From: Elusimicrobiota bacterium
GTDB taxonomy: Bacteria > Elusimicrobiota > Elusimicrobia > UBA1565 > UBA9628
NCBI GenBank assembly: GCA_016218575.1
Contig: JACRDN010000015.1
Location: 1-38,859, forward strand
Direction of reading: 5' to 3'
DNA length: 38,859 bases
Part shown: positions 1 to 38,859 of the stretch, piece after piece
Numbering within the stretch: the first letter of the stretch is position 1
Layout: every line of letters starts with the position of its first letter
Translations under genes and position numbers: made by a program
The notes under the pieces: generated by a model
Seen by the model: only the letters and a program-made list of their open reading frames with translations
Database searches by the model: none
Told to the model about the DNA's origin: nothing

Positions 1-28
1 GAACTTCGCCACGAAGTTCGGTGGACAA
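1..28. repeat. Hairpin repeat copy 1, left arm cut by window edge
   Basis: GAACTTCG at 1-8 and CGAAGTTC at 12-19 form an inverted repeat, followed by GGTGGACAA. The same core and GGTGGA(T/C)A tail recur at 12214-12250 and 33003-33039. The left outer arm would lie upstream of the window. It sits about 25 nt before the promoter of the first gene. I see no T-run, so it is not an obvious intrinsic terminator. Confidence 0.55.
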
Positions 29-54
29 CTCGGATGAACGAATCCGCCCTCAAT

Positions 55-63
55 TGGTAAAAT
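55..63 (+). promoter_or_regulatory. Extended -10 promoter, probably leaderless
   Basis: TGG at 55-57 is followed by TAAAAT at 58-63, an extended -10 box. Only 5 nt separate it from the GTG at 69, and no Shine-Dalgarno sequence fits in between. Transcription should begin at or next to the start codon. The same arrangement recurs elsewhere in the window (see findings). Confidence 0.6.
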
Positions 64-68
64 AAACG

Positions 69-881
69 GTGTTTCTTAGAATAAGTCTCTTCTGCGCCGC
101 CGCCGCGGCGCTGTCCTGCGTTCCCTATCCGGGCGAGCCTCCCGTTGAGACCGGCAGCACCATTATCCAGGGGTCTTTCGCCCCGCTTGACGCGGGGGCC
201 TACGAGTTGGCAAGCCTTCACTTCCAAGTCAAGGCCTACGGCGGCGAGGCGGCCCGGCAGGTCGCCGATCTTTCCGAGGAGCTCTACAACCGGATCATGG
301 TGGATACCAACCTCTTCTCCTTCAGGCCCCGGGGCCTGTACCAGCTCGTGGTTTACGCCGACCAAAGCGAGTACCGCAGAAAGACCGGCCAGCCCGACTG
401 GTCCGGGGCCGCGACCGTCGGCAACGCGATCTACGCTTACCCCGGGCCTCATCTCAAAAGGACCTTGGCCCATGAGATGACGCATCTCATCTTTTACGAG
501 TACATGGGCTTCATGAATCTCGACCATCGCTGGGTGAGCGAAGGCCTCGCGGTCTACGAGGAGAACCAGGCGGCCGAAGGCTCGGGCTCGAGCGGCATTT
601 TCAGCGATTTGCGCGGCCGCCTCCGGCAGCAGCCTTTCCCCATGGAGCAGTTCATCCATCTGGTGCCGGCCACCGAGCGCGAGCGCACGGTGAGCTCCTG
701 GTACGCCCAGGCAGAAAGCATGGTGCGCTTCATGATCGAAAGGGGGGGCAAGATCGGCTTCTCGCAATTCCTGGCCGCCCTGCGCGAGAGCCGGAGCTTC
801 GACCAGGCCGTGGCCGAGGGCTACCCTGGGGTGTGGAGGAGCCTGGCCGACCTCGAGGCGGCCTGGCGGAGGAGTTTGTGA
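69..881 (+). CDS. Exported lipoprotein with gluzincin metallopeptidase (peptidase MA-like) motif
   Basis: A 270-residue protein starting at GTG. The N-terminus has a short hydrophobic stretch ending in the lipobox-like ALSC, so it is probably a lipoprotein exported by Sec and processed by signal peptidase II. A zinc-binding HEMTH motif lies at residues 135-139 and the candidate third ligand is E158 in the motif WVSEGLAVYEE, the HExxH...E layout of gluzincin peptidases. It is probably a membrane-anchored zinc protease; the substrate is unknown. The start follows directly on an extended -10 box with no ribosome-binding site. Its stop overlaps the GTG start of the copper ATPase gene, so they should be cotranscribed. 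The peptidase call rests on motif and spacing, not an alignment. Confidence 0.75.
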   Translation: MFLRISLFCAAAAALSCVPYPGEPPVETGSTIIQGSFAPLDAGAYELASLHFQVKAYGGEAARQVADLSEELYNRIMVDTNLFSFRPRGLYQLVVYADQSEYRRKTGQPDWSGAATVGNAIYAYPGPHLKRTLAHEMTHLIFYEYMGFMNLDHRWVSEGLAVYEENQAAEGSGSSGIFSDLRGRLRQQPFPMEQFIHLVPATERERTVSSWYAQAESMVRFMIERGGKIGFSQFLAALRESRSFDQAVAEGYPGVWRSLADLEAAWRRSL

Positions 882-3085
882 GCGAGATTCCCCAGGGCGA
901 GCGCAAAATCGTCCTTCCCATCGAGGGGATGCACTGCGCCTCCTGCGTGGCCAAGATCGAGGCGGCGGTCAAGAACATCCCGGGGGTTGTCTCGGTCGGC
1001 GCGGATTTGCCCTCGCGCACGGTCTCCATTTCCTACCTCCCCGGGCCCAGCGCAAGCGTCAAGAATTTCCGGCACGCCATCGAGAAGGCCGGCTACGACG
1101 TGCTGGGTGAAAGCGAGAGCCGGGGCGAGGCCGAGACCTTGAGCCTTTTCTCCCAGCAGGAGGAGCAGAAAAGGCTGCTCCTTCGCCTGCAGGCGAGCGT
1201 CCTGCTGGCTCTCCCGCTTTTGGGCTCCGATTTCCTGAACCTGTCGCCGTATACGAGCCTGCTCCTGGCCCTGCCGATCCAGATATACGGCGGCTGGCAT
1301 TTCCATTTGGGATTCTACCGCAGCCTGCTCCGCGGCGGGGCGGACATGAACAGCCTGGTCTCGGTGAGCACCTGGGCGGCCTTCCTTTACAGCGCATACG
1401 TGGTTCTGATGCCGGAGACCTTGCCTCCCGCGGCCCGCGTGCCGCAATGGGACGCGGTCGCGGGGCTCGTGATCATGGTGACCTTGGGCCGCTGGCTCGA
1501 GGCCCAAACCCGCGGCAAGACCAACGAGGCCGTGCTCAAGCTCATGCGCATCGCTCCCAAAACCGTCTATGTCCTGCGCGGCGGCCAGGAGGAGATCGTC
1601 CCCATCGCAGAGGTGGCGCTCGGGGAAACGGTGCGGATCAAGCCCGGGGAGCAGATCGGGCTCGACGGGGTGGTGACCGCGGGATTTTCAACGGTGGACG
1701 AGTCCCTTCTTACCGGAGAGAGCCTGCCGGTCGAGAAATCACCGGGCAGCCACGTTTGGGGCGGCACCATCAACAAAACCGGCTCGCTTGAGATGCGGGT
1801 CGCCAAGTCCGGCGAGGAGTCGGCACTCTCGCGTATCGTCGAGGCCGTGCGCGCGGCCCAGGCCACCAAGCCGCGCATCCAGAAGTTCGTGGATTCCATC
1901 GCGGGCCGCTTCGTGCCCTTGGTGGTGCTCACCGCGACCGCCTCGGCCGTCCTATGGGCCCTCTACGGACCGGAGCCCAAGGTCCTGCGCGCCTTGACCT
2001 CCTTGGTTTCGGTCCTGGCCGTGGCCTGCCCGTGCGCTTTGGGGCTGGCCACGCCCTTGGCCATCATCGCGGGGATGGGCCGGGCCGCCCAGATGGGGGT
2101 GTTCATTCGCAACGCCGACGTCTTGGAGAAGGTGAGCGGTCTCGACATCGTCCTTTTCGACAAGACCGGAACCCTTACGGAGGGCAGGCCCCGTGTCATA
2201 GAGACGATCCTCGTGAGCGGCTCGGCCGATGAGATGCTCCGCTACGCCCTGGCCGCGGAACTGCGCTCCGAGCATCCCTTCGCCGAGGCCCTGCGCGCCT
2301 TCGCCAAGGCCGCCGGGGTCCGTGACCCGGATTTAGCCGTGGACTCCTTCGAGTCGTTTCCCGGACGCGGCGTGCTCCTTAAAAGCGGGTCCATGGCCGT
2401 GCGCGTGGGAAGCGTTTCCTGGCTAAAGGATGAGGGAGTGGCGGTCCCGCCCGCCGAATCCGGTATTTTTCATGGCGCTGTTTCCCTATTAGGGGTGGCC
2501 CTCGACGGGGTGTTTTTAGGGGCTTTCGTTCTCTCCGACACCGTGAGGCCCTCGGCCGCGGAGACCGTGGAGCGGCTCAAGGCCATGGGCCTTGAGATCG
2601 TCCTGGTTTCTGGGGACCGCAACGAGGCCGCCTACCGCATGGCCGAGGAGGTGGGCATAACCCGGGTTTTCGCCGAGATACTGCCCGAGGACAAGGCCAA
2701 TATCGTGCGCCGGCTCCAGGACGAGGGCAAGAAGGTGGCCATGGTAGGGGAGGGCTTCAACGACGCTCCCGCCATCAGCCAGGCGGACGTGGGGGTGGCT
2801 TTGGCCTCGGGAACCGATATCGCGGTGGAGGCGGCGGATCTGACCATCATCAACCCCGATCTCACCATACTCGCCTCGGCTCTGGGCCTTTGCAGGAAAA
2901 CCCGCCGGGTGATCTGGCAGAACCTGTTCTGGGCCTTCGCCTACAACGCGGTCCTGATCCCGGTCGCGGCCGGGGCCCTTTACCCGCATTTCGGCCTCGT
3001 CCTGCGCCCGCAGTGGGCCGGGGCCGCCATGGCCTTGAGCTCGATTTCCGTCGCGTTAAATTCCCTTCGCTTGAGAAAAAAATGA
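878..3085 (+). CDS. copA: Copper-exporting P1B-type ATPase
   Basis: A 735-residue cation pump. I chose the GTG at 878 because it overlaps the upstream stop and has GGAGGAG about 7 nt before it; the frame stays open upstream to an ATG at 833. One N-terminal heavy-metal-associated domain carries GMHCASC (Cys20, Cys23). Next come membrane segments, a TGES actuator motif, the membrane metal site CPC (384-386), the phosphorylation site DKTGT (Asp428) and the SEHP nucleotide-binding motif. The last two membrane segments carry YN and MxxSS, the Cu(I)-type transport signature, so it should export cuprous ion from the cytoplasm. Oddly, the hinge motif reads GEGFNDAP (624-631) where the family has GDGxNDAP. 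The stop overlaps queF. Confidence 0.92.
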   Translation: MSEIPQGERKIVLPIEGMHCASCVAKIEAAVKNIPGVVSVGADLPSRTVSISYLPGPSASVKNFRHAIEKAGYDVLGESESRGEAETLSLFSQQEEQKRLLLRLQASVLLALPLLGSDFLNLSPYTSLLLALPIQIYGGWHFHLGFYRSLLRGGADMNSLVSVSTWAAFLYSAYVVLMPETLPPAARVPQWDAVAGLVIMVTLGRWLEAQTRGKTNEAVLKLMRIAPKTVYVLRGGQEEIVPIAEVALGETVRIKPGEQIGLDGVVTAGFSTVDESLLTGESLPVEKSPGSHVWGGTINKTGSLEMRVAKSGEESALSRIVEAVRAAQATKPRIQKFVDSIAGRFVPLVVLTATASAVLWALYGPEPKVLRALTSLVSVLAVACPCALGLATPLAIIAGMGRAAQMGVFIRNADVLEKVSGLDIVLFDKTGTLTEGRPRVIETILVSGSADEMLRYALAAELRSEHPFAEALRAFAKAAGVRDPDLAVDSFESFPGRGVLLKSGSMAVRVGSVSWLKDEGVAVPPAESGIFHGAVSLLGVALDGVFLGAFVLSDTVRPSAAETVERLKAMGLEIVLVSGDRNEAAYRMAEEVGITRVFAEILPEDKANIVRRLQDEGKKVAMVGEGFNDAPAISQADVGVALASGTDIAVEAADLTIINPDLTILASALGLCRKTRRVIWQNLFWAFAYNAVLIPVAAGALYPHFGLVLRPQWAGAAMALSSISVALNSLRLRKK

Positions 3086-3492
3086 AAAAAAAGACCCCGC
3101 TCGTGTACGGCTACAACCCGGACTTGGCGCTTTCCGGAAAGGATGTCGAGCTTCCTCCCATCGAGACCTGGCCCAATCAGTACCGGGGCTACGAGATCAA
3201 GATCGAGTGCCCGGAGTTCACCTCGGTCTGCCCCAAGACCAAGCTCCCCGACTTCGGGACCTTGACCTTGCGTTACATGCCGGACAAGAAGTGCCTGGAG
3301 CTCAAATCCTTCAAGTACTACCTGCTCGGCTACCGGAACATGGGCATCTTCTACGAGAACGCGGTCAATAAGATCCTGGCCGACATCGTGTCGGCGACCT
3401 CTCCCCTTTGGGCCGAGCTAGAGGGGGCCTTCACCACGCGCGGCGGCATGCGCTCGGTCATCACCGCGCGCCACGGCACCCCAAGGGCCTAG
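3082..3492 (+). CDS. queF: NADPH-dependent 7-cyano-7-deazaguanine reductase (preQ0 reductase)
   Basis: A 136-residue protein of the short, single-domain QueF type. It reduces preQ0 to preQ1 in queuosine biosynthesis for tRNA wobble modification. FTSVCPKT holds the catalytic Cys50, DFGTLTLRY follows with the conserved Asp, then LELKS, the RN..I.YENAVN segment and the FTTRGG motif near the C-terminus. The start ATG at 3082 overlaps the copA stop as ATGA; the longer open frame upstream is within copA and is not needed. The Bacillus-type FHE motif is FYE here; I recall this in other unimodular QueF proteins, so I do not treat it as a defect. No other queuosine gene is in the window. Confidence 0.95.
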   Translation: MKKKTPLVYGYNPDLALSGKDVELPPIETWPNQYRGYEIKIECPEFTSVCPKTKLPDFGTLTLRYMPDKKCLELKSFKYYLLGYRNMGIFYENAVNKILADIVSATSPLWAELEGAFTTRGGMRSVITARHGTPRA

Positions 3493-3520
3493 CCGGGACT
3501 GGGTCCAATAACCTCTTTTT

Positions 3521-3540
3521 CCTGGGCCTTGCGGCCCAGG
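3521..3540 (+). terminator. Hairpin after the copA-queF operon, possible terminator
   Basis: A perfect 8-bp inverted repeat, CCTGGGCC and GGCCCAGG, with a TTGC loop lies 28 nt after the queF stop. It is followed by GGCCTTT rather than a clean T-run, so intrinsic termination would be weak. Confidence 0.45.
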
Positions 3541-3603
3541 GGCCTTTCTCCGCGCTTTGCTATCTTGAGGCGCTTGATAAACCTCTAGCCTCAGGAGACA
3601 GCC

Positions 3604-5853
3604 ATGTGGAACAAGGTCCGGAAAATTTGCGCCCTTATTGCCGCCGCCGTCATCGCCGCGCCGCCGGTAGGCGCGGGAACCACCCGCAATGTGTTTGCTC
3701 CCATCCATCCGTCCTGGTGGGAGGCGGTCAAGACCATGCCCGGGCATGGAAATATTGATTTATCATCGAAAGGTGGCGAGCGGGGGAGGTACGCTCCCTA
3801 TGTTTTTGCCTTCCGCGATAGCGGGATCACGCCCCAGAATTTCCCGCCCCATCCCGAGTATCGGTTAGGCGCCGCGAACGCGACCTCTCTGCGCGCCTCC
3901 GCGATCCTGGCGGACAAAGTGGCCGAGCTCGCCCAGCAGGCCGATAACTTGCCGGCGGGGGACAAGGAATTGCCGAACGTAGCGGCCATGCTGTTCAAGA
4001 TGGGCGCTGTTTGGCATGAACATCTTACCCCGGAGAGCCTTGAAGCCGCGCACAAGGCCTACGACGTCGCTCATGGAAAGCTCTCCCCGGCCCAGGGAAA
4101 GCGCGTTTCTCGGCGGATTAGGCGCGTGTGGGACAGCGTGTCCTGGGGCGAGCCGCATGGCGAGGCTGCCGTCCAGGCCCCCGAGGCGCTGGCGGCCTCG
4201 GAGGGGTTCCGGGCGGCGCCCGAGGAAACTGCCGTTTTCCCGAAGGTGTTTATCGCTCGGGATCTTTCTGAGTTCGAGGGACGAAGCTTCCTCAAGGCCA
4301 TGATGGATGCCGACGGGCTCAAGGCCGATCTCGACGCGGACACGGCCCATTCCTTCGCGCTCGCGGATAAGGCAACGATCCGCGCCGCGGCCGAGGCCTT
4401 CGCTCCCGAGGTCTACCGCAAGGTGCTCAGAATTTTCAAAGATGGGCAAGCTGGCTTGGACGAGCTCTTGGATTCCCTGGACGGGGCTAAAGCCACCCCC
4501 GCCACTTTGGCCGCCGCTTTGAGAAAGACCCTTAAGGATAAGGACTTGCTGGCCCACCCCGAGAAGCTGCCCTTGAACGCCGTCCAACTCGTGCCTTTCC
4601 TGGCCATCGCCAGCGGCGCCGGGGTCCTGGTCCGCATTGACCCCAAGAACGGCTACATCAATATCGGCTATTTGCCGGGGGGAAGCCAGCTCGACCGGCA
4701 GATCGTGGAGCTGCACGTCAAATCCGGGCGCAGCTTTGGGATCGCCCCCGAGCACAAGGCCTTGGACGCCTCCGACGTCTTCTACCTCACCGAGCTCGGG
4801 GAGTACTTGAGGCAAGCGGATAGTGTGGAAGAATTTTACTCGGCTATCCTGAAGATGCTGAGCCACTCCAACGCCTCTGGTTACGCCTCTCTTGACGGCG
4901 CCGGCCAGACCGTGGCCACGGACTTCCAGGCCATCTATACGGCGGAGCTTGACCGCTACGTCATGACGGGGCTGAGGACCCATTCCTGGCAGAACGACCT
5001 CCTTGAGGCGACCATGGTCTCTGCCTTCGCGGCCCCGGCCGGGACGATAGTCCGTGACGGCGAGCTCTCGGCGGGATCCCCGGTGGACTTCTTCGGCAAG
5101 AGCAAGGTCAGCACCAGGAGCGGCATCGGCATCATGCGCCGGGACCGGCGCAAGCTCCAGATACTGGTCAGCAACGCCGCCCGTGAGCTTTTTGCCGAGG
5201 AAATCGCTGCCGTCGAGAGACTGATCGGCAGGCCCAAGGACGGGGATATTATCCACGCCTTGGCCGTTTACCTCAACAATCCCGTCAACAACGAGGCGGT
5301 CTCGGCCAACGCCGAGGCCTTGACCCAGGCCGTTTCCCGGCTCATGTCCCGGATTCATCAAGAGAGCGGCGCAGTTCTCCGTGCCCTCCCGCGGCCCAGC
5401 CCCGAGGCCTTGGCGGCACGGTTCGTCAAGTCGCATTCGAACGGAAAGCTCTATCCGGACGTCAATGACGGCAATAACGGAACGTTCGCGTATCTTCTCT
5501 CCGGAGAGGACGCCTCGCTAGTGGCGGAGGTTGCGGCCGCCTACCATGAGAAGATCACTCCGCCCGTCAAAATAAAATTCGACCCAGGGCAGCAGCGACT
5601 GATCGCCGTCCGGGACTCCAATGACGAGGTCCATTTCTGGGTGGCGATCATGGACAGGCGCACGGGCCGGATAACTCCGGTCGGCAGCGATATGAACACC
5701 GCCGACTTGTCGTATTTCCTGGGGGAAAATACTTTTTCTCGCATCTTTCCGGGTGAGAACTACGAGTTTGCCGACGGCTTCGATCTGATGGAGAGGCTGT
5801 TCCAAAAAGGAGTGGACCTCGACATCGGCAACACCGAGCGAGGCAGGGACTGA
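3604..5853 (+). CDS. Large exported protein of unknown family
   Basis: A 749-residue protein that I do not recognise. The N-terminus MWNKVRKICALIAAAVIAA followed by PPVGAG is a typical Sec signal peptide. The start ATG has AGGAGA 6 nt upstream. The rest looks soluble: mixed alpha-helical, Ala- and Glu-rich regions (about residues 95-330), a segment with DPKNGYINIGYLPGG near residue 350, and a C-terminal region with aromatic and charged patches. I see no catalytic motif, no repeated domain and no later membrane segment. It directly precedes another exported unknown whose reading frame touches its stop codon, so the two probably form one operon. Periplasmic or secreted location is inferred from the signal peptide alone. 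Confidence 0.7.
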   Translation: MWNKVRKICALIAAAVIAAPPVGAGTTRNVFAPIHPSWWEAVKTMPGHGNIDLSSKGGERGRYAPYVFAFRDSGITPQNFPPHPEYRLGAANATSLRASAILADKVAELAQQADNLPAGDKELPNVAAMLFKMGAVWHEHLTPESLEAAHKAYDVAHGKLSPAQGKRVSRRIRRVWDSVSWGEPHGEAAVQAPEALAASEGFRAAPEETAVFPKVFIARDLSEFEGRSFLKAMMDADGLKADLDADTAHSFALADKATIRAAAEAFAPEVYRKVLRIFKDGQAGLDELLDSLDGAKATPATLAAALRKTLKDKDLLAHPEKLPLNAVQLVPFLAIASGAGVLVRIDPKNGYINIGYLPGGSQLDRQIVELHVKSGRSFGIAPEHKALDASDVFYLTELGEYLRQADSVEEFYSAILKMLSHSNASGYASLDGAGQTVATDFQAIYTAELDRYVMTGLRTHSWQNDLLEATMVSAFAAPAGTIVRDGELSAGSPVDFFGKSKVSTRSGIGIMRRDRRKLQILVSNAARELFAEEIAAVERLIGRPKDGDIIHALAVYLNNPVNNEAVSANAEALTQAVSRLMSRIHQESGAVLRALPRPSPEALAARFVKSHSNGKLYPDVNDGNNGTFAYLLSGEDASLVAEVAAAYHEKITPPVKIKFDPGQQRLIAVRDSNDEVHFWVAIMDRRTGRITPVGSDMNTADLSYFLGENTFSRIFPGENYEFADGFDLMERLFQKGVDLDIGNTERGRD

Positions 5854-5876
5854 GGAAGGTTTCCTCGAAGCTTCTT

Positions 5877-7748
5877 ATGATGGCGGGGGCGGCCGTTCTC
5901 GCGGCTGCGCTTTGCCTGGCGCCGGCGGCTATGGCGCAAGGCGCCTCCCGCGGCCAGGAGGCGCTCAAGTCCTGGGTGATGAAGTCCGTTCTCCAGTTCG
6001 GTTTCGAGCGAATTCCAGGGGAGGCGAGTCCGGCGGTGTCCCGCCTTCTTGAGCCCGGGGTCCTTGAAGACTGGGGCCGCTACGAGACCGCCCCGGGAGA
6101 GGTCCTCTCGATCTCCAAGCCAGGCCGGGCCCTGCATATCGAGCTCGTCCGGGACAACGGGCCGGGCAAAAAGCCCACTATCGTACGCGGCCATTACGAC
6201 GGCCGGGGCGGCTATTCCCTGGAACTGCAGTTTCCACATATGAGCGAGCGCCTGCTTCTCACCCAGCAAAAGAAGCTCAAGGACCCGGCGGTGGCCGGGC
6301 TTTCGGACTCGGATTTCGCCGATTGGCTGGTTCGGGCCGAGGGCCTGGAGCCCGTGGAGGGCTTGGCCCGCAGGCAGGTCGCCGAGAGGAGTTTCGCGGC
6401 CTGGGAGCATTTGCCGGACAAGAACGGCAATCCGCCGGCCTTCTCGCCTCGGGCGAGCCTGCTTGGGGAAATCATGACGGGGGAGCTCTTTCATCTCTTC
6501 GATGGAGCAAAGGGCTCCTTGTCCATCGCCCGGCGCGGCCGGGTGCGCGTGGACGCCGTGTACGGCTATCTAGGGGATAGCCAGCTCGGGGAGGCGGAGC
6601 CCCTCGATTGGGTCCAGGCCCGCCAGACGGTCGAGGGCCTGGGGGCCCGCGGCTACAAGCCCTCTGGCGGCGTTTTAAGGAAAGCCGTCGTCTATAAGGG
6701 GAAAGAGGTGGAGGTCCAGGTCCGGGTGAGCCAGCCCGGCGTGCCCAACGGACGGCTCGCCCGGGCCATCGGCCGCATCCTCGAGCGCTCGGGAATCTCG
6801 GACCCGCGCCAGCGGGACGCGCTCGTGGAAGAGATCTTGGAGCGCGGCAAGGCCCAACCCTTTTTGCTGGCCGATGCCGAGCCCGGCTCGGCGCAATTCG
6901 CGGCGGACGCCATAAACGATGAGATCGCGGCGTTCGACCGGATCCAGGACGGCCGCTCCTTTAGGACCAAGAGGGCCTTCGAGGAGGCCCTGGCCCGGGC
7001 CGACGTGGTGGTTTACGATGGCCATTCGGGGGCGGGGGAGGGCTTTCGCTTCGGCCCCATGCGGAGCTTCTGGAACAGGATGTATTGGTTCTACATGGGG
7101 CGCCTGCGGCCCCATATCTACGAGCCCATACAGCGACTAAAAAAGCATCCCTGGCTTTCCTGGCTTATCAAGCATTCCCCGGCCTATAACGGCGGGTATA
7201 TCGACGCGGAGATCCCCTTCTACATCCCGTGGCCCTGGGGGGAGGATTTCGAGCGACTCCTGGTGGACCCCTTGAGGCGCAGACAGCTCTTGTTCTTGGA
7301 CTCCTGCAGCAGCATCAAGCATTACGAGAGGCTCTGGGAAGAGGTGCTGCGGGTGTGGCAGGAGGTGTTTTCTCCCGGCAAGTTCGACATCGTGGGCACC
7401 ACCACGGACGCCAGCACCGGGACCGGGGTCGAGACCAAGCTCGCCATGATCGAGTCGGTCGAGAAGGGGGCCAACGCCCACGAGATCGTGCAGGCCCTGC
7501 GCGCGGCCGGTAAATCCGGTAAATCGGGAGGAACCCAGTACGCGCCCGGCCGGCACATGGGCGTGGATGGGGAGGGGGAATACGCCGACGTGTTCGGCGA
7601 GCCCCGCAGCAGAAGCTCCCATGCGGCGGTTGAAAACAGCGATGCTCCGGGCTTCATACTCGACAACAATGGCGCCCGCGCGGCGTTCCTGCCCTCGACG
7701 GAGGAGAGGTCGTATCCCTATTGGGGGTTGCCCAAGCGGTTTAGATAA
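5877..7748 (+). CDS. Exported protein with clan CD (caspase/gingipain-like) cysteine-peptidase motifs
   Basis: A 623-residue protein from the first ATG. It begins with a signal peptide cleaved after AMA. The C-terminal half carries two motifs typical of clan CD cysteine peptidases: a hydrophobic strand ending in YDGHSGAGEGF, with His383, and a strand LLFLDSCSS with Cys477. After the Cys comes a GTTTDASTGTG segment, as expected for a loop after the catalytic strand. The 94-residue His-Cys gap includes a Trp/Pro-rich insert. The first 300 residues match nothing I know. In-frame codons just upstream of the ATG encode RKVSSKLL, a good signal-peptide n-region, so translation may start earlier, at the CTG at 5850 overlapping the previous stop. 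Peptidase activity is inferred. Confidence 0.68.
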   Translation: MMAGAAVLAAALCLAPAAMAQGASRGQEALKSWVMKSVLQFGFERIPGEASPAVSRLLEPGVLEDWGRYETAPGEVLSISKPGRALHIELVRDNGPGKKPTIVRGHYDGRGGYSLELQFPHMSERLLLTQQKKLKDPAVAGLSDSDFADWLVRAEGLEPVEGLARRQVAERSFAAWEHLPDKNGNPPAFSPRASLLGEIMTGELFHLFDGAKGSLSIARRGRVRVDAVYGYLGDSQLGEAEPLDWVQARQTVEGLGARGYKPSGGVLRKAVVYKGKEVEVQVRVSQPGVPNGRLARAIGRILERSGISDPRQRDALVEEILERGKAQPFLLADAEPGSAQFAADAINDEIAAFDRIQDGRSFRTKRAFEEALARADVVVYDGHSGAGEGFRFGPMRSFWNRMYWFYMGRLRPHIYEPIQRLKKHPWLSWLIKHSPAYNGGYIDAEIPFYIPWPWGEDFERLLVDPLRRRQLLFLDSCSSIKHYERLWEEVLRVWQEVFSPGKFDIVGTTTDASTGTGVETKLAMIESVEKGANAHEIVQALRAAGKSGKSGGTQYAPGRHMGVDGEGEYADVFGEPRSRSSHAAVENSDAPGFILDNNGARAAFLPSTEERSYPYWGLPKRFR

Positions 7749-7795
7749 TGAGAAGCTTATTGGGCCATAAGACCCAGGGGGATAGCATGGCGGGG

Positions 7796-7804
7796 TGGTA
7801 AAAT
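7796..7804 (+). promoter_or_regulatory. Extended -10 promoter, probably leaderless
   Basis: TGG plus TAAAAT, ending 5 nt before the ATG at 7810. No ribosome-binding site is present. The element matches the one before the first gene almost exactly. Confidence 0.6.
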
Positions 7805-7809
7805 AAGCC

Positions 7810-9084
7810 ATGATTTTCGGCTGGACGCTGAGTCGGGCGGCTGTCGCAATCACGGCGCTTGCCTGCCATGGCGCCTGGGCCGGCGGGCCAGAACATGCTC
7901 CGCCTATCACTCCCGCCTTGATAAGGATCGCCGCTGATTCCGGCGTTAACCCGAAGGCGGCGCGCGTGGCCTCCGCCTTCCTCGCGCTCCGGGCCAAGAG
8001 GCCGGAGGATGCCGAGTTCAGGACCGCCTTTGACCGGCAATTCAACGAATACCTGCGGCCGTTGTTGGGATCTGAAACAGGGGGCGTGCTCCTGGGGGAG
8101 GGGTTTGAGGATTCGGCGGTGGCGGAAGCGATCGCGGCGCATGCCTGCTGGGCCGAAGGTCAAGCCCGGCGCCGGTTGGCGGCCTGGCGGGACAAGGAGG
8201 AGTTCGGCCCCGATGAAGTGCTGGAGGCGCGGGGGGAGGCGATCATAGGGAGCCTGAACCCGTTTTACGATGATCAAACGAGGGGTTTCTTCAGCGCGGT
8301 GGCGGCCGGCCTTGCGGAGCCGGCGCGCGCGGTTATTGAAGGGGGGATAAGCCGCCGCTCCGTGGCACAGCGAGTCGAGGGAGTTTTATTATCCGCCGGG
8401 TTTCCGCAAACGGGGTTTGGGACGGAGTCGGCCGCCCCAGTTCTTGACGGGTGGGGCTCGGCCCCGGAGCCGCGCGGGCCTGAAGTCGGAATGCTGCGGG
8501 CGGCAAAGGCCATCCATGAGGCGCTGCCTTTTCCGGGCCAAGCCCAATTTGCGCGTTCAGAGGACCGTCTGATGGTTGCTGTCCTGGATGTTTCAGGACG
8601 GCGGCGGGCTTCCGCGGCAGTCGGACGCCTGGAGTTTCTGGGGAAAATCGAGGTTTTTCTGGACGAGGGTTTGGAGGCTTCCTTGGAAGCCATTGAGTCT
8701 CGCCTGGACCAGGAAGGGTTTGCCATCGAGCCGGCGGGCCCCGAGGGATTTTACAGGGTCTATTCTCTCGAGGAATTCCATGCGGAGAGGAACGCGAAAA
8801 ACTGGGAGCTCATATTCGCTGATACGATCATTGTCGCCGCTTTTGAGGAATTGGAGAGGCAGGAGCCCGGCCGTTACTCCATTGAGGGCACGATGACTGA
8901 CATCCATATATACGATGGAGACACCGTATATATGACGGCGACCGGCTCGGATAGTGGAAGCCGCATGGTATTCGCCGGTCCCGAGAACCCCGGAGTGATC
9001 GAGGCTCTAGTGAGCCGCGGCATGAGGCTTAAGCGCATGGGCCCGAAAGCCTTCCAAGTGTCCATCAAGGGCCGCAGAATCTAA
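7810..9084 (+). CDS. Exported protein of unknown function
   Basis: A 424-residue protein I do not recognise. A signal peptide (about residues 1-25, ending GAWAG) is followed by a helical region, then from about residue 250 a more strand-rich part containing LMVAVLDVSGRR and IHIYDGDTVYMTATGSDSG. No metal or catalytic signature is visible. It has its own extended -10 promoter 5 nt from the ATG, so it is transcriptionally separable from the two exported unknowns upstream although on the same strand. Its stop lies only 2 nt from the stop of the convergent E1 beta gene, leaving no room for a terminator between them. Confidence 0.65.
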   Translation: MIFGWTLSRAAVAITALACHGAWAGGPEHAPPITPALIRIAADSGVNPKAARVASAFLALRAKRPEDAEFRTAFDRQFNEYLRPLLGSETGGVLLGEGFEDSAVAEAIAAHACWAEGQARRRLAAWRDKEEFGPDEVLEARGEAIIGSLNPFYDDQTRGFFSAVAAGLAEPARAVIEGGISRRSVAQRVEGVLLSAGFPQTGFGTESAAPVLDGWGSAPEPRGPEVGMLRAAKAIHEALPFPGQAQFARSEDRLMVAVLDVSGRRRASAAVGRLEFLGKIEVFLDEGLEASLEAIESRLDQEGFAIEPAGPEGFYRVYSLEEFHAERNAKNWELIFADTIIVAAFEELERQEPGRYSIEGTMTDIHIYDGDTVYMTATGSDSGSRMVFAGPENPGVIEALVSRGMRLKRMGPKAFQVSIKGRRI

Positions 9085-9086
9085 TC

Positions 9087-10145
9087 CTAAGTCGGCTCGG
9101 TTAGAATCTCGCGCAGGACCCGCTCGATGTCGGACTTTTGGGGGACCGTGGCGTTCTCTAGGTTGGGGGAGAGACCGACTCCGGGGACGGCCTTGGCGGC
9201 CAGGAGCCTGGGCCGTACCTTGAGCTCGTAGAAGAGCTCGTCCACGACGCGGCGGATCAGGTGCTCGGCGAAGTTGGCGATCTCGGTTTCCTCGTTGACG
9301 AATAGCACCCGCCCGGTCTTTTGGATGGACTCCTTGACGCAGTCCCAGTCGTAGGGGATAAGCGAGCGCAGGTCTATCACCTCGGCGTCCCCCGCGCCCT
9401 CTTGGGCAAGCGCCTTTGCCGCTTCCAAGACCAAGGGCGCCATCCTGCCGTGGGTCACCACCGTGGCGCCCTCTCCCGGTTTAGAGATCCTGGCCTTGCC
9501 GATGGGGACGGTGTATTCTTCCAGCTTCGGCCAGCGGGGCTTCCAATTGGCGCGGTCGCCGATGGGGGCGTCGATCATGGCCTTGAGCTCTTTCTCGTCA
9601 GCGGGCTCGCCCGGGATGAGCTCCTCGCCCTTGGCGCGCAGGAGGCCTTTGGGCTTGAGATACAGCACCGGATCGTCGTCCTTGATGGCGGAGAGCATGA
9701 GGCCGTAGGCGTCCAGGGGAGTCGAGGGACAGACCACCTTCATGCCGTGAAGCTTGGCCGCCATCGAGTCGAAGGAGTGGGAATGGTACACCGAGCCGTG
9801 GATGCCGGCCCCCACCGGGGTCATGATCACGAGCGGCGCGCTGAAGCGCCCGCCGGATGTCCACGTGCCGTTGGCGCAGAGCTTGAGCATGTCTATGGCG
9901 TTGAAGATATAGTCCACGAACTGTATCTCGGCCACCGGGCGCGATCCCGCCCAGGCCAGGCCCAGGGCCGCGCCGATGATGCCGCGCTCGTCCAGGGGAG
10001 AGTTCCAGGCGTTCTTGAGGCCTTGCGTCGCGGTGAAGACCCCGCCCAGGGGCGGGCCCACGTCCTCCCCGAAAATTTCCTTGACCCCCAGGTTTTCCTC
10101 GCCGTAATGGAGGGCCATGCGGATGGCTTGGGCCATGTTCGCCAT
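9087..10145 (-). CDS. 2-oxoacid dehydrogenase E1 component, beta subunit
   Basis: A 352-residue beta subunit of a thiamine-diphosphate-dependent 2-oxoacid dehydrogenase E1 (pyruvate or branched-chain type). It begins MANMAQAIRMALHYGEEN, has FGEDVG near residue 25, then GVF.AT.GL, DERGIIGAALGLAWAG, QFVDYIFNAIDML and the C-terminal VIDLRSLIPYDWD and FVNEETE motifs of the transketolase-like pyrimidine-binding and C-terminal domains. I chose the start at 10145 because GGAGG precedes it by about 8 nt; the frame stays open 18 codons further upstream inside the alpha gene. One nucleotide separates it from the alpha-subunit stop, so the two are co-translated. Substrate cannot be decided from sequence. 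Confidence 0.92.
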   Translation of the reverse strand: MANMAQAIRMALHYGEENLGVKEIFGEDVGPPLGGVFTATQGLKNAWNSPLDERGIIGAALGLAWAGSRPVAEIQFVDYIFNAIDMLKLCANGTWTSGGRFSAPLVIMTPVGAGIHGSVYHSHSFDSMAAKLHGMKVVCPSTPLDAYGLMLSAIKDDDPVLYLKPKGLLRAKGEELIPGEPADEKELKAMIDAPIGDRANWKPRWPKLEEYTVPIGKARISKPGEGATVVTHGRMAPLVLEAAKALAQEGAGDAEVIDLRSLIPYDWDCVKESIQKTGRVLFVNEETEIANFAEHLIRRVVDELFYELKVRPRLLAAKAVPGVGLSPNLENATVPQKSDIERVLREILTEPT

Positions 10146-10146
10146 G

Positions 10147-11187
10147 TCAGGAGCCTCCCTTAGTCGGATAGGATGGCGGAAGTGGTCCCGCGAAAACATG
10201 CTCCCAGATCGAGCCCGGCTCCGGGAAGGGCTCCTGTTTGACTTGTTGATGCGCGCAGTCTATCTCGGCCTGGGTTTCCTGCCAAACCTTGGAGAGCGCG
10301 TCCTTGCCGGCTAGACCCCGCTTCTCTAGCTCTGCCTCGAACAGGGCGATGCAGTCGGGCTCCGGGATGCGGTTGGCCCCGGAGGAGGAGGAGTGGCCGT
10401 AGAGGCGGCTGGTTCTGGCCTCCAAGAGATAAGGGCGCTTCTCCTTGCGGCAGTAGGCCATGGCCTCTTGGACGGCGAAATGGGACTCGACGGGGTCGTT
10501 GCCGTTGATGGTCTTGGCCGGCATATCGAAGGCCTTGCCCCAGTCCGAGATGTTCCTCTCCCCGTGCTGGCCCTTGGCCTCCACCGAGATGGCGTAGCCG
10601 TTGTTGACGACGACGATGAGGATGGGCAGAGGCAGGACCGGGCGGTTGGCCCAGACCAGGCACGAGTGGAAATCGCCCTCCGCCGTTCCCCCGTCGCCGC
10701 CGTTGACTATGGTGATGCCCTCCGAGCCCGCCCGCTTTTGGGCGATGCCGGTGCCGATGGCGGTGGAATATTGGGTCTCGATGGTGGGAGATACCGGCAC
10801 GACGTTCATCTCCGGGATGGCGTAATGGTTGACGAAATTGCGTCCCATGGAGAACGGGTCGGTCGCGACACAACGCATCTGGCGGATGATGTCGATGGCG
10901 GACACCTCCATGGCGAGCGCGATGGCGCTCGAGCGGTAGTGGAGGTGGAGATAGTCGTATTCCAGACCCCGGCCTTTCTTCACCTGGAGCCCCAGGGGCA
11001 CGTTGAAGCCCTCTTCCCCGGGGCCGCCGATCCAGAAGTAGCCGTCCCCGCTCTTGCTCATCTTGATGAGCCGCTCTTCCAAGAGGCGGGCTTGGACCAT
11101 GAGAGCGTGCATCCGGAGCAGGGAGGCTTTTCCCAGTTTGGCGTAAAGGTCCGGCGTTTGCGGGAGGGCGGCGGGCCGATTTGCCAT
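10147..11187 (-). CDS. 2-oxoacid dehydrogenase E1 component, alpha subunit
   Basis: A 346-residue partner of the beta subunit. The thiamine-diphosphate motif is complete: GDGGTAEGDFH, then 15 residues and VVVNNGYAIS. RLYGHSSSSGAN corresponds to the loop with the conserved His and Ser residues. Together they would decarboxylate a 2-oxoacid and pass the acyl group to a lipoyl E2. I prefer the ATG at 11187 because an extended -10 box ends 7 nt before it; an in-frame ATG at 11196 overlaps that box. No lipoyl transacylase or dihydrolipoamide dehydrogenase is present in the window, so these must be encoded elsewhere. Confidence 0.92.
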   Translation of the reverse strand: MANRPAALPQTPDLYAKLGKASLLRMHALMVQARLLEERLIKMSKSGDGYFWIGGPGEEGFNVPLGLQVKKGRGLEYDYLHLHYRSSAIALAMEVSAIDIIRQMRCVATDPFSMGRNFVNHYAIPEMNVVPVSPTIETQYSTAIGTGIAQKRAGSEGITIVNGGDGGTAEGDFHSCLVWANRPVLPLPILIVVVNNGYAISVEAKGQHGERNISDWGKAFDMPAKTINGNDPVESHFAVQEAMAYCRKEKRPYLLEARTSRLYGHSSSSGANRIPEPDCIALFEAELEKRGLAGKDALSKVWQETQAEIDCAHQQVKQEPFPEPGSIWEHVFAGPLPPSYPTKGGS

Positions 11188-11194
11188 CTTTCTC

Positions 11195-11203
11195 ATGTTA
11201 GCA
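11195..11203 (-). promoter_or_regulatory. Extended -10 promoter of the E1 genes
   Basis: On the minus strand TGC is followed by TAACAT, with TTGGAG 18 nt upstream as a -35 candidate. The box ends 7 nt before the ATG at 11187, again the leaderless geometry. It includes the alternative ATG at 11196, which would not be transcribed from here. Confidence 0.45.
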
Positions 11204-11360
11204 AAAATGCCAGAAGCTCTCCAAACCGAGGCTTTAAAAAGCTTTTTTCGTCTGGGACTTACGACCTATGAAGGGCTTGGGTCCAATGCTCCTTGTCAGG
11301 GCCGGGCGCAACGGCTACCATGTCAAAGACCAGCCGCAGCGCTGGCCAGGAGGATTAAGG

Positions 11361-11801
11361 ATGAAAAGAAAATTGTGTTTGTTGGCGGCGGCCGCGGCTC
11401 TCTGCGGGCTGAGGACGGAAGTTTCTGCCCACCCCCAGATGTCCTCCGCTGCGATTCTCAAGCCCATCTCATGCGCCCACTACGCCGGCGGCGGGATGAG
11501 AGGCCTGTCCCAGGAGCTGCGGTGCCGAGCCCAATGGATAGAGGCCGCGTCCGTCTATAATATGGCGGTGATGGGGGGGGTCGGGAACGAGGACGACAAG
11601 CTTATCTCCAAGATGGAGGTGGACCGCAATATCTCCAGGTCCAAGGAAATTCTGGATATTATGGGCTCCCAGGTGGTCACCGCCTCCGGGTCCGTGATCG
11701 AGAAAGCCGCCGACGAGGCCAGGAATATCCAGTATCAGCTGCCGCGCAGGCGCCCGCACAGCATCAGGTGCTGCAAGTACGAGAACCCTCCCTACCCTTA
11801 A
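11361..11801 (+). CDS. Small exported protein of unknown function
   Basis: A 146-residue protein beginning with the signal peptide MKRKLCLLAAAAALCGLRTE ending near VSAHP. The ATG is set by AGGAGG 7 nt upstream; the open frame extends further 5' without support. The mature part has cysteines in ISCAHY, ELRCRAQ and IRCCKYE, which could form disulfides in the periplasm. The central region (ISKMEVDRNISRSKEILDIM) is probably helical. I recognise no family. It is a single-gene unit between the divergent E1 operon and tRNA-Val. Confidence 0.6.
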   Translation: MKRKLCLLAAAAALCGLRTEVSAHPQMSSAAILKPISCAHYAGGGMRGLSQELRCRAQWIEAASVYNMAVMGGVGNEDDKLISKMEVDRNISRSKEILDIMGSQVVTASGSVIEKAADEARNIQYQLPRRRPHSIRCCKYENPPYP

Positions 11802-11807
11802 GGCTGG

Positions 11808-11836
11808 TTGATAAACCCAATCTGGAAAGGTAAAAT
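11808..11836 (+). promoter_or_regulatory. Sigma-70-type promoter for tRNA-Val
   Basis: TTGATA at 11808-11813, a 17-nt spacer, then TAAAAT at 11831-11836: a near-consensus housekeeping promoter. Transcription would start near 11843, about 72 nt before the tRNA. Confidence 0.75.
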
Positions 11837-11842
11837 ACTCAA

Positions 11843-11914
11843 CAGCGTTAAGCAAGCAGGAAGCGCAGCCCCCATAACGGCTGCGCGCCTCCCCGCGAGG
11901 GAGGCTTGCCACAA
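11843..11914 (+). ncRNA. tRNA-Val 5' leader with two abutting perfect hairpins
   Basis: Hairpin A: GCGCAGCC (11863-11870), 8-nt loop, GGCTGCGC (11879-11886). Hairpin B begins at the next base: GCCTCCC (11887-11893), loop CGCGA, GGGAGGC (11899-11905). Nine nucleotides later the tRNA starts. The leader is removed by RNase P in normal tRNA maturation. Whether the hairpins act in processing or form a stable small RNA is unknown. Confidence 0.45.
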
Positions 11915-11986
11915 GCCCAGTTGGCGCAGTGGTAGCGCGTTCCCTTGACATGGGAAAGGTCATAGGTTCAAATCCTATACTGGGCA
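11915..11986 (+). tRNA. tRNA-Val (anticodon GAC)
   Basis: A full cloverleaf of 72 nt: acceptor GCCCAGT/ACTGGGC, D stem GCGC/GCGC, anticodon stem TTCCC/GGGAA around loop TTGACAT (anticodon GAC), T stem ATAGG/CCTAT with loop TTCAAAT, discriminator A. CCA is not encoded. Confidence 0.95.
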
Positions 11987-12213
11987 GATTAATTTCGCAG
12001 CTGTCGTGGTATGTTCCGGAACTATCCCCTTCTCCTTGTCCTCGCGCTGCGCCGCGCGTTAAATTCCCAGGCTTGCTGCGGTATCCCGCCGGCATGCTTG
12101 GATTCCTATTTCCCCGGGAGGACTTGGGCTACTTGGTTGTCCGCGACCCGGAGGGAGCGCGGGCTCGCTAGATCGTCGCAGCTTTTGTCGGCCGGAGCGC
12201 AAGGCCGGTGGAG

Positions 12214-12250
12214 TTATTCACAAAACTTCGCGGCGAAGTTCGGTGGATAA
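12214..12250. repeat. Hairpin repeat copy 2 with DnaA-box-like left end
   Basis: An imperfect inverted repeat of two 18-nt arms around G12232. The core ACTTCGC-G-GCGAAGT is perfect. The left end TTATTCACA matches the DnaA-box consensus TTATNCACA; the right end GGTGGATAA is its near mirror. It shares core and ends with the elements at 1-28 and 33003-33039. Confidence 0.65.
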
Positions 12251-12258
12251 GCGGCTGA

Positions 12259-12387
12259 TCAGTATTCGATAAGGGGAACGCTGGATTCGTTAGTCCACCT
12301 CGCTTCGGCGGGAGCCAACCTGGCGACCTTGATCCAGCGCTCGATCGAGTCCACTATCTCCTTGGCCTCGACGCATTTGGGGTGGGA
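12259..12387 (-). pseudogene. Probable 3' remnant of a protein-coding gene
   Basis: The minus strand reads an open stretch of about 42 codons, beginning after a TGA at 12388-12390 and ending at TGA 12259-12261. It encodes a segment including HPKCVEAKEIVDSIERWIK and ends VPLIEY. Third codon positions are mostly G or C, like the neighbouring genes, and the residue mix looks protein-like. There is no plausible start or ribosome-binding site, and I find no continuation in another frame. I cannot name the family. It could be a chance open frame. Confidence 0.35.
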
Positions 12388-12532
12388 TCATCAGCAGGGA
12401 AAGGGGGAGGACGATTTTCTTATTTTCCGTGGAGCAATGATAACAAAGAACCCTCTCCCTGGCGAGGGCCTAATCCCGTCATGATTTCGTAACACCGCGC
12501 CGCTAGACTTGCTGTTGATCGGCGCCTTCGTT

Positions 12533-12541
12533 TGGTAGAAT
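12533..12541 (+). promoter_or_regulatory. Extended -10 promoter of thrS, probably leaderless
   Basis: TGG plus TAGAAT, ending 6 nt before the ATG at 12548. No ribosome-binding site or T-box-like leader fits between box and start codon. Confidence 0.6.
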
Positions 12542-12547
12542 TTTTCC

Positions 12548-14335
12548 ATGACCATGACCAAGGACTCTCCCGACGTCTCCTCGCAGGAGTATTTGGACGC
12601 CCTGCGCCATTCCTGCGCCCACGTGATGGCCCAGGCGGTTCAAGAGCTTTTCCCCGGCACCAAGATCACGATAGGCCCGGCCATCGAGAACGGCTTCTAC
12701 TACGATTTCGACGGGCCCCATCCCTTCGCCCTGGAGGACCTGCCCAAGATCGAGAAGCGCATGCGCCAGATCGCGGAGGGCAATCATGTCTTTAAGGGCG
12801 AGGAGCTGTCCTACGAGGACTCCAAGCGCTACTGGGAGGCGCGGGGGGAGACGTACAAGCTCGAGATCCTGGAGGGTCTGAAGGGCCAGAAAATCACCCA
12901 TTACACCCACGGGACTTTCACCGACCTCTGCCGCGGCGGGCATTGCCCGAGCACCAAGGCCATCCGCCACTTCAAGCTCCTGAGCGTGGCCGGGGCCTAC
13001 TGGCGGGGCGACGAGAAAAACCCCATGCTCCAGCGCATCTACGGCACGGCCTGGCCCACCAAGGAACAGCTGGAGTCCCATCTTAAGATGCTGGAGCAGG
13101 CCAAGGCCCGGGACCACAGGAAGCTCGGCCCCGCTTTGGATCTTTTCAGCGTGCAGGACTTGGCCGGCCCGGGGCTGGTCTTCTGGCACCCCAAGGGCGG
13201 GCGTATGCGTCTCATCATGGAGGACTGGCTGAGGGTCGAGGCCTTGAAGCGCGGCTACCAGATGGTCTACACCCCGCACATCGCCAACATAGAACTTTGG
13301 AACACATCCGGCCACCGCGATTTTTTCAGGCAAAACATGTTTTCCGAGATCGAGGTGGAGAAGGCGGATTATCAGTTAAAGCCCATGAACTGCCCCTTCC
13401 ACATCCTCATCTACCAGAGCCGCCTGCGCTCCTACCGGGAGCTCCCGCTGCGCCTCTCGGAACTGGGCACTGTCTACCGCTACGAGCGCTCGGGAGTCCT
13501 CCACGGCCTTATGCGCGCCCGCGGGTTCACGCAGGACGACGCCCACATCTTTTGCGCCCCCGAATCCATGGAGTCCGAGATCGAGGCCTGCATCGACTTC
13601 GCCCTGGCCTTGTTCAAGACCTTCGGCTTTGAGCGCTACGCCATGGAGGTGTCCACCTGGGATCCGGGCAAGAGATCGGACTACTCCGGCGAGACCGCGG
13701 ATTGGGAGAGCGCCCAGGGGGCTCTGGAGTCCGTTCTCAAGAAGCGCGACATCCCCTACCGGCTCATGCGCGGCGAGGCCGCTTTCTACGGCCCGAAGAT
13801 AGACGTCAAGCTCATCGACGCCATCGGCCGCTCCTGGCAGCTCTCCACGGTGCAGTTCGACTTCAACCTTCCCGAGAAATTTCAGCTCGAATACATCGCC
13901 TCCGACGGCTCGCGCCAGCGCCCCCTCATGGTGCATCGCGCCTTGTACGGCTCGCTCGAGCGCTTTTTCGGCATATTGATCGAGCACTACGCCGGGCATT
14001 TCCCGCTGTGGCTTTCCCCGGTCCAGGTGAAGGTCCTCACCCTCACCGACGGCGAGGCCGCGGCCGGGGCGGAGTTCGCCCGGCGGCTCGAAGCGCTCGG
14101 CCTGCGCGCCGCCTGCGACTTCCGGGGCGAGAAGATCGGCCACAAGATCCGCGACGCCCAGCTCGAGAAAGTTCCCTACATGGTGGTCCTCGGGCCCAAG
14201 GACCTCGCGGCCGGGACTCTATCCGTGCGCCTGAGCGACGGCCGGCAATTCCACGGTGTCACCGAGGAGACATTCGCCCGGCGCCTCGGCCAGGAATGCG
14301 CGGAGAAATGGTCCGCCCCCCGCTGGGACGCATGA
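12548..14335 (+). CDS. thrS: Threonine--tRNA ligase lacking the N-terminal TGS domain
   Basis: A 595-residue class II aminoacyl-tRNA synthetase that charges tRNA-Thr. It starts almost directly in the editing domain: HSCAH (His21, His25) followed by IGPAIENGFYYDFD, then the CRGGHC editing-site motif. The catalytic core follows with MNCPFH (zinc Cys), motif 2 around YRYERSGVLHGLMRARGFTQDDAH (zinc His), motif 3 near ALYGSLERFFGILIEHYAG (zinc His), and a C-terminal anticodon-binding domain (about 490-595). Typical bacterial enzymes have about 640 residues and an N-terminal TGS domain of about 60 residues, which is absent here. The start sits 6 nt after an extended -10 box. The stop overlaps the ATG of the TPR gene, making thrS the first gene of a long envelope operon. 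Confidence 0.96.
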   Translation: MTMTKDSPDVSSQEYLDALRHSCAHVMAQAVQELFPGTKITIGPAIENGFYYDFDGPHPFALEDLPKIEKRMRQIAEGNHVFKGEELSYEDSKRYWEARGETYKLEILEGLKGQKITHYTHGTFTDLCRGGHCPSTKAIRHFKLLSVAGAYWRGDEKNPMLQRIYGTAWPTKEQLESHLKMLEQAKARDHRKLGPALDLFSVQDLAGPGLVFWHPKGGRMRLIMEDWLRVEALKRGYQMVYTPHIANIELWNTSGHRDFFRQNMFSEIEVEKADYQLKPMNCPFHILIYQSRLRSYRELPLRLSELGTVYRYERSGVLHGLMRARGFTQDDAHIFCAPESMESEIEACIDFALALFKTFGFERYAMEVSTWDPGKRSDYSGETADWESAQGALESVLKKRDIPYRLMRGEAAFYGPKIDVKLIDAIGRSWQLSTVQFDFNLPEKFQLEYIASDGSRQRPLMVHRALYGSLERFFGILIEHYAGHFPLWLSPVQVKVLTLTDGEAAAGAEFARRLEALGLRAACDFRGEKIGHKIRDAQLEKVPYMVVLGPKDLAAGTLSVRLSDGRQFHGVTEETFARRLGQECAEKWSAPRWDA

Positions 14336-17300
14336 GGGCCCTGCTCCTGGCGGCTTTGCTCGGCACCCGGAGCCTATGCGCCGCCGCCCCCTGGAGCGAC
14401 TCCGACGGCAAGGTCCAGCAGGAGGAGGACGTCTTCGCCTCCGCCACTCAGATGTTCCGCGAAGCGGCGGCGCCGCAGGACTCGTCCGCGGCGGTGGAGG
14501 CCCTCGATAATTTCCTCTCCAAGTTTCCACGCAGCCTAAGGGCCGCCGACGCGCGCTTTTTGATCGGCGAGGCGCAGATGCGCTACGCCTTGAGCCTCCT
14601 TAAGGAAGAGGCCGCCTCCAAGAAGAATTCCGCTTCTCGGGCGCTTTCCGCTTCCAACCCCGCCGCGGCCAAGGCCCTCCAGGCCGCGCGCAAGGCCTTC
14701 AGCGCGGTGGCCGAGGACAAGAAAAGCGGGCTTGGGGCCTCGGCCCAGTACCGCTTGGGGGAGGCGGCCTACAACGAGAGAAATTGGGAGGAGGCCTTGA
14801 AGCAGTTCGGCGAGGTCGAGAGCAGATTCCCCAAGTCCTACCTGGCCGGGGAAAGCCTGCTCGGCATCGTCTACTCTTATCTCGCCATGGAGGAGTTCGA
14901 GGCGGCCGAGTCTTCCCTTTTCATCCTGGGGGAGACCTATCCCGCCTATCTCAAGGAGCAGGCCGCGCTTTATGCCCAGGGCGTGGTGGCCCTGCACAAG
15001 GGGGACTACAACAACGCCGAGAAGGCCTTGAAGGCGGTGAGCACTCCGGAGGCCCAGTATTATTTGGGAAAGACCTACCTCCTATCCAAGAGAGCGTATC
15101 TCGCGGCTACGGCCTTCGAGAAGCTGATCCGCGATTACCCCGAGAGCGAGCTCAAGGAAGAGGCCCAGTTCTACATCGCGGAGTCCTTCTTCCTGGCCGA
15201 GGACTACGATGGGGCGGTCTCAAAATACCAGCGGTTCATCAGCCTCTACCCGGACAGCCCTCTGCGCTCGGCCGCCAATTTCCGCGTCGGCGCCTGCCAT
15301 TTCCAGAAAAAGGACTATATCCAGGCCCGGGCCCAGCTCCAAGGCCTTTTGGACCGCGCCCCCGGCGATTTCTTCGGGCCCATTTCCCAATACCTCGTCG
15401 CCGAGACGTATCTGGCGACCGGACAGATTCGCGACGCGCTTTTCGCCTACACCAAGGTGATCACCCAGCACCCCGAGACCCTCAGGGTGTCGCCCCTGGC
15501 CCATTACAAGCTGGCCTGGACCCAGGCCCAGGTGGGCGACTTCGCGCAAGCGGCGCAGACCTGCCGGAATTTCCTGTCCCTGTACCCCAACAACGCCTTG
15601 GCCAAGAACGTCTACCTTATCCTGGGCAACGCCTTGGTGGGGCTCGGCCGCCACGGCGAGGCCGCGGACGCCTTCCAGCGCATCATAGACATCGCCCCGT
15701 CCTCGGAGATCGCCGAGCAGGCCCTTTTCCTGATTTTGCAAAACCAATTCAGCGGGAAGAACTACAACTCCATCCTCACCTCCTATCAGTACATCTTCCG
15801 GCACATGCCGCCCTCTCGTTCGAAGTGGCGGACCTTGAGCTACCTCTACGCGGCCGAGGCCTATCTGGCCTTGAACCAGGTGGAGGAGGCCAAGGTCATC
15901 TATGAGATGATACTCAAGGTCTACCCGGACGACCCCGCCGCCATCTACGCCCAGGACGGGCTGGCCTGGTGCTACAGCTATGAAGGAGAGGACCAGAAGG
16001 CCTTGGAGGAGCGCCAGAAGCTCAAGGAGATGCTCTCCGCGGCTTCCTCCACCTTCACTTTCTCGGGCGTCAATGAACTCGGCATCGCCGACAGCCTGTT
16101 CAACCAGAAGAACTACGAGGACTCCTTCCAGCTCTACGAGAAATACGCCCAGGAGCATCCGGACTCCGCCCAGGCCCCCGTGGCCCTGTACCGGGCGGGC
16201 CAAAGCCTCTACAACGCCCGCTTCTACACCCAGGCCCTGGAGGCCTGGAAAAAGCTCATGTCGCGCTATCCCCAGGCCAAGGAAGCCGAGGCTGCGGCCT
16301 TCCAGTCCGCCGACACCTTGTTCCGGGCCCAGAAATACGGCGAGTCCATGGCCGCCTACCGCGCCATCCTAAAGAATTTTCCGTCCGACTCCCGGCTTGC
16401 CATGGCGCGCCTGCGCCTGGCCCAGGCCGCCTACAACGCCAAGGACGACGCCGCGGCCGTCAAGGAGGTCCAGGAGCTTGTCGGCCAATTCCCCGGTTCC
16501 CCGGAGGCCTCCGACGGCCTCGAGATACTGGAAAGCGCCCTCGACCGCCTGAGGAAGGCGGACTTCAAGGCGGTCTTGCGCGGCATGATCGCGGCCGCCG
16601 CCGCCAAGCCCATCGCCGCGGACCTGCAGTTCCGCCTGGCCCGGCGCTGCTTCGAGGCCAAGGACTACGCCGAGGCGGCCTCGGAGTTCCAAAAATTCAG
16701 CGTGGAGCACACCAACCACGCCGAGCTCGGCAAGGCCCAGTTTTATCTTGGCGAGAGCTGGTTCAAGCTTTCCAATTTCCAGGAGGCCATTCCGGCCTTC
16801 GAGCGCCTCCTTGACAACTTCGAGCGGGGCGAGAACACGGCGCTGGCCCTATTCCACCTGGCCAGCGCCTCCTACGGCTTGAAGAAGCACCAGGAGGCCA
16901 TCCGCTATTACCTGCGTCTCATCGAGGAGTACCCGGAGGCGGAGTACGTCAAGGCCGCCCAGTTCAATCTGGCCCTCTCCTACAAGGCCGTGGGCCGGCC
17001 CGACATGTCCCAGGACGCCTATCAGAAGTACGTGGGCCTGGCGGGGGCCTCCGATCCCGCGGCCTTGTCCGCCCTTTGGGAGGTCTTCGCCATCCAAAAG
17101 GACCGCAGGGACTACGAGGGGGCTCTTTCCACCTTGAGCCGGATCGGCGAGCGCGCCCAGCCAGGGGCCGAGATGGCCTTGGAGGCCGCGTATCGGGCAG
17201 GAGAGATTTACGTCGCGCAGAAGCGGCCAGACGAGGCGCAGAATGCCTGGGAAAAGCTTCGCCCCATGCGGCCGGCGGGCAACCCTTTCCGCCTCCAGGC

Positions 17301-17490
17301 CCTTATACGCCTCGGCGAGCTTTACGAGAGGGGCTCGGATTACGAGAAGGCCCTGGCCGTCTATGACGATTTGGCCCGCAACGCGGGCAAGGCCGTGGCG
17401 CAGTCCGCGGCCCAGCGCGCCGCCGCTTTGCGCAGGGCGGGCAAGTCCGCGGCCCAGACGCCCAAGGCCAAGGCGGGGAGGATTCAATGA
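14332..17490 (+). CDS. Exported 1052-residue TPR-repeat protein of the Exb/Ton operon
   Basis: Begins MRALLLAALLGTRSLCAAAP, a signal peptide, from an ATG overlapping the thrS stop. Nearly the whole protein is built of TPR-like helical repeats, including YgbF/BamD-type units such as YRLGEAAYNERNWEEALKQF, AQFYIAESFFLAEDYDGAV, AQFYLGESWFKLSNFQEAI and AQFNLALSYKAVGRPDMS; I count at least 15. Such solenoids scaffold protein complexes in the periplasm. It overlaps the exbB start as ATGA, so its amount should track that of the motor proteins. It may link the motor to the envelope or to cargo; that role is inferred from context. Longer in-frame sequence upstream lies within thrS and is not used. Confidence 0.85.
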   Translation: MRALLLAALLGTRSLCAAAPWSDSDGKVQQEEDVFASATQMFREAAAPQDSSAAVEALDNFLSKFPRSLRAADARFLIGEAQMRYALSLLKEEAASKKNSASRALSASNPAAAKALQAARKAFSAVAEDKKSGLGASAQYRLGEAAYNERNWEEALKQFGEVESRFPKSYLAGESLLGIVYSYLAMEEFEAAESSLFILGETYPAYLKEQAALYAQGVVALHKGDYNNAEKALKAVSTPEAQYYLGKTYLLSKRAYLAATAFEKLIRDYPESELKEEAQFYIAESFFLAEDYDGAVSKYQRFISLYPDSPLRSAANFRVGACHFQKKDYIQARAQLQGLLDRAPGDFFGPISQYLVAETYLATGQIRDALFAYTKVITQHPETLRVSPLAHYKLAWTQAQVGDFAQAAQTCRNFLSLYPNNALAKNVYLILGNALVGLGRHGEAADAFQRIIDIAPSSEIAEQALFLILQNQFSGKNYNSILTSYQYIFRHMPPSRSKWRTLSYLYAAEAYLALNQVEEAKVIYEMILKVYPDDPAAIYAQDGLAWCYSYEGEDQKALEERQKLKEMLSAASSTFTFSGVNELGIADSLFNQKNYEDSFQLYEKYAQEHPDSAQAPVALYRAGQSLYNARFYTQALEAWKKLMSRYPQAKEAEAAAFQSADTLFRAQKYGESMAAYRAILKNFPSDSRLAMARLRLAQAAYNAKDDAAAVKEVQELVGQFPGSPEASDGLEILESALDRLRKADFKAVLRGMIAAAAAKPIAADLQFRLARRCFEAKDYAEAASEFQKFSVEHTNHAELGKAQFYLGESWFKLSNFQEAIPAFERLLDNFERGENTALALFHLASASYGLKKHQEAIRYYLRLIEEYPEAEYVKAAQFNLALSYKAVGRPDMSQDAYQKYVGLAGASDPAALSALWEVFAIQKDRRDYEGALSTLSRIGERAQPGAEMALEAAYRAGEIYVAQKRPDEAQNAWEKLRPMRPAGNPFRLQALIRLGELYERGSDYEKALAVYDDLARNAGKAVAQSAAQRAAALRRAGKSAAQTPKAKAGRIQ

Positions 17491-18104
17491 TGGGTCAGAT
17501 CAATTACCTGCTGATGCTCCGGGACAGCCTCACCCTCCTCGTCCTCCTTTTCTGCTCGGTGCTCTCCTTCACTTTCATGATCGAGCGCTGGCTGTATTTC
17601 CGCCGCGCCGAGGGAAACGCAGAGAACGTGCTCGCGCACGTGCGCAAGCTCCTGGAGGATGGCAAGAGCGAGGCCGCCCTCCATTTCTGCCAGAAGCAGT
17701 CCTCCTGCGTGGCGCAGGTGGTTCATTACGGGCTTCTCCACGCCGGGCGCTCGCGCAAGGATTTGGAGGAGCTCCTGCACAGCAAGGGGCTCGAGGAAAG
17801 GCTTAAGCTCGAGCGCTTCCTGGCGGTCCTGGGAACCTTGAGCAACACGGCACCCTTCATCGGCCTTTTCGGCACCGTGGTCGGCATCATCAAGGCCTTC
17901 CGAGACCTGGCCTTGGCCGGAGGCGGGGGGCCGAGCGTGGTGGCCAAGGGCATCGCCGAGGCCCTGGTGGCGACCGCCGCCGGGCTTCTGGTGGCCATCC
18001 CGGCCGCGGTCATCTACAACTACTTCACCAGGAGAGTCAAAGAGCTCTCGGTCCAGATGCAGGTGGCCGCGACCCGGCTCATCGTGATGCTTGGGGCCAA
18101 ATAA
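17487..18104 (+). CDS. ExbB/TolQ/MotA-family proton channel protein
   Basis: A 205-residue inner-membrane protein with three hydrophobic segments (about 13-33, 110-140 and 150-175). The conserved core FIGLFGTVVGIIKAFRDLA and EALVATAAGLLVAIPAAVIYNYF is diagnostic of the ExbB/TolQ family. With ExbD-type partners it converts proton flow into mechanical work on TonB- or TolA-type proteins. The start overlaps the TPR gene stop; a second ATG follows immediately. The next gene starts directly after the stop. I cannot assign it to Ton, Tol-Pal or gliding-motor subfamilies from sequence alone, so no symbol is given. Confidence 0.93.
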   Translation: MMGQINYLLMLRDSLTLLVLLFCSVLSFTFMIERWLYFRRAEGNAENVLAHVRKLLEDGKSEAALHFCQKQSSCVAQVVHYGLLHAGRSRKDLEELLHSKGLEERLKLERFLAVLGTLSNTAPFIGLFGTVVGIIKAFRDLALAGGGGPSVVAKGIAEALVATAAGLLVAIPAAVIYNYFTRRVKELSVQMQVAATRLIVMLGAK

Positions 18105-18539
18105 ATGGCGGGCGCCCAGGACAAGGCCGAGGAGCCCATCACCGCGATCAACGTCACGCCCTTGGTGGACGTCTGCCTCGTGCTCGTTATCATCTTCATG
18201 GCCATCGCGCCCATGGCCTTGAGCATCGGCATCAACGTTCTCCAGTCGCGCGCCGGCGTCGCCCAAGGCAAGGCGTCCTTGAGCGAGAACGTCCAGGTGC
18301 GCCTCATGGCTGACGGCAGGATCACGGTCAACGGGGCCGAGGTCGCGGCCGCGGCCGCGGCTCTGGAGTCCGAGATCTTGAAGGCTCTGGCCGCGAGCAA
18401 GGACAAGCTGGTGGTCATTTCCGCGGATGCCAGCAACAAGGTGGGAGAGGTCGTCCGGATCTTGGACACGGCCCAGCAGGCGGGGGCCCTGAAGCTCGCC
18501 ATCCTCAAGAGCGAGGAACAGCCGGGGGGGAAGGCCTGA
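18105..18539 (+). CDS. ExbD/TolR-family protein 1
   Basis: A 144-residue protein with one N-terminal membrane helix and a periplasmic domain. INVTPLVDVCLVLVIIFM contains the essential membrane Asp of ExbD/TolR. The periplasmic part includes VQVRLMADGRITVNG and LVVISADASNKVGEVVRIL, the usual two-strand/helix fold. It starts at the base after the exbB stop and overlaps the second exbD by one base. Its membrane helix is identical in 18 residues to that of the second copy, while the periplasmic domains differ strongly. Confidence 0.93.
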   Translation: MAGAQDKAEEPITAINVTPLVDVCLVLVIIFMAIAPMALSIGINVLQSRAGVAQGKASLSENVQVRLMADGRITVNGAEVAAAAAALESEILKALAASKDKLVVISADASNKVGEVVRILDTAQQAGALKLAILKSEEQPGGKA

Positions 18540-18949
18540 TGGCCGTGGATTGGGAGGACGAGGGCGAGATCGTCTCGGGCATCAACGTAACACCCTTGGT
18601 GGACGTTTGCCTTGTCTTGGTGATCATTTTCATGGTGACGGCCCCGATGATGTCGGACCCGGTGATCAAGGTCACCTTGCCCCAGGCCCACACTCGCGAG
18701 GGCTCTGAGTCCGACAAGCTCACCGTCACCTTGAGCCGGGAGGGACGCCTGGCGCTGGATTACAAGGAGTTCAAGGATTTGGATTCCCTGAAGGCAGAGC
18801 TAGAGGCCCGGCTTCTGGCCAGCGACTCCAAGCGAGTCGTGCTGAGGGCCGACGAAAGCGCCACCCACGGCAGGCTCACCGAGCTCATGGCCCGGGCCAA
18901 GGAGGCCGGGGCCCAGGTTCTCACCATCGCCACGGAGCCCAAGAAATGA
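18539..18949 (+). CDS. ExbD/TolR-family protein 2
   Basis: A 136-residue paralogue of the preceding protein. It has an acidic N-terminus, the same 18-residue membrane motif with the essential Asp, and a different periplasmic domain (KLTVTLSREGRLALDYKEF, VVLRADESATHGRLTELM). One ExbB with two distinct ExbD-type proteins is an arrangement known from Myxococcus AglQRS gliding motors and from some Bacteroidetes Ton systems. Its stop overlaps the tonB-like start as ATGA. Confidence 0.93.
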   Translation: MAVDWEDEGEIVSGINVTPLVDVCLVLVIIFMVTAPMMSDPVIKVTLPQAHTREGSESDKLTVTLSREGRLALDYKEFKDLDSLKAELEARLLASDSKRVVLRADESATHGRLTELMARAKEAGAQVLTIATEPKK

Positions 18950-19875
18950 CCGCTTCCAGGGTCCCGGTTTCCGTGATGAGCTCCTTGGCCTTGCACGCGG
19001 CGGGGCTCGGGCTGTATCTCCATATGTCCCGGTTGGCCCGCCAGGCAGGGGCCCGCGTGATCGCCAACGTGGACCTCATGATCGAAACGCGCCGGCCCGT
19101 GGAGACGCCCAAGCCGATCCCTCGGGCCCCGAGCCCTCCCAGCACGTGGAATTTCCTGAAATTGGCCTTGCCTGCGGCTCCCAAGGCGGCGCCCCAGGCC
19201 CTTGATGCCGAGCCCTCAAGGGCGAGGGCCGCGGCACTCATGGCGGTCCCCAAGCTCGAGGAGAGAAGCCGCCGGCCCCAAGCCCCCGCCGAGCTTCCCA
19301 GGCTCGAGGACGTCGGGCGGCGGCGCCCGGCCGGCGCCTTGCAGGGTCTGGAGGCCGCGAGCTTATCCGCTCGCCGGCGTCTCTCGGCCGCGCCCCGGCC
19401 CCTTGTGGAGGCGGCCCCGGAGCGGGGGGCCCTGCGCCGCACGCTCGAGGCGATTCTCCCGGTCTCGGAGCGCCTGGACATGGCTCCGCAGATGCGGGAG
19501 GCGCCCGAGGCTCTTCGCAATAGGCTTGAGCCCGTGCTCTCGCCTGCTCCCCAGCGCGGCAAGGCCAGGGCCTTGGAGGAGAATAAGGGGGTGGAAATAG
19601 AGGGCCCGCTCTCCGGCCGCAAGGTCCTGTCGTACGTGATTCCAGAGTTCCCGGCTTGGGCCCGCGATCTGGGGGTTCACGAGGCCTCGCTTTCCATCCG
19701 TTTCGACGTCTCGCCGCAGGGGGCGGTCCTGCCCCAAATGCTTGTGGAGCGCACCTCGGGCTTCGGGCGGCTCGATCGCCTGGCCTTGGAGGCCCTGCGC
19801 CAGTGGCGCTTCGCGCCCTTGGCCGGGGGCCGGAGGCAGTGGGGAATCATCACGTTCCGGTTTCTCTTGGAGTGA
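18946..19875 (+). CDS. TonB-like energy-transducing protein
   Basis: A 309-residue protein with an N-terminal membrane anchor (about residues 8-28), a long Pro/Ala/Arg-rich linker (about 40-220) and a C-terminal TonB domain: YVIPEFPAWARDLGVHEASL, then IRFDVSPQGAVLP, VERTSGFGRLDRLALEAL and RQWRFAPL. This domain normally contacts outer-membrane receptors or partner proteins and is driven by ExbB-ExbD. The linker is basic as well as proline-rich, which is unusual compared with the acidic/basic Pro-repeat linkers of classic TonB. No TonB-dependent receptor is in the window, so the outer-membrane target is unknown. Confidence 0.88.
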   Translation: MTASRVPVSVMSSLALHAAGLGLYLHMSRLARQAGARVIANVDLMIETRRPVETPKPIPRAPSPPSTWNFLKLALPAAPKAAPQALDAEPSRARAAALMAVPKLEERSRRPQAPAELPRLEDVGRRRPAGALQGLEAASLSARRRLSAAPRPLVEAAPERGALRRTLEAILPVSERLDMAPQMREAPEALRNRLEPVLSPAPQRGKARALEENKGVEIEGPLSGRKVLSYVIPEFPAWARDLGVHEASLSIRFDVSPQGAVLPQMLVERTSGFGRLDRLALEALRQWRFAPLAGGRRQWGIITFRFLLE

Positions 19876-19880
19876 ACGCC

Positions 19881-20816
19881 ATGAAGAAAACTCTGTGCAT
19901 GCTGTTCTTGGCCTTAAACGCCCGGGCCGCCGGGGGCTTGCCCGCGGCGGCCCCGACTCCCGGTGGTCTGCCCGAGGAGGTGGTGGTCAAGGGCGAGGCC
20001 GGAACCCAGAAATTCGGCGAGAAAAAGCCCCCCGTGCGCGTCGAGGTGGATCCCTACGAGTCCATCAGGCCTTCTCTCGAGCCCAACCCCTCGCTTCTTC
20101 TCACCGTCTCTCCTTTGACCGTCTCCTGGCGCCGCACTTATCCTGATTTTCTCCTGCAGGAGCGGGTGGTGGAGCTTTGGAGAAGCACCTTCAGCCAGAG
20201 GCCCGGGATCGCCTTCCCCATGCGCCAGAAGCTCGAGGAAGTCCTCCAGGCCAAGCTCACGCCCCGCCAGGCCCGGCAGTACGCCTGGAGCCTCAGCATC
20301 GTGGACCAGGAGGGCCGGGTCTTTGAGCACCACGAGGGCTCGTCCTTGGGCGAGGAGCTTGTCTGGAGGGGACTCAACAGCCAGGACGAGTCCATGCGCG
20401 CCGGGCAATCCTATTCCGCGGTCTACACCTTCACCGATCCGCGGGGCTCTCCCCGGACCAGCGTGGGCAAGCAGCTCCTTTTCAACGGGATGGTCCACCA
20501 GGAGGACTCCGGTCTGCACATCAGCCTCGATTCCGCGACCCTTTTCGGCAGCGGCAAGTCCCAGCAGGTCGTGGGCCCCGTGGCCGGAGCAGATCTTCTG
20601 CGCTCGGCCAGCGACCTCATCAAGAGGCGCTATTACGGGATTCCCCTCGCGATCCGGGCCTTCGCGCAGACCAAGGAATTGGGGCTGGCCCAGGCCAAGT
20701 CTATTTCCGCCTACCTCGCCAAGGACCTGATGCTCGCCTCCCGCAACATCAGCGTGGACGCGGCTCCCGTCCCCTACTCCGACCAAAGAGTGGAAATTGT
20801 CCTTTTAAATCGCTAA
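19881..20816 (+). CDS. Exported protein with an OmpA-like C-terminal end
   Basis: A 311-residue protein with a signal peptide (MKKTLCMLFLALNARAAGG). The ATG has GGAG 8 nt upstream, 5 nt after the tonB stop. The middle contains strand-rich stretches (LLLTVSPLTVSWRRTYPDF, SYSAVYTFTDPRGSP). The C-terminus, with LAQAKSISAYLAKDLM, NISVDAAPVPYSDQRVEIVL, resembles the last helix and strand of an OmpA/Pal/MotB peptidoglycan-binding domain, but the usual central NxxLSxxRA motif is not intact. A peptidoglycan- or outer-membrane-anchored partner of the ExbBD-TonB motor fits the location. It is the last gene of the operon. The family call is tentative. Confidence 0.6.
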   Translation: MKKTLCMLFLALNARAAGGLPAAAPTPGGLPEEVVVKGEAGTQKFGEKKPPVRVEVDPYESIRPSLEPNPSLLLTVSPLTVSWRRTYPDFLLQERVVELWRSTFSQRPGIAFPMRQKLEEVLQAKLTPRQARQYAWSLSIVDQEGRVFEHHEGSSLGEELVWRGLNSQDESMRAGQSYSAVYTFTDPRGSPRTSVGKQLLFNGMVHQEDSGLHISLDSATLFGSGKSQQVVGPVAGADLLRSASDLIKRRYYGIPLAIRAFAQTKELGLAQAKSISAYLAKDLMLASRNISVDAAPVPYSDQRVEIVLLNR

Positions 20817-20823
20817 TATTTAA

Positions 20824-21897
<1,074 letters not shown>

Positions 21898-21906
21898 GCC
21901 TCAGGC

Positions 21907-22812
21907 ATGAAACGCAGGGTCTCGGTCCTGGGGGTCCCTCTGGACCTCGGGGCCAGCAAGCAGGGAACCTCGGGGGGGCCCGCCGCCATACGCAGGGCCA
22001 AGCTCATCGAGTCCCTGGAAAACCTGGGCCTCGCGGTGGAGGACTCGGGGGATTTGCCGGTGCCCAAGTCCTCCCGGCGCAGTTCCCCGAAGCTCAGGAA
22101 CGCTTCCGCGATCCTTGAAGTCTGCCGGGAGCTGGAAAAGCGCGTTCATGACAGTCGGGCCGCGGGAATTTTGCCCGTCACCTTGGGGGGCGACCATAGC
22201 CTCGCCGTGGGGAGCGTCTCCGGGGTCTCCCGGGCCTTTCGCGATGCTGACCAGAAGATAGGCCTTATCTGGGTGGACGCCCACGCCGATATCAACACCC
22301 CCGAAACCTCTCCCTCCGGCAACGTCCACGGCATGCCCTTGGCCCACATTTTGGGCTTGGGGCGCAAGGAATTCGCGAGGCTCGGCGGCTTCTCCCCCAA
22401 GGTCGAGCCGCGCAACGTCTGCCTCATCGGGGTGCGCGACGTGGACAAGGCAGAGGCCGCGAACTTGCGCCGTTCCGGGATCCGGGTCTTCTCCATGCAG
22501 GAGATAGACCGCTTCGGCATGGGCACGACCATCGAGCAGGCCATCGACGTGGCCTCGGACGGCACCGCGGGTTTTCATCTCAGCTTCGACATCGATGTGG
22601 TCGACCCCGGCAGCGCCCCCGGCACCGGCACCTTGAAGCGCGGGGGCCTCACCTACCGGGAATCCCATCTTCTGATGGAAATGGTCGCCGACTCCCAGAA
22701 CCTCCTGTCCTTGGATCTCGTGGAGGTCAATCCCCTCGAGGACGTGCAGAACTCCACGGCGGTGCTTGCCGTCGAGTTCATCAGCTCGGCCCTCGGCAAA
22801 AGCATCTACTGA
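21907..22812 (+). CDS. rocF: Arginase
   Basis: A 301-residue ureohydrolase. All manganese ligands are visible: GGDHS (His97), DAHAD (Asp124, His126, Asp128) and SFDIDVVDP (Asp228, Asp230). The substrate loop TSPSGNVHGMP (Ser137, Asn139, His141) matches arginases rather than agmatinases. N-terminal VPLDLGASKQGTSGGP is also arginase-like. It would hydrolyse L-arginine to ornithine and urea. It lies between gap and pgk with gaps of 9 and 1 nt, so it is expected to be cotranscribed with central glycolysis genes, an unusual place. No ornithine or urea genes are nearby. Confidence 0.92.
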   Translation: MKRRVSVLGVPLDLGASKQGTSGGPAAIRRAKLIESLENLGLAVEDSGDLPVPKSSRRSSPKLRNASAILEVCRELEKRVHDSRAAGILPVTLGGDHSLAVGSVSGVSRAFRDADQKIGLIWVDAHADINTPETSPSGNVHGMPLAHILGLGRKEFARLGGFSPKVEPRNVCLIGVRDVDKAEAANLRRSGIRVFSMQEIDRFGMGTTIEQAIDVASDGTAGFHLSFDIDVVDPGSAPGTGTLKRGGLTYRESHLLMEMVADSQNLLSLDLVEVNPLEDVQNSTAVLAVEFISSALGKSIY

Positions 22813-22813
22813 T

Positions 22814-24025
22814 ATGGAACCTAACGAAAAGCCGGCTTTGAAGCTCAAACGCGTGCAGGACATGACCGTCAAGAACAAGCGGGTCCTCTTGCGCGTCGAC
22901 TACAACGTCCCGCTCAAGGGCGGCAAGGTGGAGGATGCCAGCCGCATCCGCGAGACCTTGCCCACTTTGAAGCATTTGCGGGAGGCAGGGGCCAAGATCG
23001 CCCTCATTTCTCATCTGGGCCGGCCGCGCGGCAAGCCAGACCCCAAGTACAGTTTGAAGCCCGTGCTCTCCGAGCTCGAGAAGCTCCTGGGCGCCGGAGT
23101 GTCCTTCGCCGAGGATTGCGTCGGGGTCCCCGCGGAGAAGGCCGTGGCCGGGCTCAAGGCCGGGGGAGTCGTCCTGCTCGAGAACCTTCGCTTCCACGCC
23201 GAGGAGGAGGCCAACGACCCCAAGTTCGCCCAGGCCCTTTCCAAGCTCGGCGACGTTTTCGTCCAGGACGCTTTCGGGGCCCTGCACAGGGCCCACGCCT
23301 CCACGGCCGGGATCCCCAGGAATCTGCCGGGAGCCATCGGTTTCCTGGTCCAGAAGGAACTGGAATTCCTGGACCGCGTCATAGGACACCCCGAGCGGCC
23401 CTTTTTGGCCATCGTGGGCGGGGCCAAGGTCTCCGACAAGCTCGGGGTCCTGCACAAGCTCCTCGACCGCATCGACTGTCTCGTGATCGGGGGGGGGATG
23501 GCCTACACCTTCCTCGCCGCCCAGGGCATCTCCATCGGCAAGTCGCTCCTGGAAAAAGACAAGGTTCATGAAGCCCAGGGCTTGGTCGAGAAGGCCTACG
23601 CCAAGAAAGTGCAGTGCCTGCTTCCCGCCGACCACATGGTGGTGCGCGAGATCAATGCCGACGCCGCCGCGACGGCCACCCAGGGCATGGCCATTCCTCC
23701 CGATTTCATCGGGGTGGACATCGGCCCGCACGCCATCGAGTATTTCCGGGAGGAGATCGCCAAGGCCAAAACTATTTTCTGGAACGGGCCCATGGGGATT
23801 TTTGAGATGGAGGCCTTCGCCAAGGGCAGCATCGCCGTGGCCGAGGCCATGGCCGAGGCCACGAAGAAAGGAGCCACCACCATAGTGGGCGGAGGCGACA
23901 GCTTGGCGGCTCTTTCCAAGGCGGGGCTTTCGGGCCAGATGAGCCATTGCTCCACCGGCGGAGGCGCCAGCCTGGAGCTGTTGGAGGGCAAGATACTCCC
24001 CGGCTTGGCCGCTCTAGCCTCTTAA
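22814..24025 (+). CDS. pgk: Phosphoglycerate kinase
   Basis: A 403-residue enzyme converting 1,3-bisphosphoglycerate and ADP to 3-phosphoglycerate and ATP. KRVLLRVDYNVPL, LISHLGRP, LLENLRFH and DAFGALHRAHAS form the N-terminal substrate domain. FLAIVGGAKVSDK, FWNGPMGIFE and TIVGGGDSLAAL form the C-terminal nucleotide domain. The start ATG follows the arginase stop by one base and has no clear ribosome-binding site, suggesting translational coupling; another ATG 48 nt downstream (MTVKNKRV) would cut into the first strand region and is less likely. Confidence 0.97.
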   Translation: MEPNEKPALKLKRVQDMTVKNKRVLLRVDYNVPLKGGKVEDASRIRETLPTLKHLREAGAKIALISHLGRPRGKPDPKYSLKPVLSELEKLLGAGVSFAEDCVGVPAEKAVAGLKAGGVVLLENLRFHAEEEANDPKFAQALSKLGDVFVQDAFGALHRAHASTAGIPRNLPGAIGFLVQKELEFLDRVIGHPERPFLAIVGGAKVSDKLGVLHKLLDRIDCLVIGGGMAYTFLAAQGISIGKSLLEKDKVHEAQGLVEKAYAKKVQCLLPADHMVVREINADAAATATQGMAIPPDFIGVDIGPHAIEYFREEIAKAKTIFWNGPMGIFEMEAFAKGSIAVAEAMAEATKKGATTIVGGGDSLAALSKAGLSGQMSHCSTGGGASLELLEGKILPGLAALAS

Positions 24026-24035
24026 GCGGCAAAAC

Positions 24036-24044
24036 TGGTATAAT
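24036..24044 (+). promoter_or_regulatory. Consensus extended -10 promoter of secG, probably leaderless
   Basis: TGG plus a perfect TATAAT, ending exactly 6 nt before the ATG at 24051. No ribosome-binding site is present. Confidence 0.7.
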
Positions 24045-24050
24045 CTCGAC

Positions 24051-24389
24051 ATGTTTTACACATTCTTGCTCACGGTGCACGTCATCGCCTGTTTCTTGAT
24101 GATCCTGGTCGTGCTTCTCCAAACGGGACGAGGGGCCGGGCTCCTGGTGTTCGGAGGGGGGGGAGACTCCTTGATCAACACCCCGACCGGCTCGAGCTTC
24201 ATGAGAAAGCTCACCTCCGTCCTGGCCGGAACCTTCGCCCTGACCTCGCTTCTTTTGACCTTTTTTACGACCCGCTCGGGGATGTCCACGGTCACCTCCA
24301 GGGCGCCGACGGCGCCGGCTCCGGTCCAGGCGCCTCGGCAGTCCAAAGCACCGGTCCCCCCGCCTCACCCGGCGGGGACTCGCAAGTAG
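24051..24389 (+). CDS. secG: Protein translocase subunit SecG
   Basis: A 112-residue small inner-membrane protein that supports the SecYEG channel. Two membrane helices (about 5-25 and 54-73) flank the conserved cytoplasmic loop LLQTGRGAGL and GGGGDSLINTPTGSSFMRKLT. The C-terminus is a Pro/Ala-rich tail of about 35 residues. It is followed 12 nt later by tRNA-Leu, the common secG-tRNA-Leu pairing, and both are probably on one transcript. Confidence 0.93.
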   Translation: MFYTFLLTVHVIACFLMILVVLLQTGRGAGLLVFGGGGDSLINTPTGSSFMRKLTSVLAGTFALTSLLLTFFTTRSGMSTVTSRAPTAPAPVQAPRQSKAPVPPPHPAGTRK

Positions 24390-24401
24390 CCCATCGCTTT
24401 C

Positions 24402-24483
24402 GCGCGGGTGGCGGAACTGGCAGACGCGTACGTTTGAGGGGCGTATGCCGCAAGGCGTGAGGGTTCGAGTCCCTCCCCGCGCA
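24402..24483 (+). tRNA. tRNA-Leu (anticodon GAG)
   Basis: Class II tRNA of 82 nt with acceptor GCGCGGG/CCCGCGC, anticodon stem TACGT/GCGTA around TTGAGGG (anticodon GAG), a long variable arm (about TGCCGCAAGGCGT), T stem GAGGG/CCCTC and discriminator A. CCA is not encoded. Confidence 0.95.
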
Positions 24484-24493
24484 ATTTCTTAAT

Positions 24494-25564
24494 CTACCTT
24501 GACAAACGCCGGTAGTTCTTGGTGTACTCTTCGAGTTTTTTTTGCGCCGCGGAGAGCCTTTCCTGCGCCTCGAAAGCCTGTTTTTTCGCGCGGATGACTT
24601 CGTCGGCGGCCTTTGAAGCTTCCACGCCGGCTTTCTCATCGGAAGTCCTGTAGTAGTATCGGTCGCCCCGCTCGTGGTTGAGTATGATCTCTCCGTCGGT
24701 CACGGCCCAGAGGCGCTCCTTGTCTTGGCGCGCGGCGCTCAATAGAGACTCGAACGTCTCCGCGCGAGCCTGGTTTTTATCGAGCACCTCGAGGTTGATC
24801 GAGTTTTGAATCGACTGCTGCAGGATGGCCCGCGCCGCGGCGGCGCTGTGGCGCAGCTGCCAGAGCGCATTCTCGGAGACGGCTTCTTCAAGAATAAGGG
24901 AGCGCGCGTTGGCCTCAAGGCGGCTCAATAAGGTCCTGCGCTTGCCCTCCGCGATTTCGATGCCTCGATTCGGATGGGCCGCGTTCGTGCCCGTCATGCC
25001 CAAGGGGATTTTCCTTGCGGCATCGATAAATTGCAGGAGCCGCTCCGCGGCCGAGCGCACATGGTCGAATCGGAGCACAAGGTCACCCGTGCGTTTCTCG
25101 TTGAGCAGCGTCTCGACATGGGCCTTCTGTCTTTGATAATCGCGCACGCGGGAGAGTGCCGTCTGTTCGTCGTTTGCGGCAGCGCCCTTGGCGCGCTGCA
25201 GAGAGGTCTGTTCCCTGCGATTGACGTCGTCGGCCTCATCACAGAGAGCGGTGATCTCTATCTCCAGAGCGGCGACCTCGCGCGCGACCCGTGCTGCCTC
25301 CTGGTCTAGAACGTACTGGTTGAAGGCCGGCTTCTCGCGGTTAAAATACTCCCACTCTTTGCCAATCCAGGCGCGTTGGCCCGGCGTGTTGGGCCACGGG
25401 TCGTTGAGATCTTGCCAGACCTTCTCCGCGCGCGCGGCCATCCGATCGGCTTTAAATCTATGGATGGCGGTCTTGGCGATGTCGGGGCATTTGTTGGTGT
25501 TGGCGTGCGCCGCGGATTGAAGCGCGATGATGGTGATACCCCACAGAACCGGATGTTTGAACAT
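24494..25564 (-). CDS. Exported coiled-coil protein of unknown function
   Basis: A 356-residue protein with a signal peptide ending QSAAHA. The ATG has AGGAGG about 6 nt upstream. The mature part is almost entirely charged and helical, with Glu/Ala/Arg/Lys-rich heptad-like stretches near 90-180 and 300-355, so an extended periplasmic coiled coil is likely. A short strand-like section LWAVTDGEIILNHERGDRYY interrupts it near residue 285. I recognise no family. Base composition is visibly less GC-rich than in the neighbouring core genes. It is divergent from mltA. Confidence 0.6.
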   Translation of the reverse strand: MFKHPVLWGITIIALQSAAHANTNKCPDIAKTAIHRFKADRMAARAEKVWQDLNDPWPNTPGQRAWIGKEWEYFNREKPAFNQYVLDQEAARVAREVAALEIEITALCDEADDVNRREQTSLQRAKGAAANDEQTALSRVRDYQRQKAHVETLLNEKRTGDLVLRFDHVRSAAERLLQFIDAARKIPLGMTGTNAAHPNRGIEIAEGKRRTLLSRLEANARSLILEEAVSENALWQLRHSAAAARAILQQSIQNSINLEVLDKNQARAETFESLLSAARQDKERLWAVTDGEIILNHERGDRYYYRTSDEKAGVEASKAADEVIRAKKQAFEAQERLSAAQKKLEEYTKNYRRLSR

Positions 25565-25667
25565 GGAGCCTCCTTGGCGACAGGGAGTTTGTCTCTCGAA
25601 ACCGTGCTTGTCAAGGGCCCTTGAAGATGTTTACACTTTTGAGCATGACGCCCGAACGCTTCATTTT

Positions 25668-26879
25668 GTGAGGGCCTTGCTCGCGGCCGTTCTGGGTCTG
25701 GCCCCCTTTGTCGCCTTGGCCCAGGATTTTGAGGATCCCCTGGCGCCGCGAACCTTCGAGGCCGAACCCCTGGCGGTCCCCAGCATTCCCAATAACGCCC
25801 TGCGCCGGGTGGCGGCGGACCGTTTCCCGGAATTTGCCGATGACATGCCTCTTGAGTCCCTGCGCCGGGCCGCGTCCTGGAACGGGGCGTATCTGGCGCA
25901 TTTTTCGGACTCTCAGCCTCTCTATTTCGGAGACAGAGTCGCGAGCGTGGGAGAACTCAAGAGGACTATGGCCGCCCTTCTGGAGCTCCTGAGGGCCGGC
26001 CGCTCCGAGCTCAACGCGCGCCTGCGCTCGGACTTTGAGCTTTACGAGTCGGCCGGCTCCGTTGGGGACGGGGGAGTGGTCTTCACCGGCTACTTCGAGC
26101 CCGAGATCCCGGCCGTGCCGGCTCCCGACCCCGCCCATCCCGTCCCGGTTTACGCCCGGCCCGCGGACCTGGTCGCGGTCGCTCCGAGCGAGGGCTTCCC
26201 CTACGACTACGCCCGCAGAACCCGGTCCGGGGGCCTCGAGGTGTTTTCGAGCCGCGCCCGGATAGACCGTGGGGCCCTGAAGGGACAAGGCCTCGAGCTT
26301 TTCTGGGCCGAGGACCCGACGGACCTGTTCTTCCTGCAGCTTCAAGGCTCGGGATTCCTGCGCCTGCCCTCGGGCGAGCGCGTCCGGGTGGGCTTCGACG
26401 GCGCCAACGGCCATCCCTACCGCAGCATCGCGCGCTACCTCATCGACCGAGGCGAGATAATCGGGGGGGCCGATAGTCTCTCCATCATGCGCTATGTTCG
26501 CGCCCAAAGTCCGGCGCGCAAGCTTGAGATTCTCGAGGTGGATCCCCGCTATTCCTTCTTCCAGAAGCGCGAGGGAGACGGGCCCTTGGGTTCGATCGGT
26601 GTCCCCCTGACCCCCGGCAGGTCCTTGGCGGTGAGCCGCCAGCTTCCCAGGGGCTGTCTCGCCTTTTTCTTGACGCGCCGGCCCGTGGCGGACCGCTTCG
26701 GAAGGATCATCGGGTTTGCGCCCGTCCGGCGTTTCGCTTTGAGCCAGGACGCGGGGGCCGCCATAGACAATCCGGGGAGGGCCGACGTTTTCTGGGGGGC
26801 CGGCGACCAGGCCGCGGCAGAGGCCAGCCATATGAAGGAAGGCGGCAGGCTTTACTTCCTCTTGCTCAAGTCCCGCTGA
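25668..26879 (+). CDS. mltA: MltA-type membrane-bound lytic murein transglycosylase
   Basis: A 403-residue peptidoglycan lyase. I chose the GTG at 25668 because it places a clean signal peptide (RALLAAVLGLAPFVALAQ) at the N-terminus; the open frame extends upstream without a signal. MltA motifs run in order: FTGYFEPEI, FFLQLQGSGFL, VGFDGANGHPYRSIARYL, RYSFFQ, GSIGVPLTPGRSLAV, and the 3D-domain end ALSQDAGAAIDNPGRADVFW with the catalytic Asp, then WGAGDQA and KEGGRLYFLL. It would cleave glycan strands in the periplasm. There is no lipobox Cys, so outer-membrane anchoring as in E. coli MltA is not evident. Its 3' end overlaps the convergent amidohydrolase gene by 28 bp. Confidence 0.9.
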   Translation: MRALLAAVLGLAPFVALAQDFEDPLAPRTFEAEPLAVPSIPNNALRRVAADRFPEFADDMPLESLRRAASWNGAYLAHFSDSQPLYFGDRVASVGELKRTMAALLELLRAGRSELNARLRSDFELYESAGSVGDGGVVFTGYFEPEIPAVPAPDPAHPVPVYARPADLVAVAPSEGFPYDYARRTRSGGLEVFSSRARIDRGALKGQGLELFWAEDPTDLFFLQLQGSGFLRLPSGERVRVGFDGANGHPYRSIARYLIDRGEIIGGADSLSIMRYVRAQSPARKLEILEVDPRYSFFQKREGDGPLGSIGVPLTPGRSLAVSRQLPRGCLAFFLTRRPVADRFGRIIGFAPVRRFALSQDAGAAIDNPGRADVFWGAGDQAAAEASHMKEGGRLYFLLLKSR

Positions 26880-28549
26880 TACACGATTTTCCCGTCGAAC
26901 AAGGTGAGGTCCACCGGGACATCGTGGATCTCGGTCTCGGGGAGCTCGAACAGATTCTCGCTCAAGATCGTCAGATCGGCGAGTTTTCCCGCTTCTATCG
27001 AGCCGCGGTCTTTCTCCTCGAAGGAAAGATAGGCTCCCGAGATGGTGTAGGCGGCCAAAGCTTCCTCAATGGAAAGCCTCTCCTCCGGGAGCCAGGCGGT
27101 GTCGAGGGCTCCCGTCGGTTTCCGCCCTCCCAAGTGCCGCCGACTTACCGCCGTTTCCAGGCCCTCCATGGGGACGAAGGTGGTCACCGGCCAATCCGTG
27201 CCCCAGGCCAGGCGCCCTCCCGCGTCCAAGATGGACTTGTGGGGGTAAAGCCAGCGCGAGCGCTCGGGGCCCAAGCGGGGCTCCGTGAAGACGAGGTTGA
27301 GCTCGTCTCCCCGCGCCCAGACCGGGGTCATATTGGCGGCGACTCCCAATCGGCGCAGGCGGGGGATGTCCGCCGGAGCGATCAGCTCCACGTGGGCCAG
27401 GTGATGGCGCGAGTCGCGCGGGCCGTTTGCCTTGCGCGCGGCCTCAAAGGCGTCCAAGGCCTCGCGCACGGCGCGGTCTCCGATCGCGTGGACATGGACC
27501 TGGAAGCCTTCCTTGTCGAGGCGGGCCGCGAATTTCTTGAGCCGTTCGGGCTTCATGTAGAGGGGGCCGCGGTCGCCGGGCTTGTCGAGGTAGGGCGCAA
27601 GAAGCGCTCCCGTGTGCTGCTCGATGATGCCGTCGAGCACGAGCTTGACCGCGGTTGCCCGCGGGTTTCCCGAGCCCAGGGCCTCCCGGCGCTTCTTGAA
27701 GGAGTCGAGGGCCTTCTCCTCGGTGTCGGCCTCGGGGTCGAACTCCTGGCAGAGGGTGACGCGGAGTGTTAGCTCGTTGTTCCTGCCGAGCTCTCCCCAG
27801 ACCGATTCGTGCTCCAGGCCCGTGGCCGCGTCTATGATGGCGGTGACCCCGACGGCGTTGAGCTCTTTCATGATGAGGCGGTAGGCCTTGACCCGGTCCT
27901 CCCGGGTCGAGGGGGGCAGGAGTTTTCCCACGAGCCCCATGGCTGAGTCGTGGAGGACCCCGGTGGGCTCGAGGCTTCCCGGCTCGCGCTCGATGTGTCC
28001 GTTGGGAGGGTCGGGGGTCTCGGCCGTGATTGCGGCGAGCTTAAGGGCCCGGCTGTTCACCCAGGCCGTGTGCCCGTCCGAGGCGCTGAGATACGCGGGC
28101 TTGTCCTGGACCAAGGCGTCGAGCATGCCGCGGTGGGGCCTGCCCTCGGGCTTGAAGGCCGCCACCTCCCAGCCCCGGCCCTCGATCCAGGGAAGGCCCG
28201 GATTCTCTCGGACGTACTTCCGGATGCGCTTCTCGATCTCGCCGCGGTCCATGACTCCGTGGAGGCGGATCTTGGAGAGGCTGAGCGCTCCGCCGGGATG
28301 GATGTGGGAGTCCTGGAAACCGGGCAGAAGCAGTCGTCCCGCGAGCTCTATGATCTTGGTCTGTTTGCCGATCCAGGGCTTGACCCCTTCCTCGTCTCCC
28401 ACGTAGGCGATCCGGTTGCCGAGCACGGCCACGGCCGAGGCCCAGGAGCGCGCCGCGTCCACCGTGTAGACCGGCCCCCCGCGGAGCACGATGTCGGCGG
28501 ATTGCGCCCAAGCCTGGGCGCACCATAACATCAAGAGAAAACGCAGCAT
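26852..28549 (-). CDS. Exported amidohydrolase (YtcJ/Imd-type metal-dependent hydrolase)
   Basis: A 565-residue amidohydrolase-superfamily enzyme. The strand-1 metal motif is DSHIHPGG; further motifs are VKLVLDG, HVHAIGD, HHLAHVEL and GTDWPV near the C-terminus, as in the YtcJ-like subgroup. The N-terminus MLRFLLMLWCAQAWAQ is a short signal peptide, so the enzyme should act in the periplasm. Subgroup members hydrolyse amide or ester bonds of diverse small molecules; the substrate is not predictable here. The start codon is 4 nt from a 57-bp palindrome shared with the divergent transporter gene. No ribosome-binding site is evident. Confidence 0.87.
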   Translation of the reverse strand: MLRFLLMLWCAQAWAQSADIVLRGGPVYTVDAARSWASAVAVLGNRIAYVGDEEGVKPWIGKQTKIIELAGRLLLPGFQDSHIHPGGALSLSKIRLHGVMDRGEIEKRIRKYVRENPGLPWIEGRGWEVAAFKPEGRPHRGMLDALVQDKPAYLSASDGHTAWVNSRALKLAAITAETPDPPNGHIEREPGSLEPTGVLHDSAMGLVGKLLPPSTREDRVKAYRLIMKELNAVGVTAIIDAATGLEHESVWGELGRNNELTLRVTLCQEFDPEADTEEKALDSFKKRREALGSGNPRATAVKLVLDGIIEQHTGALLAPYLDKPGDRGPLYMKPERLKKFAARLDKEGFQVHVHAIGDRAVREALDAFEAARKANGPRDSRHHLAHVELIAPADIPRLRRLGVAANMTPVWARGDELNLVFTEPRLGPERSRWLYPHKSILDAGGRLAWGTDWPVTTFVPMEGLETAVSRRHLGGRKPTGALDTAWLPEERLSIEEALAAYTISGAYLSFEEKDRGSIEAGKLADLTILSENLFELPETEIHDVPVDLTLFDGKIVYQRDLSKRK

Positions 28550-28553
28550 GGTT

Positions 28554-28610
28554 TAATTCGGTGACAGTTACTTAATTCTAATATAGAATTAAGTAACTGT
28601 CACCGAATTA
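28554..28610. promoter_or_regulatory. Perfect 27-bp-arm palindrome with mirrored promoters
   Basis: Two 27-bp perfect arms (28554-28580 and 28584-28610) flank ATA. Each strand has GTGACA, a 17-nt spacer and TAGAAT: on the plus strand at 28561-28566 and 28584-28589, and mirrored on the minus strand. It fills nearly all of the space between two divergent genes, ending 3-4 nt from each start codon. It may be a bidirectional promoter, a REP/MITE-type mobile repeat, or both. Confidence 0.6.
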
Positions 28611-28613
28611 TTC

Positions 28614-29678
28614 ATGCCCACGTTGCGCGAATTGTTTTTCACTTTCCTTAAAGTAGGCTGTACGTCTTTCGGCGGGCCTCTTGTGGCCATGGGGCTCATC
28701 CACCGCGAGGTGGTGGAGAAGCGGCGCTGGGTGAGCGCGCATTGGTTTGCCTCGACCATAGGCCTGCTCGAAGCCGTGCCGGGGCCGAGCGCCACGGAGA
28801 TGTCGATCGCGATCGGCATCCACAAGGGCGGACGCAAGTGGGGTCTTATTTGCGGCCTGGCCTACGTTCTTCCCGGCTTTTTCGTCATGACCGGGCTTTC
28901 CTGGTTCTACTTCAAGTACGGGGCGGTTCCCGCCCTGTCGGGCATGGTGACGGCGCTCAAGCCCTGCGCCATGGCCGTCCTCACCGTGGTTTGCCTGCGC
29001 CTGGCCCGCAAGATAGTGATGGACCGGGCCGACGCGCTTCTTTTCGCGGCGTCGCTTCTGGCTTGCCTCATGCACGCCTCCGTGGCCTGGGTGGTGTTCT
29101 TGGGCGGCCTGGCGCGCTACGCCTGGGAGCGGCCTTCCAGGGCCTTGGCCTCGCTTGAGCCGAATATCCTTGCCGCGATTTTCCTTGGCACCTTCAAGGC
29201 CGGGGCGCTGGTCACGGGCGGGGGCTATGTCATCGCCTCCTTCCTTAACCAGGACTTCGTCCTGCGCAAGGGCTGGCTCACTCCCGAGCAGTTCCTGGCC
29301 GGGCTGGCGCTAGCGCAGTTCAAGCCCGGTCCCGTGACCATGCTCTCGGCCTTCGTGGGCTACAAGGCCGCGGGCTTTTTGGGCGCCGTGCTCGGCCTTT
29401 TCGGGGTCATGCTTCCCTGCTTCGGGACCTTGCTCGCTTTGGGCCCGGCCGTGGAGAGGCTGCGCAGCGGTCCCCGAGTCATGGTGTTTCTGAAAGGGAT
29501 GTCCGCGGCTTCCGTCGGTTCCGTCGTCGCTGTCGCGGCCCAGCTCACCATTCCCGCTTTACAGGGCGCCTACGGCTTTGTTTTCTACCCAGCCTCTCTA
29601 GCCGCCCTGTATTGGCTGGAACCGGCCTGGGTCCTGGCCGGCAGCGCCTGCCTTGGCGCCCTTTTGCTTAAGATTTAA
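28614..29678 (+). CDS. Chromate transporter (CHR) family protein, two-domain type
   Basis: A 354-residue inner-membrane protein of about ten hydrophobic segments. The N-terminal half has the CHR motif FLKVGCTSFGGPLVAMGLIH, then EAVPGPSATEMSIAIG and GGRKWGLICGLAYVLPGF. The second half repeats it in degenerate form: FKAGALVTGGGYVIASF, LALAQFKPGPVTMLSAFVGY. Long-chain CHR proteins export chromate or sulfate-like anions; a role in chromate resistance is not shown by context. It shares the palindromic spacer with the divergent amidohydrolase. No ribosome-binding site precedes the ATG. Confidence 0.88.
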   Translation: MPTLRELFFTFLKVGCTSFGGPLVAMGLIHREVVEKRRWVSAHWFASTIGLLEAVPGPSATEMSIAIGIHKGGRKWGLICGLAYVLPGFFVMTGLSWFYFKYGAVPALSGMVTALKPCAMAVLTVVCLRLARKIVMDRADALLFAASLLACLMHASVAWVVFLGGLARYAWERPSRALASLEPNILAAIFLGTFKAGALVTGGGYVIASFLNQDFVLRKGWLTPEQFLAGLALAQFKPGPVTMLSAFVGYKAAGFLGAVLGLFGVMLPCFGTLLALGPAVERLRSGPRVMVFLKGMSAASVGSVVAVAAQLTIPALQGAYGFVFYPASLAALYWLEPAWVLAGSACLGALLLKI

Positions 29679-29719
29679 AAAGTATTGCGGAAATTAGGGA
29701 AATCTATCATAGTATTGCC

Positions 29720-30157
29720 ATGTCGGATCCGCTCCGGAGCCGCCGCGGCTTTACCATGGTCGAGATCATGATCGTGGTGGCCATTATCGGGCTTCTCGCG
29801 GTGGTCGTGGTTCCAAAAATCAACTCGGCGATCCGTTCGGCCAACGAGGGAGCCACCAAGGGCAAGCTCGGGGCCATCCGCTCGGCCTTGGTGGTCTATT
29901 ATGGCGACAACGAGGGCCAGTATCCGGCGGATCTGACGCCCTTCCAGCAGGCGGGCAACTCCTACATGGAAGCGTCCTTCCTTCCCATTTATACCGTGGA
30001 CCACGGCAGCACCAGCAACATTGATTACGTGGACACTTTCGACGCGACGGGGGACTCCGGGGCTCTGGTCTATGAGAACGCGGGCGCCGACAAGGGCCGG
30101 ACCTGGATCGGCTGCAGCCATAACGACGCCAAAGGCAAGGTCTGGAATCAGAATTAG
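29720..30157 (+). CDS. Type IV pilin-like / pseudopilin protein (PilE/GspG type)
   Basis: A 145-residue prepilin. A short basic leader ends at the prepilin-peptidase site G10/F11 (RRGFTMVEIMIVVAIIG), with the conserved Glu at position 5 of the mature chain, followed by the hydrophobic assembly helix. The globular part has the GspG-like pattern of a helix ending AIRSALVVYYGDNEGQYPAD. Only one cysteine is present, so no pilin disulfide loop. It stands alone with no pilus assembly genes nearby. The ATG has no ribosome-binding site; TATCAT at 29705-29710 is a possible -10 box. A GC hairpin follows the stop. Confidence 0.9.
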   Translation: MSDPLRSRRGFTMVEIMIVVAIIGLLAVVVVPKINSAIRSANEGATKGKLGAIRSALVVYYGDNEGQYPADLTPFQQAGNSYMEASFLPIYTVDHGSTSNIDYVDTFDATGDSGALVYENAGADKGRTWIGCSHNDAKGKVWNQN

Positions 30158-30160
30158 CAA

Positions 30161-30182
30161 ACCCCCGCAGCGTCGCGGGGGT
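30161..30182 (+). terminator. Hairpin after the pilin gene
   Basis: ACCCCCGC and GCGGGGGT pair perfectly around AGCGTC, starting 3 nt after the pilin stop. No T-run follows, so it may stabilise the 3' end rather than terminate transcription. Confidence 0.4.
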
Positions 30183-30216
30183 CGGGGGCGAGGGGTCGTC
30201 ATACTTGGAGGCAGCT

Positions 30217-30735
30217 ATGAATTCTCAAAAAAAAGTGCAAATGGCCGTCCTGGTGGGCCGTTATTCCACGCCCTTGGCCATCATTTTGGTGGGGCTAGGG
30301 CTTTTTCTGTCCCAGCCCGTGGGGCTGGTGCGAGTCATATGCGTCTGCCTCCTCGTTTTCGGCCTCGTCTTCAATCTGTTCTTGATGCGCGTGATCCAGG
30401 GCTTGAGCCAGGGAGCGCAGGGTTTGATCGAGTTCCGTTTATGGGTGAATTTGGCTGTGAACAGCGTCATGGTCTATTTCCTCGGCATCTATTGGTCCTC
30501 GATATGGCTTCTCTTGGCCTTGACTCCCTTCGCCATAGGAATCTATGATACCCGGGAGAGAACCCTCAAGGTCTCGATCGGGGTGGCGCTGCTTCTCTTG
30601 GCCATTCACGCCCTACGGCCCACGAGCTCGCAGGCTCCTCTCGAGTGGGGGATTCAACTCGCCCAGGGCGCGTTCGTGATCTTGACGAGCCTCATGATCA
30701 ATGAGCTTTCCCAACTGGCGCACTCGCGCGCGTAG
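30217..30735 (+). CDS. Polytopic membrane protein of unknown function
   Basis: A 172-residue integral membrane protein with about five or six hydrophobic segments and few charged residues. The ATG at 30217 is set by GGAGG about 6 nt upstream; upstream in-frame ATGs at 30202-30205 lie before that site. I recognise no family. The topology resembles the N-terminal membrane part of sensor kinases or cyclases, but no catalytic domain follows. Its 3' end is just upstream of the PEBP gene and the two are probably cotranscribed. Confidence 0.6.
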   Translation: MNSQKKVQMAVLVGRYSTPLAIILVGLGLFLSQPVGLVRVICVCLLVFGLVFNLFLMRVIQGLSQGAQGLIEFRLWVNLAVNSVMVYFLGIYWSSIWLLLALTPFAIGIYDTRERTLKVSIGVALLLLAIHALRPTSSQAPLEWGIQLAQGAFVILTSLMINELSQLAHSRA

Positions 30736-30802
30736 GGTCTTGATCGCGGCGGCGGCTGTCTTTGCGCTCGCTGCCGCGAGCCATCCATCCCGGAGGAATT
30801 CC

Positions 30803-31282
30803 ATGACCATGCAAATGAAAAGCCCTGCTTTTGCCCAGAACTCCAAGATCCCGAGAAAGCTTACCTGCGACGGGGAGGACCTTTCTCCCCAACTTTCCTG
30901 GACGGGAGTCCCTCAGGCCGCCAAGAGCCTGGCCATTATCATGGACGACCCGGACGCTCCCGCGGGGCTGTGGGTCCATTGGGTGCTCTACGATCTTCCC
31001 GCCTCTCTCCCGGGCCTGCCGGAGGGGCTCGCCAAGACCGAGGCCCTCGAGAACGGCGCCAAGCAGGGATTGTGCTGGGGCGTGAGGGACGAGGATTTCG
31101 ATCGGGTCGGCTATCACGGGCCCTGCCCGCCGCCCGGGGCCCCGCACCGCTATTTCTTCAGGCTTTACGCCTTGGACAAGGCGCTCGGACTATCCTCAAA
31201 GGCCACCAAGGCCCAGGTGGAGAGGGCGATGAAGGGGCATGTCCTGGCCGAGGCCGAGCTCGTCGGGATATACCAGCGTTAA
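30803..31282 (+). CDS. PEBP/YbhB-YbcL family protein (Raf-kinase-inhibitor-like)
   Basis: A 159-residue protein of the phosphatidylethanolamine-binding fold. Motifs include PRKLTCDGEDLSPQLSW, SLAIIMDDPDAP, WVHWVLYDLP and GYHGPCPPPGAPHRYFF, which line the anion-binding pocket. I chose the ATG at 30803 because GGAGGA lies about 6 nt upstream and the resulting length matches YbhB. The frame is open back to an ATG at 30701, and that longer form would carry a signal-like stretch (VLIAAAAVFALAAA), so a periplasmic version is possible. Function in bacteria is poorly defined. Confidence 0.9.
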   Translation: MTMQMKSPAFAQNSKIPRKLTCDGEDLSPQLSWTGVPQAAKSLAIIMDDPDAPAGLWVHWVLYDLPASLPGLPEGLAKTEALENGAKQGLCWGVRDEDFDRVGYHGPCPPPGAPHRYFFRLYALDKALGLSSKATKAQVERAMKGHVLAEAELVGIYQR

Positions 31283-31325
31283 CGTCCCCAGCCGCGCTGG
31301 GTCTTAAAGCCCTCTCCCCACGTAT

Positions 31326-31425
31326 GGCCCAAGCCGAGGCTTTTGGGCCCAGCCTGTCGTAGGCCCTTAGGAACAAAAGCCAAGCGGGCAGGGACGAGAA
31401 ACATCCCTGCCCGCTACTCGGCTTT
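31326..31425. terminator. Two strong hairpins between convergent genes, bidirectional terminator
   Basis: First hairpin: GGCCCAAGCC (31326-31335) with GGCTTTTGGGCC (31338-31349), two unpaired T. Second: AAAGCC (31376-31381) and AGCGGGCAGGGA (31383-31394) pair with TCCCTGCCCGCT (31404-31415) and GGCTTT (31420-31425); the inner 12 bp are perfect. They lie between the ends of the PEBP gene and the convergent minus-strand gene. Confidence 0.6.
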
Positions 31426-31468
31426 AAGAATGTCTGGCGACTATTCCTGGAATTAAGCTGATGCTAGC

Positions 31469-32005
31469 TTAGTCCCCGTTGATGATATCCCAGATCAGAC
31501 CCCTGCAGGTGACCGTGAAGCGCCTACCATCGTTCGGGCTCTCGAAGAGGCTCATCGGCGATCCGTTGGCATTTCGAGCGGAAGCCCAGACCTTTAGGTG
31601 GCGATTATAAGAGAAGAAGCTGTCTGAATCGCACACTGAGTTCTGGGGGAAGGTGAAGGAGGCTCTATGACCACGCAGCTGATACTCCTTGTGCTTCATG
31701 ATCCTCCTCTCCTGGCCTCTCTGATCTCCGGCATAGAGGCGCACCTCGACGAAACCGCCGACGTCTTCGATGAAGCGGTAATAATTCCTGGGCACATCGA
31801 TCACCGCGTTCACATGTCCGCTCGAGATGTTGAACTCGACATTGTAGGGCAGGACATACATCGCGGCGATTTCCTTGGCCGCGACGGAACCGGCGTTAGC
31901 CGCTTCGCTTCTCATTACCTTGACGCTGGCCGAGGGCGCGAAATCGGCGTAGGCCGACGCGCTCAAGGCAGCCACAAGGGCCAGACCCAACTGATACTTG
32001 CGCAT
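31469..32005 (-). CDS. Exported protein of unknown function
   Basis: A 178-residue protein with a signal peptide MRKYQLGLALVAALSASAYA. The ATG has GGAGGAG about 6 nt upstream. The mature part looks like a beta-rich domain: alternating hydrophobic stretches such as YNVEFNISSGHVNAVIDVP, GGFVEVRLYAGD and RHLKVWASARN. It has two cysteines (NSVCDSD and TVTCRG) that could form a disulfide. It resembles no family I can name. The upstream spacer (32006-32274) is AT-rich compared with the rest of the window and holds its promoter; CATAGAAT on the minus strand near 32045 is a -10 candidate. Confidence 0.6.
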   Translation of the reverse strand: MRKYQLGLALVAALSASAYADFAPSASVKVMRSEAANAGSVAAKEIAAMYVLPYNVEFNISSGHVNAVIDVPRNYYRFIEDVGGFVEVRLYAGDQRGQERRIMKHKEYQLRGHRASFTFPQNSVCDSDSFFSYNRHLKVWASARNANGSPMSLFESPNDGRRFTVTCRGLIWDIINGD

Positions 32006-32262
32006 TGTTTACTCCTCCATTAATGTAATTTCACGGCGCCCTATTCTATGTATCTTCCCGATTTTGGCTCTGGGCCTTAGGGGGAAAATTTTTCAGCGCA
32101 TTAGGCCTACCCGAACTTGCGCCAATAGGGTCGAAATTCAATGATTCGTGCCTGACACTAGAAAAAGCGGAAAGCTTCGGGACATTCGGCCTATGGCTGA
32201 ATAGGACTTTTGCTTAAAAAAATGGGGCTGAGAGGCCCTTCCGGCAAAGGCAAGGAGTCTAT

Positions 32263-32268
32263 TAAAAT
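32263..32268 (+). promoter_or_regulatory. -10 box of the CAP-domain gene, probably leaderless
   Basis: TAAAAT ending 6 nt before the ATG at 32275. The only AAGGAG lies about 19 nt upstream, too far for initiation at this ATG. Confidence 0.5.
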
Positions 32269-32274
32269 TGGATT

Positions 32275-32832
32275 ATGAAGAACCAATTCAAGATGTCTTT
32301 CCTTCCTATTGCTTTGGCGTTGAATGTGTTCCCATCCTTCGCTCAGGAGGATCCGGATGAAGCGCAGCCGGCCGCCGGCGTCGAGAGCCAGCAGCTCTTT
32401 TTTGCGGAAAGCGAGTTGAAGGTCATCGAAGACGAGGGGCTGCGCCTTGTCAACAAGGCGAGAGTGGACGCAGGACTGCGGGAATTGATTTTTGTCGAGG
32501 ACCTCCATCAAGCGGCCAGGCGCTACAGCGCCGAGATGGCCAAACGCCACTTTATGAGCCATGTGGATCCCCAGACTCACGAGGAGCTTAGGGAGAGGAT
32601 GGATAAGGCCGGGATTCGTTTTCGTATCGCCGGGGAGAACTTGGGGAAGGCCAGGATTCCCGGCGCGGCCTTGGCCGAAATCGCCAGGAGACAGGTCGAG
32701 TTCTGGCTTAAAAGCCCGTCCCACCGTCAGAACATAATGGATGGCGTTTTTGAGGAATCTGCGATCGGAGCCGCCTCGACTCCGAGCGGGAAGGTTTATT
32801 TCACCCAGTTCTTCCTGGTCCGCAAGAAATAA
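32275..32832 (+). CDS. Exported CAP/SCP-domain protein
   Basis: A 185-residue protein with a signal peptide ending PSFAQ and one CAP domain (cysteine-rich secretory/antigen 5/PR-1 family, YkwD-like). The start of the domain is LVNKARVDAGL; the cavity residues are His96 in HFMSHVDP, Glu121 in GENLG and His150 in SPSHRQNIM, and it ends with YFTQFFLV. Bacterial CAP proteins are secreted; biochemical function is unsettled. It stands alone between a divergent exported protein and tRNA-Ala. Confidence 0.9.
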   Translation: MKNQFKMSFLPIALALNVFPSFAQEDPDEAQPAAGVESQQLFFAESELKVIEDEGLRLVNKARVDAGLRELIFVEDLHQAARRYSAEMAKRHFMSHVDPQTHEELRERMDKAGIRFRIAGENLGKARIPGAALAEIARRQVEFWLKSPSHRQNIMDGVFEESAIGAASTPSGKVYFTQFFLVRKK

Positions 32833-32843
32833 CGTCCTCCGCA

Positions 32844-32872
32844 TTGTTTTAAAGTCCGCCTTTTGGTAAAAT
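32844..32872 (+). promoter_or_regulatory. Sigma-70-type promoter for tRNA-Ala
   Basis: TTGTTT (32844-32849), 17-nt spacer, TAAAAT (32867-32872) preceded by TGG, giving both -35 and extended -10 elements. The tRNA starts 25 nt after the -10 box. Confidence 0.75.
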
Positions 32873-32897
32873 TGTTTTCGCCTACCCCACCGTTTTC

Positions 32898-32973
32898 GGG
32901 CGTGTAGCTCAGCTGGGAGAGCGCCTGCATGGCATGCAGGAGGTCAGCGGTTCGATCCCGCTCACGTCCACCA
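32898..32973 (+). tRNA. tRNA-Ala (anticodon GGC)
   Basis: Cloverleaf with acceptor GGGCGTG/CACGTCC, D stem GCTC/GAGC, anticodon stem CCTGC/GCAGG around ATGGCAT (anticodon GGC), T stem GCGGG-type arm with TTCGATC, discriminator A and encoded CCA at 32971-32973. Confidence 0.94.
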
Positions 32974-33002
32974 TTCTGACGCGAACCGCTGGTCGGTCGC
33001 AG

Positions 33003-33039
33003 TTATCCACAGAAACTTCCCGGGAAATTTCGGTGGATA
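33003..33039. repeat. Hairpin repeat copy 3 with consensus DnaA box
   Basis: TTATCCACA at 33003-33011 is an exact DnaA-box sequence. Arms 33004-33021 and 33022-33039 pair at 16 of 18 positions with no loop (centre CCC/GGG). It lies 30 nt after tRNA-Ala and shares layout with copies at 1-28 and 12214-12250. Confidence 0.65.
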
Positions 33040-33075
33040 TCTTCGACTCGGCGTGGCGCTTGGCGCGCCTACTAG

Positions 33076-33083
33076 TGTAGAAT
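33076..33083 (+). promoter_or_regulatory. -10 box of the barrel-TPR-sulfatase operon
   Basis: TG directly followed by TAGAAT, ending 8 nt before the ATG at 33092. No ribosome-binding site besides a GGGG run is seen, so a leaderless or very short leader is likely. Confidence 0.45.
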
Positions 33084-33091
33084 TGGGGCGC

Positions 33092-34666
33092 ATGGGCCGG
33101 ACCTGGGCAGTCAACTTTTCCCTCCTCCTTCTCCTCCTTCCCGCGGCTTGGGTCTTGGCTCAAGAGCCGCCGCGCGAGGAGGCGAGCGCTCTCTACGAGT
33201 TGGGAACGCTCAAGCGCCGCGAGGGGCGGCCCGTCGAGTCCAAGGAGGCCTTCCTCCGCCTTCTAGAGATAACTCCCGCAAGCGCGGGGGCGCTTGAGGG
33301 TCTCGCTTTGGCCTGCCTGTCGCTTGGACAGTATGAGGAAGCCGGCCGTTATCTTGAGCAGTGGGACAGGCAGTCCCCAGGCAACAGCTACATACTGGGG
33401 CTTCTGGCGCGATCCTACTCTGGCCAGGGCCGCTACCGGGATCTGGCCTCGGTCTACGCCAAGATCAAGGAACTGGAGCCGGGAAATCCCGTGGCGGCTC
33501 GGCGCCTTGATTCCGCGATTCGGGAGCGCGGGGAGGGGATATTCCCCAAGATCAGCGCCTATAAATCCGTGGGGACGGAGGGGCTCGGCACCTCTGCTCC
33601 CTTGCAGCGCATCGTCTACGAGGGGCGCTTTGCCGGGATGGACGCCATGCCTGGGCGGGTCCGGAGCCTGAATCTGCGCTTAGGAGCTTCCGTCCGCCAG
33701 GAAGCGCAGCGCAACGACACGGCGGGCTTCACCTACTATGACTTGCTCGAGCAAACGTATACGTTTGGATTCGGGGCCAGGCCCCGAGGGGACCTGGCCC
33801 TCAACGCAGAGTACGGCCAGTCGGTGTTCACGGACCAGAAGCGAAACAGCATCGGGACCAGGCTTTTCAGCCGGGTCAAGCTTTCCTCCGAGCTGAATAT
33901 CGGGGGCGCGGGCGTGCGGATGAGCCTCAAGCGCGCGCCCAAGCTCCTGCGCGGGTCCGGCAACTCCGACTTCTTCACGATCCTGCGCGAGGCTTCGGCG
34001 CGCGTCGACTTCGATGCCTCGCGTAGGGGCTGGGACTTCGACGGGCACGGGGAGGTGAGCGAGTTCTCGGAGGGCTCGGTCTGGCAGTCCTACCGCCTGC
34101 GCGCGACCAAGGAGTTCGGCTCGCATATCGTCCAGCCGGCCTACTCCCATGGGGTTCAGGAGTTTTACGGCGCCGCGCCCGGGGGAAGGCTGGGATCAGT
34201 GGGCTACGACCGCTGGAGCCTGCGCTACCGTTGGAGAGAGGATGAGCTCGGCCAGGCAGGGCTCTCTTACGCCTACGACCTCTTCCATGACGCCAACCGC
34301 CTCCATGAGTTCTCGGCCGATCTCGCCTACCGCTTGAAGTGGTATAAGGACGTTTCCCTCACCTACGCCTACGGCTTGCTCGATTACGCGGCCGGGGCCG
34401 AGGGCTACCGCTCCACCGACGAGTTCACCAACACCTTCGGCCTCGAGTGGCGCCGCCGGCAGGCCCGGGAGCTCTGGACCTCTCTGGCCTTCGACAAGGC
34501 TTTCTACGTGGATGTGCGGGGCCATTACGAGGTGAACGCCTACAAGGCGGGTCTTGAGTGGTATCCGGGCTCGGATCTCTCCCTGCGGGGCGAGGGGAAA
34601 ATCATGCGCAGCACGGTGCGCGACGACTCCTACTCCTTCGCGCTCCAGGGTCGCTGGAGCTTTTGA
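33092..34666 (+). CDS. Exported protein: N-terminal TPR region plus predicted outer-membrane beta-barrel
   Basis: A 524-residue protein starting at the ATG just after the promoter; this start gives the signal peptide ending WVLAQ. Residues about 30-145 contain TPR-type helical pairs (ALYELGTLKRREGRPVESKE, ALACLSLGQYEEAGRYLEQW, LARSYSGQGRYRDLASVY). From about 180 to the end the sequence alternates in amphipathic strands rich in Tyr, Arg and Phe (YDLLEQTYTFGFGARPRGDL, WSLRYRWREDELGQAGLSYA, and ending YSFALQGRWSF). A C-terminal Phe is the usual end of outer-membrane barrels. TPR-plus-barrel proteins are known as polysaccharide export ports (BcsC, AlgK/AlgE-type). The role here is inferred. It overlaps the next gene by one base. 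Confidence 0.75.
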   Translation: MGRTWAVNFSLLLLLLPAAWVLAQEPPREEASALYELGTLKRREGRPVESKEAFLRLLEITPASAGALEGLALACLSLGQYEEAGRYLEQWDRQSPGNSYILGLLARSYSGQGRYRDLASVYAKIKELEPGNPVAARRLDSAIRERGEGIFPKISAYKSVGTEGLGTSAPLQRIVYEGRFAGMDAMPGRVRSLNLRLGASVRQEAQRNDTAGFTYYDLLEQTYTFGFGARPRGDLALNAEYGQSVFTDQKRNSIGTRLFSRVKLSSELNIGGAGVRMSLKRAPKLLRGSGNSDFFTILREASARVDFDASRRGWDFDGHGEVSEFSEGSVWQSYRLRATKEFGSHIVQPAYSHGVQEFYGAAPGGRLGSVGYDRWSLRYRWREDELGQAGLSYAYDLFHDANRLHEFSADLAYRLKWYKDVSLTYAYGLLDYAAGAEGYRSTDEFTNTFGLEWRRRQARELWTSLAFDKAFYVDVRGHYEVNAYKAGLEWYPGSDLSLRGEGKIMRSTVRDDSYSFALQGRWSF

Positions 34667-35514
34667 TGAAGAGGACTCTGGGACGCGCCGGGGCGGCCCT
34701 TCTCCTGGCCTGGGGGGTTGGCTACTATTGGAACCGCCGCCCGCTCTCCCCGGAGGCCGCGCGGCTTCTTTGGGAGAGGAGCCTTCTTCTGTACGAGCAG
34801 GGCCAATACCCTTCCGCCTTGTCTCGCGCGCGCAGGCTGCTGCGCTCCGACCCCAAGGAGCCCCGCTACCTCAAGCACGAGGCGCGCCTCCTGCACAAGC
34901 TCGGCCGCGTCGAAGGCGAGCTTGCCGCGTGGCAGGCCTTTATGTCTGTCTCCCCGGCGCCCCAGGAGGCCTGCCCCGACATTAACCGCGTCTATGAGAA
35001 GCTCGATCGCGCGGAGGAATCCTTCGAGGCCTATAAGATTTGCCTCGCGCGAGAACCGCAGAACGCGGATCTCGCTTTCTTCGTGGCCCGGGGCCTTGCG
35101 GCGCGCTCGCAATACGCCGAGGCCGAGAAGGCCTACCGCCGGATACTCAAGGAGGCTCCCTCCTACTCGGACGCGACCTTGGGAATCGCGCGCATCCGCC
35201 TGTCCCAGGGGCGGCTGGCGGAGGCCGCGGCCTTGTCCGATTCGGTTCTCAAGAAAAACGCCGCCAACGCGGACGGGCTTCTCCTGCGCGCCCAGATCGC
35301 CTTGCGCCGGCAAGACAACAAGACGGCCAAGGAGAGCCTTGTTTCGGCGATCAATGCGAGTCCAGACTACGCCGACCTCTACCGGATATTGGGCCGGGTC
35401 TATGACGCTCAAGGCGACGAGGCGGGCGCCCTCAAGGTTTACTTAAAGCTCGTGGAGCTCGAGCCGGACAACGCCTCGGCCCACCGGCGCTTGAGCGCCT
35501 TGCGCGCTCGGTGA
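34666..35514 (+). CDS. Membrane-anchored TPR protein, paralogue 1
   Basis: A 282-residue protein. The ATG overlaps the barrel-gene stop (TGATG). The N-terminus (MKRTLGRAGAALLLAWGVGY) is a signal-anchor. The rest consists of about seven TPR units, e.g. LLYEQGQYPSALSRARRLL, ARGLAARSQYAEAEKAYRRI and LGRVYDAQGDEAGALKVYLK. It aligns with the following gene through the whole repeat array, including CPDINRVYEKLDRAEESFEA versus CPALGDSYERSGRGDFALDA. TPR proteins bind other proteins; here it probably bridges the barrel and the inner-membrane enzyme. That bridge is inference. Confidence 0.78.
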   Translation: MKRTLGRAGAALLLAWGVGYYWNRRPLSPEAARLLWERSLLLYEQGQYPSALSRARRLLRSDPKEPRYLKHEARLLHKLGRVEGELAAWQAFMSVSPAPQEACPDINRVYEKLDRAEESFEAYKICLAREPQNADLAFFVARGLAARSQYAEAEKAYRRILKEAPSYSDATLGIARIRLSQGRLAEAAALSDSVLKKNAANADGLLLRAQIALRRQDNKTAKESLVSAINASPDYADLYRILGRVYDAQGDEAGALKVYLKLVELEPDNASAHRRLSALRAR

Positions 35515-36359
35515 GAAAGCCGGGGGGCGTCTTTCAAGCGGCCCTTCTCGCCCTCTTCTATGCTGTGGTGTACCGGGCGCCGGAGAGCCGCTCCTTGCCC
35601 CCCGAAAAATTGCGGGAAACCCTTAAAGCCCTGGCCTTGGCGGAGGCCAAGGAAGAGCACCGCAAGGTCCTGGAGCTTTCCCGCTTCCTTCTGCGCCGTT
35701 ATCCCGACAACGACCGCTACATTTTCAAGGAGGCCTCGGCCCTCGATCGCCTGGATCCTGGAGGGGCCGCGGCCTCTTGGGAGCGTTATTTCCAGATTTC
35801 TCCGGACCCCGTGGACGCCTGTCCGGCCCTGGGGGATTCCTACGAGCGGAGCGGCCGCGGGGATTTTGCCCTGGACGCGCATCGCCGCTGCCTGGCCCTG
35901 CAGCCCCGGAACACAGATTTGATTTTCTATCTGGCCCATTTCCTGGAGCGCCATCGCAAATTCGACGAGGCAGAGGCGCTTTACCGGCGCGGGCTCGCCT
36001 TGTCTGCGGAGTACGCGGACATGCGGCTGGGGCTGGCCAGGATCGCCTTTCGGCGCGACCGGGATCTGTCATCGGCGCGCCGCTGGGTAGGGGAGGTATT
36101 GGCCGTGAGTCCCGATCAAGCCGACGCGCTTGTCCTGTCGGCGCGCCTTGACCTCTACCGCCGCGAATTCGCCCGCGCCCGAAAGACCTTGGAGAAAGGA
36201 CTGGCCCTCCACCCGAAATATCTCGAGTTTTATTGGGGACTGGCCGCGGTCTGGCGGGAGCTCGGCGACCGAGAGAAGGCGGGCCGCTACTCCGCCATGG
36301 CCCGCTCCCTGAGGCGGGCCGGAGAGTCGGGGCCGCGGGGCTTGCAGGCGCCATGGTAG
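35511..36359 (+). CDS. Membrane-anchored TPR protein, paralogue 2
   Basis: A 282-residue protein, the same length as its neighbour. It starts at GTG overlapping the previous stop (GTGA). An N-terminal hydrophobic segment (VFQAALLALFYAVVYRA) acts as signal-anchor, followed by TPR units such as YERSGRGDFALDAHRRCLAL, LAHFLERHRKFDEAEALYRR and LAAVWRELGDREKAGRYSAM. It contains CPALGDSYE where the paralogue has CPDINRVYE. Its last 7 nt overlap the next gene, indicating tight translational coupling. No enzymatic motif is present. Confidence 0.78.
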   Translation: MRKPGGVFQAALLALFYAVVYRAPESRSLPPEKLRETLKALALAEAKEEHRKVLELSRFLLRRYPDNDRYIFKEASALDRLDPGGAAASWERYFQISPDPVDACPALGDSYERSGRGDFALDAHRRCLALQPRNTDLIFYLAHFLERHRKFDEAEALYRRGLALSAEYADMRLGLARIAFRRDRDLSSARRWVGEVLAVSPDQADALVLSARLDLYRREFARARKTLEKGLALHPKYLEFYWGLAAVWRELGDREKAGRYSAMARSLRRAGESGPRGLQAPW

Positions 36360-38722
36360 GGCTCGTCGTTTTCCTCTGGCTTCTGTTCTGCTTGGCGACC
36401 TCGGCCTATTGCCTGTTCGTCCATGTCCCCTTCATCTGGACGAACTTCATCCAGCTGCATCCCTTCCCCTGGCTCGACTTTTTTGCGCGCCGCCACGCCT
36501 GGATTTACGGGGGGCTTTGGATATTGAGCGCGGCGGTATTCACGGGCCGCCGCGAGAGTTGGGGCGGCCCCTTAGGGGCGGCCGTGGCCGTTCTTGGACT
36601 TCTCGGCGCGCTTTTGGCCGCCTTGCCCGGGCTTTCAAGCCTGCGCCCGGGCTCCGGGGCCTTGGCCTTGAGCTGCGCCGCCTGGGCGCCCTTCCTGGTC
36701 TTGGCCGCGGCCGCGGCCTGGGAGAGGGGGAGGCCTTTTCGGGCCCTGGAGGATCCCGCTCTTGATCGGCGCCTCCTGCGCGCGGCCCTGCTCGCCGCGT
36801 TTCTCTGCGCCTCGGGCTTCGGCGCGGGGGCAGGTCTGGCTTTGTCCATGGAGCTCAAGCCCTTCTGCCTCGCTTGGGCCTGGAGCTTGAGCCTCCACGC
36901 CCTTTTGTTCTTGGCGGCAGCCAGCGCGGTCTCTCTGACGAAGGGGTTTGCTCATCTAGCCGCGGCTCCCGGAGCCGCGGCATTCTGCCTGTCTCGGCTT
37001 CTCGCGGCCGGGGTCTTGGCGTCGTTTTTTGCGCGCGTCGTGCTGGCCTCGGTTCCGTTTACGGGCTGGCCGGCGTGGGCGGTTTCCATCTCCCTGACTT
37101 TGGCGCTGACGGTCGCAGCCGAGGCCTTGACCCCGCCTCCGGGGGCGATTTCTTGGGCTCTCGCGGCCGGGCTCGGGGCCTGGGCGAGCCTTGAGCTCCC
37201 TCTCATGGATTGGAACGGGGTTCTGCAGGCTTGCGCGGTTATGGGGGTTTGGTGGGGAGCGGCCGCCTTGGCCTATCAGACAGGGCCAAGGCGGCAAGAG
37301 GGGCCGGGGCACTCGTGGGCGCTCTGCCTGGCCTTCTTGGTTTTCATCGCGATATTCCAGGCGGAGCGCTTATCCCGCTACGACCTCGACCGCCTTCTGG
37401 CCGAGGATCGGGTGCGCTGGAGCGCTCTCCTGGAGCGCTACGCCGCGCGAGAGCCCTCCTTTCGCTTGGCCCGGCGGATTCTGTCGGCGCGCAAGGAGGG
37501 GGAACTCTTCGCTCTCATGCAGCGGCACACCAATATCCCCCGCGACCTTCCCACCCCCGCGGTGGAGATTCGCTTGAGCGAGGCATTGGCTCCCTCCAGC
37601 GGGTTCAAACCCCATATCTTCATCATCGTGGTCGACAGCCTGCGCCGGGATTATTTGAGGCCGTATAACCCCGCGGTCCGGTTCACGCCCGAGATTTCCC
37701 GTTTCGCGGCCGAGAGCTCGGTATTTACCAACGCCTTCACCCGCTACGGGGCCACGGGCCTCTCCGAGCCGTCCATTTGGACCGGAGCCATGATCCCGCA
37801 CAAGCAGTATCCGGAGCCCTTCCAGCCTCTCAACTCCCTTCAAAAGCTGCTGCGCCTGGAGGGTTACCGCGGGTTCATCGTCCGGGACGCCATTCTTGAT
37901 GCCATCGTGCAAAAGACTCCCGAGATGCGCGACTTGACTGATGGGCGGAGGCAGGACCGTCTCTGCCCGGAGCTTGCCTCCCTCGGGAAACGCTTGGACG
38001 AGCTCGGGCGGCCCAAGGCCCCGCTTTTCTTTTACGCCCAGCCCCAGGATCTTCATGTCTCGATGATCAACCGGGAGGGGCGCTCGCTCGCGGCCGGTGC
38101 TGCGGGCGGCTACGCGGGCTTCGACGCGGCTTACGCCAGCCGAATGCGCGGGCTGGACCGCTGTTTCGGGGCTTTCATCGCGGACTTGAAGCGCCGGGGG
38201 CTCTACGGGGACAGCATCGTCGTGCTCGCCTCGGATCATGGGGATTCCTTGGGAGAGGGGGGGCGCTGGGGCCATGCCTACACGCTGTTCCCGGAAATCG
38301 TCAAGATCCCGCTCCTCATCCATTTGCCGGCGCGGTTCCGGGGCTTGTACCGGGACGCGCGCGCCGCGGCATTCTTGACCGATGTGACGCCCACGTTGTA
38401 CGCCCTCCTGGGCCATTCCGTGGCCAAGAACCGGCTTTTCGGAAGGCCGCTGTTTACGCCGACCAAGGGCGAGCATGACCGCTATCTCGAGGATTATTAC
38501 CTCCTGGCCTCGAGCTACGGGTCGGTGTACGCGCTCCTCATGGGCAACGGGTGCTACCTTTATATAGCCGATGGGATCAACGGCGCGTATTACTATTACG
38601 ATTTAGCCGCGGATTCGCAGGGAAACCGCAATCTGTTCACCCCGGACAGGGCCCGGGAGCTCAACCCCCGCGTCGCGGAGGAAATCCGGCGCATCGCGGC
38701 GTTCTACCGCTTCCCGGGCTAA
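36353..38722 (+). CDS. Polytopic membrane enzyme of the alkaline-phosphatase/sulfatase superfamily
   Basis: A 789-residue protein. The first about 345 residues hold some eight to ten membrane helices. A short linker leads to an extracytoplasmic hydrolase domain that begins HIFIIVVDSLRRDYLRPYN, with metal ligand Asp428. GATGLSEPSIWTG follows; Thr468 or Ser471 is the likely nucleophile. ASDHGDSLGEGG carries the metal ligands Asp628 and His629, and HAYTLFPEIVKIPLLIH follows. The layout resembles LtaS or phosphoethanolamine transferases such as EptA/YejM, so transfer of a phosphate-linked head group or sulfate hydrolysis at the membrane surface is plausible. The C/SxPxR maturation motif of true sulfatases is broken (SEPSI). 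It is the last gene of the operon. Confidence 0.85.
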   Translation: MVGLVVFLWLLFCLATSAYCLFVHVPFIWTNFIQLHPFPWLDFFARRHAWIYGGLWILSAAVFTGRRESWGGPLGAAVAVLGLLGALLAALPGLSSLRPGSGALALSCAAWAPFLVLAAAAAWERGRPFRALEDPALDRRLLRAALLAAFLCASGFGAGAGLALSMELKPFCLAWAWSLSLHALLFLAAASAVSLTKGFAHLAAAPGAAAFCLSRLLAAGVLASFFARVVLASVPFTGWPAWAVSISLTLALTVAAEALTPPPGAISWALAAGLGAWASLELPLMDWNGVLQACAVMGVWWGAAALAYQTGPRRQEGPGHSWALCLAFLVFIAIFQAERLSRYDLDRLLAEDRVRWSALLERYAAREPSFRLARRILSARKEGELFALMQRHTNIPRDLPTPAVEIRLSEALAPSSGFKPHIFIIVVDSLRRDYLRPYNPAVRFTPEISRFAAESSVFTNAFTRYGATGLSEPSIWTGAMIPHKQYPEPFQPLNSLQKLLRLEGYRGFIVRDAILDAIVQKTPEMRDLTDGRRQDRLCPELASLGKRLDELGRPKAPLFFYAQPQDLHVSMINREGRSLAAGAAGGYAGFDAAYASRMRGLDRCFGAFIADLKRRGLYGDSIVVLASDHGDSLGEGGRWGHAYTLFPEIVKIPLLIHLPARFRGLYRDARAAAFLTDVTPTLYALLGHSVAKNRLFGRPLFTPTKGEHDRYLEDYYLLASSYGSVYALLMGNGCYLYIADGINGAYYYYDLAADSQGNRNLFTPDRARELNPRVAEEIRRIAAFYRFPG

Positions 38723-38796
38723 GGGCTCGCAATGGAATAATATGACCAACTGGCAGGCCCAGATTCGAGTTGATTTCGAGGCGCGAGGAGGGAGCA

Positions 38797-38859
38797 ATGC
38801 CGCAGCGCATTGTGACCAACGAGCAACGAAGAAATCGGCCGAAGATGGGCCTGCCTGAA
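38797..38859 (+). CDS. Start of a gene cut by the window end
   Basis: An ATG with AGGAGGG 4 nt upstream opens a frame MPQRIVTNEQRRNRPKMGLP that runs off the window at codon 21. The basic, hydrophilic start gives no function. A competing frame from ATG 38742 closes at 38856-38858 and has no ribosome-binding site. Confidence 0.5.
   Translation, partial: MPQRIVTNEQRRNRPKMGLPE

What the first reader, a model, noticed from the sequence alone, without database searches (positions are those of the whole stretch)
33092..38722. Four-gene overlapping operon: TPR-barrel, two twin TPR proteins, membrane phosphotransferase/sulfatase
Every junction overlaps (1, 4 and 7 nt). The parts span both membranes: outer-membrane barrel with periplasmic TPR, two anchored TPR proteins, and a polytopic LtaS/EptA-like enzyme. 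This fits an envelope polymer modification or export apparatus in which the TPR proteins bridge the two membranes. I know no described system with exactly this composition.
Basis: partly seen in the sequence, partly recalled or inferred. Interest (0 to 1): 0.62.

Follow-up and report, generated by a model that had tools for sequence, protein, structure and literature searches.

The report
Polysaccharide export and decoration gene cassette
Four overlapping genes in an uncultured Elusimicrobiota bacterium look like the envelope-side half of a machine that makes, chemically decorates and exports a sugar polymer; the polymer-making half sits elsewhere in the same genome, split off from an arrangement that relatives still have in one piece.

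Summary
The four ORFs are real, with overlaps of 1, 4 and 7 nt. A (33092-34666) is a periplasmic TPR plus outer-membrane beta-barrel protein (best fold match: cellulose exporter BcsC). B and C are two TPR proteins, 33% identical. D (36353-38722) is a polytopic alkaline-phosphatase-superfamily enzyme with Thr at the nucleophile position, as in EptA.

The set is incomplete as seen: the contig ends 137 bp after D. In relatives the order is REC1-A-B-D-REC2-HEAT-GT2(PgaC-like)-polysaccharide deacetylase, with a single B. In this genome REC1-REC2-HEAT-GT2-deacetylase sits on another contig with the A-B-D slot missing, so the window carries the displaced export/modification half of a synthase-dependent exopolysaccharide locus.

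Across 341 Elusimicrobiota genomes, 23 of 25 with A also have the GT2 (47/341 overall). B-D is an optional but inseparable pair, found alone in some genomes and beside a REC-HEAT-GT2 module in a Bdellovibrio.

Best reading: a PgaC/BcsC-type polymer system in which D transfers a phospho-group (probably phosphoethanolamine from lipid) onto the polymer, analogous to BcsG, with B/C as its scaffold. The chemistry is inferred. New variant of a known kind.

The parts
33092..34666 (+). Gene A: signal peptide, about 3-4 TPRs (residues ~30-147), then outer-membrane beta-barrel (residues ~148-523); proposed export channel
34666..35514 (+). Gene B: TPR protein with short N-terminal hydrophobic stretch, proposed periplasmic scaffold for D
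   Evidence: overlaps A by 1 nt
35511..36359 (+). Gene C: second TPR protein, paralogue of B (33% identity); relatives have only one B/C gene
36353..38722 (+). Gene D: polytopic membrane region (residues 1-~340) plus alkaline-phosphatase-superfamily domain (420-789); conserved D428, T468 (nucleophile position), H568, D628, H629, H641
38723..38859 (+). Left part of a ~270-bp multicopy palindromic (MITE-like) element inserted at D's TAA stop codon; the contig ends inside it
32898..32973 (+). tRNA-Ala (GGC) directly upstream of the cassette (context only)

Best explanation
The cassette is the envelope-side half of a synthase-dependent exopolysaccharide system. A PgaC-like GT2 on another contig (C17), with a membrane HEAT partner and two stand-alone receiver proteins as likely regulators, polymerises a hexosamine-type polymer and passes it across the inner membrane. 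A deacetylase-like protein trims it. D takes a phospho-group from a membrane lipid (most likely phosphoethanolamine from PE) onto Thr468 and transfers it to the polymer. B and C, anchored in the inner membrane, hold D at the polymer path. A's periplasmic TPRs receive the polymer and its barrel exports it. Shown: gene structure, domain content, invariant active-site residues, split-locus synteny and co-occurrence with the GT2. Inferred: donor, acceptor, polymer identity and physical complex.
For: REC1-A-B-D-REC2-HEAT-GT2-deacetylase is contiguous in G011, G039 and G009; G024 has the same genes with the deacetylase moved next to D. In the window's genome, REC1-REC2-HEAT-GT2-deacetylase lies on C17:80938-85753 with flanks syntenic to G011 and the A-B-D slot missing; each is the only strong match. 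In 341 phylum genomes, A and GT2 co-occur in 23 of 25 A-bearing genomes (GT2 in 47 in all; Fisher 1.3e-20), and D and GT2 in 8 of 10 (2.7e-6); not corrected for phylogeny. In 21 of those 23, A and GT2 share a contig within about 10 kb. B-D sits beside REC-HEAT-GT2 in Bdellovibrio sp. qaytius. The GT2 profile matches PgaC at E 2.7e-27. A's model has BcsC as top fold match, E 1.9e-10. D's T468 aligns with the fGly cysteine of phosphonate monoester hydrolase and with the catalytic Thr of EptA. Precedent: BcsG transfers phosphoethanolamine from lipid to cellulose (PMC11379886).
Against: A occurs without B-D (G041 and 19 genomes of family f14), and B-D without A (G026, G035, G037, G043, second copy in G039), so the full set is not obligatory. 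G035 and G037 have D but no GT2 at the cut-off used. D's highest-scoring sequence matches are soluble sulfatases, not transferases. BcsG itself matches D only weakly. D's structure prediction failed (pLDDT 39). No data bear on donor or acceptor.
Confidence: 0.66

Rival explanations
1. D and its TPR partner B/C decorate a lipid or lipopolysaccharide (as EptA does lipid A) and merely share a transcript with the exporter A.
For: The EptA match is better than the BcsG match (E 4e-7 against 0.032); B-D stands alone in several genomes without A.
Against: B-D lies inside the GT2 operon in G009, G011, G024 and G039, directly before REC2-HEAT-GT2 in G234, and beside GT2 in a Bdellovibrio. A position between exporter and synthase argues for the polymer as target.
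Confidence: 0.17
2. D is an LtaS-like polymerase or adds glycerol-phosphate, so the product is a teichoic-acid-like or glycerol-phosphate-decorated polymer.
For: LtaS is among D's matches; a different family of the phylum (f14) carries other Thr-nucleophile AP-superfamily enzymes next to A and GT2.
Against: The PgaC-like synthase already provides polymerisation; D's motif follows EptA (SDHGDSLGE) rather than the f14 enzymes.
Confidence: 0.12
3. D is a classical sulfatase or phosphodiesterase that removes groups from an environmental or self polymer.
For: Highest-scoring families are sulfatases.
Against: The C/S-x-P-x-R signature is absent: TGLSEPS has Thr at the nucleophile position, invariant in 10 Elusimicrobiota homologues and in the Bdellovibrio one; it is a polytopic membrane protein.
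Confidence: 0.05

Closest known systems
E. coli Bcs system with BcsG (phosphoethanolamine cellulose)
   Same: TPR plus outer-membrane barrel exporter, inner-membrane GT2, polytopic AP-superfamily transferase with a large periplasmic domain
   Different: The synthase is PgaC-like, no BcsB or BcsZ was recognised in the locus, a deacetylase-like gene instead; a dedicated TPR protein B/C overlaps D; REC and HEAT proteins; D resembles BcsG only weakly
PgaABCD (PNAG synthesis and export)
   Same: PgaC-like GT2, TPR-barrel exporter, deacetylase-like gene
   Different: A is not in the PgaA family by HMM (25.6 bits against a cut-off of 366.65); the deacetylase shows no match to PgaB; PgaABCD has no phosphotransferase; no PgaD recognised
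NfrA/NfrB (N4 glycan receptor pathway) and TPR-YaiO loci
   Same: TPR plus outer-membrane barrel with an inner-membrane GT2; TIGR04390 YaiO barrels sit next to the same REC-HEAT-GT2 module in other phyla
   Different: A's barrel does not match the YaiO model; NfrB carries a c-di-GMP domain (PMC8669472); no AP-superfamily enzyme or HEAT protein is described there
EptA phosphoethanolamine transferase
   Same: Thr at the nucleophile position, SDHG(D/E)SLGE motif, membrane-anchored
   Different: Different and longer membrane region; operon context of polymer synthesis and not of lipid A

Membership tests
Synthase-dependent exopolysaccharide system (Bcs/Pga type) | Inner-membrane processive GT2 synthase | tested here: met
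   GT2 at C17:82808-84250; PgaC_IcaA is the best NCBIfam model for its orthologue (E 3.6e-38, below the equivalog cut-off); E. coli PgaC E 2.7e-27. It is on another contig than the window.
Synthase-dependent exopolysaccharide system (Bcs/Pga type) | Periplasmic TPR plus outer-membrane beta-barrel exporter | tested here: met
   TPRs; 20-strand region in a medium-confidence model, BcsC top match E 1.9e-10 but low TM
Synthase-dependent exopolysaccharide system (Bcs/Pga type) | Secretion of a polymer | not testable with these tools
   uncultured genome, no biochemistry
PgaABCD | PgaA, PgaB and PgaC orthologues | tested here: not met
   A far below the PgaA cut-off; deacetylase has no PgaB match
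AP-superfamily phosphoethanolamine transferase (EptA/BcsG) | Ser/Thr nucleophile and metal-ligand Asp/His set | tested here: met
   T468, D628, H629, H641 and H568 invariant and aligned to EptA
AP-superfamily phosphoethanolamine transferase (EptA/BcsG) | Family HMM above its cut-off | tested here: not met
   NCBIfam phosphoethanolamine transferase models score 11-19 bits against cut-offs of 500-1200
AP-superfamily phosphoethanolamine transferase (EptA/BcsG) | Transfer of phosphoethanolamine | not testable with these tools
   needs an assay
Formylglycine sulfatase | C/S-x-P-x-R active-site signature | tested here: not met
   TGLSEPS at the aligned position
YaiO outer-membrane family (TIGR04390) | Match to the YaiO barrel HMM | tested here: not met
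   no match at E 0.1; E. coli YaiO not matched by A's profile

The most novel reading that the evidence does not exclude
B-D is a portable 'TPR-guided phosphotransferase' pair that plugs into different PgaC-like (REC-HEAT-GT2) exopolysaccharide systems in unrelated phyla, making phospho-modified hexosamine polymers of a kind not yet described, and here works in trans after the locus was split.
Probability: 0.35. Interest if true: 0.65.

Novelty: new variant of a known kind. Interest (0 to 1): 0.5.

Why it matters
Phosphorylation of an exported polysaccharide after synthesis is well documented for cellulose (BcsG). A PgaC-like system with its own membrane phosphotransferase and a dedicated TPR partner would widen the known chemistry of biofilm polymers, in a phylum whose surface polymers are little studied. 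The split locus, together with B-D being optional and found in another phylum, makes modularity of polymer modification testable. The REC-HEAT-GT2 module is widespread, and I found no paper describing it in the library searched.

Tried and rejected
The search for related loci with D alone found nothing in genome contigs. VIA-align of A listed only TPR matches because that domain filled the list. A tree of B/C could not tell whether the duplication is recent (no well-supported forks). Rejected: sulfatase (signature absent); a free-standing four-gene system (synteny); REC1-REC2 adjacency as the ancestral state (the cassette lies between them in genomes of two families, G009 and G011 of f1 and G039 of f2, and A alone does in G041 of f2). 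Literature searches for a HEAT-GT2-response regulator-YaiO locus found nothing relevant; the library omits most subscription journals.

Full report
OBSERVATION. The four ORFs are present as described, with overlaps of 1, 4 and 7 nt. They are conserved as proteins: homologues of A and D from other genera align over full length at 31-42% identity.

ANATOMY. A has a signal peptide, TPRs at about residues 30-147 and then 20 predicted strands. Its model (mean pLDDT 73, five sequences) matches E. coli BcsC best (Foldseek E 1.9e-10, probability 1.00), but with low TM because the barrel is not well closed. It is outside the PgaA and YaiO families by HMM. B and C are TPR proteins with a short N-terminal hydrophobic stretch, 33% identical to each other; the hydropathy scan did not reach its threshold for either, so 'anchored' is a reading of the sequence. 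D has hydrophobic segments through residues 1-341 and a Sulfatase-type domain from 420. Profile alignment to phosphonate monoester hydrolase puts T468 on the formylglycine cysteine, and multiple alignment puts it on the catalytic Thr of EptA; D628, H629 and H641 match EptA as well. D428, T468, H568, D628, H629 and H641 are invariant in ten homologues and in a Bdellovibrio one. The sulfatase signature C/S-x-P-x-R is absent.

GENOMIC CONTEXT. Orthologues of D were found in 10 of 341 genomes of the phylum. Every one with sequence upstream has a TPR gene directly before D, overlapping by 4 nt, or by 7 nt in the window. In G011, G039 and G009 the locus reads REC1-A-B-D-REC2-HEAT-GT2-deacetylase on one strand; in G024 the deacetylase follows D and REC2-HEAT-GT2 lies a little further on. 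Domain searches identify receiver domains, a HEAT protein, a PgaC-like GT2 and a weakly matching polysaccharide deacetylase. In the window's own genome the GT2, HEAT and deacetylase orthologues lie on contig C17, in the order REC1-REC2-HEAT-GT2-deacetylase with overlapping ends between REC1, REC2, HEAT and GT2, and with neighbours upstream that match those of G011. The A-B-D block that separates REC1 from REC2 in relatives is missing there and is what the window carries. C17 (310,862 bp) continues far to both sides of that junction. The locus is thus split in this genome or, less likely, misassembled. A is preceded by a tRNA-Ala gene on C15, and the other genes of the window are not polysaccharide genes by inspection.

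TAXON. The G009 and G041 contigs have the same lengths and gene positions as Elusimicrobia records JACRNU010000055.1 and MGTY01000114.1, which places the window in Elusimicrobiota.

CO-OCCURRENCE. Of 341 genomes of the phylum 25 have A, 47 have the GT2 and 10 have D. A and GT2 share 23 genomes (Fisher 1.3e-20), D and GT2 share 8 (2.7e-6), A and D share 5 (2.8e-4). These values ignore phylogeny; 19 of the A genomes belong to one family (f14). In 21 of the 23 shared genomes A and GT2 are on one contig within about 10 kb. G041 has REC1-A-REC2-HEAT-GT2-deacetylase without B-D, so B-D is optional. B-D also occurs alone, and beside REC-HEAT-GT2 in Bdellovibrio sp. qaytius. In family f14 other Thr-nucleophile AP-superfamily enzymes flank A and GT2, which looks like repeated recruitment of this enzyme class to the same polymer system. 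Beyond the phylum, REC-HEAT-GT2 loci often carry a TPR-YaiO barrel gene next to the GT2.

MECHANISM. Shown: gene order, domains, conserved active site, association with a polysaccharide synthase. Inferred: that the polymer is hexosamine-based (from the PgaC likeness and a deacetylase-like gene), that D moves a phospho-group from lipid to polymer (by analogy with EptA and BcsG; [quoted passage not shown] Phosphoethanolamine is the likelier donor group but phosphoglycerol is not excluded.

COMPARISON AND NOVELTY. The general kind, a synthase-dependent exopolysaccharide system with a TPR-barrel exporter, is known (PMC7112194; NfrA/NfrB in PMC8669472). The combination of a PgaC-like synthase, receiver and HEAT proteins, an EptA-like membrane enzyme and a dedicated TPR partner was not found in the papers searched. 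I file it as a new variant of a known kind and not as a member of Pga, Bcs or Nfr, since defining family tests were not met.

Noticed in passing
window 38723-38859; G000 C14:15421-15690, C10, C19, C18, C5, C17: About 270-bp near-perfect palindromic, MITE-like element; 12 near-identical copies and 47 matches in the genome, several at contig ends. It is flanked by TAA; in the window the TAA is D's stop codon, so the insertion left D intact.
   Followed up: partly
window 32898-32973: tRNA-Ala(GGC) 118 bp upstream of A; with the repeat element after D, the displaced cassette is bounded by a tRNA gene and a likely mobile element.
   Followed up: no
L196:5977-12840; L199:7463-10800; L200:3245-6708; L115:3879-12034: In another Elusimicrobiota family, different Thr-nucleophile AP-superfamily membrane enzymes (about 610-800 aa) flank A and the GT2.
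   Followed up: partly
L077-L154: A receiver-HEAT-GT2 module recurs in Acidobacteria, Proteobacteria, Bdellovibrio, Bacteroidetes and Bacilli, often followed by a TPR-YaiO barrel gene in Gram-negatives.
   Followed up: partly
L034:2036-5118: In G024 the deacetylase gene is directly behind D and a PAS-domain gene on the other strand separates it from REC2-HEAT-GT2: another rearranged version of the locus.
   Followed up: no
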